DNA of 48,962 nucleotides from Lutibacter sp. (lineage in GTDB: Bacteria > Bacteroidota > Bacteroidia > Flavobacteriales > Flavobacteriaceae). The notes under the pieces were generated by a model that was not told the DNA's origin, did no database searches, and saw only the letters and a list, made by a program, of their open reading frames with translations. Location: NCBI GenBank assembly GCA_030590985.1, contig JAUVBX010000002.1:1-48962 (forward strand), written 5' to 3'. Below are positions 1 to 48,962 of the stretch, piece after piece; the first letter of the stretch is position 1; every line of letters begins with the position of its first letter. Position numbers and translations under genes: made by a program.

Positions 1-57
1 CGGATAGAACAAAAGTTTCCTAAACTTTAGATCCAAGTTCGATTCTTGGCAAGGGTA
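1..57 (+). tRNA. tRNA-Arg (CCU), 3' part, cut by window start
   Basis: The anticodon stem AAAGT/ACTTT (12-16 with 24-28) encloses the loop TTCCTAA, giving anticodon CCT at 19-21, which reads AGG (Arg). The T arm CCAAG-TTCGATT-CTTGG follows, then the acceptor 3' strand CAAGGGT and discriminator A at 57. No CCA is encoded, as is common in Bacteroidota. The acceptor 5' strand and most of the D arm lie outside the window, so the acceptor stem cannot be verified. Confidence 0.85.
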
Positions 58-141
58 CTCTGATTTTGGATTTACGACTGCCTCGATTTACGATTTTAGC
101 TTCTAGGTTGAACTTTGACAAAGTTAGTTGTTGCTTTTTTG

Positions 142-149
142 TAACTTTG
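142..149 (+). promoter_or_regulatory. -7 promoter box TAACTTTG for the T9SS protein gene
   Basis: This is a perfect match to the Bacteroidota -7 consensus TAnnTTTG, 29 nt before the ATG at 179. A TTG at 116-118 lies 23 nt upstream, within the loose -33 spacing known for flavobacteria. It matches boxes found upstream of many other genes here. Confidence 0.55.
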
Positions 150-178
150 TGTTAAATAGCAATTTAAAGTTATGAGTT

Positions 179-1342
179 ATGAAAAAAATCACTTTATTTA
201 TTAGTGCAATTCTCTTTACAATTTTTATTAATGGGCAGTGTAATGAGCCAACTAATGTTCATATCAATAATGATTTTGATAGCATAGGCATAATTTGGGA
301 TGCCAATGGAGCAAGTTATTGGGATATTGAATATGGCGAGGCAGGTTTTACACCAACCGGAACTCCTACAGAAGAGGATTTATCATATCCCAAATTTGAT
401 TTAATGTACAATCCTATTGAAACAGGAATTTATGTAGATTTCTATGTGCGAGCGGACTGCGGTGGTACAACTAGTGATTGGGTGGGCCCTTTTACTTTCT
501 ACAACCATTGTTTTGACAGAGTTTGGTCTGAATTTCTTGTCGAAGAAGATTTTGAAGGAGAATTTATTCCTGAGTGTTGGACTGAAACAAGTCAAGGAGC
601 ACCAGATACTGGTGTAGGATTGTTTGGAAATAGTGCTTGGCTGCAAAGTGATTTTGCAAACGACTCATCAAATAGTTTGGGTGCAAAAGTAAATATCAGT
701 GGAACTGATGTAAATGAATGGTTAGTATTACCACCAATGCGTGGACTTATGGGTTGTAGGGATGATTGGCATCTTATAATAAATATTAGCATTGCATTGA
801 CCGAAGCTAACTCGATTAATCCAGCAAATTTAGGTTCTGATGATGTGATTAAACTTGTTATATCTCCTGATTTAGGGGAAACATGGTTTGTTATCCATAT
901 GTGGGATACCAATACAACTATCTCAAATACAGGTGAATATTTTGATGTTTTCTACGAGAATTACACACATGGCTTTGACTTGTTTGAAGGGATATTTTTA
1001 GTAGCTTTCTGGGTAAATAGTGGTACTGTTGATGATTCAGAAAATATAGATTTTTTTATTGATAATTTATTTGCTGAGCCACCATTTTCAGGATCTATTA
1101 CTGATTTAAAATCAAAAGGTTTTACTTATTACCCCAATCCATCAAAAAACATACTTTACTTGACAGCCAAAGAAACAATTAACAAAGTAACAATTTACAA
1201 TAGTTTAGGTCAAGAAGTACAACAAAACACAATTAATTCATTAAGTGATCAACTTGATATTTCAGATTTACCCAATGGAGTTTATTATATGCGGGTAAGT
1301 ATAGGACATACGATAGGAGTTGTTTCTGTATTGAAAGATTGA
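179..1342 (+). CDS. Secreted protein with fibronectin III-like, anchor-J/MAM-like and T9SS sorting domains
   Basis: This protein should be exported by Sec and then through the outer membrane by the type IX secretion system. A signal peptide (about 1-20, MKKITLFISAILF) is followed by a fibronectin type III-like segment (about 22-108). Next comes a beta-rich jelly-roll segment (about 115-310) that starts with EDFEGEFIPECW, typical of the cleaved-adhesin/choice-of-anchor J group. The last 75 residues are a type A T9SS sorting domain (YYPNPSKNILYL, then IYNSLGQEV and LPNGVYYMRV). There is no catalytic motif, so an adhesin or surface-binding role is the best inference. The ATG at 179 is chosen because it opens the signal peptide; an ATG at 172 is out of frame. 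The gene is monocistronic, with its own -7 box, and ends in a palindromic element facing a convergent gene. Confidence 0.85.
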   Translation: MKKITLFISAILFTIFINGQCNEPTNVHINNDFDSIGIIWDANGASYWDIEYGEAGFTPTGTPTEEDLSYPKFDLMYNPIETGIYVDFYVRADCGGTTSDWVGPFTFYNHCFDRVWSEFLVEEDFEGEFIPECWTETSQGAPDTGVGLFGNSAWLQSDFANDSSNSLGAKVNISGTDVNEWLVLPPMRGLMGCRDDWHLIINISIALTEANSINPANLGSDDVIKLVISPDLGETWFVIHMWDTNTTISNTGEYFDVFYENYTHGFDLFEGIFLVAFWVNSGTVDDSENIDFFIDNLFAEPPFSGSITDLKSKGFTYYPNPSKNILYLTAKETINKVTIYNSLGQEVQQNTINSLSDQLDISDLPNGVYYMRVSIGHTIGVVSVLKD

Positions 1343-1357
1343 TAGAATAAGGATGGG

Positions 1358-1467
1358 TGAAAAGTAAATTTATATCAATTCGAGCGCAGTCGAGAGTTCT
1401 TTATTATTAAGTATAGCATGTTATATTTCTCGACTGCGCTCGAAAAGACTGTTTTAAAGACTTTTCA
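1358..1467. repeat. Interspersed palindromic element, copy 1 (CGAGCGCAGTCGAGA family)
   Basis: A perfect 15-bp inverted repeat, CGAGCGCAGTCGAGA (1381-1395) with TCTCGACTGCGCTCG (1428-1442), has a 32-nt AT-rich loop. It is embedded in conserved flanks: TGAAAAGTAAA at 1358-1368 and ACTTTTCA at 1460-1467. A second copy with the same arms and flanks lies at 20060-20192. It fills the gap between two convergent genes and could act as a bidirectional terminator or mRNA 3'-end stabiliser. Confidence 0.9.
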
Positions 1468-1501
1468 GCGAACTTTAGTTTTTTGAATTCGTCTTACAAA
1501 T

Positions 1502-2182
1502 TTAAAACTTTAAAGAATCTCCAATCGGAAGTAGATTGAGCTCTTTACGTTTTTTAGCAAACTTAGTAATGGCTTTTATTTTGTCAATTTCTATATAGCC
1601 AAAAGTGTCGTAGTGATAGCCTAGTATTTTTTTACATTCTAGAAAATCACTTGCTTTTATGGCGCTTTTAATACCCATAGTAAAGTTGTCTCCAATTGGT
1701 AAAACGGCTAAATCGAGTTCCCCAATTAATCTAGGGATTAATCGCATATCATAGGTCAAGGAAGTATCACCGGCGATATATACTTTATGATGTTTTGTTT
1801 CTAATACAAAACCCGCAGCATTTCCGCCGTAGCTACCATCAGGGAATGAACTAGAATGTAAGGCATTGACCATGTGTATTTTTCCAAAATCAAATTGCCA
1901 TGAGCCACCGATATTCATTGGGTGTCCTTCAATGCCTTTACTTTCAAAATAGGTTACTATTTCAAAATTTGATATTACTTTGGCTCCTGTACGTTTCGCA
2001 ATAGTTTCTACATCTAGAATATGATCTTCATGGGCATGTGTAATTAGTATATAATCAGCTTCTAATTTATTAATATCAATTTTTTTTGCTAAATCATTAC
2101 CTGTAATAAAAGGATCTACAAGAATTACTTGTCCATGTGCTTCAATGCTTAGTGATGCGTGTCCGAGATAGGTTATTTTCAT
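1502..2182 (-). CDS. UPF0173-type metal-dependent hydrolase (metallo-beta-lactamase fold)
   Basis: This is a short metallo-beta-lactamase-fold protein of the UPF0173 (YtkL-like) group, 226 aa, the usual length. The di-metal motif HAHEDH is at residues 49-54. The N-terminal strand LGHASLSIEA and VDPFITGN (about 23-30) and the later AGDTSLTYDM and GYHYDTFGYI segments supply the remaining metal-ligand regions. There is no signal peptide, so it is cytoplasmic. The physiological substrate of the family is unknown. It is the last gene of a minus-strand operon behind menA, separated by 74 bp rich in AAAGTT heptad repeats. The position after menA does not by itself show a role in quinone synthesis. 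Confidence 0.9.
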   Translation of the reverse strand: MKITYLGHASLSIEAHGQVILVDPFITGNDLAKKIDINKLEADYILITHAHEDHILDVETIAKRTGAKVISNFEIVTYFESKGIEGHPMNIGGSWQFDFGKIHMVNALHSSSFPDGSYGGNAAGFVLETKHHKVYIAGDTSLTYDMRLIPRLIGELDLAVLPIGDNFTMGIKSAIKASDFLECKKILGYHYDTFGYIEIDKIKAITKFAKKRKELNLLPIGDSLKF

Positions 2183-2185
2183 AAT

Positions 2186-2231
2186 AGAGTTTAGAGTTTT
2201 TAAAGTTTAAAGTTTTTAAAGTTGAAAGTTT
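2186..2231. repeat. AAAGTT heptad-like tandem repeat
   Basis: The menA-UPF0173 gap consists of degenerate repeats of AAAGTTT/AAAGTTG (agtttttaaagtttaaag and similar). Related tracts occur at 3962-4006, 13131-13148 and 48640-48692, all in intergenic DNA. Confidence 0.6.
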
Positions 2232-2256
2232 CTTAATTCATAGTTGATTTTCAAAT

Positions 2257-3159
2257 TTACAAAATTTGTCCTAATCCAAAAAGCATAGCAAATAAAAATG
2301 TACTCAAAGCTAAATTTTTTAATTCTGGGTCTAAAGTTTTCGAATCTTTATTTTTAAGAACACGAATTAATTGTTTGGTAATTGGAATATATGCAATGAC
2401 AAATAAGAATTGCCAAGGTGAATGATAGTGATAATTTACATAAAACAAGGCAAAAATAAATGAGAATCCTATTAAGTAATAATAGTATTTTTTTGATTTT
2501 ACTTCACCCAATTTTACTGCCATTGTATTTTTTTCTGTAATAATATCTGATTCTCTATCGCGCATATTGTTAAGATGTAAAACACCAATACTTAATAATC
2601 CGATTGAGAAACTCGGAAGAAAGATGGTCCAATCTAGTTGTTTGGTAAATAAAAAATAGCTACCAACTACACTTAAAAAACCAAAGAAAAGTAACACAAA
2701 CAAATCTCCTAAACCGCTATAACCATAGGCATTTTTCCCCATGGTGTATTTAATTGCGGCAGCAATACTAGCAATTCCTAAAATAAAAAAAAGAAAGGTA
2801 TATAAAGGGTTCTCTAATCCAAAAGACACAAAAATAAGACAAAGCGCTATTGCTAACGTAAGTATTGTGGTAAGGATAATTGTATTTTTTAATTGTTTTT
2901 GTGTTATAGCTCCACTTTGCAGAGCTCTTTGTGGACCAACTCTGTCATCACTATCGGTTCCTTTTATTCCATCACCATAATCATTTGCGAAGTTAGAAAG
3001 TATCTGGAAACCTACAGTTGTTAGCAATGCTAAAACTACTATTTTCCAATTTGAAAACCCATCAGCATAAGCTAAAAAACTACCTACGATTATTCCAGAT
3101 ACTGATAAAGGAAGTGTTCGTAGACGAGCAGCTTGGACATAGGTTTTAAATTGCGGCAT
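2257..3159 (-). CDS. menA: 1,4-dihydroxy-2-naphthoate polyprenyltransferase (MenA)
   Basis: MenA attaches the polyprenyl tail to 1,4-dihydroxy-2-naphthoate in menaquinone synthesis at the cytoplasmic membrane. The protein (300 aa, normal length) has about nine hydrophobic segments and the UbiA-superfamily aspartate motif SNFANDYGDGIKGTDSDD at about 55-72. A second acidic motif, NNMRDRESD, is at about 197-205; together they bind the Mg2+-diphosphate of the prenyl donor. It lies 22 bp downstream of the Fe-S protein gene at 3182 in the same operon. This puts quinone synthesis next to what look like quinone-linked electron carriers. MenA is preferred over other UbiA-family members from the N-terminal pattern AARLRTLPLSVSG. 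Confidence 0.93.
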   Translation of the reverse strand: MPQFKTYVQAARLRTLPLSVSGIIVGSFLAYADGFSNWKIVVLALLTTVGFQILSNFANDYGDGIKGTDSDDRVGPQRALQSGAITQKQLKNTIILTTILTLAIALCLIFVSFGLENPLYTFLFFILGIASIAAAIKYTMGKNAYGYSGLGDLFVLLFFGFLSVVGSYFLFTKQLDWTIFLPSFSIGLLSIGVLHLNNMRDRESDIITEKNTMAVKLGEVKSKKYYYYLIGFSFIFALFYVNYHYHSPWQFLFVIAYIPITKQLIRVLKNKDSKTLDPELKNLALSTFLFAMLFGLGQIL

Positions 3160-3181
3160 GGGCAGTCAATGTTTTTGTCAT

Positions 3182-3955
3182 TTATAAATCTTGGGCAATC
3201 AGTTCTGCGATGTCTAATACTTCAATTTCGGCTTCTTTGTCTTGTATTTTAACTCCATCAGTAAGCATCGTATTACAAAATTCACAAGCTGTAGCAATAA
3301 TTTGAGGTTTAACCTCAACCATTTCATCAGTACGTTTTTCAAAAATTTCTCTATCTCCTTTTTCGGCATCCTTAAACATTTGAGCGCCGCCTGCACCGCA
3401 ACAAGTAGCCAAACTTCTATTATTTTTGGCTTCAATTAATTCGGCATTCAATTGTTTTAATAAAATTCTAGGAGTCTCATATTCGTTATTAGCTCTACCT
3501 AGATAACAAGGATCATGGAAGGAAATTCGTTTTCCTTTAAAGTTTCCTCCTTTTATTTTAAGTTTTCCTTCTTGAATTAATTCATTTATAAATTGCGTGT
3601 GATGTAGCACTTCATAATCACCTCCTAATTGTGGATATTCATTTTTTATCGTATTAAAAGCATGTGGGCTAGCCGTGACTATCTTTTTGACTTCATACAT
3701 ATTGAATACCTCAATATTCATTAAGGCTTGCATTTGAAAAAGCATTTCGTTTCCTGCTCTTTTGGCAGGATCACCAGAACAAGTTTCTTCTTCTCCCAAA
3801 ATAGCAAAATTTATATTTGCTTTGTTTAAAATCTTTACAAAAGCCTTTGTAATTTTTATAGCTCTATCATCATAACTTCCAGCACATCCTACAAAAAATA
3901 GGATATCAGCTTTTTTACCTTCTGCGGCTAGTTCCGCCATTGTTGGTGCGTTCAT
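3182..3955 (-). CDS. (Fe-S)-binding protein with two cysteine-rich CCG domains
   Basis: A soluble 257-aa protein of the heterodisulfide reductase subunit B/GlpC/LutA type. Two CCG-type cysteine-rich domains are visible. The first has FVGCAGSYDD near residues 21-30 and a following EETCSGDPAKR. The second has HDPCYLGRANNEYETP at about 147-162 and then CCGAGGAQMF near 185-194, with a final ACEFCNTM. Such domains bind an unusual Fe-S cluster and take part in thiol or quinone-linked electron transfer. The next upstream gene (4080-5405) encodes the membrane and dicluster partner, so the two probably form one oxidoreductase. The electron donor is not shown by the sequence. An AAAGTT repeat tract and a palindrome separate the two genes. 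Confidence 0.88.
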   Translation of the reverse strand: MNAPTMAELAAEGKKADILFFVGCAGSYDDRAIKITKAFVKILNKANINFAILGEEETCSGDPAKRAGNEMLFQMQALMNIEVFNMYEVKKIVTASPHAFNTIKNEYPQLGGDYEVLHHTQFINELIQEGKLKIKGGNFKGKRISFHDPCYLGRANNEYETPRILLKQLNAELIEAKNNRSLATCCGAGGAQMFKDAEKGDREIFEKRTDEMVEVKPQIIATACEFCNTMLTDGVKIQDKEAEIEVLDIAELIAQDL

Positions 3956-4030
3956 TTTAATTAGTTAAAAGTTTGTAAAGTTAAAAGTTTAAAAATTTAA
4001 CTTTGAAATTATTATGTAAATTCTATATTT

Positions 4031-4079
4031 TGACTGGCTTAGCTTGACTTATTATAATTAAGCTGAGCTTGACGAAGCC
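4031..4079. repeat. Interspersed palindrome (CTTCGTCAAGCTCAG family) right after a stop codon
   Basis: Read on the minus strand it begins GGCTTCGTCAAGCTCAGCTT directly after the stop codon of the 4080-5405 gene. The outer arms GGCTT (4036-4040) and AAGCC (4075-4079) pair. An inner register GCTTAGCTT (4037-4045) with AAGCTGAGC (4060-4068) is also possible with one mismatch. It may be a terminator, attenuator or 3'-end stabiliser between the two Fe-S genes. Confidence 0.65.
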
Positions 4080-5405
4080 TTACTCATCTCTCCAATTAGC
4101 CCTATCTAGTTGATTATACTGCCAAGGTGCTCCGTTATTTTCAATATTTGTCATCATCATATTGAGTTCAGTTGGTGCAGCAGATTGTTCCATAACTAAA
4201 TAACGACGCATATCAATAATGATAGATAATGGGTCTATTTGTACAGGACATTCTATTACACAAGCGTTGCAACTCGTACAAGCCCAAAGGTCCTCAGGTG
4301 TAATATAATCGTTTAGCAGCTGTTTGCCATCTTCTTTAAATTCACCATTTTTATCAATATTTTTTCCTACTTCCTCTAATCGATCACGAGTTTTCATCAT
4401 GATCGCTCGAGGTGATAATTCTTTACCCGTTTGATTGGCAGGACAAACTGAGGTGCAACGTCCACACTCTGTACAGGTATACGCATTCATCAATTGAACC
4501 CAGTTTAGATCTTGTACATCACTAGCGCCAAATTTATCAGGCATATCTTCTTCATCTCCATCAGCTGGTATTGCAAAAGGATCTGCATTAGGATCCATCA
4601 TCATTTTTACTTCATTAGTTACTGATTCTAAATTATTTAGTTTTCCTACTTCATCTAAATTTGCATAATATGTATTTGGAAAAGCAGATAGGATATGAAG
4701 ATGTTTTGAATAGTATAGATAATTTAGAAATACAAAGATGCCGATAACATGTAACCACCAAGCACCTCTTTCAAGTAGAATAAGTGTATCTACATTTGAT
4801 GAAGAAAAAAGAGGAACGATAAATTGACTTATAGGATAACTTCCAGCTTTAACATAATGTTCAGCTCCCAGATTTTGTAAGTTTATATCTGCTGCATTCA
4901 TAATGAGAAATAAACTCATTAATACCATTTCAAAATATAAAATATTTAAAGCGTCATTTTTAGGCCATCGTGTCATTTCTTTATTCCAAAAACGAGGAAT
5001 ACGAATAATCATACGGCGTGTCCAAAAAATGACTACAGCAATTAAAACTAAAAAGGCTAATATCTCAAATGAGCCAATTAAGAAATTATAGAAATCACCT
5101 GCAAAAGAAAAAATACGATGAGTTCCAAATAATCCATCAATTACGATTTCTAAAAATTCAATATTGATTAGAATAAAGCCTACATAAACAATGAAATGTA
5201 AAATTGCTGGGAAGGGTCGACGTAACATTTTAGTTTGACCCAAAGCAACCCACGCCATATTTTTCCAGCGTTCAGCTTTTCGGTCATTGCGATTAAGCGG
5301 TTTCCCTAGTTTTATATTTCTAAAAATTTTCTTGACATTTTGTATAAAAAATACAGCTCCCGCAATAAGTAATATGGCGAAGAGTACATTTGGAAGATAA
5401 TGCAT
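4080..5405 (-). CDS. Membrane (Fe-S)-binding oxidoreductase with 4Fe-4S dicluster domain
   Basis: This protein has about five N-terminal transmembrane helices (roughly 1-250) resembling a NarI/HdrE-like cytochrome domain. A cytoplasmic dicluster ferredoxin domain follows, with CTECGRCTSVCP at about 311 and CTSCNACVIECP at about 376. It probably passes electrons between the membrane quinone pool and the CCG-domain protein encoded next. The computed ORF starts at a GTG at 5432; the ATG at 5405 (MHYLPNVLFA) is preferred because it opens the first membrane helix and the preceding nine residues add nothing. It is the first gene of the operon ending with menA and UPF0173. Which donor or acceptor it serves cannot be told from sequence. 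Confidence 0.88.
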   Translation of the reverse strand: MHYLPNVLFAILLIAGAVFFIQNVKKIFRNIKLGKPLNRNDRKAERWKNMAWVALGQTKMLRRPFPAILHFIVYVGFILINIEFLEIVIDGLFGTHRIFSFAGDFYNFLIGSFEILAFLVLIAVVIFWTRRMIIRIPRFWNKEMTRWPKNDALNILYFEMVLMSLFLIMNAADINLQNLGAEHYVKAGSYPISQFIVPLFSSSNVDTLILLERGAWWLHVIGIFVFLNYLYYSKHLHILSAFPNTYYANLDEVGKLNNLESVTNEVKMMMDPNADPFAIPADGDEEDMPDKFGASDVQDLNWVQLMNAYTCTECGRCTSVCPANQTGKELSPRAIMMKTRDRLEEVGKNIDKNGEFKEDGKQLLNDYITPEDLWACTSCNACVIECPVQIDPLSIIIDMRRYLVMEQSAAPTELNMMMTNIENNGAPWQYNQLDRANWRDE

Positions 5406-5643
5406 ACTAAAGATAGTTAAGTATAGACACACAAAGGTATAAAATTGAAGTTAGAAATAAGTAATTTGAAGTTAGAATTTATAGATAATTTATAGTTCTG
5501 ATTAATACAGTTGTATTATACAGTCATCACTGATCTTAACTCATAAAAGAGAGATTGTTTTTATTATTTATTAGTGTTTAAAATCTTAGGATTTTTGTGA
5601 TATAAAAGAAGTCTATTTAAAAAATGAAAAAGTTAATTTTGGA

Positions 5644-5651
5644 TAGGTTTG
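5644..5651 (+). promoter_or_regulatory. Possible -7 box TAGGTTTG
   Basis: Matches TAnnTTTG, 40 nt before the ATG at 5692. No clear -33 TTG lies at the expected distance, so this is a tentative call. Confidence 0.35.
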
Positions 5652-5691
5652 TATAAAAGTGTACATTTACGTAGAAAATTTTAAAAAGCTT

Positions 5692-7266
5692 ATGAAAATA
5701 ATTTCCTATTTTCTGATTTTCTTTTTACTAATTTCTTGCGAAGAAAGAAAACAGAATTCAACTATTCAAGCCCCCAACATCGAAATCACAAAAAAAAGTA
5801 GGATTATTCTTATTGATTCTGCTAAAATAGCTGCTATTAAAGATACATTGTTATTGACTTTTTATAATGCAAATAATAACAAAACTTTTTGGGTGGGAGA
5901 TTCTATTCGTAAAAAAATACTTCCTCTTTTAAATAATGTAGCACAAGAAGGATTGTTTCCGAAAAATTTTGATCTTAAAAAGATAAATAGTTTTGAGAAA
6001 AATATCGATAGTTTAAGTGATATCTCTATAGTAGATTATGATATTTTATTAACTCAAAATTTAAGTCGATATATTCAAAAAGTTTCCAAAGGTAGTCTTG
6101 ATCCTAAAAGTCTTTATGACAATTATGATTTGAAAGAAAATGAGATAGATTTTCAAGAATTACTATTAAATTTTCAAAAAAAAGATTCATTTGCTATTTC
6201 TGTAAAATTAGTTAGACCTAAGCATATTGTATATAAACGTCTTAAAGAAGCGCTTAACATACTAAATACCTTTCCGGAAGAAAAATTTACAAGAATTGAA
6301 ATTGAAGATAAAGTAGTTTTAAATGATACAAATCTTGTATTACTACCAGTTAAGAAAAAATTAATTTATTGGAAAGATTTATTGCCTTTGGATAGCTTAA
6401 CAGCAATTTTTGATATTGAAACAGAATTGGCAATTAAAAAGTTTCAAATGAGGCACGGGCTTGCTTCAGATGGTGTAATTGGAAAAGGAACGATTAAGGC
6501 TCTTAATTTCTCAAAGAAAGATAGAAAGGAGCAGATTATTGCTAATATGGAGCGTTGGAGATGGTATCCAAGAAAATTTGAAAAAGAATATCTTATCGTT
6601 AATATTCCTGATTATTCATTAAATGCTATTAAAAACCAAGATACAATTCGAACTTGTAAAACTATTGTAGGTAAGTTTAAAAGACAGACACCTGTTTTAT
6701 CATCTAAGTTAACACATTTGGTGATAAATCCTACCTGGATGATACCACCGACCATTCTAGAGAAAGATATAATACCAGCTGCCCTAAGAGACAGTAGCTA
6801 TTTTCATAAGAAAAGTATTGCCGTGTTTGATACGAATAATGAAGTGGTAAATATTATTGACTGGAAAGTTGAAAATGCAGATAGCTATCGTTATGTTCAA
6901 AGTCCTGGAAGACATAATGCATTGGGATTAATAAAATTTATGTTCCCAAATAAGTATATGATTTATCTTCACGATACGAATAGTAGAAGTTCTTTTGGAA
7001 GAAATATTCGTGCTTTGAGCTCTGGATGCGTTCGTGTACAGAAACCTTTAGAATTGGCAGAATATCTTTTGGATAATCCGAAAAAATGGAGTCTAAAAAA
7101 AATTAATGAGACTCTAAAAAAAGATGAACCAAAAGCTGTATATTTTAAGAAAGACATCTATATTCATATCTTATACTGGACTGCTTGGAGTGAAAAAGGG
7201 TCACTACAATTTAGAGGTGATCTTTACGATTTAGACTCCGAATTATATCAAAAATTAAGTAACTAA
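5692..7266 (+). CDS. L,D-transpeptidase lipoprotein (YcbB/LdtD-like)
   Basis: A 524-aa murein L,D-transpeptidase that would form 3-3 crosslinks or attach proteins to meso-DAP in the periplasm. The N-terminus (MKIISYFLIFFLLISC) is a lipoprotein signal with lipobox LISC, Cys at about residue 15. A long scaffold domain (about 60-210) is followed by a peptidoglycan-binding domain (KFQMRHGLASDGVIGKGT, about 245-265). The YkuD catalytic domain has His427 in YLHDTNSRSSF and the catalytic cysteine in SSGCVRV (C446). The computed start is a GTG at 5659; the ATG at 5692 is chosen because only it gives a clean lipoprotein signal. It converges on a second L,D-transpeptidase gene 13 bp away. Confidence 0.92.
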   Translation: MKIISYFLIFFLLISCEERKQNSTIQAPNIEITKKSRIILIDSAKIAAIKDTLLLTFYNANNNKTFWVGDSIRKKILPLLNNVAQEGLFPKNFDLKKINSFEKNIDSLSDISIVDYDILLTQNLSRYIQKVSKGSLDPKSLYDNYDLKENEIDFQELLLNFQKKDSFAISVKLVRPKHIVYKRLKEALNILNTFPEEKFTRIEIEDKVVLNDTNLVLLPVKKKLIYWKDLLPLDSLTAIFDIETELAIKKFQMRHGLASDGVIGKGTIKALNFSKKDRKEQIIANMERWRWYPRKFEKEYLIVNIPDYSLNAIKNQDTIRTCKTIVGKFKRQTPVLSSKLTHLVINPTWMIPPTILEKDIIPAALRDSSYFHKKSIAVFDTNNEVVNIIDWKVENADSYRYVQSPGRHNALGLIKFMFPNKYMIYLHDTNSRSSFGRNIRALSSGCVRVQKPLELAEYLLDNPKKWSLKKINETLKKDEPKAVYFKKDIYIHILYWTAWSEKGSLQFRGDLYDLDSELYQKLSN

Positions 7267-7279
7267 AAATTGTGTAATT

Positions 7280-7969
7280 TTAATTTTTAGAGGGGTAATA
7301 GATGTATAAACAAGATTTGTCTTTTATTATATCAATAAGTTCTTTTGTATCTCCTTGTGGTAATGAAGGACAGCCAAAACTTCTGCCTAATCTTCCATTT
7401 TGGTTGATAAAGGTTTCTGAAACATAAGAAGCTCCGTGTACAACAATAGCTCTTTTTCTAGCATTGTTATTAATCCCTTTTTCTAAGCCATCTAATCGCA
7501 TAGAATAACCATGTTTTCCATAATAGGTTTCTCCAGTTGCGTAAAATCCTAGGCTACTTTTGTGAGATTCAGGTATGTTAGAAAAATTAGTTGCAAATTC
7601 ATTTCCTGAATTTCTACCATGAGCCACTAAAGATTGAAATATTATTGCATTATTTTTAACATCGATTACCCATAGGCGTTTTTCTGTGGATGATAAACTA
7701 AAATCAATTATGGTTAAAAGTTCCTTTTGAAAAACTCCTTTTTCTTCTAATTGATAATAACCTTGAAGTGCTTTTGTAAAACTTTCTTGACTTGGATGCA
7801 TAAAATTGTTTGCATTCAAATTCTTATAAAATGTTTCAAATTTTGTATTTGGTAATATCTCAGAAGTTATTACTTCAATATTTGAAGTCATTGGTATCTT
7901 TGGGTCTGAGGGGTTTGTTTTAAAAGAAAACAAAACAAACAATAAAAGGGGGAGTACTCTATAAATCAT
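7280..7969 (-). CDS. Murein L,D-transpeptidase catalytic domain family protein (YkuD_2)
   Basis: A 229-aa exported protein with an N-terminal hydrophobic signal (MIYRVLPLLLFVLFSF). Its core matches the YkuD_2 family: GNEFATNFSN, then YSMRLDGLEKG, the histidine in AIVVHGASYV (H178) and the cysteine in SFGCPSLP (C200). These form the expected His/Cys pair of an L,D-transpeptidase-like enzyme acting on peptidoglycan in the periplasm. Biochemical data for this subfamily are sparse, so crosslinking, cleavage or protein attachment are all possible. It is convergent with the larger L,D-transpeptidase gene and lies between the MCE/amidase operon and the Fe-S operon. Confidence 0.85.
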   Translation of the reverse strand: MIYRVLPLLLFVLFSFKTNPSDPKIPMTSNIEVITSEILPNTKFETFYKNLNANNFMHPSQESFTKALQGYYQLEEKGVFQKELLTIIDFSLSSTEKRLWVIDVKNNAIIFQSLVAHGRNSGNEFATNFSNIPESHKSSLGFYATGETYYGKHGYSMRLDGLEKGINNNARKRAIVVHGASYVSETFINQNGRLGRSFGCPSLPQGDTKELIDIIKDKSCLYIYYPSKN

Positions 7970-8129
7970 TGTAAATCATTAAGTTTAATTGTAAACTTAA
8001 GTTGGCGAATTTAGTATTTTTTTTTAATTATACAAATAAATACAAAAAAAGTAAGATAAGATAAACTCATTTTGGTACTATTTAGTAACGAGCACCAGTA
8101 GAAATTAGTATTAACAAGTTAATAATTTA

Positions 8130-9095
8130 CTATTCGACAGGATCAACATAACCTTCTTTATCCTTTTTGCCAAATAGAGAGAAATGTACAAAACGTTTGG
8201 GGTGTTCTTTCATCTCATGAAGTAGTTCTTCTAATTCTTTAGATGCATTGGTTAGGTTGGTGTACATTTTTTCATCTTTTAGTAATTTTCCTAAACTGCC
8301 TTCTCCTTTGTCTAAGTTTGTGACAATAGAATTGATATTAGTGATGGTTGTTTGTAATTCTTTCACGGTTTTAGCAATTTCAGCTTCCGTTAGTTCTTTA
8401 TTTAGGTTTTGAGTAAGCTCTGAAAACTCGTTGGTCACTTGCTCAGCATTAGTCAATGTTTTTGCTAGGGTTTCTTTATTTTGTTCTAGCATTTCGTTGA
8501 GATTGTTTGAGATTGCTTTAAAACTAGTCATAGATTGATCTAGTTGTAGCATACTATTTTTTAAATGTTTTCTTGTAGGTGTATCTAATATATCGTTAAA
8601 ACCAACTAATAATGAATCGGCTGATACAATAACACTTTCTAATTTTGCTGATAAAGGGTTTAGTTTTTCACCCATCGATGAGAATATATCCGATTCAATA
8701 CTACCTTTTAGATAATCACCAGATTTGGCTTTTTCTCCTTCATAAGAGGGAATTATGGCTATAGCTTTGCCACCCATTAAACCATCGCTGTAAATTTTTA
8801 CTTCAGAATTTTTAGAAAACTCGAAATCGGCTTCCATACTAAATTCCACAATTAACTGTCCTTTTTTTTGAGGATCTGTGTTAAAGGTAATGTTTTGTAC
8901 TTTACCTACTTGTAGACCATTAATAGTGACTTTGCTTGCAGAGTTCAGACCCTGAACATTTTGGTATTTTGCAAAATAGGTAGGGATATTTCCATCGAAT
9001 AGATTCTTACCTTTCATGTAGTTGTAGCCCCATATAAACAGAGCAAGGGCAGCGATAAATACAACTCCTGTCTTAAATTCTCTTGATAGTGTCAA
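8130..9095 (-). CDS. MlaD family MCE-domain protein
   Basis: MCE proteins carry phospholipid between inner and outer membranes as part of Mla-type ABC systems. One N-terminal helix (GVVFIAALALFIWGYNYM) anchors it in the inner membrane. An MCE domain follows (about 32-110 counting from 9095: AKYQNVQGLNSASKVTINGL and IYSDGLMGGKAIAI). The rest is a long helical region of about 150 residues. The start is uncertain and seems non-ATG either way: a TTG at 9161 (computed, 343 aa) or a TTG at 9095, preferred because it places LSREFKTG right at the N-terminus as I recall for relatives. It is downstream of the amidase gene in one operon. No ATPase or permease gene is nearby. Confidence 0.85.
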   Translation of the reverse strand: MTLSREFKTGVVFIAALALFIWGYNYMKGKNLFDGNIPTYFAKYQNVQGLNSASKVTINGLQVGKVQNITFNTDPQKKGQLIVEFSMEADFEFSKNSEVKIYSDGLMGGKAIAIIPSYEGEKAKSGDYLKGSIESDIFSSMGEKLNPLSAKLESVIVSADSLLVGFNDILDTPTRKHLKNSMLQLDQSMTSFKAISNNLNEMLEQNKETLAKTLTNAEQVTNEFSELTQNLNKELTEAEIAKTVKELQTTITNINSIVTNLDKGEGSLGKLLKDEKMYTNLTNASKELEELLHEMKEHPKRFVHFSLFGKKDKEGYVDPVE

Positions 9096-9190
9096 AACTT
9101 TTTTATTTAGTACTAATAGACGTATGTTCTTTATAATTCCATCATCCAACAGCGAATACAATATTACAGTATTTTTTTAAAAAATTGAAT

Positions 9191-10291
9191 TTATTGTGGA
9201 GTTGATTTTAACAATTTAGCTACAGAAAGACGTTCTTCTCCACGAAATGCGACAATAAAAGCAGATTTGTATCCTTTTTCCACTGCTTTGACTTGTAATT
9301 GTTTTATTAAATTATAATCTGAAGTTCTCCCTAAATAGTATTTGTAGAACTTGTCTACTTTTACTCGTTCGATATTTTGTAACCCCCTGAAGTTGTAGGA
9401 TTTGGTTGCGACTCTGTTGGAGCTAGATGCTATTTGTACTTTAAAAGTAACATTTTTGAAAATACGGTTATTGTTTACTGAAGCGTGACTATTGCTATCT
9501 TTTATACTGTTCTTTTCTAGTTCTTTTTTATACTTTTTAATTCCATCAACTATAGAAGCAGCAATTTTCTGTTGTCCCGTCTTTTTTCGCAAAAAATCTT
9601 CTTCAATTTCATTGCTTAAAAAACCAATTTCAATTAAAATTGAAGGCATATAAGTTTGGTGTAATACGACAAAACCTGCTTGCTTTACACCACGTGTACG
9701 TCGTTTACCTACTTCGGAAAAACTTTTTTCGACAATTGTTGCCATCCTGATGCTTTGATCAAGATAATCTTCTTGCATTAGGGTTAAGCTAATGATAGAT
9801 GCAGGAGAATGAGGATCATAAGAATAGTGTTTTTCATAGTCTTCTTCTAACAAAATTACATCATTTTCACGTTTGGCAACTGCTAGGTTGGTTTTATTAC
9901 GGTGCACACCTAACACATAAGTTTCCGTACCCGTTGCCTTATAAGTTGCAGCATTTGCGTGAATAGAAATAAATAAATCAGCATTAGCTTTATTAGCAAT
10001 TTCGCCTCTTTTTTTTAATTCAATAAATATATCTTTTTTACGAGTGAGAATAACTTTAGTTTGGGGCATTTCACTCTTTATTATTTTTTCTACTTCTAAG
10101 GCTACTGCTAATACAATATCTTTTTCATTTTTATCTTTATAACGTTTTGTGCCAGTAGTCCCAGTATCTTTACCTCCATGACCCGGATCAATTATCACTG
10201 TAAATGTTTTGTCTTGCGCCTGAAGTTTATGTAAAGGTGCTAAAACAATCAGAAGCACAATAGATATAGGAAGTAGTTTAAATAAGTACAT
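9191..10291 (-). CDS. N-acetylmuramoyl-L-alanine amidase (Amidase_3) with SPOR-like C-terminus
   Basis: A zinc amidase that removes stem peptides from peptidoglycan in the periplasm. A signal peptide (MYLFKLLPISIVLLIVLAP...LQAQ) precedes the Amidase_3 domain. Zinc-ligand motifs are visible: IDPGHGGKDTG near the start, FISIHANA, and the catalytic glutamate in SILIEIGFLSN. The last 85 residues (FKVQIASSSNRVATKS to FIVAFRGEE) resemble a SPOR septal peptidoglycan-binding domain, pointing to cell division or daughter-cell separation. An ATG at 10327 is also in frame; 10291 is preferred because it gives a compact signal peptide. The gene is first in the operon with the MCE protein and divergent from lptD. 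Confidence 0.9.
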   Translation of the reverse strand: MYLFKLLPISIVLLIVLAPLHKLQAQDKTFTVIIDPGHGGKDTGTTGTKRYKDKNEKDIVLAVALEVEKIIKSEMPQTKVILTRKKDIFIELKKRGEIANKANADLFISIHANAATYKATGTETYVLGVHRNKTNLAVAKRENDVILLEEDYEKHYSYDPHSPASIISLTLMQEDYLDQSIRMATIVEKSFSEVGKRRTRGVKQAGFVVLHQTYMPSILIEIGFLSNEIEEDFLRKKTGQQKIAASIVDGIKKYKKELEKNSIKDSNSHASVNNNRIFKNVTFKVQIASSSNRVATKSYNFRGLQNIERVKVDKFYKYYLGRTSDYNLIKQLQVKAVEKGYKSAFIVAFRGEERLSVAKLLKSTPQ

Positions 10292-10476
10292 TATATTTTT
10301 AAGATATTGTTGGGGATTTACCCACATATTTTAATTATTTTTGACCAACGTTTAAGATTCTTACAATTATCAAGCCATAGAGATGTAAAAGCATTGATAA
10401 GATTTTAAGAACAATACGAAATTACCATATTTTTAATTAGATTTTAGTAAGCTAAAAAATAGTAATTCACAAGTAT

Positions 10477-13134
10477 TTGTTAATAAAAAGCAAGCATATT
10501 ATATTATTTTTTACCATTGTCTTTCTCGATTTTTCGAGTATATACGCACAGGTGTTGGGCAGTGTAAATAAAGAAAAAAAGACTCAAAAAATAGATTTAG
10601 AAGCAAAAGTATTTAAATCTAACGCTTCTTTATTGAAAAAGGATACAATACATGTAGATAGTATTCCAGTTAAAACACCTAAAGAAACTTTAAGTGATAT
10701 TATTGATCATTCAGCAGAAGACTATATTCAAATTGATGTGGTGAAAAATACTACAACACTTTATAATAATGCAAAGTTACATTATGAAGATGTAGATTTG
10801 GAAGCAGGTATTATTATTATTGATTACAAAAAGAATTTGATTATTGCTAGAGGTATAAAAGATAGTACTGGTTACACACAAATACCTTATTTTAAACAAG
10901 GAATCGAAGAGTCAACTCAAGACTCAATAATGGTAAATTATAATACTGAAAAAGCTTTAATTTGGGGATTAAATTCAGAGCAAGATAATGGAATCATTAT
11001 GGGTAGTGGTATTAGTAAGAAGGTAAATGATTCAACTGTCTATGTAAGAGATATAGTAATAACTACCTCAAAAAAGAAAAATCCAGATTATTATATAGGG
11101 ATTAACAAAGCGAAGATTATTCCTAATAAGAAAATAATTGCGGGAGCTTCACAATTGTTTATCGCTGATGTTCCTACGCCAGTTTGGATTCCTTTTGCTT
11201 ATTTTCCATTAACTCGTACACGAACATCTGGTATTTTAATGCCAACTTGGGGTGAGTCGTCACAGCAAGGTTATTTTTTACAAAATGGAGGCTATTATCT
11301 GGCTTTAAATGATTATTTCGATTTAGCACTAACAGGAGATATTTATACGAATGGAAGCTGGGGTTTAAGAGCTAAAAGTAATTATTCTTTACGGTATAAA
11401 TTTAATGGAAATATTGGTTTTAATTATGATAATGTTATCTATAGTCTTAGAGGTTTTGATGATTATAGTAAGAGTTCAAATTACAATATCAGATGGACGC
11501 ATAGTCAAGATGCAACAGCCAACCCCAATGCGCGATTGTCTGCATCTGTAAACTTAGGTAGTAGTAAGTATTATAGAGAATCTTTAAATGAATACGGTAC
11601 CAATTCTTATTTAAAAAATCAATTAAGCTCATCTGTGTCTTTTTCGAAACGTTTTGTTGGAACTCCTTTCAATTTGAGTTTGTCTGCAACGCATACACAG
11701 GTTACAGATACGGAAAGTATCACTATGTCTTTACCTTCTTTGCAATTGAGTATGGATCGTATTTATCCATTTGCTCCTAAAAATGGATCCTCAAAAAACG
11801 CATTACATAAATTGAGTCTGAACTACAATCTCTCGGGAGATTACCGTATTAATACTAAAGATGAATATTTCTTTAAAAAGGAAATGTTTGAAGGGGCAAA
11901 ATCAGGGGTAAAGCATAGTGCTACTCTGAGTACTAATATGAAATTATTTAATTATTTTACTGTCAACCCAAGTGCTAATTATAAAGAAACATGGTATTTT
12001 GATTATATTGATAAGAAATTCAATTCAGATGAAAATATAGTTGTTTCAGATACAGTAAATGCTTTTAAAGCCCTAAGAGAATACAGTACTGGGGTATCAT
12101 TATCTACTAATATTTATGGAACATTTAAGTTTAAAAAAGGACGATTAAAAGCGATACGTCACACGGTTCGTCCCTCTGTTTCTTATAGTTACCGTCCTGA
12201 TTTTAGTTTTTATGATGAAGAAGTTTATAATCCTGAAACAGATAATGTAGAAACTTATTCACCTTATCAAGGAGGTATTTATGGGGTGCCAGGTAAAGGA
12301 ATATCAAATAGTATTGGTCTAAGTTTGAATAATACTTTTGAAGCCAAAGTAATGTCAAAAGATTCAACTCAAACTGAAGCAAAAAAAATAAACTTATTGA
12401 ACAATTTAAATTTTTCTACAAGTTATAATATAGCTGCAGATTCGTTACGCTGGTCACCAGTTAGTATGACAACAGGTGCTAGTTTATTTAAAAACAAAAT
12501 GCGTATAAATGTCAATGCTAGTTTAGATCCGTATGCCATTAATGTAAATGGCAGTAGAGTTAACCAGTTTAATATTGATAACGGTGGTAGTCTATTTAGA
12601 TTGACGCGAGCAGGCGTAACAATGAGTTATAGCCTGTCTGATAAAAGTTTTAAAAGGGAAGAAGGTAAAACGGGTTCAAGTAAGACTAATGATATTATAA
12701 ACGAAGATATTGGAATAATAGATGATGATTTGCAAAATCAGGGCGATAGAAAAAATTCGACTGAACAAAAAACAAAGAAAACAAAATTGTATTATTCCAA
12801 AATTCCATGGAATCTAAGTATGTCTTACACACTACAATATGCCAATGGACAACGACAGAATGAAATTTCATCAAATTCATTGATGTTTAATGGTGATTTT
12901 GAGTTAAGTCCAAAATGGGGTGTAGGTTTTAATTCTAGTTATGATTTTAAAGGACGTGGTCTTGGATATACAAGACTAAATTTTCAACGCGATTTAGATA
13001 GTTGGAAAATGAGTTTTAGTTGGGTACCTTTTGGAACTAGAAAAACCTATTATTTCTTTATTGGTGTAAAATCATCAGTATTAGGAGATCTAAAATATGA
13101 TAAACGAAAATTACCAGACAAGCGTTTGTTTTAA
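10477..13134 (+). CDS. lptD: LPS-assembly outer-membrane protein LptD (TTG start)
   Basis: LptD is the outer-membrane barrel that, with LptE, inserts lipopolysaccharide in the outer leaflet. The 885-aa protein has a signal peptide (KHIILFFTIVFLDFSSIYAQ). An OstA/LptA-like periplasmic domain follows (about 85-220: VKNTTTLYNNAKLHYED and VWGLNSEQDN-like repeats). A large beta-barrel with alternating aromatic strands runs to the end (final strand FFIGVKSSVLGDLKYD). No in-frame ATG precedes the signal peptide: an in-frame stop lies at 10453 and only TTG 10477 or rarer codons are possible, so TTG is accepted. The gene is divergent from the amidase operon and followed by ridA. Neighbouring lpxK and lpxB fit an LPS-producing outer membrane. 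Confidence 0.92.
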   Translation: MLIKSKHIILFFTIVFLDFSSIYAQVLGSVNKEKKTQKIDLEAKVFKSNASLLKKDTIHVDSIPVKTPKETLSDIIDHSAEDYIQIDVVKNTTTLYNNAKLHYEDVDLEAGIIIIDYKKNLIIARGIKDSTGYTQIPYFKQGIEESTQDSIMVNYNTEKALIWGLNSEQDNGIIMGSGISKKVNDSTVYVRDIVITTSKKKNPDYYIGINKAKIIPNKKIIAGASQLFIADVPTPVWIPFAYFPLTRTRTSGILMPTWGESSQQGYFLQNGGYYLALNDYFDLALTGDIYTNGSWGLRAKSNYSLRYKFNGNIGFNYDNVIYSLRGFDDYSKSSNYNIRWTHSQDATANPNARLSASVNLGSSKYYRESLNEYGTNSYLKNQLSSSVSFSKRFVGTPFNLSLSATHTQVTDTESITMSLPSLQLSMDRIYPFAPKNGSSKNALHKLSLNYNLSGDYRINTKDEYFFKKEMFEGAKSGVKHSATLSTNMKLFNYFTVNPSANYKETWYFDYIDKKFNSDENIVVSDTVNAFKALREYSTGVSLSTNIYGTFKFKKGRLKAIRHTVRPSVSYSYRPDFSFYDEEVYNPETDNVETYSPYQGGIYGVPGKGISNSIGLSLNNTFEAKVMSKDSTQTEAKKINLLNNLNFSTSYNIAADSLRWSPVSMTTGASLFKNKMRINVNASLDPYAINVNGSRVNQFNIDNGGSLFRLTRAGVTMSYSLSDKSFKREEGKTGSSKTNDIINEDIGIIDDDLQNQGDRKNSTEQKTKKTKLYYSKIPWNLSMSYTLQYANGQRQNEISSNSLMFNGDFELSPKWGVGFNSSYDFKGRGLGYTRLNFQRDLDSWKMSFSWVPFGTRKTYYFFIGVKSSVLGDLKYDKRKLPDKRLF

Positions 13135-13179
13135 AGTTTAGAGTTGAAAAGAATAAATAACAAACATAAATTTATAATA

Positions 13180-13566
13180 ATGAAAAAAATAATTAAAACA
13201 CCAAATGCACCTATGCCAATAGGCCCTTATAACCAAGCGGTTTTTTCAAGAAATACCTTGTATATTTCTGGGCAACTACCTATGAATCCTGTAACAGGAA
13301 AATTAGTAGAAACAGGTATTAAAGATGCAACCAGACAAGTAATGAAAAACTTAGAAGCAATCTTAACAGAGGCAGATTTAAGTTTTAATAATGTAGTTAA
13401 GGCTTCTATTTTTATTGCAGACATGAATGATTTTGGAGATATAAATGCGGTATATGGAGAATATTTTGATGAAGCAATCGCTCCCGCTCGTGAAACAGTG
13501 CAAGTAGCAAAACTACCTTTAGGTGTTGCTGTTGAGATTTCTATGATTGCTGTTAGTGAGAAATAG
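13180..13566 (+). CDS. ridA: RidA family enamine/imine deaminase
   Basis: RidA (YjgF/YER057c/UK114 family) hydrolyses reactive 2-aminoacrylate-type enamines released by PLP enzymes. The 128-aa protein shows the family signature PNAPMPIGPYNQAV at the N-terminus, the central SGQLPMNPVTGKLV, and the active-site arginine segment PARETVQVAKLPLGVAVEI near residues 103-121. The computed ORF begins at a TTG at 13144; the ATG at 13180 is preferred since it starts exactly where the family does. It lies 45 bp behind lptD and is probably cotranscribed. It converges with mgsA. Confidence 0.93.
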   Translation: MKKIIKTPNAPMPIGPYNQAVFSRNTLYISGQLPMNPVTGKLVETGIKDATRQVMKNLEAILTEADLSFNNVVKASIFIADMNDFGDINAVYGEYFDEAIAPARETVQVAKLPLGVAVEISMIAVSEK

Positions 13567-13619
13567 AAAAAATTGAAACTCAATTAATCATACAGCTACT
13601 TTTTTATTTAAGACTATTT

Positions 13620-13982
13620 TTAAACTGCTCTAATCAGTAATTCTGCTGTTGCAGGATTAGTAGCTAGTGGAATATTATGTACATCACACAAACGCATGAG
13701 CATAAAAATATCAGGTTCATGCGGGTGTTTTTCTAGTGGGTCTCTAAAGAAAATGACTAAATCAATTTCGCCTTGAGCTACTTTCGCAGCAATTTGTGCA
13801 TCACCACCCATGGGGCCTGATAAAACCTTTTGAACATTAAATCCAGCTTTTTCTGCTTTTTCGCCAGTAGTTCCAGTAGCGACCAAATGAATTTCTTTTT
13901 GGATTAAAATGGCTTTATAATCCATTAAGAATTGAATCATTTCCGCTTTTTTTCCGTCGTGAGCAATTATTGCTATGTTCAT
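13620..13982 (-). CDS. mgsA: Methylglyoxal synthase
   Basis: Converts dihydroxyacetone phosphate to methylglyoxal and phosphate, a glycolytic bypass used when phosphate is scarce. The 120-aa protein carries IAHDGKK (about 6-12), LVATGTTG for phosphate binding, the catalytic aspartate in SGPMGGDAQI, FFRDPLEKHPHEPD (with the conserved His) and IPLATNPATAELL. The computed start at 14003 is a TTG inside the promoter -7 box; the ATG at 13982 (MNIAIIAHDG) fits the family N-terminus. A hairpin terminator separates it from the upstream EF-G-like gene, so it has its own promoter. tpiA and gpmI elsewhere in the window act on the same glycolytic section. Confidence 0.95.
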   Translation of the reverse strand: MNIAIIAHDGKKAEMIQFLMDYKAILIQKEIHLVATGTTGEKAEKAGFNVQKVLSGPMGGDAQIAAKVAQGEIDLVIFFRDPLEKHPHEPDIFMLMRLCDVHNIPLATNPATAELLIRAV

Positions 13983-14000
13983 TGATTTTTTATTTTCTAT

Positions 14001-14008
14001 CAAAGGTA
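14001..14008 (-). promoter_or_regulatory. -7 box TACCTTTG for mgsA
   Basis: Minus-strand TACCTTTG is a perfect TAnnTTTG, with 18 nt to the mgsA ATG. The computed TTG start is the last three bases of this box. Confidence 0.6.
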
Positions 14009-14021
14009 GTTTTTTTGAAAT

Positions 14022-14055
14022 AAAAAGAGATTACCTTTTTAGATAATCTCTTTTT
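14022..14055 (-). terminator. Hairpin terminator after the EF-G-like gene
   Basis: A perfect 12-bp inverted repeat AAAAAGAGATTA (14022-14033) with TAATCTCTTTTT (14044-14055) encloses a 10-nt loop and ends in a T run on the minus strand. It sits downstream of the 14122-16245 stop and just upstream of the mgsA promoter box. Confidence 0.75.
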
Positions 14056-14121
14056 AAAATTAAATTTTCATAAGCCTTTCTTTTACAATTGGCATAGCAA
14101 ATACAAAAGAAAAATCAACCT

Positions 14122-16245
14122 TTAATCATCAGCTTCTTCAGCTTTACGTTTCTTAATTAGTCCACTTTGTACATTCGAAGGAACTGGTTGGAATGTGTCA
14201 AAAGTAGAAATAAATGATCCTCGTCCTTGAGTTAAAGATCGTAAGGATGTTGAGTATTTATACATTTCAGCTAAAGGTACTTTAGCGGTAATCTTTTGGT
14301 ATCTACCTTCTCCTTCCATGCCCATTACAATAGCACGACGTGATTGTAAATCGGTCATTACATTTCCCATCATTTCTTCTGGCATTTTAACTACAAGGTC
14401 ATGAATGGGTTCCATTAATTTAGGATTGGCATTTAAGAAGGCTTCTTTAAATGCATGTGCACCTGCTAATCTAAAAGATAAATCGTTAGAGTCAACTTGA
14501 TGCATTTTTCCGTCAAATAACATAACTCGTATATCACGTGCATAAGAACCTGTTAATGGTCCTTCTTCCATCACTTCTAAAACACCTTTCATCACGGCTG
14601 GCAGATAACGTGTATCAATAGATCCACCAACTATACAGTTTACAAAGACTAATTTACCACCCCAATCTAAATCAATTACTTCAGTTCCACGGACATTAAA
14701 TCCTTCAGGGTCTGGCATTCCTTCTTTGTATGGTTCAATTTTAATATGGACTTCACCAAATTGTCCAGCACCACCAGATTGTTTTTTATGTCGATAGCTA
14801 GTAGTAGCAGAACGTTGTATGGTTTCGCGATAAGCAACTCTAGGTTGTTCGTATACTGCGTCAACACCATAAATATTCTTTAACTGCCAATCAATTACTT
14901 GAAGATGCAATTCTCCTTGACAACCTAAAATATGTTGTTTAAGTTCTTTAGAATATTCAACTATACAGGTAGGGTCTTGACTATGAATTTTACGTAGAGC
15001 TTCGTGTAATTTTTCTTCGTCTTTACCTTCAACTGCATGTACTGCTTTTTTAATACGAGAAACAGGATAGTTAATAGGTTTGATAGTTAGCTCATTGTCA
15101 TCAGTATATAATGTGTCGTTAGTTTCAGTATATTTAAGTTTTAAAGTAGCGCCAATATCACCGACACTAAGCTTTTCAACTTGCACACGGTCTTTACCTT
15201 CCATTATGAAAAGCTGGTTGATAGTTTCTGTATCACCTGTTCGAGAATTGACTAATTTAGAGCCTTGTTCTAATTCTCCTGCTTTTACTTTAAAGAAAGT
15301 AATTTTACCTAAATTAGGGTCGTTTAAAGTTTTAAATATAAAAAGAGTAGTTGGTGAGTCTGTACGTGAAATTGTTTCGCCTTCTACACTTTGTTCCTCT
15401 TTTAAGTCTATGGCACTAGGAGCAACATTATCTATAAAGCCCATTAAACGTCCACTACCCATGTCTTTTAATGCAGACATGCAGAATACAGGAAATAACT
15501 CGTGGTTTAACATTCCTTTTTTGATACCTACACGCATTTCATCTTCGTTTAGTGTGCCTTTTTCAAAGAATAATTCCATTAGATCTTCGTCATTTTCTGC
15601 TGCTTTTTCTACCAGTTCGTTATGAAGAGCCTCTGCTATTTCTTTTTGGTCATCTGGAATTTCAAACTTTTCTGGTTTGCCACCTTCTGGTCCAAATTTG
15701 TACATTTTCATTTTTAGTACATCTATGATGCACTGCGCGCCATCAACTTTGATGGGATATTGAATTTTAATAGCATTTTTTCCAATCAAGTTTACAATAC
15801 TATTAAAACTATTTTCAAAATCAGCTTTATCGTGATCTATTTGATTGACAACAAAAACAGATGGTTTAGCAAAACGATCTACATAATTCCAAATAATCTC
15901 TGTACCTACTTCAGCACCATGTTGTGCATTTATCACCATAAGAATAGTATCGGCAACACGCATGGTAGAAGCAATCTCACCTATAAAATCATCTAAACCG
16001 GGTGTATCAATAATATTGATTTTATAATTACGCCACTCTGTATGAAGTGGGGTAGCAAAAATTGAATTTTGACGTTCTTGTTCTATGTCGTGAAAGTCAG
16101 AAACAGTATTTTTTTCTTCAACGCTTCCACGACGATTCAGTAGACCAGCTTCAAAAAGCATCGTCTCAGCAAGGGTTGTTTTTCCACTATGGTGTGCCCC
16201 AACAAAAGCGACATTTTTAATGTGTTTGTTATCGTATACTTTCAT
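14122..16245 (-). CDS. Elongation factor G-like protein (EF-G2/FusA2 type)
   Basis: A 707-aa translational GTPase with the full EF-G domain layout: G domain (1-270), domain II, then the III-V region ending with YSTSLRSLTQGRGSF. The P-loop GAHHSGKTT is at 16-24. G3 reads DTPGLDD (80-86), so the catalytic His of canonical DTPGHVD is a Leu. The switch I stretch reads ERQNSI instead of ERGITI, and G4 is NQID (134-137) instead of NKxD. It is therefore a divergent paralogue and not the main EF-G. In Bacteroides an EF-G2 paralogue is reported to translocate without GTP hydrolysis; equivalence here is inferred. It is monocistronic and followed by a hairpin terminator. Confidence 0.92.
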   Translation of the reverse strand: MKVYDNKHIKNVAFVGAHHSGKTTLAETMLFEAGLLNRRGSVEEKNTVSDFHDIEQERQNSIFATPLHTEWRNYKINIIDTPGLDDFIGEIASTMRVADTILMVINAQHGAEVGTEIIWNYVDRFAKPSVFVVNQIDHDKADFENSFNSIVNLIGKNAIKIQYPIKVDGAQCIIDVLKMKMYKFGPEGGKPEKFEIPDDQKEIAEALHNELVEKAAENDEDLMELFFEKGTLNEDEMRVGIKKGMLNHELFPVFCMSALKDMGSGRLMGFIDNVAPSAIDLKEEQSVEGETISRTDSPTTLFIFKTLNDPNLGKITFFKVKAGELEQGSKLVNSRTGDTETINQLFIMEGKDRVQVEKLSVGDIGATLKLKYTETNDTLYTDDNELTIKPINYPVSRIKKAVHAVEGKDEEKLHEALRKIHSQDPTCIVEYSKELKQHILGCQGELHLQVIDWQLKNIYGVDAVYEQPRVAYRETIQRSATTSYRHKKQSGGAGQFGEVHIKIEPYKEGMPDPEGFNVRGTEVIDLDWGGKLVFVNCIVGGSIDTRYLPAVMKGVLEVMEEGPLTGSYARDIRVMLFDGKMHQVDSNDLSFRLAGAHAFKEAFLNANPKLMEPIHDLVVKMPEEMMGNVMTDLQSRRAIVMGMEGEGRYQKITAKVPLAEMYKYSTSLRSLTQGRGSFISTFDTFQPVPSNVQSGLIKKRKAEEADD

Positions 16246-16382
16246 CGTTTAAAAATTTAAAATTAAAGGAAGCATAAAAGTAATAATAATGAGAGAGATA
16301 GCGTATGATATTTGTTAGTTTTTTAGTTTATAGGTTATATAATTCTTATTTTATCTGTTAATTATTAATAAACATCTGTTTT

Positions 16383-18059
16383 TTATGATAAACCCGAGAT
16401 TTTTCCATTTTTATCAATATACATATTATCAGAAGCTGGTGTGTTAGGTAAGCCAGGCATACGCATCATTTTCCCTAAAATTGGGATCACAAAACCTGCA
16501 CCTACAGCAATTTCAAATTCACGAACAAAAACGCGAAAATCTTTAGGACGACCAATTCTTCGAGGATTATCAGACAATGATTTTTGAGTTTTAGCCATAC
16601 AAATCGGTAAATGATCCAAACCTAAATTTGTGATAATTTTTAGATGGCTTTTTGCTATTTTGGAAAAATCGACACCATCAGCTCCATAAATTTCTTTAGC
16701 AATTTTTTCAATTTTTTCAATAATTGGTGAGTTCCAGTCATATAAGGGTATAAACTTATTTTTTTCTTTATCAATACAAGAAACTAGTGTTTTTGCTAGC
16801 TCTTTCATACCCTCACCACCTTTTTCCCATCCTTCTGCCACGACAGCTTTTATATCAATTTTTTTGCAAATTTTTATTACAAAATCAATTTCCTCTTGGG
16901 TGTCTGTTTGAAATTTATTGATAGCAACGATGGGTGTTATTCCAAAAGTTTTGACATTTTCAATATGTTTTTTCAGATTTTCAAAACCAATCTCAACTTT
17001 AGAAACATCAGGTATATTACGTTCAATTCTTGAAGCACCTCCATGATGTCGCATCGCTCTGATAGTAGTAACTAATACAACCGCTTTAGGGTTAAGTTTC
17101 CCTGCAACACTTTTAATGTTAAAAAATTTTTCTGCTCCTAGATCAGCTCCAAATCCTGCTTCTGTAATTACATAATCAGCTAAAGATAAGCCTATTTTAG
17201 TGGCAATAATTGAGTTAGTACCCTGTGCTATATTGGCAAAAGGACCTCCGTGAATGATTACCGGGTTTTCTTCAAGGGTTTGTACCAAATTGGGTTTTAT
17301 AGCATCTCTTAATAAGATTGCCATCGCATTTTCTGCTTTTAAATCTCGAGCATAAATAGGTTTTTTATCGTAAGTAAATCCAATAAAAATATTACCTAAT
17401 CTAGTTTTTAGATCAGCAAAGTCCTCTGCTATGCATAAAATTGCCATGACTTCAGAGGCAGGTGTGATGTTAAAACCTTCTTGACGAGGAACACCATTAG
17501 CATAACCTCCTAAGCCAATAACCATTTCTCGTAATGCTCTGTCATTCATATCCATAACACGTTTCCAATCTATACTTCTTGGGTCGATATTTAAACTATT
17601 TGTTTTGCTTTGGAGGTTGTTATCAATTAAAGCAGAGAGTAAATTATTCGCCTTCTCAATTGCAGAAAAATCACCTGTAAAATGCAAATTGATATCTTCC
17701 ATAGGTACAACCTGAGAATAACCACCACCAGCAGCACCACCTTTTATCCCAAAAACAGGGCCCAATGAGGGTTCTCTGATAACTGCTATTGCCTTTTTTC
17801 CAATTTTATTAAGACCTTCATTCAAACCTATAGAAATTGTTGTTTTTCCTTCACCAGATGGAGTTGGAGATATCGCAGTGACTAAGATTAAGTTTGATTT
17901 TTTAATTTTTTGGTTATCTTTTAAAGAAAGGGGTAGTTTTGCTTTATACTTACCATACAATTCTAAATCATCTGCATTAATTTTTAATTTTTTGGCTATT
18001 TCAACAATCGGTAACATGGTAGTTTGTTGTGCTATTTCTATATCAGATAAGATTTTCAT
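16383..18059 (-). CDS. fhs: Formate--tetrahydrofolate ligase
   Basis: Makes 10-formyl-tetrahydrofolate from formate, THF and ATP for one-carbon metabolism. The 558-aa length is normal for the family. Diagnostic segments are the ATP-binding loop TPSPTGEGKTTISIGL (about 64-80) with substitutions as read in the ORF (AISPTPSGEGKTT), the GIKGGAAGGGYSQVVPM loop, and the late RIGRPKDFRVFVREFEIAVGAGF and GKMMRMPGLPNTPAS motifs. It is monocistronic and divergent from lpxK. ahcY at the end of the window feeds the same methyl-cycle region of metabolism, but the two genes are not linked. Confidence 0.96.
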   Translation of the reverse strand: MKILSDIEIAQQTTMLPIVEIAKKLKINADDLELYGKYKAKLPLSLKDNQKIKKSNLILVTAISPTPSGEGKTTISIGLNEGLNKIGKKAIAVIREPSLGPVFGIKGGAAGGGYSQVVPMEDINLHFTGDFSAIEKANNLLSALIDNNLQSKTNSLNIDPRSIDWKRVMDMNDRALREMVIGLGGYANGVPRQEGFNITPASEVMAILCIAEDFADLKTRLGNIFIGFTYDKKPIYARDLKAENAMAILLRDAIKPNLVQTLEENPVIIHGGPFANIAQGTNSIIATKIGLSLADYVITEAGFGADLGAEKFFNIKSVAGKLNPKAVVLVTTIRAMRHHGGASRIERNIPDVSKVEIGFENLKKHIENVKTFGITPIVAINKFQTDTQEEIDFVIKICKKIDIKAVVAEGWEKGGEGMKELAKTLVSCIDKEKNKFIPLYDWNSPIIEKIEKIAKEIYGADGVDFSKIAKSHLKIITNLGLDHLPICMAKTQKSLSDNPRRIGRPKDFRVFVREFEIAVGAGFVIPILGKMMRMPGLPNTPASDNMYIDKNGKISGLS

Positions 18060-18179
18060 TTTTTAAAATTTAAATTAAAAATGTAGGCTAATTTACACTA
18101 ATTTTTCAATGGAATATAGAATAAGTATGAGTAATATAATTCACCGTTTTATGCTGTAATTACTTTTAATTAATTTCCG

Positions 18180-18187
18180 TAACTTCG
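18180..18187 (+). promoter_or_regulatory. Near-consensus -7 box TAACTTCG just before lpxK
   Basis: Differs from TAnnTTTG at one base. Only 5 nt separate it from the lpxK ATG at 18193, which would make the transcript leaderless or nearly so. Confidence 0.4.
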
Positions 18188-18192
18188 CAAGA

Positions 18193-19245
18193 ATGACAAA
18201 TAAATTGAGAAAACTATTATATCCTCTTAGCATTTTATATGAAGGAATTACTAGTCTACGAAATAAGCTTTATGATAACGATATTTTAAATTCAAAAGAA
18301 TTTGATATTCCTCTTATTGTTGTTGGTAATCTTAGAGTAGGAGGTACTGGTAAAACTCCGCAAGTTGCATATTTGGTTAGTTTACTAAAAAAGAAATATA
18401 AGATTGCTGTTCTGAGTCGTGGTTATAAAAGAAATTCAACGGGTTTTGTAATTGCAGATGCTACTGCTACTTCACAAAATATTGGTGATGAAGCTTATCA
18501 ACTTTATCGTCAACATTCTGATATTATTGTGTCTGTTGATGCTGATAGAACAAATGGTATAAACTCATTATTAGCTTTTTCCAATCCTCCAGAAGTCATT
18601 ATTTTGGATGATGCTTTTCAGCATCGAAAAATAAAAGCAGGTTTAAATATCTTACTGACACCTTATGACGATTTATATACTGAAGACAGTCTTTTACCTA
18701 CTGGTAATTTAAGAGAGAATATAAAAGGAGCTGACAGAGCACAATTGCTTGTTGTAACTAAATGTCCTGTGACTATTTCTGAAAAACAGGAATATGAAAT
18801 AGCATCAAGATTGCAACCTACATTGGAGCAAATTGTATATTTTACAAGAATTAAATATGCTGATTATATACAAAATCATACACATCAAATTACAAATAGT
18901 GAGCTTCAGGAGTATAAAATAATATTGGTAACAGGTATTGCTAACCCTAAACCATTAGTAGATTATTTAAATAAAAAGGAATTAAAATATAAGCATTTAT
19001 CATATAAAGATCATCATAATTTTACTGAAGAGGAATTGCAATATATTCAAAATGAGTATGATATGCTTAAAAGTGATAAAAAATTGATTCTAACTACAGA
19101 AAAAGATTATGTTCGTATCTTTGAAGGCTTGAATAATTTGTATTATTTAGCAATAGAGACCATTTTTATTAATCATCAAAAGGATTTTGATAAACTAATT
19201 ATAGATTATGTGGGAGAAAACACAAGAGACGGTAAAATTTCTTAA
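18193..19245 (+). CDS. lpxK: Tetraacyldisaccharide 4'-kinase
   Basis: LpxK phosphorylates the 4' position of the lipid A disaccharide at the cytoplasmic face of the inner membrane, one step after LpxB (also in this window). The 350-aa protein has the family P-loop VGNLRVGGTGKTP (44-56), the SRGYKRNSTGFV segment, DEAYQLYRQH, and the Walker B-like VIILDDAFQHRKIK. The start follows a near-consensus -7 box by only 5 nt. The 3' end overlaps the purine nucleoside phosphorylase gene by 38 bp, implying cotranscription and coupled translation. Confidence 0.95.
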   Translation: MTNKLRKLLYPLSILYEGITSLRNKLYDNDILNSKEFDIPLIVVGNLRVGGTGKTPQVAYLVSLLKKKYKIAVLSRGYKRNSTGFVIADATATSQNIGDEAYQLYRQHSDIIVSVDADRTNGINSLLAFSNPPEVIILDDAFQHRKIKAGLNILLTPYDDLYTEDSLLPTGNLRENIKGADRAQLLVVTKCPVTISEKQEYEIASRLQPTLEQIVYFTRIKYADYIQNHTHQITNSELQEYKIILVTGIANPKPLVDYLNKKELKYKHLSYKDHHNFTEEELQYIQNEYDMLKSDKKLILTTEKDYVRIFEGLNNLYYLAIETIFINHQKDFDKLIIDYVGENTRDGKIS

Positions 19246-20020
19246 AGACAAAGGATTTGTTAACATAGACTATGGAATTATTTTAGGTACTGGTTTAGGT
19301 AACTTTACTGATAATATTGATATAAGTATTAGAGTTCCTTATGAGGAAATTCCTCATTTTCCTGTTTCTACTGTTAGTGGTCATCAAGGTGAATTGATTT
19401 ATGGAACTGTAGGGAAGAAAAAAGTTTTGGCTTTACGAGGTCGTTTTCATTATTATGAAGGTTGGTCATTGCAAGAAGCTACTTTTCCTGTACGAGTGAT
19501 GAAATATTTAGGGATAGATAATTTAATTGTATCTAATGCTTCTGGTGGTGTAAATGCCAATTTTAAAACAGGTGATGTGATGTTAATTTCTGACCATATA
19601 AATATGATGCCAGAACATCCACTACGTGGAGCTAATGATGAACGATTTGGTCCCCGTTTTGTCGATATGCACGAAGCTTATTGTAAAGATATGATTGTAC
19701 ACATGGAAAATGTGGCAAGTAAACAAAATATTAAATTACAAAAAGGAGTTTATTTGGCTTTACAAGGTCCCACTTTTGAAACTCCTGCTGAATATGGGAT
19801 GGTGCGTAATCTAGGAGCTGATGCCGTTGGTATGTCTACAGTTCCTGAAGTTATTGTCGCCAAACATATGGGTATGACCATCTTTGGACTATCTGTTATA
19901 ACCGATTTAGGAATTGAAGGAAAAGTTGAAGAGGTATCTCATGAAGAGGTTCAAAAGGTCGCCAAAACAGCTGAGAAAAAAGTAGGTATGTTGATGACTG
20001 AGTTTATTAAAACCTACTAA
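19208..20020 (+). CDS. Purine-nucleoside phosphorylase (PNP I, trimeric type)
   Basis: Phosphorolysis of inosine, guanosine and deoxy forms to base and (deoxy)ribose-1-phosphate for purine salvage. The 270-aa protein matches the trimeric PNP/MTAP superfamily: phosphate-binding GTGLGNFTD (about 28-36), VSGHQGELIYG, RFHYYEGW, NASGGVN, LISDHINMMPEHPLRG and the base-binding GPTFETPAEYGMVR with VGMSTVPEV. The start at 19208 lies inside lpxK (38-bp overlap), as expected for a coupled gene. The downstream palindromic element separates it from the convergent SDR gene. Confidence 0.94.
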   Translation: MWEKTQETVKFLKDKGFVNIDYGIILGTGLGNFTDNIDISIRVPYEEIPHFPVSTVSGHQGELIYGTVGKKKVLALRGRFHYYEGWSLQEATFPVRVMKYLGIDNLIVSNASGGVNANFKTGDVMLISDHINMMPEHPLRGANDERFGPRFVDMHEAYCKDMIVHMENVASKQNIKLQKGVYLALQGPTFETPAEYGMVRNLGADAVGMSTVPEVIVAKHMGMTIFGLSVITDLGIEGKVEEVSHEEVQKVAKTAEKKVGMLMTEFIKTY

Positions 20021-20059
20021 ATCAGTTATTGGATTTTTCTAGTTTTCTAACAAAAAATT

Positions 20060-20192
20060 AAAAGAGGCTGTCTGAAAAGTAAAAATATTTTATCTATACG
20101 AGCGCAGTCGAGAATTATTGATTATCAATATGTTGTATTTCTCGACTGCGCTCGAAAAGACAGTTTTAATGACTTTTCAGACAATCTCTTTT
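20060..20192. repeat. Interspersed palindromic element, copy 2 (CGAGCGCAGTCGAGA family)
   Basis: Inner arms CGAGCGCAGTCGAGA (20099-20113) and TCTCGACTGCGCTCG (20140-20154) equal those of copy 1. Here an outer arm also pairs: AAAAGAGGCTGTCTGAAAAGT (20060-20080) with ACTTTTCAGACAATCTCTTTT ending at 20192, with two internal mismatches or wobbles. It lies between the convergent PNP and SDR genes. Confidence 0.9.
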
Positions 20193-20957
20193 TTAGGACT
20201 TTTCTCTTAATAAATGTGTTGTGTTAGCTTGTGCAGTCGGCATAATAACTATATCATTTAAGGTAACATGTGACGGGCGTTGCACGCTAAATAAAATAAC
20301 TTCAGCAATATCTTGTGCTAAAAGCGGTTTCATATCTTGATAAACATCCTTTGCCTTTTCTTGATCTCCATGATAACGAACTACAGAAAATTCAGTTTCA
20401 ATCATTCCAGGAGCAATATTAGTAACTTTGATGTTGTGCGAAAGTAAATCAATACGCATAGATTTAGACAACGCATCAACCGCATGTTTAGAAGCACAAT
20501 AAACATTTCCATTTAGATAAACTTCTTTTCCAGCAATAGATGCAATATTGATTATATGACCTTTTTTACGTGCAATCATCAGTGGGATAATCATTTTTGA
20601 AACATATAATAATCCTTTAACATTGGTATCAATCATTCTATTCCAATCGTCAATTTCACCTTTGTCAATGGTTGAAACTCCTGCGGCTAAACCTGCATTA
20701 TTAACAAGTACATCAATATTTTGCCATTCTTCAGGTAAATTCCCTAAACTCTGTTCTACTTCATCATAGTTACGTACGTCAAAATTGAGAGATAGCACTT
20801 TTATTTCTTGATTTTTCGTAATTATTTTTTCAAGTTTTTCTAATCTATCATTTCGCCTTCCTGTAATAATCAAATTAAAATTGTTTTCTGCTAAAAGTAG
20901 GGCGGTAGCTTCACCAATACCTGAAGTGGCTCCTGTTATTAGGGCTAATCTATTCAT
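20193..20957 (-). CDS. Short-chain dehydrogenase/reductase (YdfG-like)
   Basis: A classical NAD(P)-dependent SDR of 254 aa. The nucleotide-binding TGATSGIG is at 8-15, NNAGLAAG near 87-94, the catalytic serine region NIASIAG, and the active-site YCASK (Tyr about 153, Lys about 157). A basic pair after the second strand (GRRNDRLEKL) favours NADP(H). It most resembles the YdfG/serine 3-dehydrogenase group, but SDR substrates cannot be assigned reliably from sequence. It is monocistronic, convergent with PNP and divergent from gpmI. The last stop-proximal bases abut the palindromic element. Confidence 0.9.
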   Translation of the reverse strand: MNRLALITGATSGIGEATALLLAENNFNLIITGRRNDRLEKLEKIITKNQEIKVLSLNFDVRNYDEVEQSLGNLPEEWQNIDVLVNNAGLAAGVSTIDKGEIDDWNRMIDTNVKGLLYVSKMIIPLMIARKKGHIINIASIAGKEVYLNGNVYCASKHAVDALSKSMRIDLLSHNIKVTNIAPGMIETEFSVVRYHGDQEKAKDVYQDMKPLLAQDIAEVILFSVQRPSHVTLNDIVIMPTAQANTTHLLREKS

Positions 20958-21098
20958 TGTTTTGCTATTATGTAGTTAAATACTCTCTTTGTATTAATTT
21001 TTGATTTGTAAAGATAGTGTTTACATTAAAATCTGGTAGTTATGGTTTCCTTTAAAATTAGACAAAATGTAAATACTCCAAAAATGGTTTTAAAATGG

Positions 21099-21106
21099 TA
21101 ACTTTG
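21099..21106 (+). promoter_or_regulatory. -7 box TAACTTTG for gpmI
   Basis: Perfect TAnnTTTG, 67 nt before the ATG at 21174. It lies in the divergent SDR/gpmI promoter region. Confidence 0.5.
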
Positions 21107-21173
21107 CCCCTTGATTTTTGAGGTATTATTTATTGAAATTTCATTAAAAATCTTTATCCTTACAATTAATAAA

Positions 21174-22691
21174 ATGATGAATAAAAAAGTAATTTTAATC
21201 ATACTTGATGGTTGGGGAATGACCCAAAACCCAGAGGTTTCAGCTTTAAAACAAGCAGATACTCCCTATATAGATTATTTAATCAAAAAATATCCTAATG
21301 CGACATTGTTGACCTCAGGTTTAGATGTCGGTTTACCCGATGGACAAATGGGAAATTCTGAAGTTGGTCATATGAATTTAGGAGCTGGACGAATCGTTTA
21401 TCAAGATTTTGTAAGAATTAATAAAGCTATAGATACGGATGATTTTGCAAATGAAAAAGTTTTAAAAGATGCTTTTGAATATGCAGAAAAAAATCAAAAG
21501 AAAGTACATTTTTTAGGTCTACTTTCTGATGGTGGTGTACATTCTCATACCAAACATCTTGAGGCTTTGGTAAAAATAGGAGAACAATACCAAACTGAAA
21601 ATTATATTCATGCTTTTACTGATGGACGTGATGTTGATCCACATTCGGGTAAAGGTTTTGTTCAAGATTTGCAAGTTTTTTTAAAAGGTACACACACTAA
21701 ATTAGCTTCGATAATAGGTCGTTATTATGCTATGGATCGTGACAACAGATGGGAGCGTGTTAAACAAGCTTATGATTTACTCGTGAATGGAGTAGGAACT
21801 AAAACAACAGAACCTATCCAAGCTATAAAAGACAGTTATAATCAAGATATTACAGATGAATTTATAAAGCCAATTGTCATTTGTGATACTAGTATGAAGC
21901 CTTTAGCTAGTATTGAAAAGGATGATGTAATTATATTCTTTAATTTCCGTACCGATCGAGGGCGTGAACTAACAGAGGTGTTGTCACAGAAAGATTATCC
22001 AGATTTTGGCATGAAAAAATTACCCGTGCATTATGTGACGATGACAAATTATGATGAGAAATTTAAAGGGATCAATGTTATTTATAACAAAGAGAATCTA
22101 AAACAAACTTTGGGAGAAGTAGTTGCTCATTATGGAAAAAAACAAATTAGAATTGCAGAAACAGAAAAATATCCACATGTAAGCTTTTTCTTTTCAGGCG
22201 GACGTGAAAAATTATTTGAAGGCGAAAAACGGATCTTAGTCAATTCACCAAAAGTAGCCACCTATGATTTAAAACCTGAAATGAGTGCTTATGAAGTTAG
22301 AGATAAACTTCTACCAGAATTAAATAATCAAACCGCTGATTTGGTAATTCTCAATTTTGCTAATGGTGATATGGTTGGGCATACTGGTATTTTTAAAGCC
22401 GCAGTAAAAGCTGCTGAGACCGTTGACGTTTGTTTAAAAGATGTGATAGAAACAGGATTAATAAACAACTATACGAGTATTGTTATTGCAGATCATGGAA
22501 ATGCCGAATGTATGATAAAACCAGATGGTAGTCCACATACAGCGCACACGACGAACCCAGTTCCGTTGATTTTAGTCGACAATGACCGAAAACATATCAA
22601 TAGTGGTATTTTAGCTAATATTGCTCCCACAATTTTAGAGATAATGGATTTACCAAAACCTGAAGAAATGACGGAGGAATCCTTGTTATAA
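21174..22691 (+). CDS. gpmI: 2,3-bisphosphoglycerate-independent phosphoglycerate mutase
   Basis: Interconverts 3- and 2-phosphoglycerate in glycolysis using two Mn2+ ions. The protein (about 505 aa) belongs to the alkaline-phosphatase superfamily: LIILDGWGMT at the N-terminus, DGQMGNSEVGHMNLGAGR with the phosphorylated Ser, FTDGRDVDPHSG, IGRYYAMDRDNRWERV, NFRTDRGRELT, NFANGDMVGHTG and ADHGNAE with metal ligands. The computed start at 21111 is an upstream ATG-like extension of 21 residues (IFEVLFIEISLK) with no family match. The ATG at 21174 (or the adjacent one at 21177) is chosen. Confidence 0.95.
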   Translation: MMNKKVILIILDGWGMTQNPEVSALKQADTPYIDYLIKKYPNATLLTSGLDVGLPDGQMGNSEVGHMNLGAGRIVYQDFVRINKAIDTDDFANEKVLKDAFEYAEKNQKKVHFLGLLSDGGVHSHTKHLEALVKIGEQYQTENYIHAFTDGRDVDPHSGKGFVQDLQVFLKGTHTKLASIIGRYYAMDRDNRWERVKQAYDLLVNGVGTKTTEPIQAIKDSYNQDITDEFIKPIVICDTSMKPLASIEKDDVIIFFNFRTDRGRELTEVLSQKDYPDFGMKKLPVHYVTMTNYDEKFKGINVIYNKENLKQTLGEVVAHYGKKQIRIAETEKYPHVSFFFSGGREKLFEGEKRILVNSPKVATYDLKPEMSAYEVRDKLLPELNNQTADLVILNFANGDMVGHTGIFKAAVKAAETVDVCLKDVIETGLINNYTSIVIADHGNAECMIKPDGSPHTAHTTNPVPLILVDNDRKHINSGILANIAPTILEIMDLPKPEEMTEESLL

Positions 22692-22711
22692 ATCGGGTTA
22701 TTCGAATTTTG

Positions 22712-23515
22712 TTAGAATGCAGCTATCTTTTCATGAATTTGTTTAAAATGATCGAAGGCTTTAATAAGTCGAGACCCATACCAAGAAAAATATTGTCCAT
22801 CTACATAAATAGTCAATACTTTTTTATTACTACGTAAAACTTCGAAAACCTCTTCATCGGTGAAGTCATGTGGCTCACTGCTAAATAGAAATAAGTCAGG
22901 ATTTCCACCGAGAATACGAATTCTTTTAATATTTATTTCGGGGTATCTTTCTGTATGTGCATAGGCATTTTCAAATCGACAAATGCGTAGCATATCATTT
23001 ATAAAAGTTTTATTACCTGCTACCATCCACGGATTTGCCCAAATAAAATAGACAACTTTTTTGATCGGTGTCTCTTTAATAAAATTTTGAAATTTAGCTA
23101 AGCGAAAGTTAATTTTATCTATTATATGCTCTGATTGTGTGCGTCGTTCGAAAAGTAATCCTAATTCTTTTATGAGCAGTAAGGCATCATCCAACGACTT
23201 GACATCCGAAACATAAACAGGAGCAATTTTTTCTAACTCAGTAACCATCTCAGGTGTGTTTTCTTCTTTGCTACATAAAATAAAATCAGGTTCTAAATCT
23301 TTTATAACTTGAAATTTTACCTTTTTTGTACCTCCAATCAATACTTTAGTTGATTTATAATGTACAGGATGTATACAATACTTGGTTACACCAACAATTT
23401 GACGTTCCAAACCCATGTCGTGTAGTAATTCAGTTAAAGATGGCACTAACGAAATAATACGTTGTGGAGTTTTGGGTAAGTCTATTTTTCTATTTAGGGA
23501 ATCTGTATATTTCAT
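22712..23515 (-). CDS. BtuF-like helical-backbone metal receptor, no visible signal peptide
   Basis: A 267-aa protein of the periplasmic-binding-protein fold used for cobalamin, haem or siderophore uptake. Family hallmarks are RIISLVPSLTELLHDMGL, VGVTKYCIHP, IGGTKKVKFQVIKDLEPD and a C-terminal YVDGQYFSWYGSRLI. The computed ORF starts at GTG 23550-side (23548); the ATG at 23515 (MKYTDSLNRKIDL) is preferred. Neither start gives a signal peptide or lipobox, so the protein looks cytoplasmic, which is odd for a substrate-binding protein. No ABC permease or ATPase gene is adjacent. It lies downstream of pyrF across a palindromic repeat. The ligand is unknown. Confidence 0.8.
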   Translation of the reverse strand: MKYTDSLNRKIDLPKTPQRIISLVPSLTELLHDMGLERQIVGVTKYCIHPVHYKSTKVLIGGTKKVKFQVIKDLEPDFILCSKEENTPEMVTELEKIAPVYVSDVKSLDDALLLIKELGLLFERRTQSEHIIDKINFRLAKFQNFIKETPIKKVVYFIWANPWMVAGNKTFINDMLRICRFENAYAHTERYPEINIKRIRILGGNPDLFLFSSEPHDFTDEEVFEVLRSNKKVLTIYVDGQYFSWYGSRLIKAFDHFKQIHEKIAAF

Positions 23516-23568
23516 TTTTCTTGAACCATATAAGACATATAAGTACACATAAGTTTTATGATTTTTAT

Positions 23569-23637
23569 TATCATTCTGAGTAGCACGAAGAATCTTTTCA
23601 ATTAATACAACAGATTCATCCTATTGCCGCAATGATA
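23569..23637. repeat. Interspersed palindrome (ATTCTGAG...GAATCT family) between pyrF and the receptor gene
   Basis: Outer arms TATCATT (23569-23575) and AATGATA (23631-23637) and inner arms GAATCT (23590-23595) and AGATTC (23612-23617) form an interrupted hairpin. The left half ATTCTGAGTAGCACGAAGAA resembles a repeat I recall from other Bacteroidota genomes. It lies after the pyrF stop and may end its transcript. Confidence 0.6.
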
Positions 23638-23643
23638 TAAAAA

Positions 23644-24462
23644 TTATTGATTATTTAATATCCTTTTCATTTGTCGTTGTAATTCTAAAGCTTTTTGTTT
23701 TGCTTTTTGAGCAAAATCTAATCCATTACCAGCATAGATGATACCTCGTGAGGAATTTATTAGAAGTCCGATATCGTTGTTTAGTCCATATTCACAAACG
23801 GCTTCCAAATTTCCACCTTGCGCACCAATTCCTGGAACTAACAAAAAATGATTGGGAATAATCTTACGAATTTCCTTGAAATATTCTGGTTTGGTAGCCC
23901 CAATTACATACATTAATTGCTCTGAGCCTTTCCATGTTAATGATTTTTGGAGGACTTTCTCAAAAACTCGCAAATTATCGGTTTGTAAACCTTGAAAATC
24001 TAAACTACCTTTGTTGGATGTCAAGGCTAATAGAATGGTGAATTTATCCGAGAAAGCTAAAAAGGGTTCTACCGAATCTTGTCCCATATAAGGGGCAACA
24101 GTAAGCGCATCAAAATTCATATTCTCAAAAAAAGCTTTAGCATAACGCGTAGATGTATTGCCAATATCACCACGTTTTGCATCGGCAATGGTAAAGATCT
24201 CGGGGTATTTTTCATTGAGATAATCAATTGTTTTTTCTAAAGATCTCCATCCATCTAAACCATAAGCTTCATAAAATGCTGTATTTGGTTTGTAAGCAAC
24301 AGCTAATTCATGAGTCGCATCAATTATTTGTTTATTAAACTCAAAAATGGGATCGGTTGTTTCTAATAAATGAGGTGGAATTTTATCTAAATCTACATCC
24401 AAACCAATACATAGAAAAGATTTTTTCTGTTGAATTTGTGCTATTAGTGCCTGTTTTGTCAT
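23644..24462 (-). CDS. pyrF: Orotidine-5'-phosphate decarboxylase (type 2)
   Basis: Catalyses the last step of UMP synthesis. The 272-aa length and motif pattern fit the longer PyrF type 2 group: [14 protein letters not shown] (about 15-28), the catalytic [16 protein letters not shown] with the Asp-Lys-Asp triad, [25 protein letters not shown] and the phosphate-binding SSRGIIYAG. The start at 24462 is the only sensible one; it lies 6 nt after a perfect TATTTTTG -7 box, so the mRNA may be leaderless. It is divergent from the third L,D-transpeptidase gene, and no other pyrimidine genes are nearby. Confidence 0.95.
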
Positions 24463-24468
24463 CGCTTA

Positions 24469-24476
24469 CAAAAATA
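24469..24476 (-). promoter_or_regulatory. -7 box TATTTTTG adjacent to the pyrF start
   Basis: Minus-strand TATTTTTG matches TAnnTTTG. Only 6 nt separate it from the pyrF ATG at 24462. Confidence 0.5.
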
Positions 24477-24531
24477 AGCATTTAATTATTGCGTTAGTAA
24501 AGTATTACAATCTTTATATACATACTAAATT

Positions 24532-25137
24532 ATGAAAACACTTATTAAGAATAGTATCCCTTTTTTGATTGCCTTACTAATTTTAGTTGTGATTGTATTT
24601 AAAAACCGAGATTCTAAACCTGTTTTAAATGAATTATTCACACTAAACTTGGCTCAAAAGGAAAATATTCCTCTAAATGAAATCATACCAGAAGGAACTG
24701 AAATAAGCATCCTAATTGACAAGAGTGATTTTCAATTACATATTTACACCGCTGATACGCTTGTAGAAACCTATCCAGTTGTTTTAGGTGGAAATCCCAT
24801 AGATGATAAACTACGTGAAGGTGATCAATGCACACCTGAAGGCACTTTTAAAATAGTGAGCAAATATCCCCATGGAAGTTGGTCAAAATTTATTTGGATC
24901 AACTATCCAACTACTGATTCTTGGAGGAAACACAAAAAAGCTAAAGCGAATGGAGTTATCTCAAAAAATGCAACAATAGGTGGTGAAATTGGTATTCATG
25001 GACTTCCAGAAGGTACAGATGTAATGATTGAAACCCGTATCAACTGGACATTGGGCTGTATTTCACTAACAAATAATGATGTGAATGAAATTTATCCTTT
25101 TATTGATAAAAATACGGTGATTAAGATTCGAAAATAG
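24532..25137 (+). CDS. L,D-transpeptidase (YkuD), membrane-anchored
   Basis: A 201-aa protein with one N-terminal hydrophobic segment (FLIALLILVVIVF, about 11-23) that serves as signal or anchor, then a YkuD domain. The family pattern is complete: IDKSDFQLHIYTADTLVETYPVVLG, TPEGTFKIVSKYPHGSW, the histidine in IGIHGLPEG and the catalytic cysteine in TLGCISL (C176). It should act on peptidoglycan in the periplasm. It is the third L,D-transpeptidase in the window and, unlike the first, lacks a peptidoglycan-binding domain. It stands alone, divergent from pyrF. The accessory region starts right after its stop. Confidence 0.9.
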   Translation: MKTLIKNSIPFLIALLILVVIVFKNRDSKPVLNELFTLNLAQKENIPLNEIIPEGTEISILIDKSDFQLHIYTADTLVETYPVVLGGNPIDDKLREGDQCTPEGTFKIVSKYPHGSWSKFIWINYPTTDSWRKHKKAKANGVISKNATIGGEIGIHGLPEGTDVMIETRINWTLGCISLTNNDVNEIYPFIDKNTVIKIRK

Positions 25138-25177
25138 GATGTTGAGGAATGGTTTCGTGTAAAAGCAGTGGTGAGAA

Positions 25178-25438
25178 TTATTTATCAATGTTCCTATACT
25201 GATTATGATTCAACTTATCCAAAAGCTCTTGATAAATGTTTTTTGTTGTGGAATTTTGTGGGAGATAATCACTTAAAGAGAATTGATTTTTAACTGGATT
25301 AAAAATTAATGTAGCATTAGATTTATTATTGTTAGATATTTTTATTAATTTACGTTTAGCTTTATCTATTAAACTCTCTTGTTTCGCATTATAGTTATAG
25401 CCAATTACTCCTAATATTTTATTTACATTTTTATTCAT
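25178..25438 (-). CDS. Small protein of unknown function
   Basis: An 86-aa ORF with no family I recognise, rich in Lys, Asn and Ile and without hydrophobic segments, so probably cytoplasmic. The N-terminal MNKNVNKILGVIGYNYN is followed by a basic stretch (KAKRKLIKIS) and a C-terminal amphipathic helix (IYQELLDKLNH). The computed start is a TTG at 25465; the ATG at 25438 is preferred. It is last in line after the accessory operon but separated from it by a 156-bp gap containing a long inverted repeat, so cotranscription is doubtful. Coding status is likely but not certain. Confidence 0.55.
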   Translation of the reverse strand: MNKNVNKILGVIGYNYNAKQESLIDKAKRKLIKISNNNKSNATLIFNPVKNQFSLSDYLPQNSTTKNIYQELLDKLNHNQYRNIDK

Positions 25439-25483
25439 ATCGTTTAATTTAAAATTACGAATCAATTTTTATATACATATTTA

Positions 25484-25592
25484 AGAAAGCGGTTTATCTC
25501 TTGCAATTGGTGGCACTGCCCGTTCCAATCACTCAATATACTGTTTTACATAAATGCAAACTAAATATTGTTTGTCGGATTTTCCGCTTTCT
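25484..25592. repeat. Inverted repeat AAGAAAGCGG/CCGCTTTCTT in accessory gap
   Basis: The 10-bp arms AAGAAAGCGG (ending 25492) and CCGCTTTCTT (from 25584) match perfectly around about 91 nt. Inside lies a smaller hairpin, ATTGG (25506-25510) with CCAAT (25525-25529), with GGC/GCC stacked within it. It separates the nuclease-like gene from the small ORF and may be a cassette boundary or terminator. Confidence 0.55.
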
Positions 25593-25594
25593 TT

Positions 25595-26206
25595 TTAAAA
25601 TTCTACTAAACCAAAAGAGCATAATTTATTCTCAAATTCATCTAAGGTTAATTCATTCATCTTTACTTTAATAAATCCTTTTACTAATTCCATTGTTGTA
25701 ACTAAAGAATACTTACCTGCGTCTGCATATCCAATTTGGTCTAATGTAAAAGGAACATAGTCCTTTTCTTTATAAGACTTATTATTGTCGTGATTTATTA
25801 TAAAAACGCCAAAAGCGTTTTCTTTCTTATGCCTTCTTACTTCTAAATGTTTCGTTATTTGCCTTGTCTTGTTATCTGTTGGGTGTTTCTTTTTTGTTCC
25901 TGTAACCTCAATTATTATTATTTTGTCGGGTAGAAAAATTCTAATATCGTCCTTTTTTAATTGTTTTCCTACTTTACGAACCTTTTCAAACCCAATGTCC
26001 TTAAAATACATTTTTATATATTGTTCTAATTCATCATTACTTATTTTAGGATGTATTATACCTCTTAAAAATTCATATTTATCGGATAATGTTTTTAATT
26101 TTCTATTTATCTTATTTAAGTCATTCTTTAGGCTTTTTCTCTCATCAAGTAATTCTGATATATCAGGGAAGTCCTTTGTCAAATTATGATACTCTTTTTC
26201 ATTCAT
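25595..26206 (-). CDS. PD-(D/E)xK-like nuclease candidate with N-terminal coiled coil
   Basis: A 203-aa soluble protein. Residues about 15-47 are a charged heptad-like coiled coil (ELLDERKSLKNDLNKINRKL). The core resembles the restriction-endonuclease-like fold: an N-terminal helix (NDELEQYIKMYF), Asp86/87 in KKDDIRIF, the strand IIIIEVTGTKKK with Glu100 and Lys105 near the expected catalytic pair, then RQITKHLEV with Gln116 in the usual helix, and the strand AFGVFIINHD. The canonical ExK is ExT here, so catalysis is not assured. The tail (TTMELVKGFIKVKMNELTLDEF) looks like the C-termini of Mrr-like predicted nucleases. It is the last gene of a three-gene operon with two membrane proteins (1-nt and 6-nt gaps). 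The function is inferred, not demonstrated. Confidence 0.65.
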   Translation of the reverse strand: MNEKEYHNLTKDFPDISELLDERKSLKNDLNKINRKLKTLSDKYEFLRGIIHPKISNDELEQYIKMYFKDIGFEKVRKVGKQLKKDDIRIFLPDKIIIIEVTGTKKKHPTDNKTRQITKHLEVRRHKKENAFGVFIINHDNNKSYKEKDYVPFTLDQIGYADAGKYSLVTTMELVKGFIKVKMNELTLDEFENKLCSFGLVEF

Positions 26207-26207
26207 A

Positions 26208-26531
26208 CTATTTTTCTAAATCCTTTGATTTTTTATGTCCTATAAATATACTGCTTACAAGTAATATTACCCAAATGACATCTACTACATTCCAAACAGT
26301 TCTACCAAGTGCTAATTTAAAGAATGGGTTAATTAACAGTACAGAACCAAACCAAATAATCATAAAGGTTTTGCTTCCCTTTTCAAGTTCCTTATACCCT
26401 AAGATTGCAAAACCTATCATTCCTATAAAACGCATTATTTCATAGTAATTATAGGGCATTTTGAATAATGCACCTATGAAAAGGAGTGAAAGTGTTATTT
26501 TAATTATGTTTTTTATAAGAAAATCAATCAT
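26208..26531 (-). CDS. Small four-helix membrane protein (DUF6804-like)
   Basis: A 107-aa protein that is almost entirely membrane-embedded, with four hydrophobic segments at about 8-25, 33-45, 54-70 and 82-98. The pattern YYEIMRFIGMIGFAILGY, a central INPFFKLALGR and WNVVDVIWVILL resembles the DUF6804 family as I remember it; this could not be checked. Its role is unknown. It lies 6 bp after the two-helix membrane protein gene and 1 nt before the nuclease-like gene, so the three are translationally linked. The charged C-terminus GHKKSKDLEK faces the cytoplasm by the positive-inside rule. Confidence 0.7.
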   Translation of the reverse strand: MIDFLIKNIIKITLSLLFIGALFKMPYNYYEIMRFIGMIGFAILGYKELEKGSKTFMIIWFGSVLLINPFFKLALGRTVWNVVDVIWVILLVSSIFIGHKKSKDLEK

Positions 26532-26537
26532 CTTGTT

Positions 26538-27143
26538 TTATAGTTTTTTTTCATTTATTCTTTTAAGTATTTCAATTCTGTGATTTAAATACCATTTTAG
26601 ATTACGAAATTTTTCCCAATTTATTTTTCCATTATTGTTGTAGTAATAACTTGTTCCTGTTTCATTAGATTTTATTTCAACAGAGTTAAACTCTTTTATA
26701 TCATTTTTTTTTAATTCATCAAGTTCAGCTAAGCAGTTTTCGTAAAAATCCAATAGGTTTTGACTATAAATGATTGAGTCAAATTCATATTGTCCAATAA
26801 ATATTTTAAAATTATTTTTGTAGCTATGTTTTGGTATTTTTCCTTTTTTCTTTTTAATATATTTACTTAGATAATCATTAATTTTCAACCCAAACGCACT
26901 TGTTTCGTTATTATTAATTGTTATCTCATTTTTTCTTTCAAAATCAATACTTAATAAATATGAAATTAAAACCACATCAATCACCATTAAAGATATTATA
27001 ATCCAAAATGGAAGATCAAGAATGTACAAGTAATACAAAAATAGAGATGCAAAAAAAATTAGGATTCTAATAAATGCACTAGATGAAATGAAATATCCTT
27101 TTTCATATTCAGATTTAGATTTTCGATAATAAATTTCTTGCAT
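26538..27143 (-). CDS. Two-helix membrane protein with cytoplasmic domain, unknown function
   Basis: A 201-aa protein. After a charged N-terminus (about 1-20) come two hydrophobic segments, FIRILIFFASLFLYYLYIL (about 24-42) and FWIIISLMVIDVVLISYLL (about 46-64). A soluble Lys/Asn-rich domain follows (about 70-201) with no motif I recognise; its C-terminal half is helical (NLLDFYENCLAELDELKK). The layout of a helix pair plus cytoplasmic domain is seen in several membrane effectors, but that comparison is only architectural. It is the first gene of the three-gene operon that ends with the nuclease candidate. No -7 box was found immediately upstream. Confidence 0.65.
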   Translation of the reverse strand: MQEIYYRKSKSEYEKGYFISSSAFIRILIFFASLFLYYLYILDLPFWIIISLMVIDVVLISYLLSIDFERKNEITINNNETSAFGLKINDYLSKYIKKKKGKIPKHSYKNNFKIFIGQYEFDSIIYSQNLLDFYENCLAELDELKKNDIKEFNSVEIKSNETGTSYYYNNNGKINWEKFRNLKWYLNHRIEILKRINEKKL

Positions 27144-27206
27144 TTTTATATTTTTTTGTTATGAGTAATTCTGTTTTTCTAATGAACGCCAACGTTTTTG
27201 AATATG

Positions 27207-27301
27207 GTGCGTTTGGCATTTCAACGCTCCAATATTTCAAATTACTACTATGTTTATTTATTACTAATATATTCATTTCTATCACTATCCGCCAAATGCA
27301 C
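27207..27301. repeat. Inverted repeat with GCCAA core in accessory gap
   Basis: GTGCGTTTGGC (27207-27217) pairs with GCCAAATGCAC (27291-27301) over 11 positions with one G-T wobble and a 73-nt loop. A further GCCAACG at 27188-27194 can also pair with the first arm. It separates the three-gene operon from the ATPase gene. Confidence 0.55.
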
Positions 27302-27329
27302 TATATTTTTTGTTGTAGCTAGTTCATAA

Positions 27330-28817
27330 TCAATCAAGGCTGTTAATATTTCGTTTAATAAGATGTTTGATTTTAGGATCTAGTACATTAAAGATGCGTT
27401 CACCTTTTGGACCTAATTTATCATCCTCATTAATTAATCTATATTTTATCATTAATTCAATTTTTCTTACACACCAATTTGTTTTTTGATTAAAAACAGC
27501 ACTAAGTTCACGTATTGTAAAACTAATTCTTTTTGTCCTTAGAATTAAATTTATCATACTAATAACATCTTTATTTTTACCTGTTCTAGATGGGTACAAC
27601 GATAAATAATCATATCTCTTAGCAAATTTAATCAAGCCTTTTGACACCGAATTACTATCAAAATATTTTATGTCAGAATTTGATGTTTGAATATCATATA
27701 TATCTGACATACATGATATTAAATCTCTAGGTGAATGATTTGATATTTCAATAATTTCATCAATATCATTCTTGTTTTTAAACAAATCATTAAATTTTTT
27801 TTTATCACTTGTGAAATATCTTACTCGTTTATCAATTAGAGGAACCATATCCGATTTTTTCCAACTAATATCAATTTCTTTAAACTTATCAAAACGAACT
27901 GTTTTTGATAAAATTGGTTTTACTTCAGTCCATAGACTAAATGCTATTGCAATATCATTCTGTAATAAAAGTTCAGTATCGGTTAAAATGTCTTTCGTGA
28001 AAGCTGCAATTTTATTTACATCATGGTTTAATTCTTGAAATTCATCAACTTTATCGAAAAGTATCACTGAAGAATTAAAATAAGATTTTTGGGCAATAGA
28101 ATTGATTCTATTTAATAATTCTTTTAAATGCCTTTTATTAGTAGTTAGTTGTAGCTCTGCATTTGAGGCATCAATATTAGGTTCCTCTATTTCACCAATA
28201 AATTCCGTGAAATCTCTAATATTTACATCGCCTAAGCCAATTGATTCTGAAATTATTTTTGAAGTAATCATAACGCCCGTATTGATAATTGAATTTGTGG
28301 GTTTGATAAATCCATTAAATAATCTAATGAAAAAGTTTTTTACTTTGACTTTCTTAATATTTTCATATCTATTTTCATACTCAACTCTTGTAAGAGGTTT
28401 GAAAAACAATTTAATAAGAAGCCCCAAGCTTTCTTTATCCTCTGTGTCTAACTTTTTTAGAATATATTTATTCTTGTCAAGAAACAGTACAAATTTTGTT
28501 ACAAACTCTGTTAAAATAAGATTTAATAGAGGGATTTTGTTGTTTGTTAGAGCTATATCATCGAATCTATCAATAATAATTGTGAGTACCTTATCTTTTT
28601 CTAAATCTGATTTTAATTCATATATTATTGATGATTTACCATGACCTCTTTGTCCTAAGATAAATCTGCTAGTGCCTGATTTCAAATCATCTAACAGTGT
28701 TTTGTAAAATAATGGTGGGTAAAATATTTGAGAAAGGAAATCTAATTCCTCCTCAGCAGAAAATTTAGAAAAGGGGTTCTTATTAAACCCCATTTTTTCA
28801 TTAAGAGTATTTTTCAT
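27330..28817 (-). CDS. P-loop ATPase (Sll1717-family-like) with C-terminal winged helix
   Basis: A 495-aa AAA/STAND-like ATPase. The N-terminus NPFSKFSAEEE leads to Walker A GQRGHGKSS (55-63). Walker B lies in SVILFDKVDEF (about 250-260), with Lys in place of the second acidic residue of the usual DDLDE. A segment HSPRDLIS (about 370) fits a sensor 2/lid region. The last 100 residues (ISMINLILRTKRISFTIREL to RIFNVLDPKIKHL) look like a winged-helix domain, so DNA, RNA or protein sensing is plausible. It most resembles what is called the P-loop ATPase Sll1717 family, of unknown function; this is from memory. It has its own promoter and is bracketed by an 11-bp inverted repeat. Confidence 0.75.
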   Translation of the reverse strand: MKNTLNEKMGFNKNPFSKFSAEEELDFLSQIFYPPLFYKTLLDDLKSGTSRFILGQRGHGKSSIIYELKSDLEKDKVLTIIIDRFDDIALTNNKIPLLNLILTEFVTKFVLFLDKNKYILKKLDTEDKESLGLLIKLFFKPLTRVEYENRYENIKKVKVKNFFIRLFNGFIKPTNSIINTGVMITSKIISESIGLGDVNIRDFTEFIGEIEEPNIDASNAELQLTTNKRHLKELLNRINSIAQKSYFNSSVILFDKVDEFQELNHDVNKIAAFTKDILTDTELLLQNDIAIAFSLWTEVKPILSKTVRFDKFKEIDISWKKSDMVPLIDKRVRYFTSDKKKFNDLFKNKNDIDEIIEISNHSPRDLISCMSDIYDIQTSNSDIKYFDSNSVSKGLIKFAKRYDYLSLYPSRTGKNKDVISMINLILRTKRISFTIRELSAVFNQKTNWCVRKIELMIKYRLINEDDKLGPKGERIFNVLDPKIKHLIKRNINSLD

Positions 28818-28846
28818 ATATGTTTTTTTTCATTTAATTTTTTATT

Positions 28847-28854
28847 CAAAATTA
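28847..28854 (-). promoter_or_regulatory. -7 box TAATTTTG for the accessory ATPase gene
   Basis: Minus-strand TAATTTTG is a perfect TAnnTTTG, 29 nt before the ATG at 28817. A TTG lies 21 nt upstream, in the accepted -33 range. The ATPase gene is thus expressed from a host-type promoter. Confidence 0.55.
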
Positions 28855-29037
28855 GCTACAACATCTGTATAAACACAATGGCTTATATATCTATTATGTC
28901 TGCAAGTTAACAAAAAACTAAATGAAGTCAGTAAAAATAGGTTATCTAAAACATAATATAAAACAGCATCTGTTATTAAGCGTTAAAAACGACTAATATT
29001 TCTCGTGTTATATCTTTCGTCTATAATCTATTCTCCT

Positions 29038-29045
29038 TACTTTTG
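29038..29045 (+). promoter_or_regulatory. -7 box TACTTTTG for tpiA
   Basis: Perfect TAnnTTTG, with a 22-nt leader to the ATG at 29068. The computed upstream start at 29005 would lie upstream of the promoter and is rejected. Confidence 0.6.
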
Positions 29046-29067
29046 TAAAAATAAAAAAACTAAAACC

Positions 29068-29832
29068 ATGCGTACAAAGATAGTAGCCGGAAACTGGAAA
29101 ATGAATTTGGATGTAGATGCATCAAAACAATTAGCCAAAGATATTTCTGTAGATATTCAAAATCTTGAAACCAATAATACACGAATTATTATCGCACCAA
29201 CTGCGACAAACTTATATCCTGTTTCTCATCAAGTAGGGATGGATACTCGTATAGAACTTGCTGCACAAAACATGCACCAAGCCAAAAACGGTGCTTTTAC
29301 TGGTGAGATTTCTGCAGAAATGATTCGCAGTGTTGGTGTAACTAATGTTATTCTTGGGCATTCTGAACGTCGAGCTTATTTCGGTGAACATAATGATACA
29401 CTTGCTGAAAAAGTAACAACAGCATTACAAAATAAAATGGAAGTTATTTTTTGTTTTGGAGAACATTTAAAACAAAGACAAAAAAAACTACATTTTTCTA
29501 CCGTACTTAGTCAAATAAATGAAGGACTGTTTCATTTGAACAAAGAAGACTGGAAACACATTATTCTTGCTTATGAACCTGTTTGGGCTATTGGAACAGG
29601 AGAGACAGCCACACCCGAACAAGCCCAAGAAATGCATGAGTATATTCGAACAATTATTTCAGGAAAATACGATAAAGAAACAGCACAAAATGTTTCAATT
29701 TTATATGGTGGAAGTGTAAAACCATCTAACGCCAAAGAAATTTTTTCACAAGCTGATGTAGATGGTGGATTAATTGGTGGTGCGGCCTTAAACTCTACTG
29801 ATTTTGTGGCTTTGGTTAAAGCTATTCAATAG
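29068..29832 (+). CDS. tpiA: Triose-phosphate isomerase
   Basis: Interconverts dihydroxyacetone phosphate and glyceraldehyde-3-phosphate. The 254-aa protein begins VAGNWKMN (substrate-binding Asn and Lys near 9-11). It carries the catalytic histidine in ILGHSERRAYF, the catalytic glutamate in AYEPVWAIGTGETA, and the phosphate-binding YGGSVKPSNA and GGLIGGAAL loops. The computed start at 29005 adds 21 residues (LYLSSIIYSPYF) with no family match, upstream of the promoter box; ATG 29068 is correct. prmA follows 102 bp later. In related genomes I recall other genes upstream of tpiA where the accessory region now lies. Confidence 0.97.
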   Translation: MRTKIVAGNWKMNLDVDASKQLAKDISVDIQNLETNNTRIIIAPTATNLYPVSHQVGMDTRIELAAQNMHQAKNGAFTGEISAEMIRSVGVTNVILGHSERRAYFGEHNDTLAEKVTTALQNKMEVIFCFGEHLKQRQKKLHFSTVLSQINEGLFHLNKEDWKHIILAYEPVWAIGTGETATPEQAQEMHEYIRTIISGKYDKETAQNVSILYGGSVKPSNAKEIFSQADVDGGLIGGAALNSTDFVALVKAIQ

Positions 29833-29934
29833 TTTTACCGCCAAGACACAGAGACGCAAAAGAGTAATGATTGAAGAAATGAATCATTTTACATCAAATC
29901 ATTATCGCATTGAATCATTAAATCATTTAATAAA
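29833..29934. repeat. Degenerate ATCATT repeats between tpiA and prmA
   Basis: The gap opens with ACCGCCAAGACACAGAGACG, a phrase I recall as a dispersed repeat, and continues with repeated (GA)ATCATT units (GAATCATTTTAC, AATCATTATCG, GAATCATTAAATCATT). No hairpin with a T run is evident, so readthrough into prmA is likely. Confidence 0.45.
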
Positions 29935-30792
29935 ATGATACAACCTTATATAGCCTACCATTTTACCATTGAACCCTTACAACCAGCAAGAGAAATATTA
30001 GTTGCTGAATTAGGAAGTTTAGGGTTTGAAACTTTTAAGGAAACAGAGAATGGTTTAATCGCTTACATTCCTAAAAGTGATTGGCATATAACTATTTTAC
30101 ATGAAGTATTTGTGTTAAATAGTGGTGAGTTTAGAATTGTCTATGAAAAAGAGGAAATAGAACCCGTAAACTGGAATAGTGAATGGGAAAAAAACTTTGA
30201 ACCTATTGATATTGATGATACGGTTAGTATTCGGGCTCCTTTTCACAAGACTGGAACTTCAAAATACAACATTCTTATCGAGCCCAAGATGAGTTTTGGA
30301 ACAGGACACCACGAAACTACACATTTGATGGTGCAACATCTGTTAAAGTTAGATTTAAAAGATAAATCTGTTTTAGATATGGGTTGTGGAACTGCTGTTT
30401 TAGCGATTTTGGCTGAAATGAGAGGTGCAAGTATTTTAGACGCTATAGATATTGACCCTTGGTGTTATGAAAATTCATTGGAGAATATTGCTCGAAATAA
30501 CTGTAAAAATATTAAAGTTTATGAGGGTGATGCCTCACTTTTAGTCAATAAAAAACCTGTCTACCAAAAAGGTAGATATGATATAATTATTGCCAATATT
30601 AATCGTAATATTTTGCTACAAGACCTCATAATTTATGCTAAATCTCTAAATGAAAATGGCATTTTATTACTCAGTGGCTTTTACCAAGAGGATATTCCAG
30701 TGATTGATGCCGAAGCTTCAAAACACAATCTAAAAATAGATTTGATTTTAGAGCGTAATAATTGGGTTGCTGTTCGCTATCTAAAATCCTAA
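29935..30792 (+). CDS. prmA: Ribosomal protein L11 methyltransferase
   Basis: PrmA trimethylates ribosomal protein L11 using S-adenosylmethionine. The 285-aa protein has an N-terminal recognition domain (about 1-120) and a Rossmann methyltransferase domain: IEPKMSFGTGHHETTHLM, VLDMGCGTAVLAILA (SAM motif I, about 148-162), AIDIDPWCYENS, and IIANINRNIL with the substrate-side Asn. The ATG at 29935 follows repeats, and no alternative is better. Its last bases overlap the convergent protease gene by 4 bp. clpS, which I recall downstream of prmA in relatives, is absent here. Confidence 0.95.
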   Translation: MIQPYIAYHFTIEPLQPAREILVAELGSLGFETFKETENGLIAYIPKSDWHITILHEVFVLNSGEFRIVYEKEEIEPVNWNSEWEKNFEPIDIDDTVSIRAPFHKTGTSKYNILIEPKMSFGTGHHETTHLMVQHLLKLDLKDKSVLDMGCGTAVLAILAEMRGASILDAIDIDPWCYENSLENIARNNCKNIKVYEGDASLLVNKKPVYQKGRYDIIIANINRNILLQDLIIYAKSLNENGILLLSGFYQEDIPVIDAEASKHNLKIDLILERNNWVAVRYLKS

Positions 30793-32921
30793 TTTTTTGC
30801 TAATTCAGGATGAGATTTTGTTTTAAGTTCCGCGAGCACATTCAATCCTTCTTCAACATAAACATCTTTTGATAAATTGGTGTGCCAAACTTCTCGTTTT
30901 TTTGCAAGAATGCTATCAGCTTCTATTAATGAAATCTCATATTGAGGTGACATATATGTCAAATTGGTAGTATAAGAGTCTAATGCATCAAAGGCTTTGG
31001 CTTCATCATCATGTGATTCGATATCTTTTTTAAATTCTGTATAGTTTAAAAAAATTATTTTATCATCTTGTCCCTTTTTTAACCATTTAGCATTGCTATC
31101 AATTAATTGAAATTGCGAATTTTCAAATACTCTTTTTCTACTATTTTGAATACTAATGTCATAGTTTTCATATTCATTCCATTTTGTGAAATCTGTTGAT
31201 TTGATTTTATCCCATTTGAGTGGACTTTCTTCATCTCTTTCCCCTATATTTAAATAGCTATAACGAGAAGGTACAACTACGTCGGGAACAACACCTCTAA
31301 GTTGTGTAGAACCACCGTTTATTCTGTAAAATTTTTGGATGGTCATTTTTAAAAATCCCAGATCTTTATCTGTTCTTGCATATTGATTTAAAGGATAGAA
31401 ATTTTGAACTGTTCCTTTCCCAAAGGTTTGATTTCCGCCTATGATAATCGCTCTTTTATAATCTTGCATAGCGGCAGCTAAAATTTCAGATGCAGAGGCT
31501 GATAACTCATTTACCAAGAATACCAAAGGGCCATCCCAATGAAGACCAGATTCATTATCTTCTCGAATATTTGCTTTTTCTCCTCGATATTTCACTTGAA
31601 CAATGGGCCCTTTATCAATAAATAAACCAGCAATTTCGACAGCTGTTTTTAAAGAACCTCCCCCATTATTTCTTAAATCAATTAAAAGACCTGAAATACC
31701 TTCTTTTTTTAGATTCTCAATTTCTTGAGCCATATCTGTAGCTGAATTTCTATAGTTCTGTTGATCAAAATCTATATAGAATTTAGGTAAATTAATAAAT
31801 CCATATTTTTTACCATCTTTTTCAATGATGGAAGATTTTACAAAAGTTTCTTCTAATTCAACAACATCTCTAATAATTGATATTGTTTCAATTTTACCAG
31901 ATACTCTTTTTAGTGTTAAGCGTACTTCTGTTCCCTTTTTGCCTTTTATATATTCAATGGCATTATCTAACCGCATACCGACTATATCTAGAGATTCACC
32001 ATCTGCTTGAGCTACTTTAAGTATTAAATCACCCACTTCTAATTCACCAGCTCGCCAAGCAGGACCTCCAGATATAAGCTCAATTACCTTAGTATAGTCA
32101 CCATCTTTTTGTAAGCGCGCTCCAATACCCTCTAGTTTTCCAGACATTGAAATATCAAATCGTTTTTTAATTTTTGGATCTAAATAATTAGTATGTGGCC
32201 CAAATTGAGCTGCAATACTATTGATAAAGTAGCTAAACCAATCATCTTGTGTTAGTTCGTCTAATCTATCATATAAATTATCCATATTTTCTTTAGTTTT
32301 TTCTAAAGCTTCTTCCTTAAGAGTTTCATATGACTTTTGTAAATAAGTGCTATCTATTTCAAAATTGTCATTTTCTGTTTGTTCCATATCATATAAACGA
32401 CCGATATAGCGCATTTTTAGTTGTTTTTTCCAAGTGTCTAAAAGTTCAGTCTTATCTTTTGCAAATGAAGTATTCTCATAATCAACTGAATAAGTTTCAT
32501 CCTTACTAAGATTGAATGGCTGACTTAGTATTTCTTTATAATAGGCTTTTGTTTCATTAACTCGTTGTTCATATCGGCTATAAACTGAATAAAAATAAGT
32601 TAGATCATCTGATAAAATTTGATCATCTATCAGAAATTTGAATTGGGAAAATTCATCGATATCCGTTTGTAGAAAGTAATGTTTTGAAGGGTCTAATATT
32701 TCTAAGAAATCAGTATAAACACCCTCAGAAAAATTGTCGTCTATTGTGGTTGGTTGATAGTGACCTTGAGTTAAAATATAGCGTAAAACATTAACTAATT
32801 GCTTATCTTTTTCGGGGTCGGGTTGGTATCTGAAGTTAAAACTAACTAATATACCAGCTATCAATATAATGGGGATGATAAACTTATAATTTCGTTTCAT
32901 AAACAGGGTAATTTGTTTCAT
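30789..32921 (-). CDS. prc: Carboxy-terminal processing (tail-specific) protease, S41 family
   Basis: A periplasmic S41 protease of the Prc/Tsp type that degrades or trims proteins from the C-terminus. The 710-aa protein has an N-terminal hydrophobic anchor or signal (FIIPIILIAGILVSF), a long helical N-domain (50-230), a PDZ domain (about 245-330: GIGARLQKDGDYTKVIELISGGPA) and the S41 catalytic domain. The nucleophile serine is in NELSASASEIL and the lysine in GNQTFGKGTVQ, with LRNNGGGSL preceding. A C-terminal domain follows (about 540-700). An alternative ATG at 32900 would remove seven residues. It is divergent from surE with a 199-bp promoter region. Confidence 0.94.
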   Translation of the reverse strand: MKQITLFMKRNYKFIIPIILIAGILVSFNFRYQPDPEKDKQLVNVLRYILTQGHYQPTTIDDNFSEGVYTDFLEILDPSKHYFLQTDIDEFSQFKFLIDDQILSDDLTYFYSVYSRYEQRVNETKAYYKEILSQPFNLSKDETYSVDYENTSFAKDKTELLDTWKKQLKMRYIGRLYDMEQTENDNFEIDSTYLQKSYETLKEEALEKTKENMDNLYDRLDELTQDDWFSYFINSIAAQFGPHTNYLDPKIKKRFDISMSGKLEGIGARLQKDGDYTKVIELISGGPAWRAGELEVGDLILKVAQADGESLDIVGMRLDNAIEYIKGKKGTEVRLTLKRVSGKIETISIIRDVVELEETFVKSSIIEKDGKKYGFINLPKFYIDFDQQNYRNSATDMAQEIENLKKEGISGLLIDLRNNGGGSLKTAVEIAGLFIDKGPIVQVKYRGEKANIREDNESGLHWDGPLVFLVNELSASASEILAAAMQDYKRAIIIGGNQTFGKGTVQNFYPLNQYARTDKDLGFLKMTIQKFYRINGGSTQLRGVVPDVVVPSRYSYLNIGERDEESPLKWDKIKSTDFTKWNEYENYDISIQNSRKRVFENSQFQLIDSNAKWLKKGQDDKIIFLNYTEFKKDIESHDDEAKAFDALDSYTTNLTYMSPQYEISLIEADSILAKKREVWHTNLSKDVYVEEGLNVLAELKTKSHPELAKN

Positions 32922-33090
32922 TAAGATAATTTAATGTCAGCCAAAATAATACCATTTATTGATAAAACGCAAATTTTTGGGAATAATTTCATGTTAAAAA
33001 ATATTTAATTACAAAAGTATCAAAGTTAATATTTGTCTAATCAATCAATTTTTAATAAAATATTATATGCTAACATCTAATAATATTTGC

Positions 33091-33098
33091 TAGCTTTG
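33091..33098 (+). promoter_or_regulatory. -7 box TAGCTTTG for the surE-lpxB operon
   Basis: Perfect TAnnTTTG, with 22 nt to the surE ATG at 33121. It would drive surE, the small membrane protein gene and lpxB. Confidence 0.6.
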
Positions 33099-33120
33099 AA
33101 GCTCAATTTATTATAAAAAA

Positions 33121-33891
33121 ATGAAAAAAAAGCCTTTAATTTTAGTAACAAATGACGATGGAATTACAGCTCCAGGTATGCGCCTTCTAATTAGTGCCAT
33201 GAATGAAATCGGCGAAGTTGTTGTTGTAGCTCCAGATAGTCCACAAAGTGCGATGGGTCATGCAATAACTGTTAATAATACTCTGTTTGTGGAACCCGTA
33301 AATATTGATGATGGTCCTCAAATTGAATATTCTTGTAGTGGCACACCTGCAGACTGTGTTAAACTAGCAGTAAATGAGTTGCTTAATAAAAAACCTGACT
33401 TATGTGTTTCTGGCATTAATCATGGCTCTAATTCGTCGATAAATGTAATTTATTCTGGTACCATGAGTGCAGCGGTTGAAGCTGGTATTGAGGGAATTCC
33501 TGCTATCGGGTTTTCATTTTTAGATTATTCTTGGAATGCCGAATTTGATCACCTAAAAGATTACGTTAAAAAAATCGCACAAAATGTAATAAAAAATGGT
33601 TTGTCGAAAGGAGTTGTTTTAAACGTAAATATGCCTAAAACAAAAGATAAAAAATTTCAAGGTGTTAGAATATGCAGACAAGCACGTGCCAGTTGGGTAG
33701 AAGAATTTGATAAAAGAGTAAATCCTCATGGGAAAGAATATTACTGGCTTACGGGTAAGTTTGTAAATATGGACAAAGGCGAAGACACGGATGAATGGGC
33801 ACTAGCAAATAATTATATTTCTATAGTTCCTGTTCAATTTGATATGACAGCGCATCATTTTATAGATGATTTAAATCAATGGGAGATATAG
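33121..33891 (+). CDS. surE: 5'/3'-nucleotidase SurE
   Basis: A metal-dependent survival-protein nucleotidase that removes phosphate from nucleoside monophosphates. The 256-aa protein has the N-terminal metal site VTNDDGITAPG (9-19), VVVAPDSPQSAMGHAITV, CSGTPADCVKLAVNELL, and VSGINHGSNSSINVIYSGTMSAAVEA with further metal and phosphate ligands. It is the first gene of an operon with a small membrane protein (27-bp gap) and lpxB. Its leader shows no Shine-Dalgarno site but an A-rich stretch directly before the ATG, typical for the phylum. Confidence 0.96.
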   Translation: MKKKPLILVTNDDGITAPGMRLLISAMNEIGEVVVVAPDSPQSAMGHAITVNNTLFVEPVNIDDGPQIEYSCSGTPADCVKLAVNELLNKKPDLCVSGINHGSNSSINVIYSGTMSAAVEAGIEGIPAIGFSFLDYSWNAEFDHLKDYVKKIAQNVIKNGLSKGVVLNVNMPKTKDKKFQGVRICRQARASWVEEFDKRVNPHGKEYYWLTGKFVNMDKGEDTDEWALANNYISIVPVQFDMTAHHFIDDLNQWEI

Positions 33892-33918
33892 TACTTATCA
33901 AATTGTAATAATAAAATT

Positions 33919-34197
33919 ATGAAAAAAAATATTCTTATTGGCTTTATATTAAGTATTCTCACCACGATTGCAGGTAGTTATTTGTATTTGGAATTTATTA
34001 TGCAAAATGGTTTTGAAGCCTCTTGGCAATGGATGCTTGACACTCACAACCAGGGTACTATATTATCCTTGGGTGCAATCCCTAACTTGTTGTTATTTTT
34101 TGTATTCCTTAAAAGAAAAGAAGACTATAAAGCGCGTGGTGTTTTAATAGGAGTAGTACTAATTGCTTTAACTGTAGTTGGATATAAAATATTCTAG
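33919..34197 (+). CDS. Small three-helix membrane protein between surE and lpxB
   Basis: A 92-aa protein with hydrophobic segments at about 5-25, 47-64 and 74-90. No named domain is recognised. The loop between the first two helices contains EASWQWMLDTHNQGTIL. Its stop codon is immediately followed by the lpxB ATG with no spacer, so translation is probably coupled and the gene is real. I recall a small hypothetical at this place in related genomes, which would suggest a conserved but uncharacterised envelope role. A link to lipid A synthesis is only inferred from the neighbour. Confidence 0.8.
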   Translation: MKKNILIGFILSILTTIAGSYLYLEFIMQNGFEASWQWMLDTHNQGTILSLGAIPNLLLFFVFLKRKEDYKARGVLIGVVLIALTVVGYKIF

Positions 34198-35313
34198 ATG
34201 AAATATTACCTCATTGCTGGTGAAGCTTCAGGCGATTTGCATGCATCAAACTTGATGAAAGCTTTAAAAGCTAAAGATATAAATGCCGAATTTAGGTTTT
34301 GGGGTGGTGATCTTATGCAATCTGTAGGAGGTGATTTAGTGACACATTACCAAAAATTAGCTTTTATGGGCTTATTAGAGGTTCTTAAGAACATAAATAC
34401 ACTTACTAGATTTATTAAATACTGTAAACAAGACATCGCTGAGTACCAACCTGATGTTTTAATTTTAGTAGATTATTCAGGTTTTAATTTACGTATTGCA
34501 CCTTTTGCCAAAGAATTGGAGATACCTACGCATTTTTATATCGCACCAAAACTTTGGGCATGGAATGAAAGAAGAGTCAAAAAGTTTAAAAAATATATTG
34601 ATGAACTCTATGTCATTTTTCCTTTTGAAAAAGATTTTTTTGAAAAAAAACATAACTATCCTGTTCATTATGTAGGTAATCCGTTGCAAGATGTTATTGC
34701 TGACAGACCTCCTACTAAGGAAAGAATCTTTAGAAAAGAATTTCAATTAGGTAAAAAACCCATTATTGCATTATTACCAGGTAGTCGATTACAAGAAATT
34801 AAAAAAATGTTACCTTTAATGGTACAAATGAGTGAAGAATTCACAGACTACCAATTCGTTATTGCTGGAGCTCCAAATAGAGAGAAATCCTTTTACAAAA
34901 CCTACATAAAAGATTATTCTGTAGCTTTTGTCCCTAATAAAACATATGACTTATTGAGTGTTTCTTTTGCTGCTTTAGTTACTTCAGGTACAGCGACTCT
35001 AGAAACAGCCTTATTTAAAATTCCACAAGTAGTTTGCTATGAGACAAGTGCACTGACCTATTTTGTTGGAAATCTTTTAGTCAGAAATCTCAACTATTTT
35101 TCTTTAGTCAACCTTATAATGAATGCACCAATAGTTGTAGAACTTTTACAAAAAGAATTTAATAAAAGAAGATTGATTAAAGAGTTAAAAGCAATTTTAG
35201 ATTCTAAAAATAGAACTACAATTTTTGAAAATTATCTAGATTTAGAGGAAAAACTTGGAGGAAAGGGCGCGTCGAATGAAGTAGCTGAAATAATTATAAA
35301 AAAATTATCCTAG
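34198..35313 (+). CDS. lpxB: Lipid-A-disaccharide synthase
   Basis: Glycosyltransferase family 19 enzyme that condenses UDP-2,3-diacylglucosamine with lipid X at the inner membrane. The 371-aa protein starts with the family signature YLIAGEASGDLHASNLM (3-19). It continues with GLLEVLKNI, VDYSGFNLRIA, YIAPKLWAWNERR, FPFEKDFF, HYVGNPLQD, LLPGSRLQEI and the nucleotide-binding TSGTATLETALF. It directly follows the small membrane protein gene. The product is the substrate of LpxK, encoded 16 kb away in the window. Confidence 0.96.
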   Translation: MKYYLIAGEASGDLHASNLMKALKAKDINAEFRFWGGDLMQSVGGDLVTHYQKLAFMGLLEVLKNINTLTRFIKYCKQDIAEYQPDVLILVDYSGFNLRIAPFAKELEIPTHFYIAPKLWAWNERRVKKFKKYIDELYVIFPFEKDFFEKKHNYPVHYVGNPLQDVIADRPPTKERIFRKEFQLGKKPIIALLPGSRLQEIKKMLPLMVQMSEEFTDYQFVIAGAPNREKSFYKTYIKDYSVAFVPNKTYDLLSVSFAALVTSGTATLETALFKIPQVVCYETSALTYFVGNLLVRNLNYFSLVNLIMNAPIVVELLQKEFNKRRLIKELKAILDSKNRTTIFENYLDLEEKLGGKGASNEVAEIIIKKLS

Positions 35314-35328
35314 TTTTTAAAAAATAGC

Positions 35329-35336
35329 TAACTTTG
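35329..35336 (+). promoter_or_regulatory. -7 box TAACTTTG adjacent to the comEC start
   Basis: Perfect TAnnTTTG with only 7 nt to the ATG at 35344. comEC would be transcribed independently of lpxB, from a leaderless or nearly leaderless mRNA. Confidence 0.5.
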
Positions 35337-35343
35337 TTTAGCT

Positions 35344-37386
35344 ATGAAAAAAATTACCCAATACATTCCACTACATTTAAGTTTATTCCTAGTTTTAGGA
35401 GTATTATTTGGTTATTATAATCCTATTCCTACTAATATTATACTCATTTATCTATTAGTTTCTCTTGGATTATTGGGACTACTTTTTTGGTTGAACAAAT
35501 CGTATTTTCAGTATAAATGGATTTTTCAATTAGTGAGTTATATTACAATTTTCGTTATTGGAATTGTAAATATCACTATTCAAGATAGTTCACATCAAAA
35601 TGCACATTATTCACACTATAGATCTAATGAAAATCAAATACTTTTTCAGATAGATAAAGTGCTCAAACCTACTTTATATCACACTAAATATTATGCAAGA
35701 GTTTTACAAATTGATTCTATACAATGTGAGGGTGAAATTCTATTAAATATTAAGAAAGACAGTATCGAAAAAACATTACGAGTCGGTGAAATCTATATCA
35801 CAAAATCAAAATTACATGAAATAAACAAGCCTTTAAATCCCTATTCATTTGATTACAGTAATTATTTGAAAAAACAAGGGATATTACATCAAATATCTGT
35901 TGAAAACACTTCGTTGTTAGCAATTGACATAAAAATTAATGGACTAAAAATATATGCAGCTCGTTGGCGAGATAAAATTCAAAATTCACTACATAAGTAT
36001 CCTTTTCAAGATAATGAAATGGCTATCATCAATGCTATTGTATTAGGACAAAGACAAAGTATTTCAAAGGATTTATTAGAGAGTTATGCGGGAGCGGGAG
36101 CTATTCATATTTTAGCAGTATCTGGATTGCATGTAGGAATTCTCTTCTTACTATTGAGTTTTTTGTTTTCGCCTTTAGAAAAACTGCCTTATGGTAATCA
36201 TATTAAAACATTACTAATCGTTCTAGTTCTTTGGGGCTTTGCTTTATTAACGGGCTTAAGTGGCTCAGTCGTAAGGGCAGTATCGATGTTTACTTTTATT
36301 GCCATAGGATTGTCAATTAGAAATCAAAGAAGTTCTGTGTTACACGCTCTCATAACTTCATTTTTTATATTGGTTTTAATTCATCCATTATTTATCTTTG
36401 ATGTAGGTTTTCAAATGAGTTATGCAGCAGTTTTAGGGATAGTATTATTATATCCAAAAGTTAATGCTCTTATTCCTAGGATGAAGTGGTTAATCCCTCG
36501 AAAAATATGGCAATTATTTAGTGTTTCTGTAACGGCCACAATTGGTACATTACCAATTAGTTTGTATTACTTTCATCAATTCCCAGGATTATTTTTCTTA
36601 TCAAATATTGTCATTGTGCCTTTTTTAGGAATTATTATGGGAGTAGGAATTTTGGTGGTTATTCTTTCTTTATTTCAGTTCTTACCCAGTTTTATAGTTC
36701 AAATATATGCTGGTGTCTTGTCATTGATGAATGCTTTTATTGAGTGGGTTGCTCACCAAGAACAATTTCTATTTAAAAATATTTCCTTTTCTGTTTTTGC
36801 GCTTATAGCGAGTTATTTTGTTATAGCTATGGGTTATCGTTGGTGGATTGAAAGAAAAACCGCTCGGCTGTTCACTTTTTTAATTGCTATTGTGTTATTA
36901 CAAGGGGTATTTATTTTTGAAAAGCACCAAACAGAAACAATCGATGAACTAATTATTTTTCATAAAGCAAGGGAAAGTATTTATGGGATAAAAGAAGGGA
37001 ACAAAGTTCAAATTTTGCATTCTTTTGATAGTATTAAAGATGGTAGAATACGATTTATAAATAATTATAAGGTTGGATTAAGCATCAAGGAATTAAAGTT
37101 TGTACAACCCATACCAAATGTTATGATGTATAATAAGAATACTATTTTAATAGTGGATAGTTTAGAAGTCTATCAAGATATTCCTTTTAAACCAAATATA
37201 GTCCTTTTACGACAATCACCTAGAATAAACTTGGAACGATTATTACAAGAATACCAACCTAAAACACTCATTGCAGATGGTTCTAATTATAAAAGTTATG
37301 TTTCGTCTTGGAGAGAAACTTGTTTGCGAAATGATGTGAAATTTCATTATACTGGTGTTGAAGGAGCATATGTTCTCAAGCAATAA
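35344..37386 (+). CDS. comEC: ComEC/Rec2 family DNA-uptake channel protein, short form
   Basis: ComEC forms the inner-membrane channel for transforming DNA. The 680-aa protein has two N-terminal membrane helices and a soluble OB-like DUF4131 region (about 60-195). The competence domain follows (about 210-500, several helices), with the signature AGAGAIHILAVSGLHVGILF (about 240-260) and LTGLSGSVVRAVSMF. The last 150 residues are soluble but carry no HxHxDH motif, so the metallo-beta-lactamase-like nuclease domain of Firmicute ComEC is absent or degenerate. Other competence genes are not in the window. It has its own promoter, 7 nt from the ATG. Confidence 0.9.
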   Translation: MKKITQYIPLHLSLFLVLGVLFGYYNPIPTNIILIYLLVSLGLLGLLFWLNKSYFQYKWIFQLVSYITIFVIGIVNITIQDSSHQNAHYSHYRSNENQILFQIDKVLKPTLYHTKYYARVLQIDSIQCEGEILLNIKKDSIEKTLRVGEIYITKSKLHEINKPLNPYSFDYSNYLKKQGILHQISVENTSLLAIDIKINGLKIYAARWRDKIQNSLHKYPFQDNEMAIINAIVLGQRQSISKDLLESYAGAGAIHILAVSGLHVGILFLLLSFLFSPLEKLPYGNHIKTLLIVLVLWGFALLTGLSGSVVRAVSMFTFIAIGLSIRNQRSSVLHALITSFFILVLIHPLFIFDVGFQMSYAAVLGIVLLYPKVNALIPRMKWLIPRKIWQLFSVSVTATIGTLPISLYYFHQFPGLFFLSNIVIVPFLGIIMGVGILVVILSLFQFLPSFIVQIYAGVLSLMNAFIEWVAHQEQFLFKNISFSVFALIASYFVIAMGYRWWIERKTARLFTFLIAIVLLQGVFIFEKHQTETIDELIIFHKARESIYGIKEGNKVQILHSFDSIKDGRIRFINNYKVGLSIKELKFVQPIPNVMMYNKNTILIVDSLEVYQDIPFKPNIVLLRQSPRINLERLLQEYQPKTLIADGSNYKSYVSSWRETCLRNDVKFHYTGVEGAYVLKQ

Positions 37387-37406
37387 ATTGAAGTAAAAGA
37401 TTATTA

Positions 37407-37414
37407 TATATTTG
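37407..37414 (+). promoter_or_regulatory. -7 box TATATTTG for the helicase gene
   Basis: Perfect TAnnTTTG, with 16 nt to the ATG at 37431, in the 44-bp gap behind comEC. Confidence 0.5.
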
Positions 37415-37430
37415 TTTAAAACTAGAATGA

Positions 37431-39890
37431 ATGAAAAAAACAACTTCTACTTCGCTAAATTCTGAACTTGAGATGGCTTGGAACTTTGTTGAAAAAACAG
37501 ATAGAAATATCTTTTTAACAGGAAAAGCAGGTACAGGTAAGACTACTTTTTTACATAAAATAAAGCAAGAGTCTTTAAAAAGATTGGTTGTTGTAGCTCC
37601 GACAGGTGTTGCTGCCATAAACGCCAAAGGTGTGACTATTCATTCGTTTTTTCAAATGCCTTTTGGCCCTATAATTCCTGATGGTTCTCAATTTAAGAAT
37701 ACGGGTAATTATAAAATGAAATTTAGTAAACGAAAGATTGATATCATCCGATCTTTAGATTTATTGGTCATTGATGAAATTAGTATGGTTCGAGCCGATT
37801 TACTCGATGCTATTGACTTAGTTCTTAAGCGTTACAAAGACCGAAATAAAGTCTTTGGAGGTGTGCAAGTACTCATGATTGGTGATTTACAACAACTCTC
37901 TCCTGTCGTTAAACCTAATGATTGGAGCATTCTTAAATCTTACTACGATACCGCCTATTTTTTTAGTAGTAAGGTCTTTCAACAAGCCAATGCTATTAGT
38001 ATTGAACTTAAACACATCTATCGTCAAGATAATGAGAAATTTATAGGTATTCTCAATGAGATAAGAACCAACAAGTTAACACAAAAATCAGCTGATGAAC
38101 TAAACCAACGCTACCAACCCGAATTTGTTCCTATAAAAAATGATGGCTATATCACTCTAACCACACATAACAATCGGGCAAATAATATGAATGAGATGGA
38201 GTTGAACAAACTCACCAATAAAAGCTTTTATTACAAAGCTCAGATAAAAGGTAGATTCCAAGAAAACACCTATCCGACTCACGAAAAATTAGAACTAAAA
38301 GTAGGCGCACAAGTCATGTTTATCAAAAATGATAGTTCACATGAAAAAAGATACTATAATGGTAAAATAGGGAGCATCACTTATTTAGATAAAAAGGAAG
38401 TGATTGTTCATTGTCCCGATGATGATTCAACTATTGTGACCACACCTGAAGTTTGGGAAAATATAAGTTACTCTATCAATCAGGACACCAAAGAAATATC
38501 TGAAGAGTTATCTGGCTCATTTTCACAAATGCCACTACGCCTTGCTTGGGCAATTACAATCCATAAAAGTCAAGGTTTAACTTTTGAAAAAGCGATTATT
38601 GATGCCGAAGCGTCTTTTGCACACGGGCAGACGTATGTTGCACTTAGTCGATGTAAAACTTTAGAAGGAATCATTTTAAAAAGTAAGATTAGTGATAGCA
38701 GTATCATCAATGATAATCGAGTAGAATTATTTACTGATAATGTTGCTGCAAACCAACCTGATAAAAAGGCATTAGATAATTCACAAAAAATCTATCAACT
38801 AAATCTGATTGAAGAACTCTTTAGTTATCACGCTTTTTTATATCCTGTAAAACGACTTATCGATATCTATTATCAGAATAAAACTAGTTTAAAAGGAACT
38901 ATTATTGATCCGCTATTGCTTATCAAAGATAAAGGGATTATAGAATTACTCAAAGTGAGCAATAGCTTTAAAATACAACTTAAAGAACTAACAACTGAGA
39001 TATTAGAACCAGAAAACAGCTTATTAATTCAAGAACGACTTAAGAAAGCTATTGACTATTTCATCAAATATACCAATGAAAAAATAAGTAAACCTTTAGA
39101 AGAATTAACCTATACCACAGATAACAAAACGGTTAAAAAAGATTTTAAAAAACAACTAAAAATTCTAGAGGATCTACTCTCTTATAAACAATTTTGCCTC
39201 ACAGGTTTATCAGATGGATTTACAACAAAAAAATATTTAAAGTTACGTGCCGAAGCAGTTTTACAAGAAGTTGAACCTACAAAAACACGTAAAGAATACA
39301 AGGACACAACGGAACATCAAGAACTATTTGAGCAGCTCCGTGAATTACGTATGATTATTTCTCATGGAGAATCTATTCCACCTTTTCAAGTATTCACTCA
39401 ACACACTTTATATGAACTATGTGAATTTTTTCCTATTACAGAAAAACAGTTACTAGCTATAAATGGAATGGGAAAGATTAGAGTTAAGAAATATGGCGGT
39501 GAAATATTAGATGTTATTCAAGATTATGTTATAAAAAATAAGTTAAAATCTAGGAAAGTTCAATCAAAAAAACCAAAACAAGAAAAAGGAATTTCGCAAA
39601 GAGAATCATTTAACCTTTTTAAAAGGGGCTTAAATATAATTGAAATTGCAACCAAAAGAGGTTTTGCTCAAACTACAATTGAAGGGCATCTTTCTGAATT
39701 TATTCTAACAGGAGAAATTGCTATTACAGAACTAATTTCAAAAAAAAGATATTTAGCACTTCGAAAACTTCTAGAAAAAACAAAATTTGAAGGTTTATCA
39801 GATTTGAAAAACAAAATTGATGATAAATATTCCTATGGTGAATTACGTATGCTGATGAAAGATCTTGAGTATAGAAACAAAAAAGTTTAG
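37431..39890 (+). CDS. PIF1/RecD-like helicase with HRDC and HTH C-terminal domains
   Basis: An 819-aa superfamily 1B helicase. Walker A GKAGTGKTT is at 31-39, Walker B VIDEISMV near 113-120, GDLQQLSP (motif III) near 147-154, and AWAITIHKSQGLTFEKAIID with YVALSRCKTLEG (motifs V-VI) near 370-410. After a linker there is an HRDC-like domain (about 625-700, LRMIISHGESIPPFQVF to INGMGKIRVKKYG). A C-terminal helix-turn-helix (HTH_40 type) begins SFNLFKRGLNIIEIATKRG. The set suggests repair or recombination of branched DNA or G-quadruplexes; the exact role is inferred. It is monocistronic, with its own promoter and a strong bidirectional terminator downstream. Confidence 0.9.
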   Translation: MKKTTSTSLNSELEMAWNFVEKTDRNIFLTGKAGTGKTTFLHKIKQESLKRLVVVAPTGVAAINAKGVTIHSFFQMPFGPIIPDGSQFKNTGNYKMKFSKRKIDIIRSLDLLVIDEISMVRADLLDAIDLVLKRYKDRNKVFGGVQVLMIGDLQQLSPVVKPNDWSILKSYYDTAYFFSSKVFQQANAISIELKHIYRQDNEKFIGILNEIRTNKLTQKSADELNQRYQPEFVPIKNDGYITLTTHNNRANNMNEMELNKLTNKSFYYKAQIKGRFQENTYPTHEKLELKVGAQVMFIKNDSSHEKRYYNGKIGSITYLDKKEVIVHCPDDDSTIVTTPEVWENISYSINQDTKEISEELSGSFSQMPLRLAWAITIHKSQGLTFEKAIIDAEASFAHGQTYVALSRCKTLEGIILKSKISDSSIINDNRVELFTDNVAANQPDKKALDNSQKIYQLNLIEELFSYHAFLYPVKRLIDIYYQNKTSLKGTIIDPLLLIKDKGIIELLKVSNSFKIQLKELTTEILEPENSLLIQERLKKAIDYFIKYTNEKISKPLEELTYTTDNKTVKKDFKKQLKILEDLLSYKQFCLTGLSDGFTTKKYLKLRAEAVLQEVEPTKTRKEYKDTTEHQELFEQLRELRMIISHGESIPPFQVFTQHTLYELCEFFPITEKQLLAINGMGKIRVKKYGGEILDVIQDYVIKNKLKSRKVQSKKPKQEKGISQRESFNLFKRGLNIIEIATKRGFAQTTIEGHLSEFILTGEIAITELISKKRYLALRKLLEKTKFEGLSDLKNKIDDKYSYGELRMLMKDLEYRNKKV

Positions 39891-39923
39891 TAAATTATAT
39901 TTTATAGATTTACCATAAAAATA

Positions 39924-39957
39924 AAAGCTGCTGAAAGTTTTAACTTTTAGCAGCTTT
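39924..39957. terminator. Bidirectional hairpin terminator between helicase and dsbD
   Basis: AAAGCTGCTGAAAGTT pairs with AACTTTTAGCAGCTTT, giving a stem of about 14 bp with one G-T pair and a tiny TTTTAA loop. It lies between convergent genes and has A-rich flanking on the left and T-rich on the right, so it can serve both strands. Confidence 0.85.
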
Positions 39958-39976
39958 CAATTTAGTTTAAGTGTTT

Positions 39977-41938
39977 TTAATATTTATTTATTCCTTTTTT
40001 TAACCAATTGTAAAAATCTTCAATATCTGAATTATAGGAATAAGGAGTAATCAACTCCTTTTCATCATGATTTAGCATCACATAATAGGGTTGTGTATTT
40101 GTTTTATACTTTACAGTTTGGAATTCACTCCATTTGTTACCTACTGTTCTTATCTTTTTACCTGTAATTTCAGATGTGTATTGTTCTTCTTTGGGAAGCT
40201 GTTCTTTAAAATCAACAAAAAGTGAAATCAATACTACTTCATTGTCCAAGACTCGTAAAACTTTGGGGTCTGCCCAAACATAATCTTCCATCTTACGACA
40301 GTTAACACAAGCTTTTCCTGTAAAATCAAGTAGCACAGGCTTATTTGTACTTTTGGCATAAGCCATTCCTAAATCATACTCTTCAAAACTTACAATATCA
40401 TGTGGTCCAAGATGTGCTCCTTCAGGTAGTTTTTTCTTTGATTTTTTTAATTTTGTGAAACCTACTCCATAGGGTGATTCAGCATATTTTAATGGTGGTG
40501 GAAAACCACTAATTAATTTTAGAGGTGCTCCAAATAATCCTGGGATTAAATAGAGTGTAAATGCTAATGATAATAAACCTAATGAAAAACGACTTACAGA
40601 AATTCGAGAACTATCATCGTCATGAGGTAATTTGATTTTCCCAAATAAATAGAAAGCTAAAGTGCCAAAAACAGCTATCCATATAGCAACGAATGCCTCA
40701 CGTTCAAACCAATGTAAATCTAATACAAGATCAGCATTTGATAAGAATTTAAATGCAAAAGCTAATTCTAAAAATCCTAAAAATACTTTTACAGTGTTTA
40801 ACCATCCACCTGATTTTGGCATAGCATTCAACCAACCAGGAAACGCAGCAAATAATGTAAATGGTAAAGCTAAAGCAATTGAGAAACCAAGCATACTAAT
40901 AATTGGTCCTATACCACCTGAAGTTGCTGAAGCTGCCAGAGCCGTTCCAACAATAGGTAAAGTACAAGAGAATGATACTATCGCTAAAGCTAGTGCCATT
41001 AAGAAAATGCCGATGTAGCCACCTTTCTTGTCAACACCTTGGTCTACTTTTGTACCCCATGAACTAGGTAGCATTATTTCGAAAGCACCCAAAAATGAGA
41101 AAGCAAATACGATAAGAATTAAAAAGAAAATAAGATTAAATCCGACACTAGTTGAAAACTCATTCATTGTATCAGCGCCAAAGATACCAGTTACGAAGCT
41201 ACCTATAGCTACATATATTGCTACAATTGAGATACCGTAAACTATCGCATTTTTAATACCCTTTGCCTTGCTTTTACTTTGTTTAATAAAAAAGCTTACT
41301 GTCATAGGTATCATTGGGAATACACAAGGCGTTAAAAGAGCGGCGAATCCACCCAGGAAACTCAAGAAAAATATAGTCCACAAACCTTTATTTTTCTTTT
41401 TCTTGTTTTCTGTTGAAGTAGTAATAGTTTCTTCGGTTATTTCAGCTACCGGCATGTTTTCAATAGTAGTAGTTGCTTTTGACAGGTCAAAATTAAAAGT
41501 CTCCTGTATTTGGATACAAACTTCTTTACAAGCTTGTCCATAAACAGTTACTTCAATATTATTTACATCAGCATTAAGCAACTTAATGGGTTGCTTTAAC
41601 ATTGCATTGTGGGAAAAGAATATTTCTTCTTTACCAAAAGTTTTATTAAAAGCTTTTTCAGTAGGACTTTCTAAAGCTTTCCCCTCAAAAGTAAATAGCG
41701 AATCAGCTTCATCACTGTAAAATTCTATAGGTAAAGAGGCTCCATCTGGATTGTATTGTGAATACAAATGCCACTGCTCTTCGATGGTAGCTTTAAACAC
41801 CAAATTGTATTCAGTGTCAGATACTCTTTCTACACTAGAAGTCCATTTTACAGGTTCTTCCATTTGTGTTAAATTTCCAATTTGTGCAAAAGAAAATGTA
41901 ATCCAAAAAAGTGCTATTATGCTAAGAATTCTTTTCAT
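39977..41938 (-). CDS. dsbD: Thiol:disulfide interchange protein DsbD
   Basis: DsbD moves reducing power from cytoplasmic thioredoxin to the periplasm. The 653-aa protein has the full three-domain layout. A signal peptide is followed by the N-terminal periplasmic domain (about 20-160) with its redox cysteines in VYGQACKEVCIQ. The transmembrane domain (about 185-490) has the paired cysteines in LLTPCVFPMIP and SFSCTLPIVG. A C-terminal thioredoxin domain has KACVNCRKM (C544 and C547). The start overlaps the end of tilS by 17 bp, so the two are cotranscribed. Confidence 0.95.
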   Translation of the reverse strand: MKRILSIIALFWITFSFAQIGNLTQMEEPVKWTSSVERVSDTEYNLVFKATIEEQWHLYSQYNPDGASLPIEFYSDEADSLFTFEGKALESPTEKAFNKTFGKEEIFFSHNAMLKQPIKLLNADVNNIEVTVYGQACKEVCIQIQETFNFDLSKATTTIENMPVAEITEETITTSTENKKKKNKGLWTIFFLSFLGGFAALLTPCVFPMIPMTVSFFIKQSKSKAKGIKNAIVYGISIVAIYVAIGSFVTGIFGADTMNEFSTSVGFNLIFFLILIVFAFSFLGAFEIMLPSSWGTKVDQGVDKKGGYIGIFLMALALAIVSFSCTLPIVGTALAASATSGGIGPIISMLGFSIALALPFTLFAAFPGWLNAMPKSGGWLNTVKVFLGFLELAFAFKFLSNADLVLDLHWFEREAFVAIWIAVFGTLAFYLFGKIKLPHDDDSSRISVSRFSLGLLSLAFTLYLIPGLFGAPLKLISGFPPPLKYAESPYGVGFTKLKKSKKKLPEGAHLGPHDIVSFEEYDLGMAYAKSTNKPVLLDFTGKACVNCRKMEDYVWADPKVLRVLDNEVVLISLFVDFKEQLPKEEQYTSEITGKKIRTVGNKWSEFQTVKYKTNTQPYYVMLNHDEKELITPYSYNSDIEDFYNWLKKGINKY

Positions 41939-43250
41939 CTTGTGATGTAATTTTAATGATTTTAGTTGTGTTTTTTGTTATTTTAAATCGGTTATCAAGC
42001 CGTTTATCAATAACCCAAATAATTTTGTTTTGAGCATCGCAAAGTAACCAAATTTTTTCTTTCTCTAAACGTGATAATTTTAAGTCAATAAAAAAATCAC
42101 TTAATTTTTTCTTTCCTTTAATCCCTAATGGATAGAAATAGTCGCCTTTTTGCCATTTTCTTACAAAAAGTGGAAAGTTTATTTTTGATTTGTCAATATA
42201 TTCAACATCTTTTACCCCAAGGTCAATTTTCTGAAAATCAACTGTTTCAATTTTGTATTTAAAATTTTTAATGTTGAACTCTTTATCTACCAGTCTTTTT
42301 TCTATTTTCTTTTCACCATTTTCTTTCTGTGATAAAACTAAAAATTCTCTATCTTTTAATAAGGAATGAGTTTTAGAAAAAACTTGTTTTCCTGATTGAG
42401 CAGTTATTAAGTCATTTATATCATTCCATTCTGTAAAACCATAATTTTTCAATAATTCATATATAATGGCTTTAACATTTGATAAGTTTAATAACTTTTT
42501 TAACGAAATGTAAACCAAATCATTGTGTACTTTCCAAATTTTAGGTTTTATCGATAAAATATAATCATCGACTAAAGCTTGACTTTCTTTTAAGTGCTTT
42601 TGACTTTTTGAAAAAGCCTTTTTAAAATCGGGATTTATATCCTCTAGAATTGGAGCTAATTGATGTCGTATCTTATTACGTAAATATTTAGAAGTAGCAT
42701 TTGAAGCATCTTCTCGCCATGTTAGTTTATTTAGTTGAGCATATTCTAAAATTTCATCTCTTGAAAAAGCTAATAATGGGCGAATAATTTTATCATTTTG
42801 TTGTGGAATACCTGTTAAGCCTTTTAATCCAGAGCTTCTGTTCAGATTGATAAAAAAGGTTTCGATATCATCGTCTAGATGATGAGCGGTTAATATGAAA
42901 TCATATTTATGTTTTTGTAATAAACTATCAAACCATTGGTATCTAATTTCTCTTGCAGCCATCTGAATAGATAGTTTGTTTTTAGCCGCATAGCTCTCGG
43001 TGTCAACAGTATGTATAAAAACAGGAGTTTGCAATCCAGTTCCAAAATCCTTAACAAAGAGCATATCTTGATCACTTTCTTGATTTCTTAATTGATAATT
43101 TACGTGTGCCAATGAGAAAGTAAATTCAAGTTTATGAAGTAAATGTGTTAGGACGATACTGTCTATTCCTCCCGAAACAGCAATTAAAAGTTTTGCTTTT
43201 TTGAGAAAGGATAAATTATTTTGAATATGTTGAATAAATTGGTCAATCAT
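41922..43250 (-). CDS. tilS: tRNA(Ile)-lysidine synthetase
   Basis: TilS converts C34 of the CAU-anticodon tRNA-Ile to lysidine so that it reads AUA codons. The 442-aa protein has the PP-loop VSGGIDSIVL (SGGxDS at 25-30), LAHVNYQLRNQESDQD, LTAHHLDDDIETFF and the WREDASNATSKYLRNKIRH tRNA-binding motif. C-terminal TilS domains follow (FPLFVRKWQKGDYFYPLGIKG). The computed start at 43259 is a TTG inside the -7 box; the ATG at 43250 (MIDQFIQH) is used, leaving only 6 nt between box and start. It is followed by dsbD with a 17-bp overlap. Confidence 0.95.
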   Translation of the reverse strand: MIDQFIQHIQNNLSFLKKAKLLIAVSGGIDSIVLTHLLHKLEFTFSLAHVNYQLRNQESDQDMLFVKDFGTGLQTPVFIHTVDTESYAAKNKLSIQMAAREIRYQWFDSLLQKHKYDFILTAHHLDDDIETFFINLNRSSGLKGLTGIPQQNDKIIRPLLAFSRDEILEYAQLNKLTWREDASNATSKYLRNKIRHQLAPILEDINPDFKKAFSKSQKHLKESQALVDDYILSIKPKIWKVHNDLVYISLKKLLNLSNVKAIIYELLKNYGFTEWNDINDLITAQSGKQVFSKTHSLLKDREFLVLSQKENGEKKIEKRLVDKEFNIKNFKYKIETVDFQKIDLGVKDVEYIDKSKINFPLFVRKWQKGDYFYPLGIKGKKKLSDFFIDLKLSRLEKEKIWLLCDAQNKIIWVIDKRLDNRFKITKNTTKIIKITSQDEKNS

Positions 43251-43256
43251 AAAAAG

Positions 43257-43264
43257 CAAAATTA
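43257..43264 (-). promoter_or_regulatory. -7 box TAATTTTG adjacent to the tilS start
   Basis: Minus-strand TAATTTTG is a perfect TAnnTTTG with 6 nt to the ATG at 43250. The computed TTG start is the last three bases of this box. Confidence 0.5.
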
Positions 43265-43275
43265 ACTTTTTTTTG

Positions 43276-43283
43276 TATCTTTA
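43276..43283 (+). promoter_or_regulatory. Weak -7 box TATCTTTA before the sigma-like gene
   Basis: One mismatch to TAnnTTTG, with 27 nt to the ATG at 43311. It lies in a 60-bp divergent region that also holds the tilS box. Confidence 0.3.
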
Positions 43284-43310
43284 TAAAAGGATATTTAAAA
43301 CTCTTTTATT

Positions 43311-44024
43311 ATGAAGAAAATAGCCAAACTTAAAGCACATAAAGAGGCGGATAAACGTAAAAAATTTGGTAAAAAGGTTCTTAAAATCATTCCTGAGTTA
43401 AAACCTTATGTGCGTCATAGGATATATTTGGCTGAAAGCATGGGAATAATCCATGAAAATATGTTTCGTTCAACGGGTATTATTAATGATGCTATTATTA
43501 AACTTTATGAAAGTGATATTTCACAATTGACTTCTTCTACAGATTTAAAGATCAAGATGTTTTCACTAGTTAAAGAACGTTTGGATCAAATATACAAAAA
43601 AGAGGCTTGGCATCAGAATTCAATAAGTACAGATAAAATATTACACCAAGAATTAAATAAACTCAAAGAAAGATATACAATTGATGCCGATGGAGATTTT
43701 GTAATGAAAGAAGAGCTTACAGATATATCATATAAACAACGGGATTTTATTCCTCAGTTATTTTTATATGATGATACAGTACAGAGTGTTAAAACGGCAT
43801 TTGACATAGATTTTATGGATGAAGAAAGAAAAACAGTATACACAGGTTTGTATCGTTCCCTTTCTTTAGAAGCATCAAATGTAGTTGATTTACATGTATT
43901 TGGAAGATTAAATACAACAGAGATTGCACAAATAAAGAATGCTGATGAACCTAGTATTAGAGAAATAATTTTACAAGTAAAAGATACTATTCAACGGATT
44001 ATTACACATAAGAAAGATTTATAA
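43311..44024 (+). CDS. Unknown protein with sigma-70-like arrangement
   Basis: A 237-aa soluble protein whose family I cannot name. A basic N-terminus (MKKIAKLKAHKEADKRKKFG) is followed by a helical stretch with the sigma region 2-like pattern PYVRHRIYLAESMGII...INDAIIKLYE (about 33-70). The last 60 residues (SLEASNVVDLHVFGRLNTTEIAQIKN) resemble sigma region 4: a helical linker, then a helix-turn-helix-like TTEIAQ. The middle (about 120-165) is acidic and unlike sigma factors. It could be a divergent ECF-type sigma factor or another nucleic-acid-binding helical protein. It is divergent from tilS and ends adjacent to the convergent NadR-like gene, without a spacer. Confidence 0.7.
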   Translation: MKKIAKLKAHKEADKRKKFGKKVLKIIPELKPYVRHRIYLAESMGIIHENMFRSTGIINDAIIKLYESDISQLTSSTDLKIKMFSLVKERLDQIYKKEAWHQNSISTDKILHQELNKLKERYTIDADGDFVMKEELTDISYKQRDFIPQLFLYDDTVQSVKTAFDIDFMDEERKTVYTGLYRSLSLEASNVVDLHVFGRLNTTEIAQIKNADEPSIREIILQVKDTIQRIITHKKDL

Positions 44025-44672
44025 TTATTCCATAAAATTTGGATCTAACTCAGCTCCTAAATGAAAATCTAAATCAATTAAATTATCTGAAAAACTATCC
44101 AAATTCTTGCGTTTATCAAGCAATGTATCTATAGCTTTCACCGCTTTATCTAATCTAGTTTTCATATCACCTTTTAAAAGGATATAGTTCTTTTGATGTG
44201 ATTGTAAAGCATTTTCAAAAGCATTAAACATTTCTTGACGTTGACCAGGACGATCACGTAAGTCGTCAGCTTCCCAAGGAGTATCTATATAAGTTAATAA
44301 GTATAAATCGTATTTGTTTTCTCGTGCCGCTTCATCTAATTTTGGATCAACAAAACCGCCATAATACTCTTGAGAATAAACCTTGGTTTCTAATAAATCT
44401 GTATCACAAATAAGTACTTTATCCGCTTTTTTTACCAACTCATTTTCTAGGCGTATTTGCCCTATTGCAATAGGAATTAAATCTTTATTCTCACACGTTT
44501 TTCGCTCATTATTCCATTTGTCTTGTAGATATTCGCGTGCATACTCAGCTACCCAAACGGTATTGTAGTGACGAGCTAATTGTTTAGAAAGTGTTGTTTT
44601 ACCAGTAGATTCTGGGCCAAACAACACTACTTTTATAATGTTTGCTTCTTCTTGTCTAAGGTTTTTTTCCAT
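44025..44672 (-). CDS. NadR-type nicotinamide riboside kinase-like ATPase
   Basis: A 215-aa P-loop kinase like the C-terminal half of NadR. Walker A GPESTGKTTL is near 18-27, then WVAEYAREYLQ, CDTDLLETKVYSQ, and DTPWEADDLRDRPGQRQEM, typical of ribosylnicotinamide kinases. The N-terminal NMN adenylyltransferase domain of full NadR is missing. It overlaps pnuC by 40 bp; together they would import nicotinamide riboside and trap it by phosphorylation to NMN for NAD synthesis. The kinase step is inferred from family and neighbour. It is the last gene of the five-gene minus-strand operon. Confidence 0.88.
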   Translation of the reverse strand: MEKNLRQEEANIIKVVLFGPESTGKTTLSKQLARHYNTVWVAEYAREYLQDKWNNERKTCENKDLIPIAIGQIRLENELVKKADKVLICDTDLLETKVYSQEYYGGFVDPKLDEAARENKYDLYLLTYIDTPWEADDLRDRPGQRQEMFNAFENALQSHQKNYILLKGDMKTRLDKAVKAIDTLLDKRKNLDSFSDNLIDLDFHLGAELDPNFME

Positions 44673-45343
44673 TCTTTATATCCTAAAATTGCTAATATTA
44701 AAAATATACTGTATTGAATTCCTGTAAATCCATATCCTTTTACGAAATATAAAGGTATAGAAACAATATTTACGGCAATCCAAAATGTCCAGTTTTCTAA
44801 TTTTTTATTTGCCATCAACCACATTGCAGCAAATGCTGCTCCTGTTGTAAAAGTATCTAAAAATGGGGTTGCTGTTCTAAAATCGGCTAAACGACCTGAA
44901 GTTAATTTTTCAATAGCATAGTTTACAGATTCTGTAAAGCCCAGATTATTTGGCATCACATTATAATATCTATAAACAGCAATCACAAAAACAGATGTAA
45001 ATACAAAAATACCGAATGTTTTTAGTTTATCAATTTTATTCACTCTTGTTATAGGAATATGATGTGCATTATCATCGATAATCTTACTCCACATATACCA
45101 ACCATAAATGCTCATCATTGTATAATAAATATTGATAATCAAATCACCATATAAACTCCATTGTGACAATAAGTAAACATATATTCCCGTACTGATAATA
45201 CCTGTTGGAAAAACTAAAATATTCTCTTTTTTTGCATAAAAAACACTGATTACCCCAAAAAGAGCAGCTATAAATTCTAAAAGAATATTAAAAGTTGAGG
45301 CTTCTTGATAGGGTTCTAGAAAGAATTGAATTATTGTATCCAT
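44633..45343 (-). CDS. pnuC: PnuC family nicotinamide riboside transporter
   Basis: A 236-aa membrane protein with about seven helices. PnuC hallmarks are ISTGIYVYLLSQWSLYGDLIINIYYTMMSIYGWYMW (about 48-85) and the C-terminal NWTFWIAVNIVSIPLYFVKGY. PnuC proteins are facilitated-diffusion channels, and uptake is driven by the downstream kinase, here encoded by the overlapping gene. A thiamine-specific PnuT-type transporter would be the main alternative, but the NadR-type partner argues for nicotinamide riboside. It starts 7 bp after the GGGP synthase gene. No riboswitch fits in that gap. Confidence 0.92.
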   Translation of the reverse strand: MDTIIQFFLEPYQEASTFNILLEFIAALFGVISVFYAKKENILVFPTGIISTGIYVYLLSQWSLYGDLIINIYYTMMSIYGWYMWSKIIDDNAHHIPITRVNKIDKLKTFGIFVFTSVFVIAVYRYYNVMPNNLGFTESVNYAIEKLTSGRLADFRTATPFLDTFTTGAAFAAMWLMANKKLENWTFWIAVNIVSIPLYFVKGYGFTGIQYSIFLILAILGYKEWKKTLDKKKQTL

Positions 45344-45350
45344 AGGTAAT

Positions 45351-46073
45351 TTACAAATTTTCTAAAAGTAATTCATTATTCTCAAAAGCTGTACCAATTA
45401 CTACCATCGTGGCACCAGCTTTATAAGCTGTTAGTAATTGTTTGGTTGTGCGAATACCGCCACCAACTACAATTGGACTTTGAACATTTTGGTTTATTTG
45501 TTGAATTATTTCTGGTGGAACAACTTTTTGCGCTCCACTACCTCCATCTAAATAGACTAATTGGTGTCCCATCATTTCTCCTGCTAAAGCTGTAGCCATA
45601 GCAATTTCGGGTTTATGACGAGGAATAGGTTTACTATTACTAATATAAGATGCAGTAGTTTCGCGTCCACTTTCTATTAATAAATAACTGGTAGAAATCA
45701 CTTCTAAATCAGTTTGTTTAAGTAAGGGTGCTGCTACGACCTGATTTCCAATTAGAAATTCAGGATTTCGACCTGAGAGTAAGGACAAAAACAGAATACC
45801 ATCTGCATTATCACTAATTTGCATGGCATTTCCAGGAAATAGAATTACTGGAATAGAAGTGTTTTTTTTTATCTCAAGAATAAGGGTATCTAAAATATTA
45901 GTAAACAACAAACTTCCACCTACTAAAATAAAATCGACTTTATGCTTATTAATTTTTTCAATCTTTTCTGCAACTTGATTAAAAACTAATTTGTCCGGAT
46001 CTAATAAAATAGCCAACAATTGCTTATTTTCTTTTTTAGCTTTTTTTATATGGGTCAGTAATGAATTATTCAT
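45351..46073 (-). CDS. Geranylgeranylglyceryl phosphate synthase (PcrB/GGGPS family)
   Basis: A TIM-barrel prenyltransferase (240 aa) that joins glycerol-1-phosphate to a polyprenyl diphosphate. Archaea use it for ether lipids; flavobacteria are known to carry group II enzymes of unknown purpose. Seen motifs are LAILLDPDKLVF (about 20-31), FILVGGSLLFTN, VILFPGNAMQIS, YLDGGSGAQKVVPPE and the phosphate-binding VVGGGIRTTKQL with IGTAFENN. Its ATG overlaps the true (frame-shifted) end of the upstream GNAT gene by 8 bp, showing tight operon packing. The product, perhaps a prenyl glycerol ether, is not shown by the context. Confidence 0.93.
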   Translation of the reverse strand: MNNSLLTHIKKAKKENKQLLAILLDPDKLVFNQVAEKIEKINKHKVDFILVGGSLLFTNILDTLILEIKKNTSIPVILFPGNAMQISDNADGILFLSLLSGRNPEFLIGNQVVAAPLLKQTDLEVISTSYLLIESGRETTASYISNSKPIPRHKPEIAMATALAGEMMGHQLVYLDGGSGAQKVVPPEIIQQINQNVQSPIVVGGGIRTTKQLLTAYKAGATMVVIGTAFENNELLLENL

Positions 46074-46142
46074 TTATCTTGGCGTAATAATATTCATCTA
46101 AAATTTGATTATTTTTAAATACAGCCTTTCGTTTGATGCATT
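46066..46142 (-). pseudogene. Out-of-frame C-terminal remainder of the GNAT acetyltransferase gene
   Basis: In another frame, downstream of the A7 tract, the sequence reads NGFILECIKRKAVFKNNQ and then ILDEYYYAKINE before TAA at 46068-46066. This is the conserved GNAT C-terminus (GF...K...DEYYYA). One extra A in the A7 run would join it to the 46143-46580 frame. Confidence 0.8.
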
Positions 46143-46580
46143 CTAAAATAAATCCGTTTTTTTCAACACTTTCATCGAGGCTTCATTGTGTTCAAAAACA
46201 CCAGCAAAAATTCGTGTCAAATGTAAGCTTTCAAATCCATATTTGACAATCATTGCAATAGATTTACTTGCAATGCCTTTATTCCAATATTTCTCCCCCA
46301 CATAATATCCAAGTTCGGCTGTTTTGATATATACATCAGGTTGTGAATGAATACCAATACTACCTACTAAATTTCCTTTATAAATGATGCCGAAAATTCC
46401 TTTAATTACTCCATTTATATTTTTATTAATGAACTCCTTAGCATCGTTTATTGAATAAGGATGTGGAAAAAGATCTCTCATATTATTAGCAATCTTAGCA
46501 TTATTAGCATTTAATGCCAAAGCTTTTGCATCAGAAAGAATATAAGGTCGTAGTAGTATGTTGCCTTCTTGTAATTCCAT
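46143..46580 (-). CDS. GNAT family N-acetyltransferase, frameshifted near the C-terminus
   Basis: A RimJ/RimL-like GNAT acetyltransferase using acetyl-CoA; the substrate is unknown. The 145-aa frame shows the N-terminal LRPYILSDAKALALNANN, the IGSIGI strand and the acetyl-CoA loop YYVGEKYWNKGIASKSI (about 96-112), then GVFEHNEASMKVLKK. It then stops at TDLF within a seven-A run (46157-46163 on the plus strand as T7). The rest of the domain continues in another frame to 46066. This may be a real mutation, a sequencing error or a slippage site. It lies 6 bp after the phosphopantetheinyl transferase gene in the same operon. Confidence 0.85.
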   Translation of the reverse strand: MELQEGNILLRPYILSDAKALALNANNAKIANNMRDLFPHPYSINDAKEFINKNINGVIKGIFGIIYKGNLVGSIGIHSQPDVYIKTAELGYYVGEKYWNKGIASKSIAMIVKYGFESLHLTRIFAGVFEHNEASMKVLKKTDLF

Positions 46581-46586
46581 TATCAG

Positions 46587-47207
46587 CTAGTTGGTAGCAT
46601 AAACCAATGTAAATCCATCTAATTGTTCAAAGAATATTTGATAGACTTCATAAAAATTATCTTTTTTAATCCAACCTCGGGTTTTTTTGTCGGATAATTT
46701 AAAGGGCTCAATTGGTAGGTGATGCTTAAATAGTAAACCACCATCAGGGTGAATTTTAAATAGACTTTCTTTAGCTCCCCAAACTACAGTTAAAAACTCA
46801 ATTACATTTTCTTCTGCCATAAAATCATATTCATCAGCAACAAATTTCGGAGCTATCTTAATAATTTTTTTTCGATTTTTTTCGATGTCTATTCCTATTT
46901 CATAATCACTTATAGCTATGGCAGAAAAGGTAAAAGAATGGGTGATAGATATATGTTTTCCATCTTTTAAATGAGGTTTGCCATCATCGGTGTAAAATAA
47001 GTCATGATCAGTATAACCAGCTTCACGTAATAAATGTCGAACACTTAAAAATCCCTTTTGATGTAATTCAGATCTCATGCCATTGATTCTATTTAAACTC
47101 CGTTTGGTTAAGTTTAATCCAAGGAGTAAATCTGATTTAGATTCTACAATACTCCAAACTAAAATTTGGGTGTGAGAATCATGTTGTATTTTTTTAAATA
47201 AAGGCAT
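46587..47207 (-). CDS. 4'-phosphopantetheinyl transferase superfamily protein
   Basis: Transfers the 4'-phosphopantetheine arm of coenzyme A to a carrier protein. The 206-aa protein is of the Sfp-like monomeric type by length. The conserved motifs are ISITHSF (about 91-97), EIGIDIEKNRKK (Mg2+-binding Asp/Glu, about 108-119) and FLTVVWGAKESLFKI (about 138-152). The target may be fatty-acid ACP or another carrier; none is encoded nearby. It is the first gene of the five-gene minus-strand operon and is divergent from ahcY, an adjacency I recall from other flavobacteria. Confidence 0.9.
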   Translation of the reverse strand: MPLFKKIQHDSHTQILVWSIVESKSDLLLGLNLTKRSLNRINGMRSELHQKGFLSVRHLLREAGYTDHDLFYTDDGKPHLKDGKHISITHSFTFSAIAISDYEIGIDIEKNRKKIIKIAPKFVADEYDFMAEENVIEFLTVVWGAKESLFKIHPDGGLLFKHHLPIEPFKLSDKKTRGWIKKDNFYEVYQIFFEQLDGFTLVYATN

Positions 47208-47290
47208 AAAAGATTGAAAATTTCTCTAAAGCTTATAATCACTTTTTAAATTTCAGTATATTAACACATCAATAAATCCACATTAATGTT

Positions 47291-47298
47291 TACTTTTG
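47291..47298 (+). promoter_or_regulatory. -7 box TACTTTTG for ahcY
   Basis: Perfect TAnnTTTG with 24 nt to the ATG at 47323. The computed TTG start at 47296 is the last three bases of this box. No SAH or SAM riboswitch fits in the 24-nt leader. Confidence 0.6.
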
Positions 47299-47322
47299 CA
47301 AAAATCAAACAAATATACAATT

Positions 47323-48639
47323 ATGGGTTCAGATACCACTACTTTTATAAAATATAAAGTAAAAGACATTAACTTAGCTGAATGGGGGCGTAAAGAAATT
47401 ACACTAGCCGAAGCAGAAATGCCGGGTTTAATGAGTCTGCGTGAAGAATATGGAAGTATCAAACCATTAAAAGGATCACGTATTGCAGGATGCCTACATA
47501 TGACTATACAAACAGCTGTATTAATTGAAACTTTAGTAGAATTAGGAGCCGAAGTTACTTGGAGTTCTTGTAATATATTCTCTACACAAGATCATGCCGC
47601 CGCTGCAATTGCTGCTAAAGGTATATCAGTTTATGCATGGAAAGGGATGACGGAAGAAGAATTTGATTGGTGTATTGAGCAAACCTTATTTTTTGGTGAA
47701 GAACAAAAACCACTTACTTTGATTTTGGATGATGGAGGTGACCTTACTAATATGGTGTTGGATAAATTTCCAGAATTAACCAAAAACATCAAAGGGCTAT
47801 CCGAAGAAACCACAACGGGTGTTCATAGATTATATGAAAGAATGGAAAATGGTACGTTGCCTATTCCTGCAATCAATGTAAATGATTCAGTTACTAAATC
47901 AAAATTTGACAATAAATATGGTTGTCGTGAAAGTGCAGTTGACGCTATACGTCGTGCCACAGATTTAATGCTGGCTGGAAAAGTTGTAGTCGTTGCAGGA
48001 TATGGTGATGTTGGTAAAGGTACAGCAGCATCTTTTAAAGGATCAAATGCACGAATAATCGTTACAGAAATTGATCCAATATGTGCTTTACAAGCTGCGA
48101 TGGAAGGATTTGAAGTGAAAAAAATTGATGATGCTATATTTGAAGCTGATATTGTTATTACAGCAACAGGAAATAAAAATATTATACAAGCCAAACATTT
48201 TAAAGCACTCAAGGATAAAGCAATCGTTTGTAATATTGGCCATTTTGATAATGAAATTGACATGAAATGGTTAAATGATAATTACGGTCACACAAAAGAT
48301 ACCATCAAACCACAAGTTGACTTATACAACATTGATGGTAAAGAAATCATTGTATTAGCTGAAGGACGTTTAGTAAATTTAGGCTGTGCTACTGGACATC
48401 CAAGTTTTGTTATGAGTAATTCATTTACAAACCAAACTTTAGCACAGATAGAATTATGGAAATATCCTGAACGTTACAAAAATGAAGTTTATGTGCTACC
48501 AAAACATCTAGATGAAAAAGTAGCTCGTTTGCATTTAGAAAAATTAGGCGTTGAATTAGATGAATTAACCGAAGAACAAGCTAACTATATAGGTGTAAAA
48601 AAAGAAGGACCCTATAAGCCTGATTATTATAGATACTAG
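47323..48639 (+). CDS. ahcY: Adenosylhomocysteinase
   Basis: Hydrolyses S-adenosylhomocysteine to adenosine and homocysteine, relieving product inhibition of methyltransferases. The 438-aa protein has the substrate domain ([34 protein letters not shown]) and the NAD-binding domain [16 protein letters not shown]. The C-terminal NAD-binding tail with [15 protein letters not shown] and the family ending PYKPDYYRY is intact. ATG 47323 ([12 protein letters not shown]) is used in place of the computed TTG 47296, which lies in the promoter. An AAAGTT-type tract and a tRNA-Ser gene follow. Confidence 0.97.
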
Positions 48640-48692
48640 TTGAAAGTATAAAGTTGAAAGTTCACTTTTAGCTTTTGACTTCAAACTTTTAA
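48640..48692. repeat. AAAGTT heptad tract forming an imperfect hairpin after ahcY
   Basis: AAAGTTGAAAGT (48650-48661) faces ACTTCAAACTTT (48678-48689), which pair with two mismatches. It belongs to the same heptad family as 2186-2231 and may act as the ahcY terminator. Confidence 0.5.
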
Positions 48693-48700
48693 CTAAATAG

Positions 48701-48788
48701 GGAGAGGTGGCCGAGTGGTCGAAGGCGCACGCTTGGAAAGCGTGTGTATGCCTAAAGCGTACCGAGGGTTCGAATCCCTTCCTCTCCG
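48701..48788 (+). tRNA. tRNA-Ser (GGA)
   Basis: Acceptor GGAGAGG (48701-48707) pairs with CCTCTCC (48781-48787), with discriminator G at 48788 and no encoded CCA. The anticodon stem CACGC/GCGTG encloses TTGGAAA, giving anticodon GGA at 48735-48737. A long variable arm (GTATGCC TAAA GCGTACC region) confirms a class II serine tRNA. The T arm is GAGGG-TTCGAAT-CCCTT. Confidence 0.97.
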
Positions 48789-48793
48789 CAAAG

Positions 48794-48823
48794 AAATCCT
48801 ACAATGAAGTTGTGGGATTTTTT
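48794..48823 (+). terminator. Hairpin terminator after tRNA-Ser
   Basis: ATCCTACAA pairs with TTGTGGGAT (one G-T pair) around a TGAAG loop, followed by a T run (TTTTTTATT). Confidence 0.75.
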
Positions 48824-48916
48824 ATTGCTTTCTGCGTCAAAAATTCATTTTTGTAAGCAGAAAGCAATAAAAAAGACCAAGTCACGCTTTAGCGTGCTAG
48901 GATTTCATTGTAGGAT
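48796..48916. repeat. Nested palindromic element downstream of tRNA-Ser
   Basis: The outer arms ATCCTACAATGAA (48796-48808) and TTCATTGTAGGAT (48904-48916) are exact complements. Inside is a 17-bp perfect inverted repeat, TTTTTATTGCTTTCTGC (48819-48835) with GCAGAAAGCAATAAAAA (48857-48873), with AAAAAT/ATTTTT at its tip. A small hairpin CACGCT-TT-AGCGTG lies at 48883-48896. The first outer arm is also half of the tRNA terminator. The remaining bases to 48962 hold no gene I can call. Confidence 0.8.
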
Positions 48917-48962
48917 GCCCTCATTAGGGATCAGCGACCATAGGGAGCTAATCCTTATGAGA

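Follow-up and report, generated by a model that had tools for sequence, protein, structure and literature searches.

The window that we analysed, a stretch of 48,962 nucleotides from a Lutibacter sp. MAG (contig JAUVBX010000002.1), encodes a paralogue of elongation factor G (EF-G) that we refer to as EF-G2. Its open reading frame begins with ATG and has no internal stops, and all five EF-G domains are detected in the product of 707 amino acids. The gene lies between a formate-tetrahydrofolate ligase gene and a methylglyoxal synthase gene, and is preceded by a promoter element and a candidate activator site:

13620-14003, minus strand: methylglyoxal synthase (mgsA), downstream of EF-G2
14122-16245, minus strand: EF-G2-type EF-G paralogue, 707 amino acids, five EF-G domains
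14482-14514, minus strand: domain IV tip loop DGKMHQVDSND (residues 578-588); His582 is invariant, as in canonical EF-G
14638-14739, minus strand: domain IV stretch with the EF-G2-specific insertion (residues 503-536, 34 amino acids)
15835-15846, minus strand: G4 motif NQID (residues 134-137), with Gln135 instead of Lys
15988-16008, minus strand: G3 motif DTPGLDD (residues 80-86), with Leu84 at the catalytic His position
16060-16077, minus strand: switch I motif ERQNSI (residues 57-62), with Gln and Ser replacing the Gly and Thr of RGITI
16174-16200, minus strand: P-loop GAHHSGKTT (residues 16-24), with His19 replacing the Asp of canonical AHIDAGKTT
16275-16282, minus strand: -7 promoter element TACTTTTA (Bacteroidota consensus TAnnTTTR), 22 nt after the box
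16305-16318, minus strand: CRP/FNR-type box CTAACAAATATCAT, upstream of EF-G2
16383-18059, minus strand: formate-tetrahydrofolate ligase (fhs), upstream of EF-G2

Outside the genus, the order fhs - EF-G2 - mgsA is not conserved. No operon partner therefore accounts for the function of EF-G2, and we rejected the neighbours as a clue to it. Elsewhere in the window (27330-28817, minus strand) is a gene for a 495-amino-acid P-loop ATPase that matches NF053860 (DS41_1 anti-phage protein; 415.8 bits, cut-off 370). Small unassigned open reading frames at 25595-27143 adjoin it.

The initial annotation had related this protein to the EF-G2 of gut Bacteroides, and profile scores, a search of PDB sequences, a fold search and a phylogenetic tree all bear this out. 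Among curated profiles, NF058620 (elongation factor G2, Bacteroides) scores best, at 996.9 bits, which is 3 bits short of its cut-off of 1000. The protein passes the broader subfamily model NF009381 (871.5 bits, cut-off 583) and fails the canonical EF-G model TIGR00484 (539.5 bits, cut-off 659.4). The grouping with tetracycline-protection proteins that had been set against this relationship was not seen: the score against the tetracycline ribosomal protection model (NF012153) is 246.5 bits and the cut-off is 775, which rules out that assignment. The best PDB sequence match is 7uvp/8dmf, the EF-G2 of Bacteroides thetaiotaomicron (782 bits, versus 464 bits for canonical EF-G). A predicted structure (mean pLDDT 78.8, with low confidence in the P-loop and switch regions) has 8dmf as its top match in a fold search (query TM 0.85). 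In a FastTree phylogeny (175 sequences), a single clade with support of 1.0 unites 105 proteins, among them the window protein and B. thetaiotaomicron EF-G2, and the 25 canonical EF-Gs are placed apart. The window protein thus belongs to the lineage of B. thetaiotaomicron EF-G2, and not to canonical EF-G or to the tetracycline-protection proteins. (The chain in 7uvp and 8dmf is labelled as tetracycline resistance protein TetQ, yet the entry 8dmf is titled as ribosome-bound B. thetaiotaomicron EF-G2; the label is mistaken and could lead annotation astray.)

B. thetaiotaomicron EF-G2 (fusA2, BT2167) is about 50% identical to the window protein. Besides the five EF-G domains, the two proteins share the loss of the catalytic His and of the P-loop Asp, the NQxD form of G4, and a domain IV insertion with the sequence WGGKLVF. 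They differ at the His position itself, which is Ser in B. thetaiotaomicron and Leu in the window protein. Canonical EF-G (fusA) is 32-39% identical to the window protein and has the same domain order and domain IV tip, but DTPGHVDF, RGITI, the P-loop Asp and NKxD are present in 25/25 canonical proteins and the insertion is in none.

Three of these altered motifs had been noticed at the outset, and all three are as described: in DTPGLDD, Leu84 aligns to the catalytic His of the EF-Gs from E. coli and T. thermophilus; residues 57-62 are ERQNSI instead of ERGITI; and residues 134-137 are NQID instead of NKxD. The further statement that the EF-G domains are otherwise intact has to be corrected: the P-loop Asp is replaced by His19, and domain IV has an insertion of 17 residues relative to the commonest canonical length. 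(Lys22 and Thr23 of the P-loop are retained.) In translational GTPases, the P-loop Asp is a ligand of a catalytic monovalent cation.

We compared 149 EF-G2-like proteins from Bacteroidota, and the catalytic His is absent from every one of them. The residue at this position is Leu in 92, Tyr in 38, Ser in 6, Phe in 5, Thr in 5, Ala in 2 and Pro in 1, so on this alignment the loss of His is not peculiar to the window gene. Tyr is the basal state on the tree and is also found in Thermus EF-G-2; in the clade that unites the window protein with Bacteroides EF-G2, Tyr has given way to Leu, Ser, Phe, Ala or Pro. Of the 149 proteins, 147 lack the P-loop Asp. The residues that hold the nucleotide and Mg are retained: the P-loop Lys in 148/149, and the P-loop Thr and the Asp and Gly of G3 in 149/149. 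(The exception for Lys is the EF-G2 of a Croceivirga MAG, L089, whose P-loop reads GCGNTT; this could be a sequencing error.) The window protein's own residues are common in the family (Leu84 in 92/149, Gln135 in 109/149 and Ser61 in 139/149), G4 is almost always NQxD in its clade, and the EF-G2 proteins of congeners are 86-94% identical to it. Because of this recurrence, the comparison marks DTPGLDD, ERQNSI and NQID as fixed characters of the family and rules out chance or sequencing error.

The EFG II subfamily has been described as having a relaxed G2 motif, xxxSx (Margus et al., PMC3150367). The window protein conforms to it with RQNSI; Ser occupies this position in 139/149 EF-G2-like proteins. 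The relaxed motif, which has Ser at the Thr position in the window protein's clade, is a feature in common with T. thermophilus EF-G-2 (1WDT), a member of EFG II. The Thermus protein likewise lacks both the His and the P-loop Asp (its sequence reads DAPGYGDF and GHAGSGKT, with Tyr for His and Gly for Asp). It differs in that it has no insertion, retains Lys in G4 (TKLD) and is reported to be an active GTPase in the account given by PMC3150367.

We measured the length of the domain IV insertion between the anchors IEP and VFxN. This stretch has 34 residues in 141 of the 149 EF-G2-like proteins and 43 in six of Bacteroides type. Thermus EF-G-2 has only 11, and canonical EF-G has 14-25 (usually 15-17, with 17 the commonest length). 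Compared with this commonest length, then, Bacteroides EF-G2 has 26 extra residues and the window protein has 17. In Bacteroides, a 26-residue region specific to EF-G2 is reportedly needed for dissociation and responsible for the lack of GTPase activity, and the length difference that we measured matches it. Judged by length, the window protein has 17 of these 26 residues, and the other 9, which occur only in Bacteroides-type members, are a Bacteroides addition. Since the 34-residue stretch is widespread and the 9 further residues are confined to the Bacteroides type, the common part is ancestral to the Bacteroidota clade. At the domain IV tip, His582, Val584 and Asp585 are retained in 149/149 proteins, and domain IV is the domain most conserved relative to B. 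thetaiotaomicron EF-G2 (69%).

A strong match to the EF-G2 model is found in 153 of 393 Bacteroidota genomes. Most of the named relatives belong to the Flavobacteriaceae, for example Lutibacter, Maribacter and Polaribacter; a literature search found no paper that names EF-G2 together with Flavobacteria. As in B. thetaiotaomicron, a canonical EF-G accompanies EF-G2, in the window gene's case in congeners. The expectation of a second, canonical fusA in the genome held for 6/6 congeners; in the source MAG, which is 56% complete, canonical fusA was not found, so coexistence is shown only in the congeners. In one congener (L175; G002:C111), a second canonical-type EF-G is on a 4.3-kb contig of a MAG and is possibly contamination.

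B. thetaiotaomicron EF-G2 enables GTP-independent translation (PMC10294740; PMC12775393), and a hydrolysis-deficient E. coli EF-G (H92A) continues multi-turnover translocation with slow release (PMC12775393). By analogy, the window protein may also translocate independently of GTP. We propose that the EF-G2 of Bacteroidota is an accessory translocation factor that would work alongside canonical EF-G: it would bind guanine nucleotide and the ribosome, and binding would drive translocation via the intact domain IV tip. Having lost the catalytic His and the P-loop Asp, and with an altered switch I, it would hydrolyse GTP slightly if at all, and the domain IV insertion may substitute for hydrolysis in the release of the factor.

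The initial annotation had already suggested a factor that binds the ribosome with little GTP hydrolysis, like EF-G2. The kinship to EF-G2 stands, but the step from the missing His to low hydrolysis is weaker than was claimed: Thermus EF-G-2 lacks both residues and is nevertheless a GTPase in the report of Connell et al. as cited in PMC3150367, so the loss of His alone does not prove that the GTPase is dead. The insertion that reportedly accounts for the loss of GTPase in Bacteroides is, moreover, 9 residues shorter in the window protein. For this reason we hold low GTPase activity of the window protein to be likely but well short of certain. If it were instead a competent GTPase of the EF-G II type, it would simply be a second, differently regulated EF-G. 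The retained nucleotide- and Mg-binding residues agree with this, as does the Thermus protein, with its Tyr for His and Gly for Asp, for which PMC3150367 relates a higher intrinsic GTPase activity and nearly normal poly(Phe) synthesis. But the window protein groups with B. thetaiotaomicron EF-G2, which is reported to work without GTP hydrolysis, and has that protein's insertion and NQxD, neither of which is found in Thermus EF-G-2. We consider a competent GTPase to be rather unlikely. Specialization in ribosome recycling, rescue or exit from hibernation, and not in translocation, seems more improbable still. Recycling-specialized EF-G paralogues are known from mitochondria (EF-G2) and from Borrelia, judging by titles of papers cited in PMC4342817, and a ribosome hibernation factor gene has the same type of promoter box in one related genome (L233, below). 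However, the translocation tip is kept throughout the family, domain IV is the part most like B. thetaiotaomicron EF-G2, and that protein supports translation.

What is new in this analysis is that 56 of the 88 Leu-type EF-G2 genes have a CRP/FNR-type box upstream. CTAACAAATATCAT, upstream of the window gene, is by far the best match in the window (22.8 bits; the runner-up has 6.8 bits). The pattern YTRAY-N4-RTCAB precedes these 56 genes (the window gene included) as compared to 0.8 expected from shuffled sequences, 1/541 other genes in the same loci and 0/11 canonical fusA genes; these counts are not independent, because the upstream sequences are related, and the contrast between box and flank is better evidence. 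Between genes, the half-sites are 91% identical and the flank is 38% identical. The box is missing upstream of 32/88 Leu-type genes, including those of two congeners (L101 and L008). Fifty of 57 boxes end 21-23 nt ahead of a TAnnTTTR -7 element, a geometry from which we infer a site for class II activation by a CRP/FNR-family regulator. In our literature search, we found no description of a CTRAC-type box for Bacteroidota. The palindromes TGTT...AACA and TTGT...ACAA were not enriched across all of the upstream regions.

To see which other genes have this box, we scanned 151 genomes of the family for CTGACNNNNGTCATNTT plus the -7 element, with the reversed pattern as a control. The scan listed 50 sites, with 1 match to the control. 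We read 30 loci of the CTGAC form: the box is before ccoN at 9, HemN at 3 and NirK at 2, and the others include cNOR, MoeA, universal stress proteins, a CRP/FNR regulator, formate-tetrahydrofolate ligase (in L232), the hibernation factor HPF, and EF-G2. (Profiles confirmed examples of ccoN, HemN, NirK, HPF, Usp and formate-tetrahydrofolate ligase; the others were named from sequence.) The CTAACA form gave 8 sites and no control matches: EF-G2 at 4, RseC-type at 2, a RIC protein at 1 and one unassigned. The window gene carries the CTAAC form, which thus also precedes RIC and RseC (Rnf-type) genes; most of the family-wide regulon matches have the CTGAC form. In congeners, a CTAAC-form box precedes RseC and PEPCK (the latter in L197). 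These are the genes that one would expect to find in an FNR-type low-oxygen regulon. Two CRP/FNR-family genes are present in the source MAG; one is longer and resembles a receiver-CRP fusion, and the homologue of the receiver-CRP-like regulator in this genome is at G000:C40. In L233, a CTGAC-N4-GTCAT box with a -7 element precedes the HPF/YfiA ribosome hibernation gene, so low oxygen may control ribosome hibernation as well in Flavobacteriaceae.

In Bacteroides, by comparison, Cur drives fusA2 on carbon limitation through a different half-site (PMC6989115); the site of the B. thetaiotaomicron gene resembles TATGTTnTAnAACATA, and its induction is 238-fold. Cur (BT4338) is itself a CRP/FNR-family regulator, discussed as MalR (PMC8510549), and might have a counterpart that controls the window gene in place of an FNR-like regulator. 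The box before PEPCK, a gluconeogenic gene, would fit with that. But upstream of the window gene, the best match to a Cur-type site has 4 mismatches, which 57% of shuffled sequences reach, so we rejected a Cur-type site; the window gene has the CTRAC-type box instead, and its CTRAC/GTCAT half-site is common to the cbb3 oxidase, hemN and nirK. We think that control by a carbon-limitation regulator is unlikely. With a putative activator site of the low-oxygen regulon in its promoter, EF-G2 would be expected in this family to be expressed under a shortage of oxygen and thus of energy.

Overall, the window protein is most likely a low-GTPase translocase that is induced at low oxygen and is accessory to canonical EF-G (a probability of roughly 0.6). 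More tentatively, and with somewhat less than even confidence, we suggest that the FNR-type low-oxygen response of Flavobacteriaceae includes GTP-sparing translation by EF-G2, switched on with the cbb3 oxidase, anaerobic haem synthesis, nitrosative-stress repair and, in certain genomes, a factor for ribosome hibernation. EF-G2 would then respond to one signal of energy limitation in gut lineages and to another in marine ones. Natural variants of the His site and of the insertion length form a ready panel for testing how EF-G becomes independent of GTP hydrolysis. If our reading is correct, then gut Bacteroides are not peculiar in translocating without GTP hydrolysis, the trait is ancient and extends across Bacteroidota, and EF-G2 in marine Bacteroidota is tied to oxygen and not to sugar limitation. 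Our results suggest that EF-G2 may keep protein synthesis going when energy is short.
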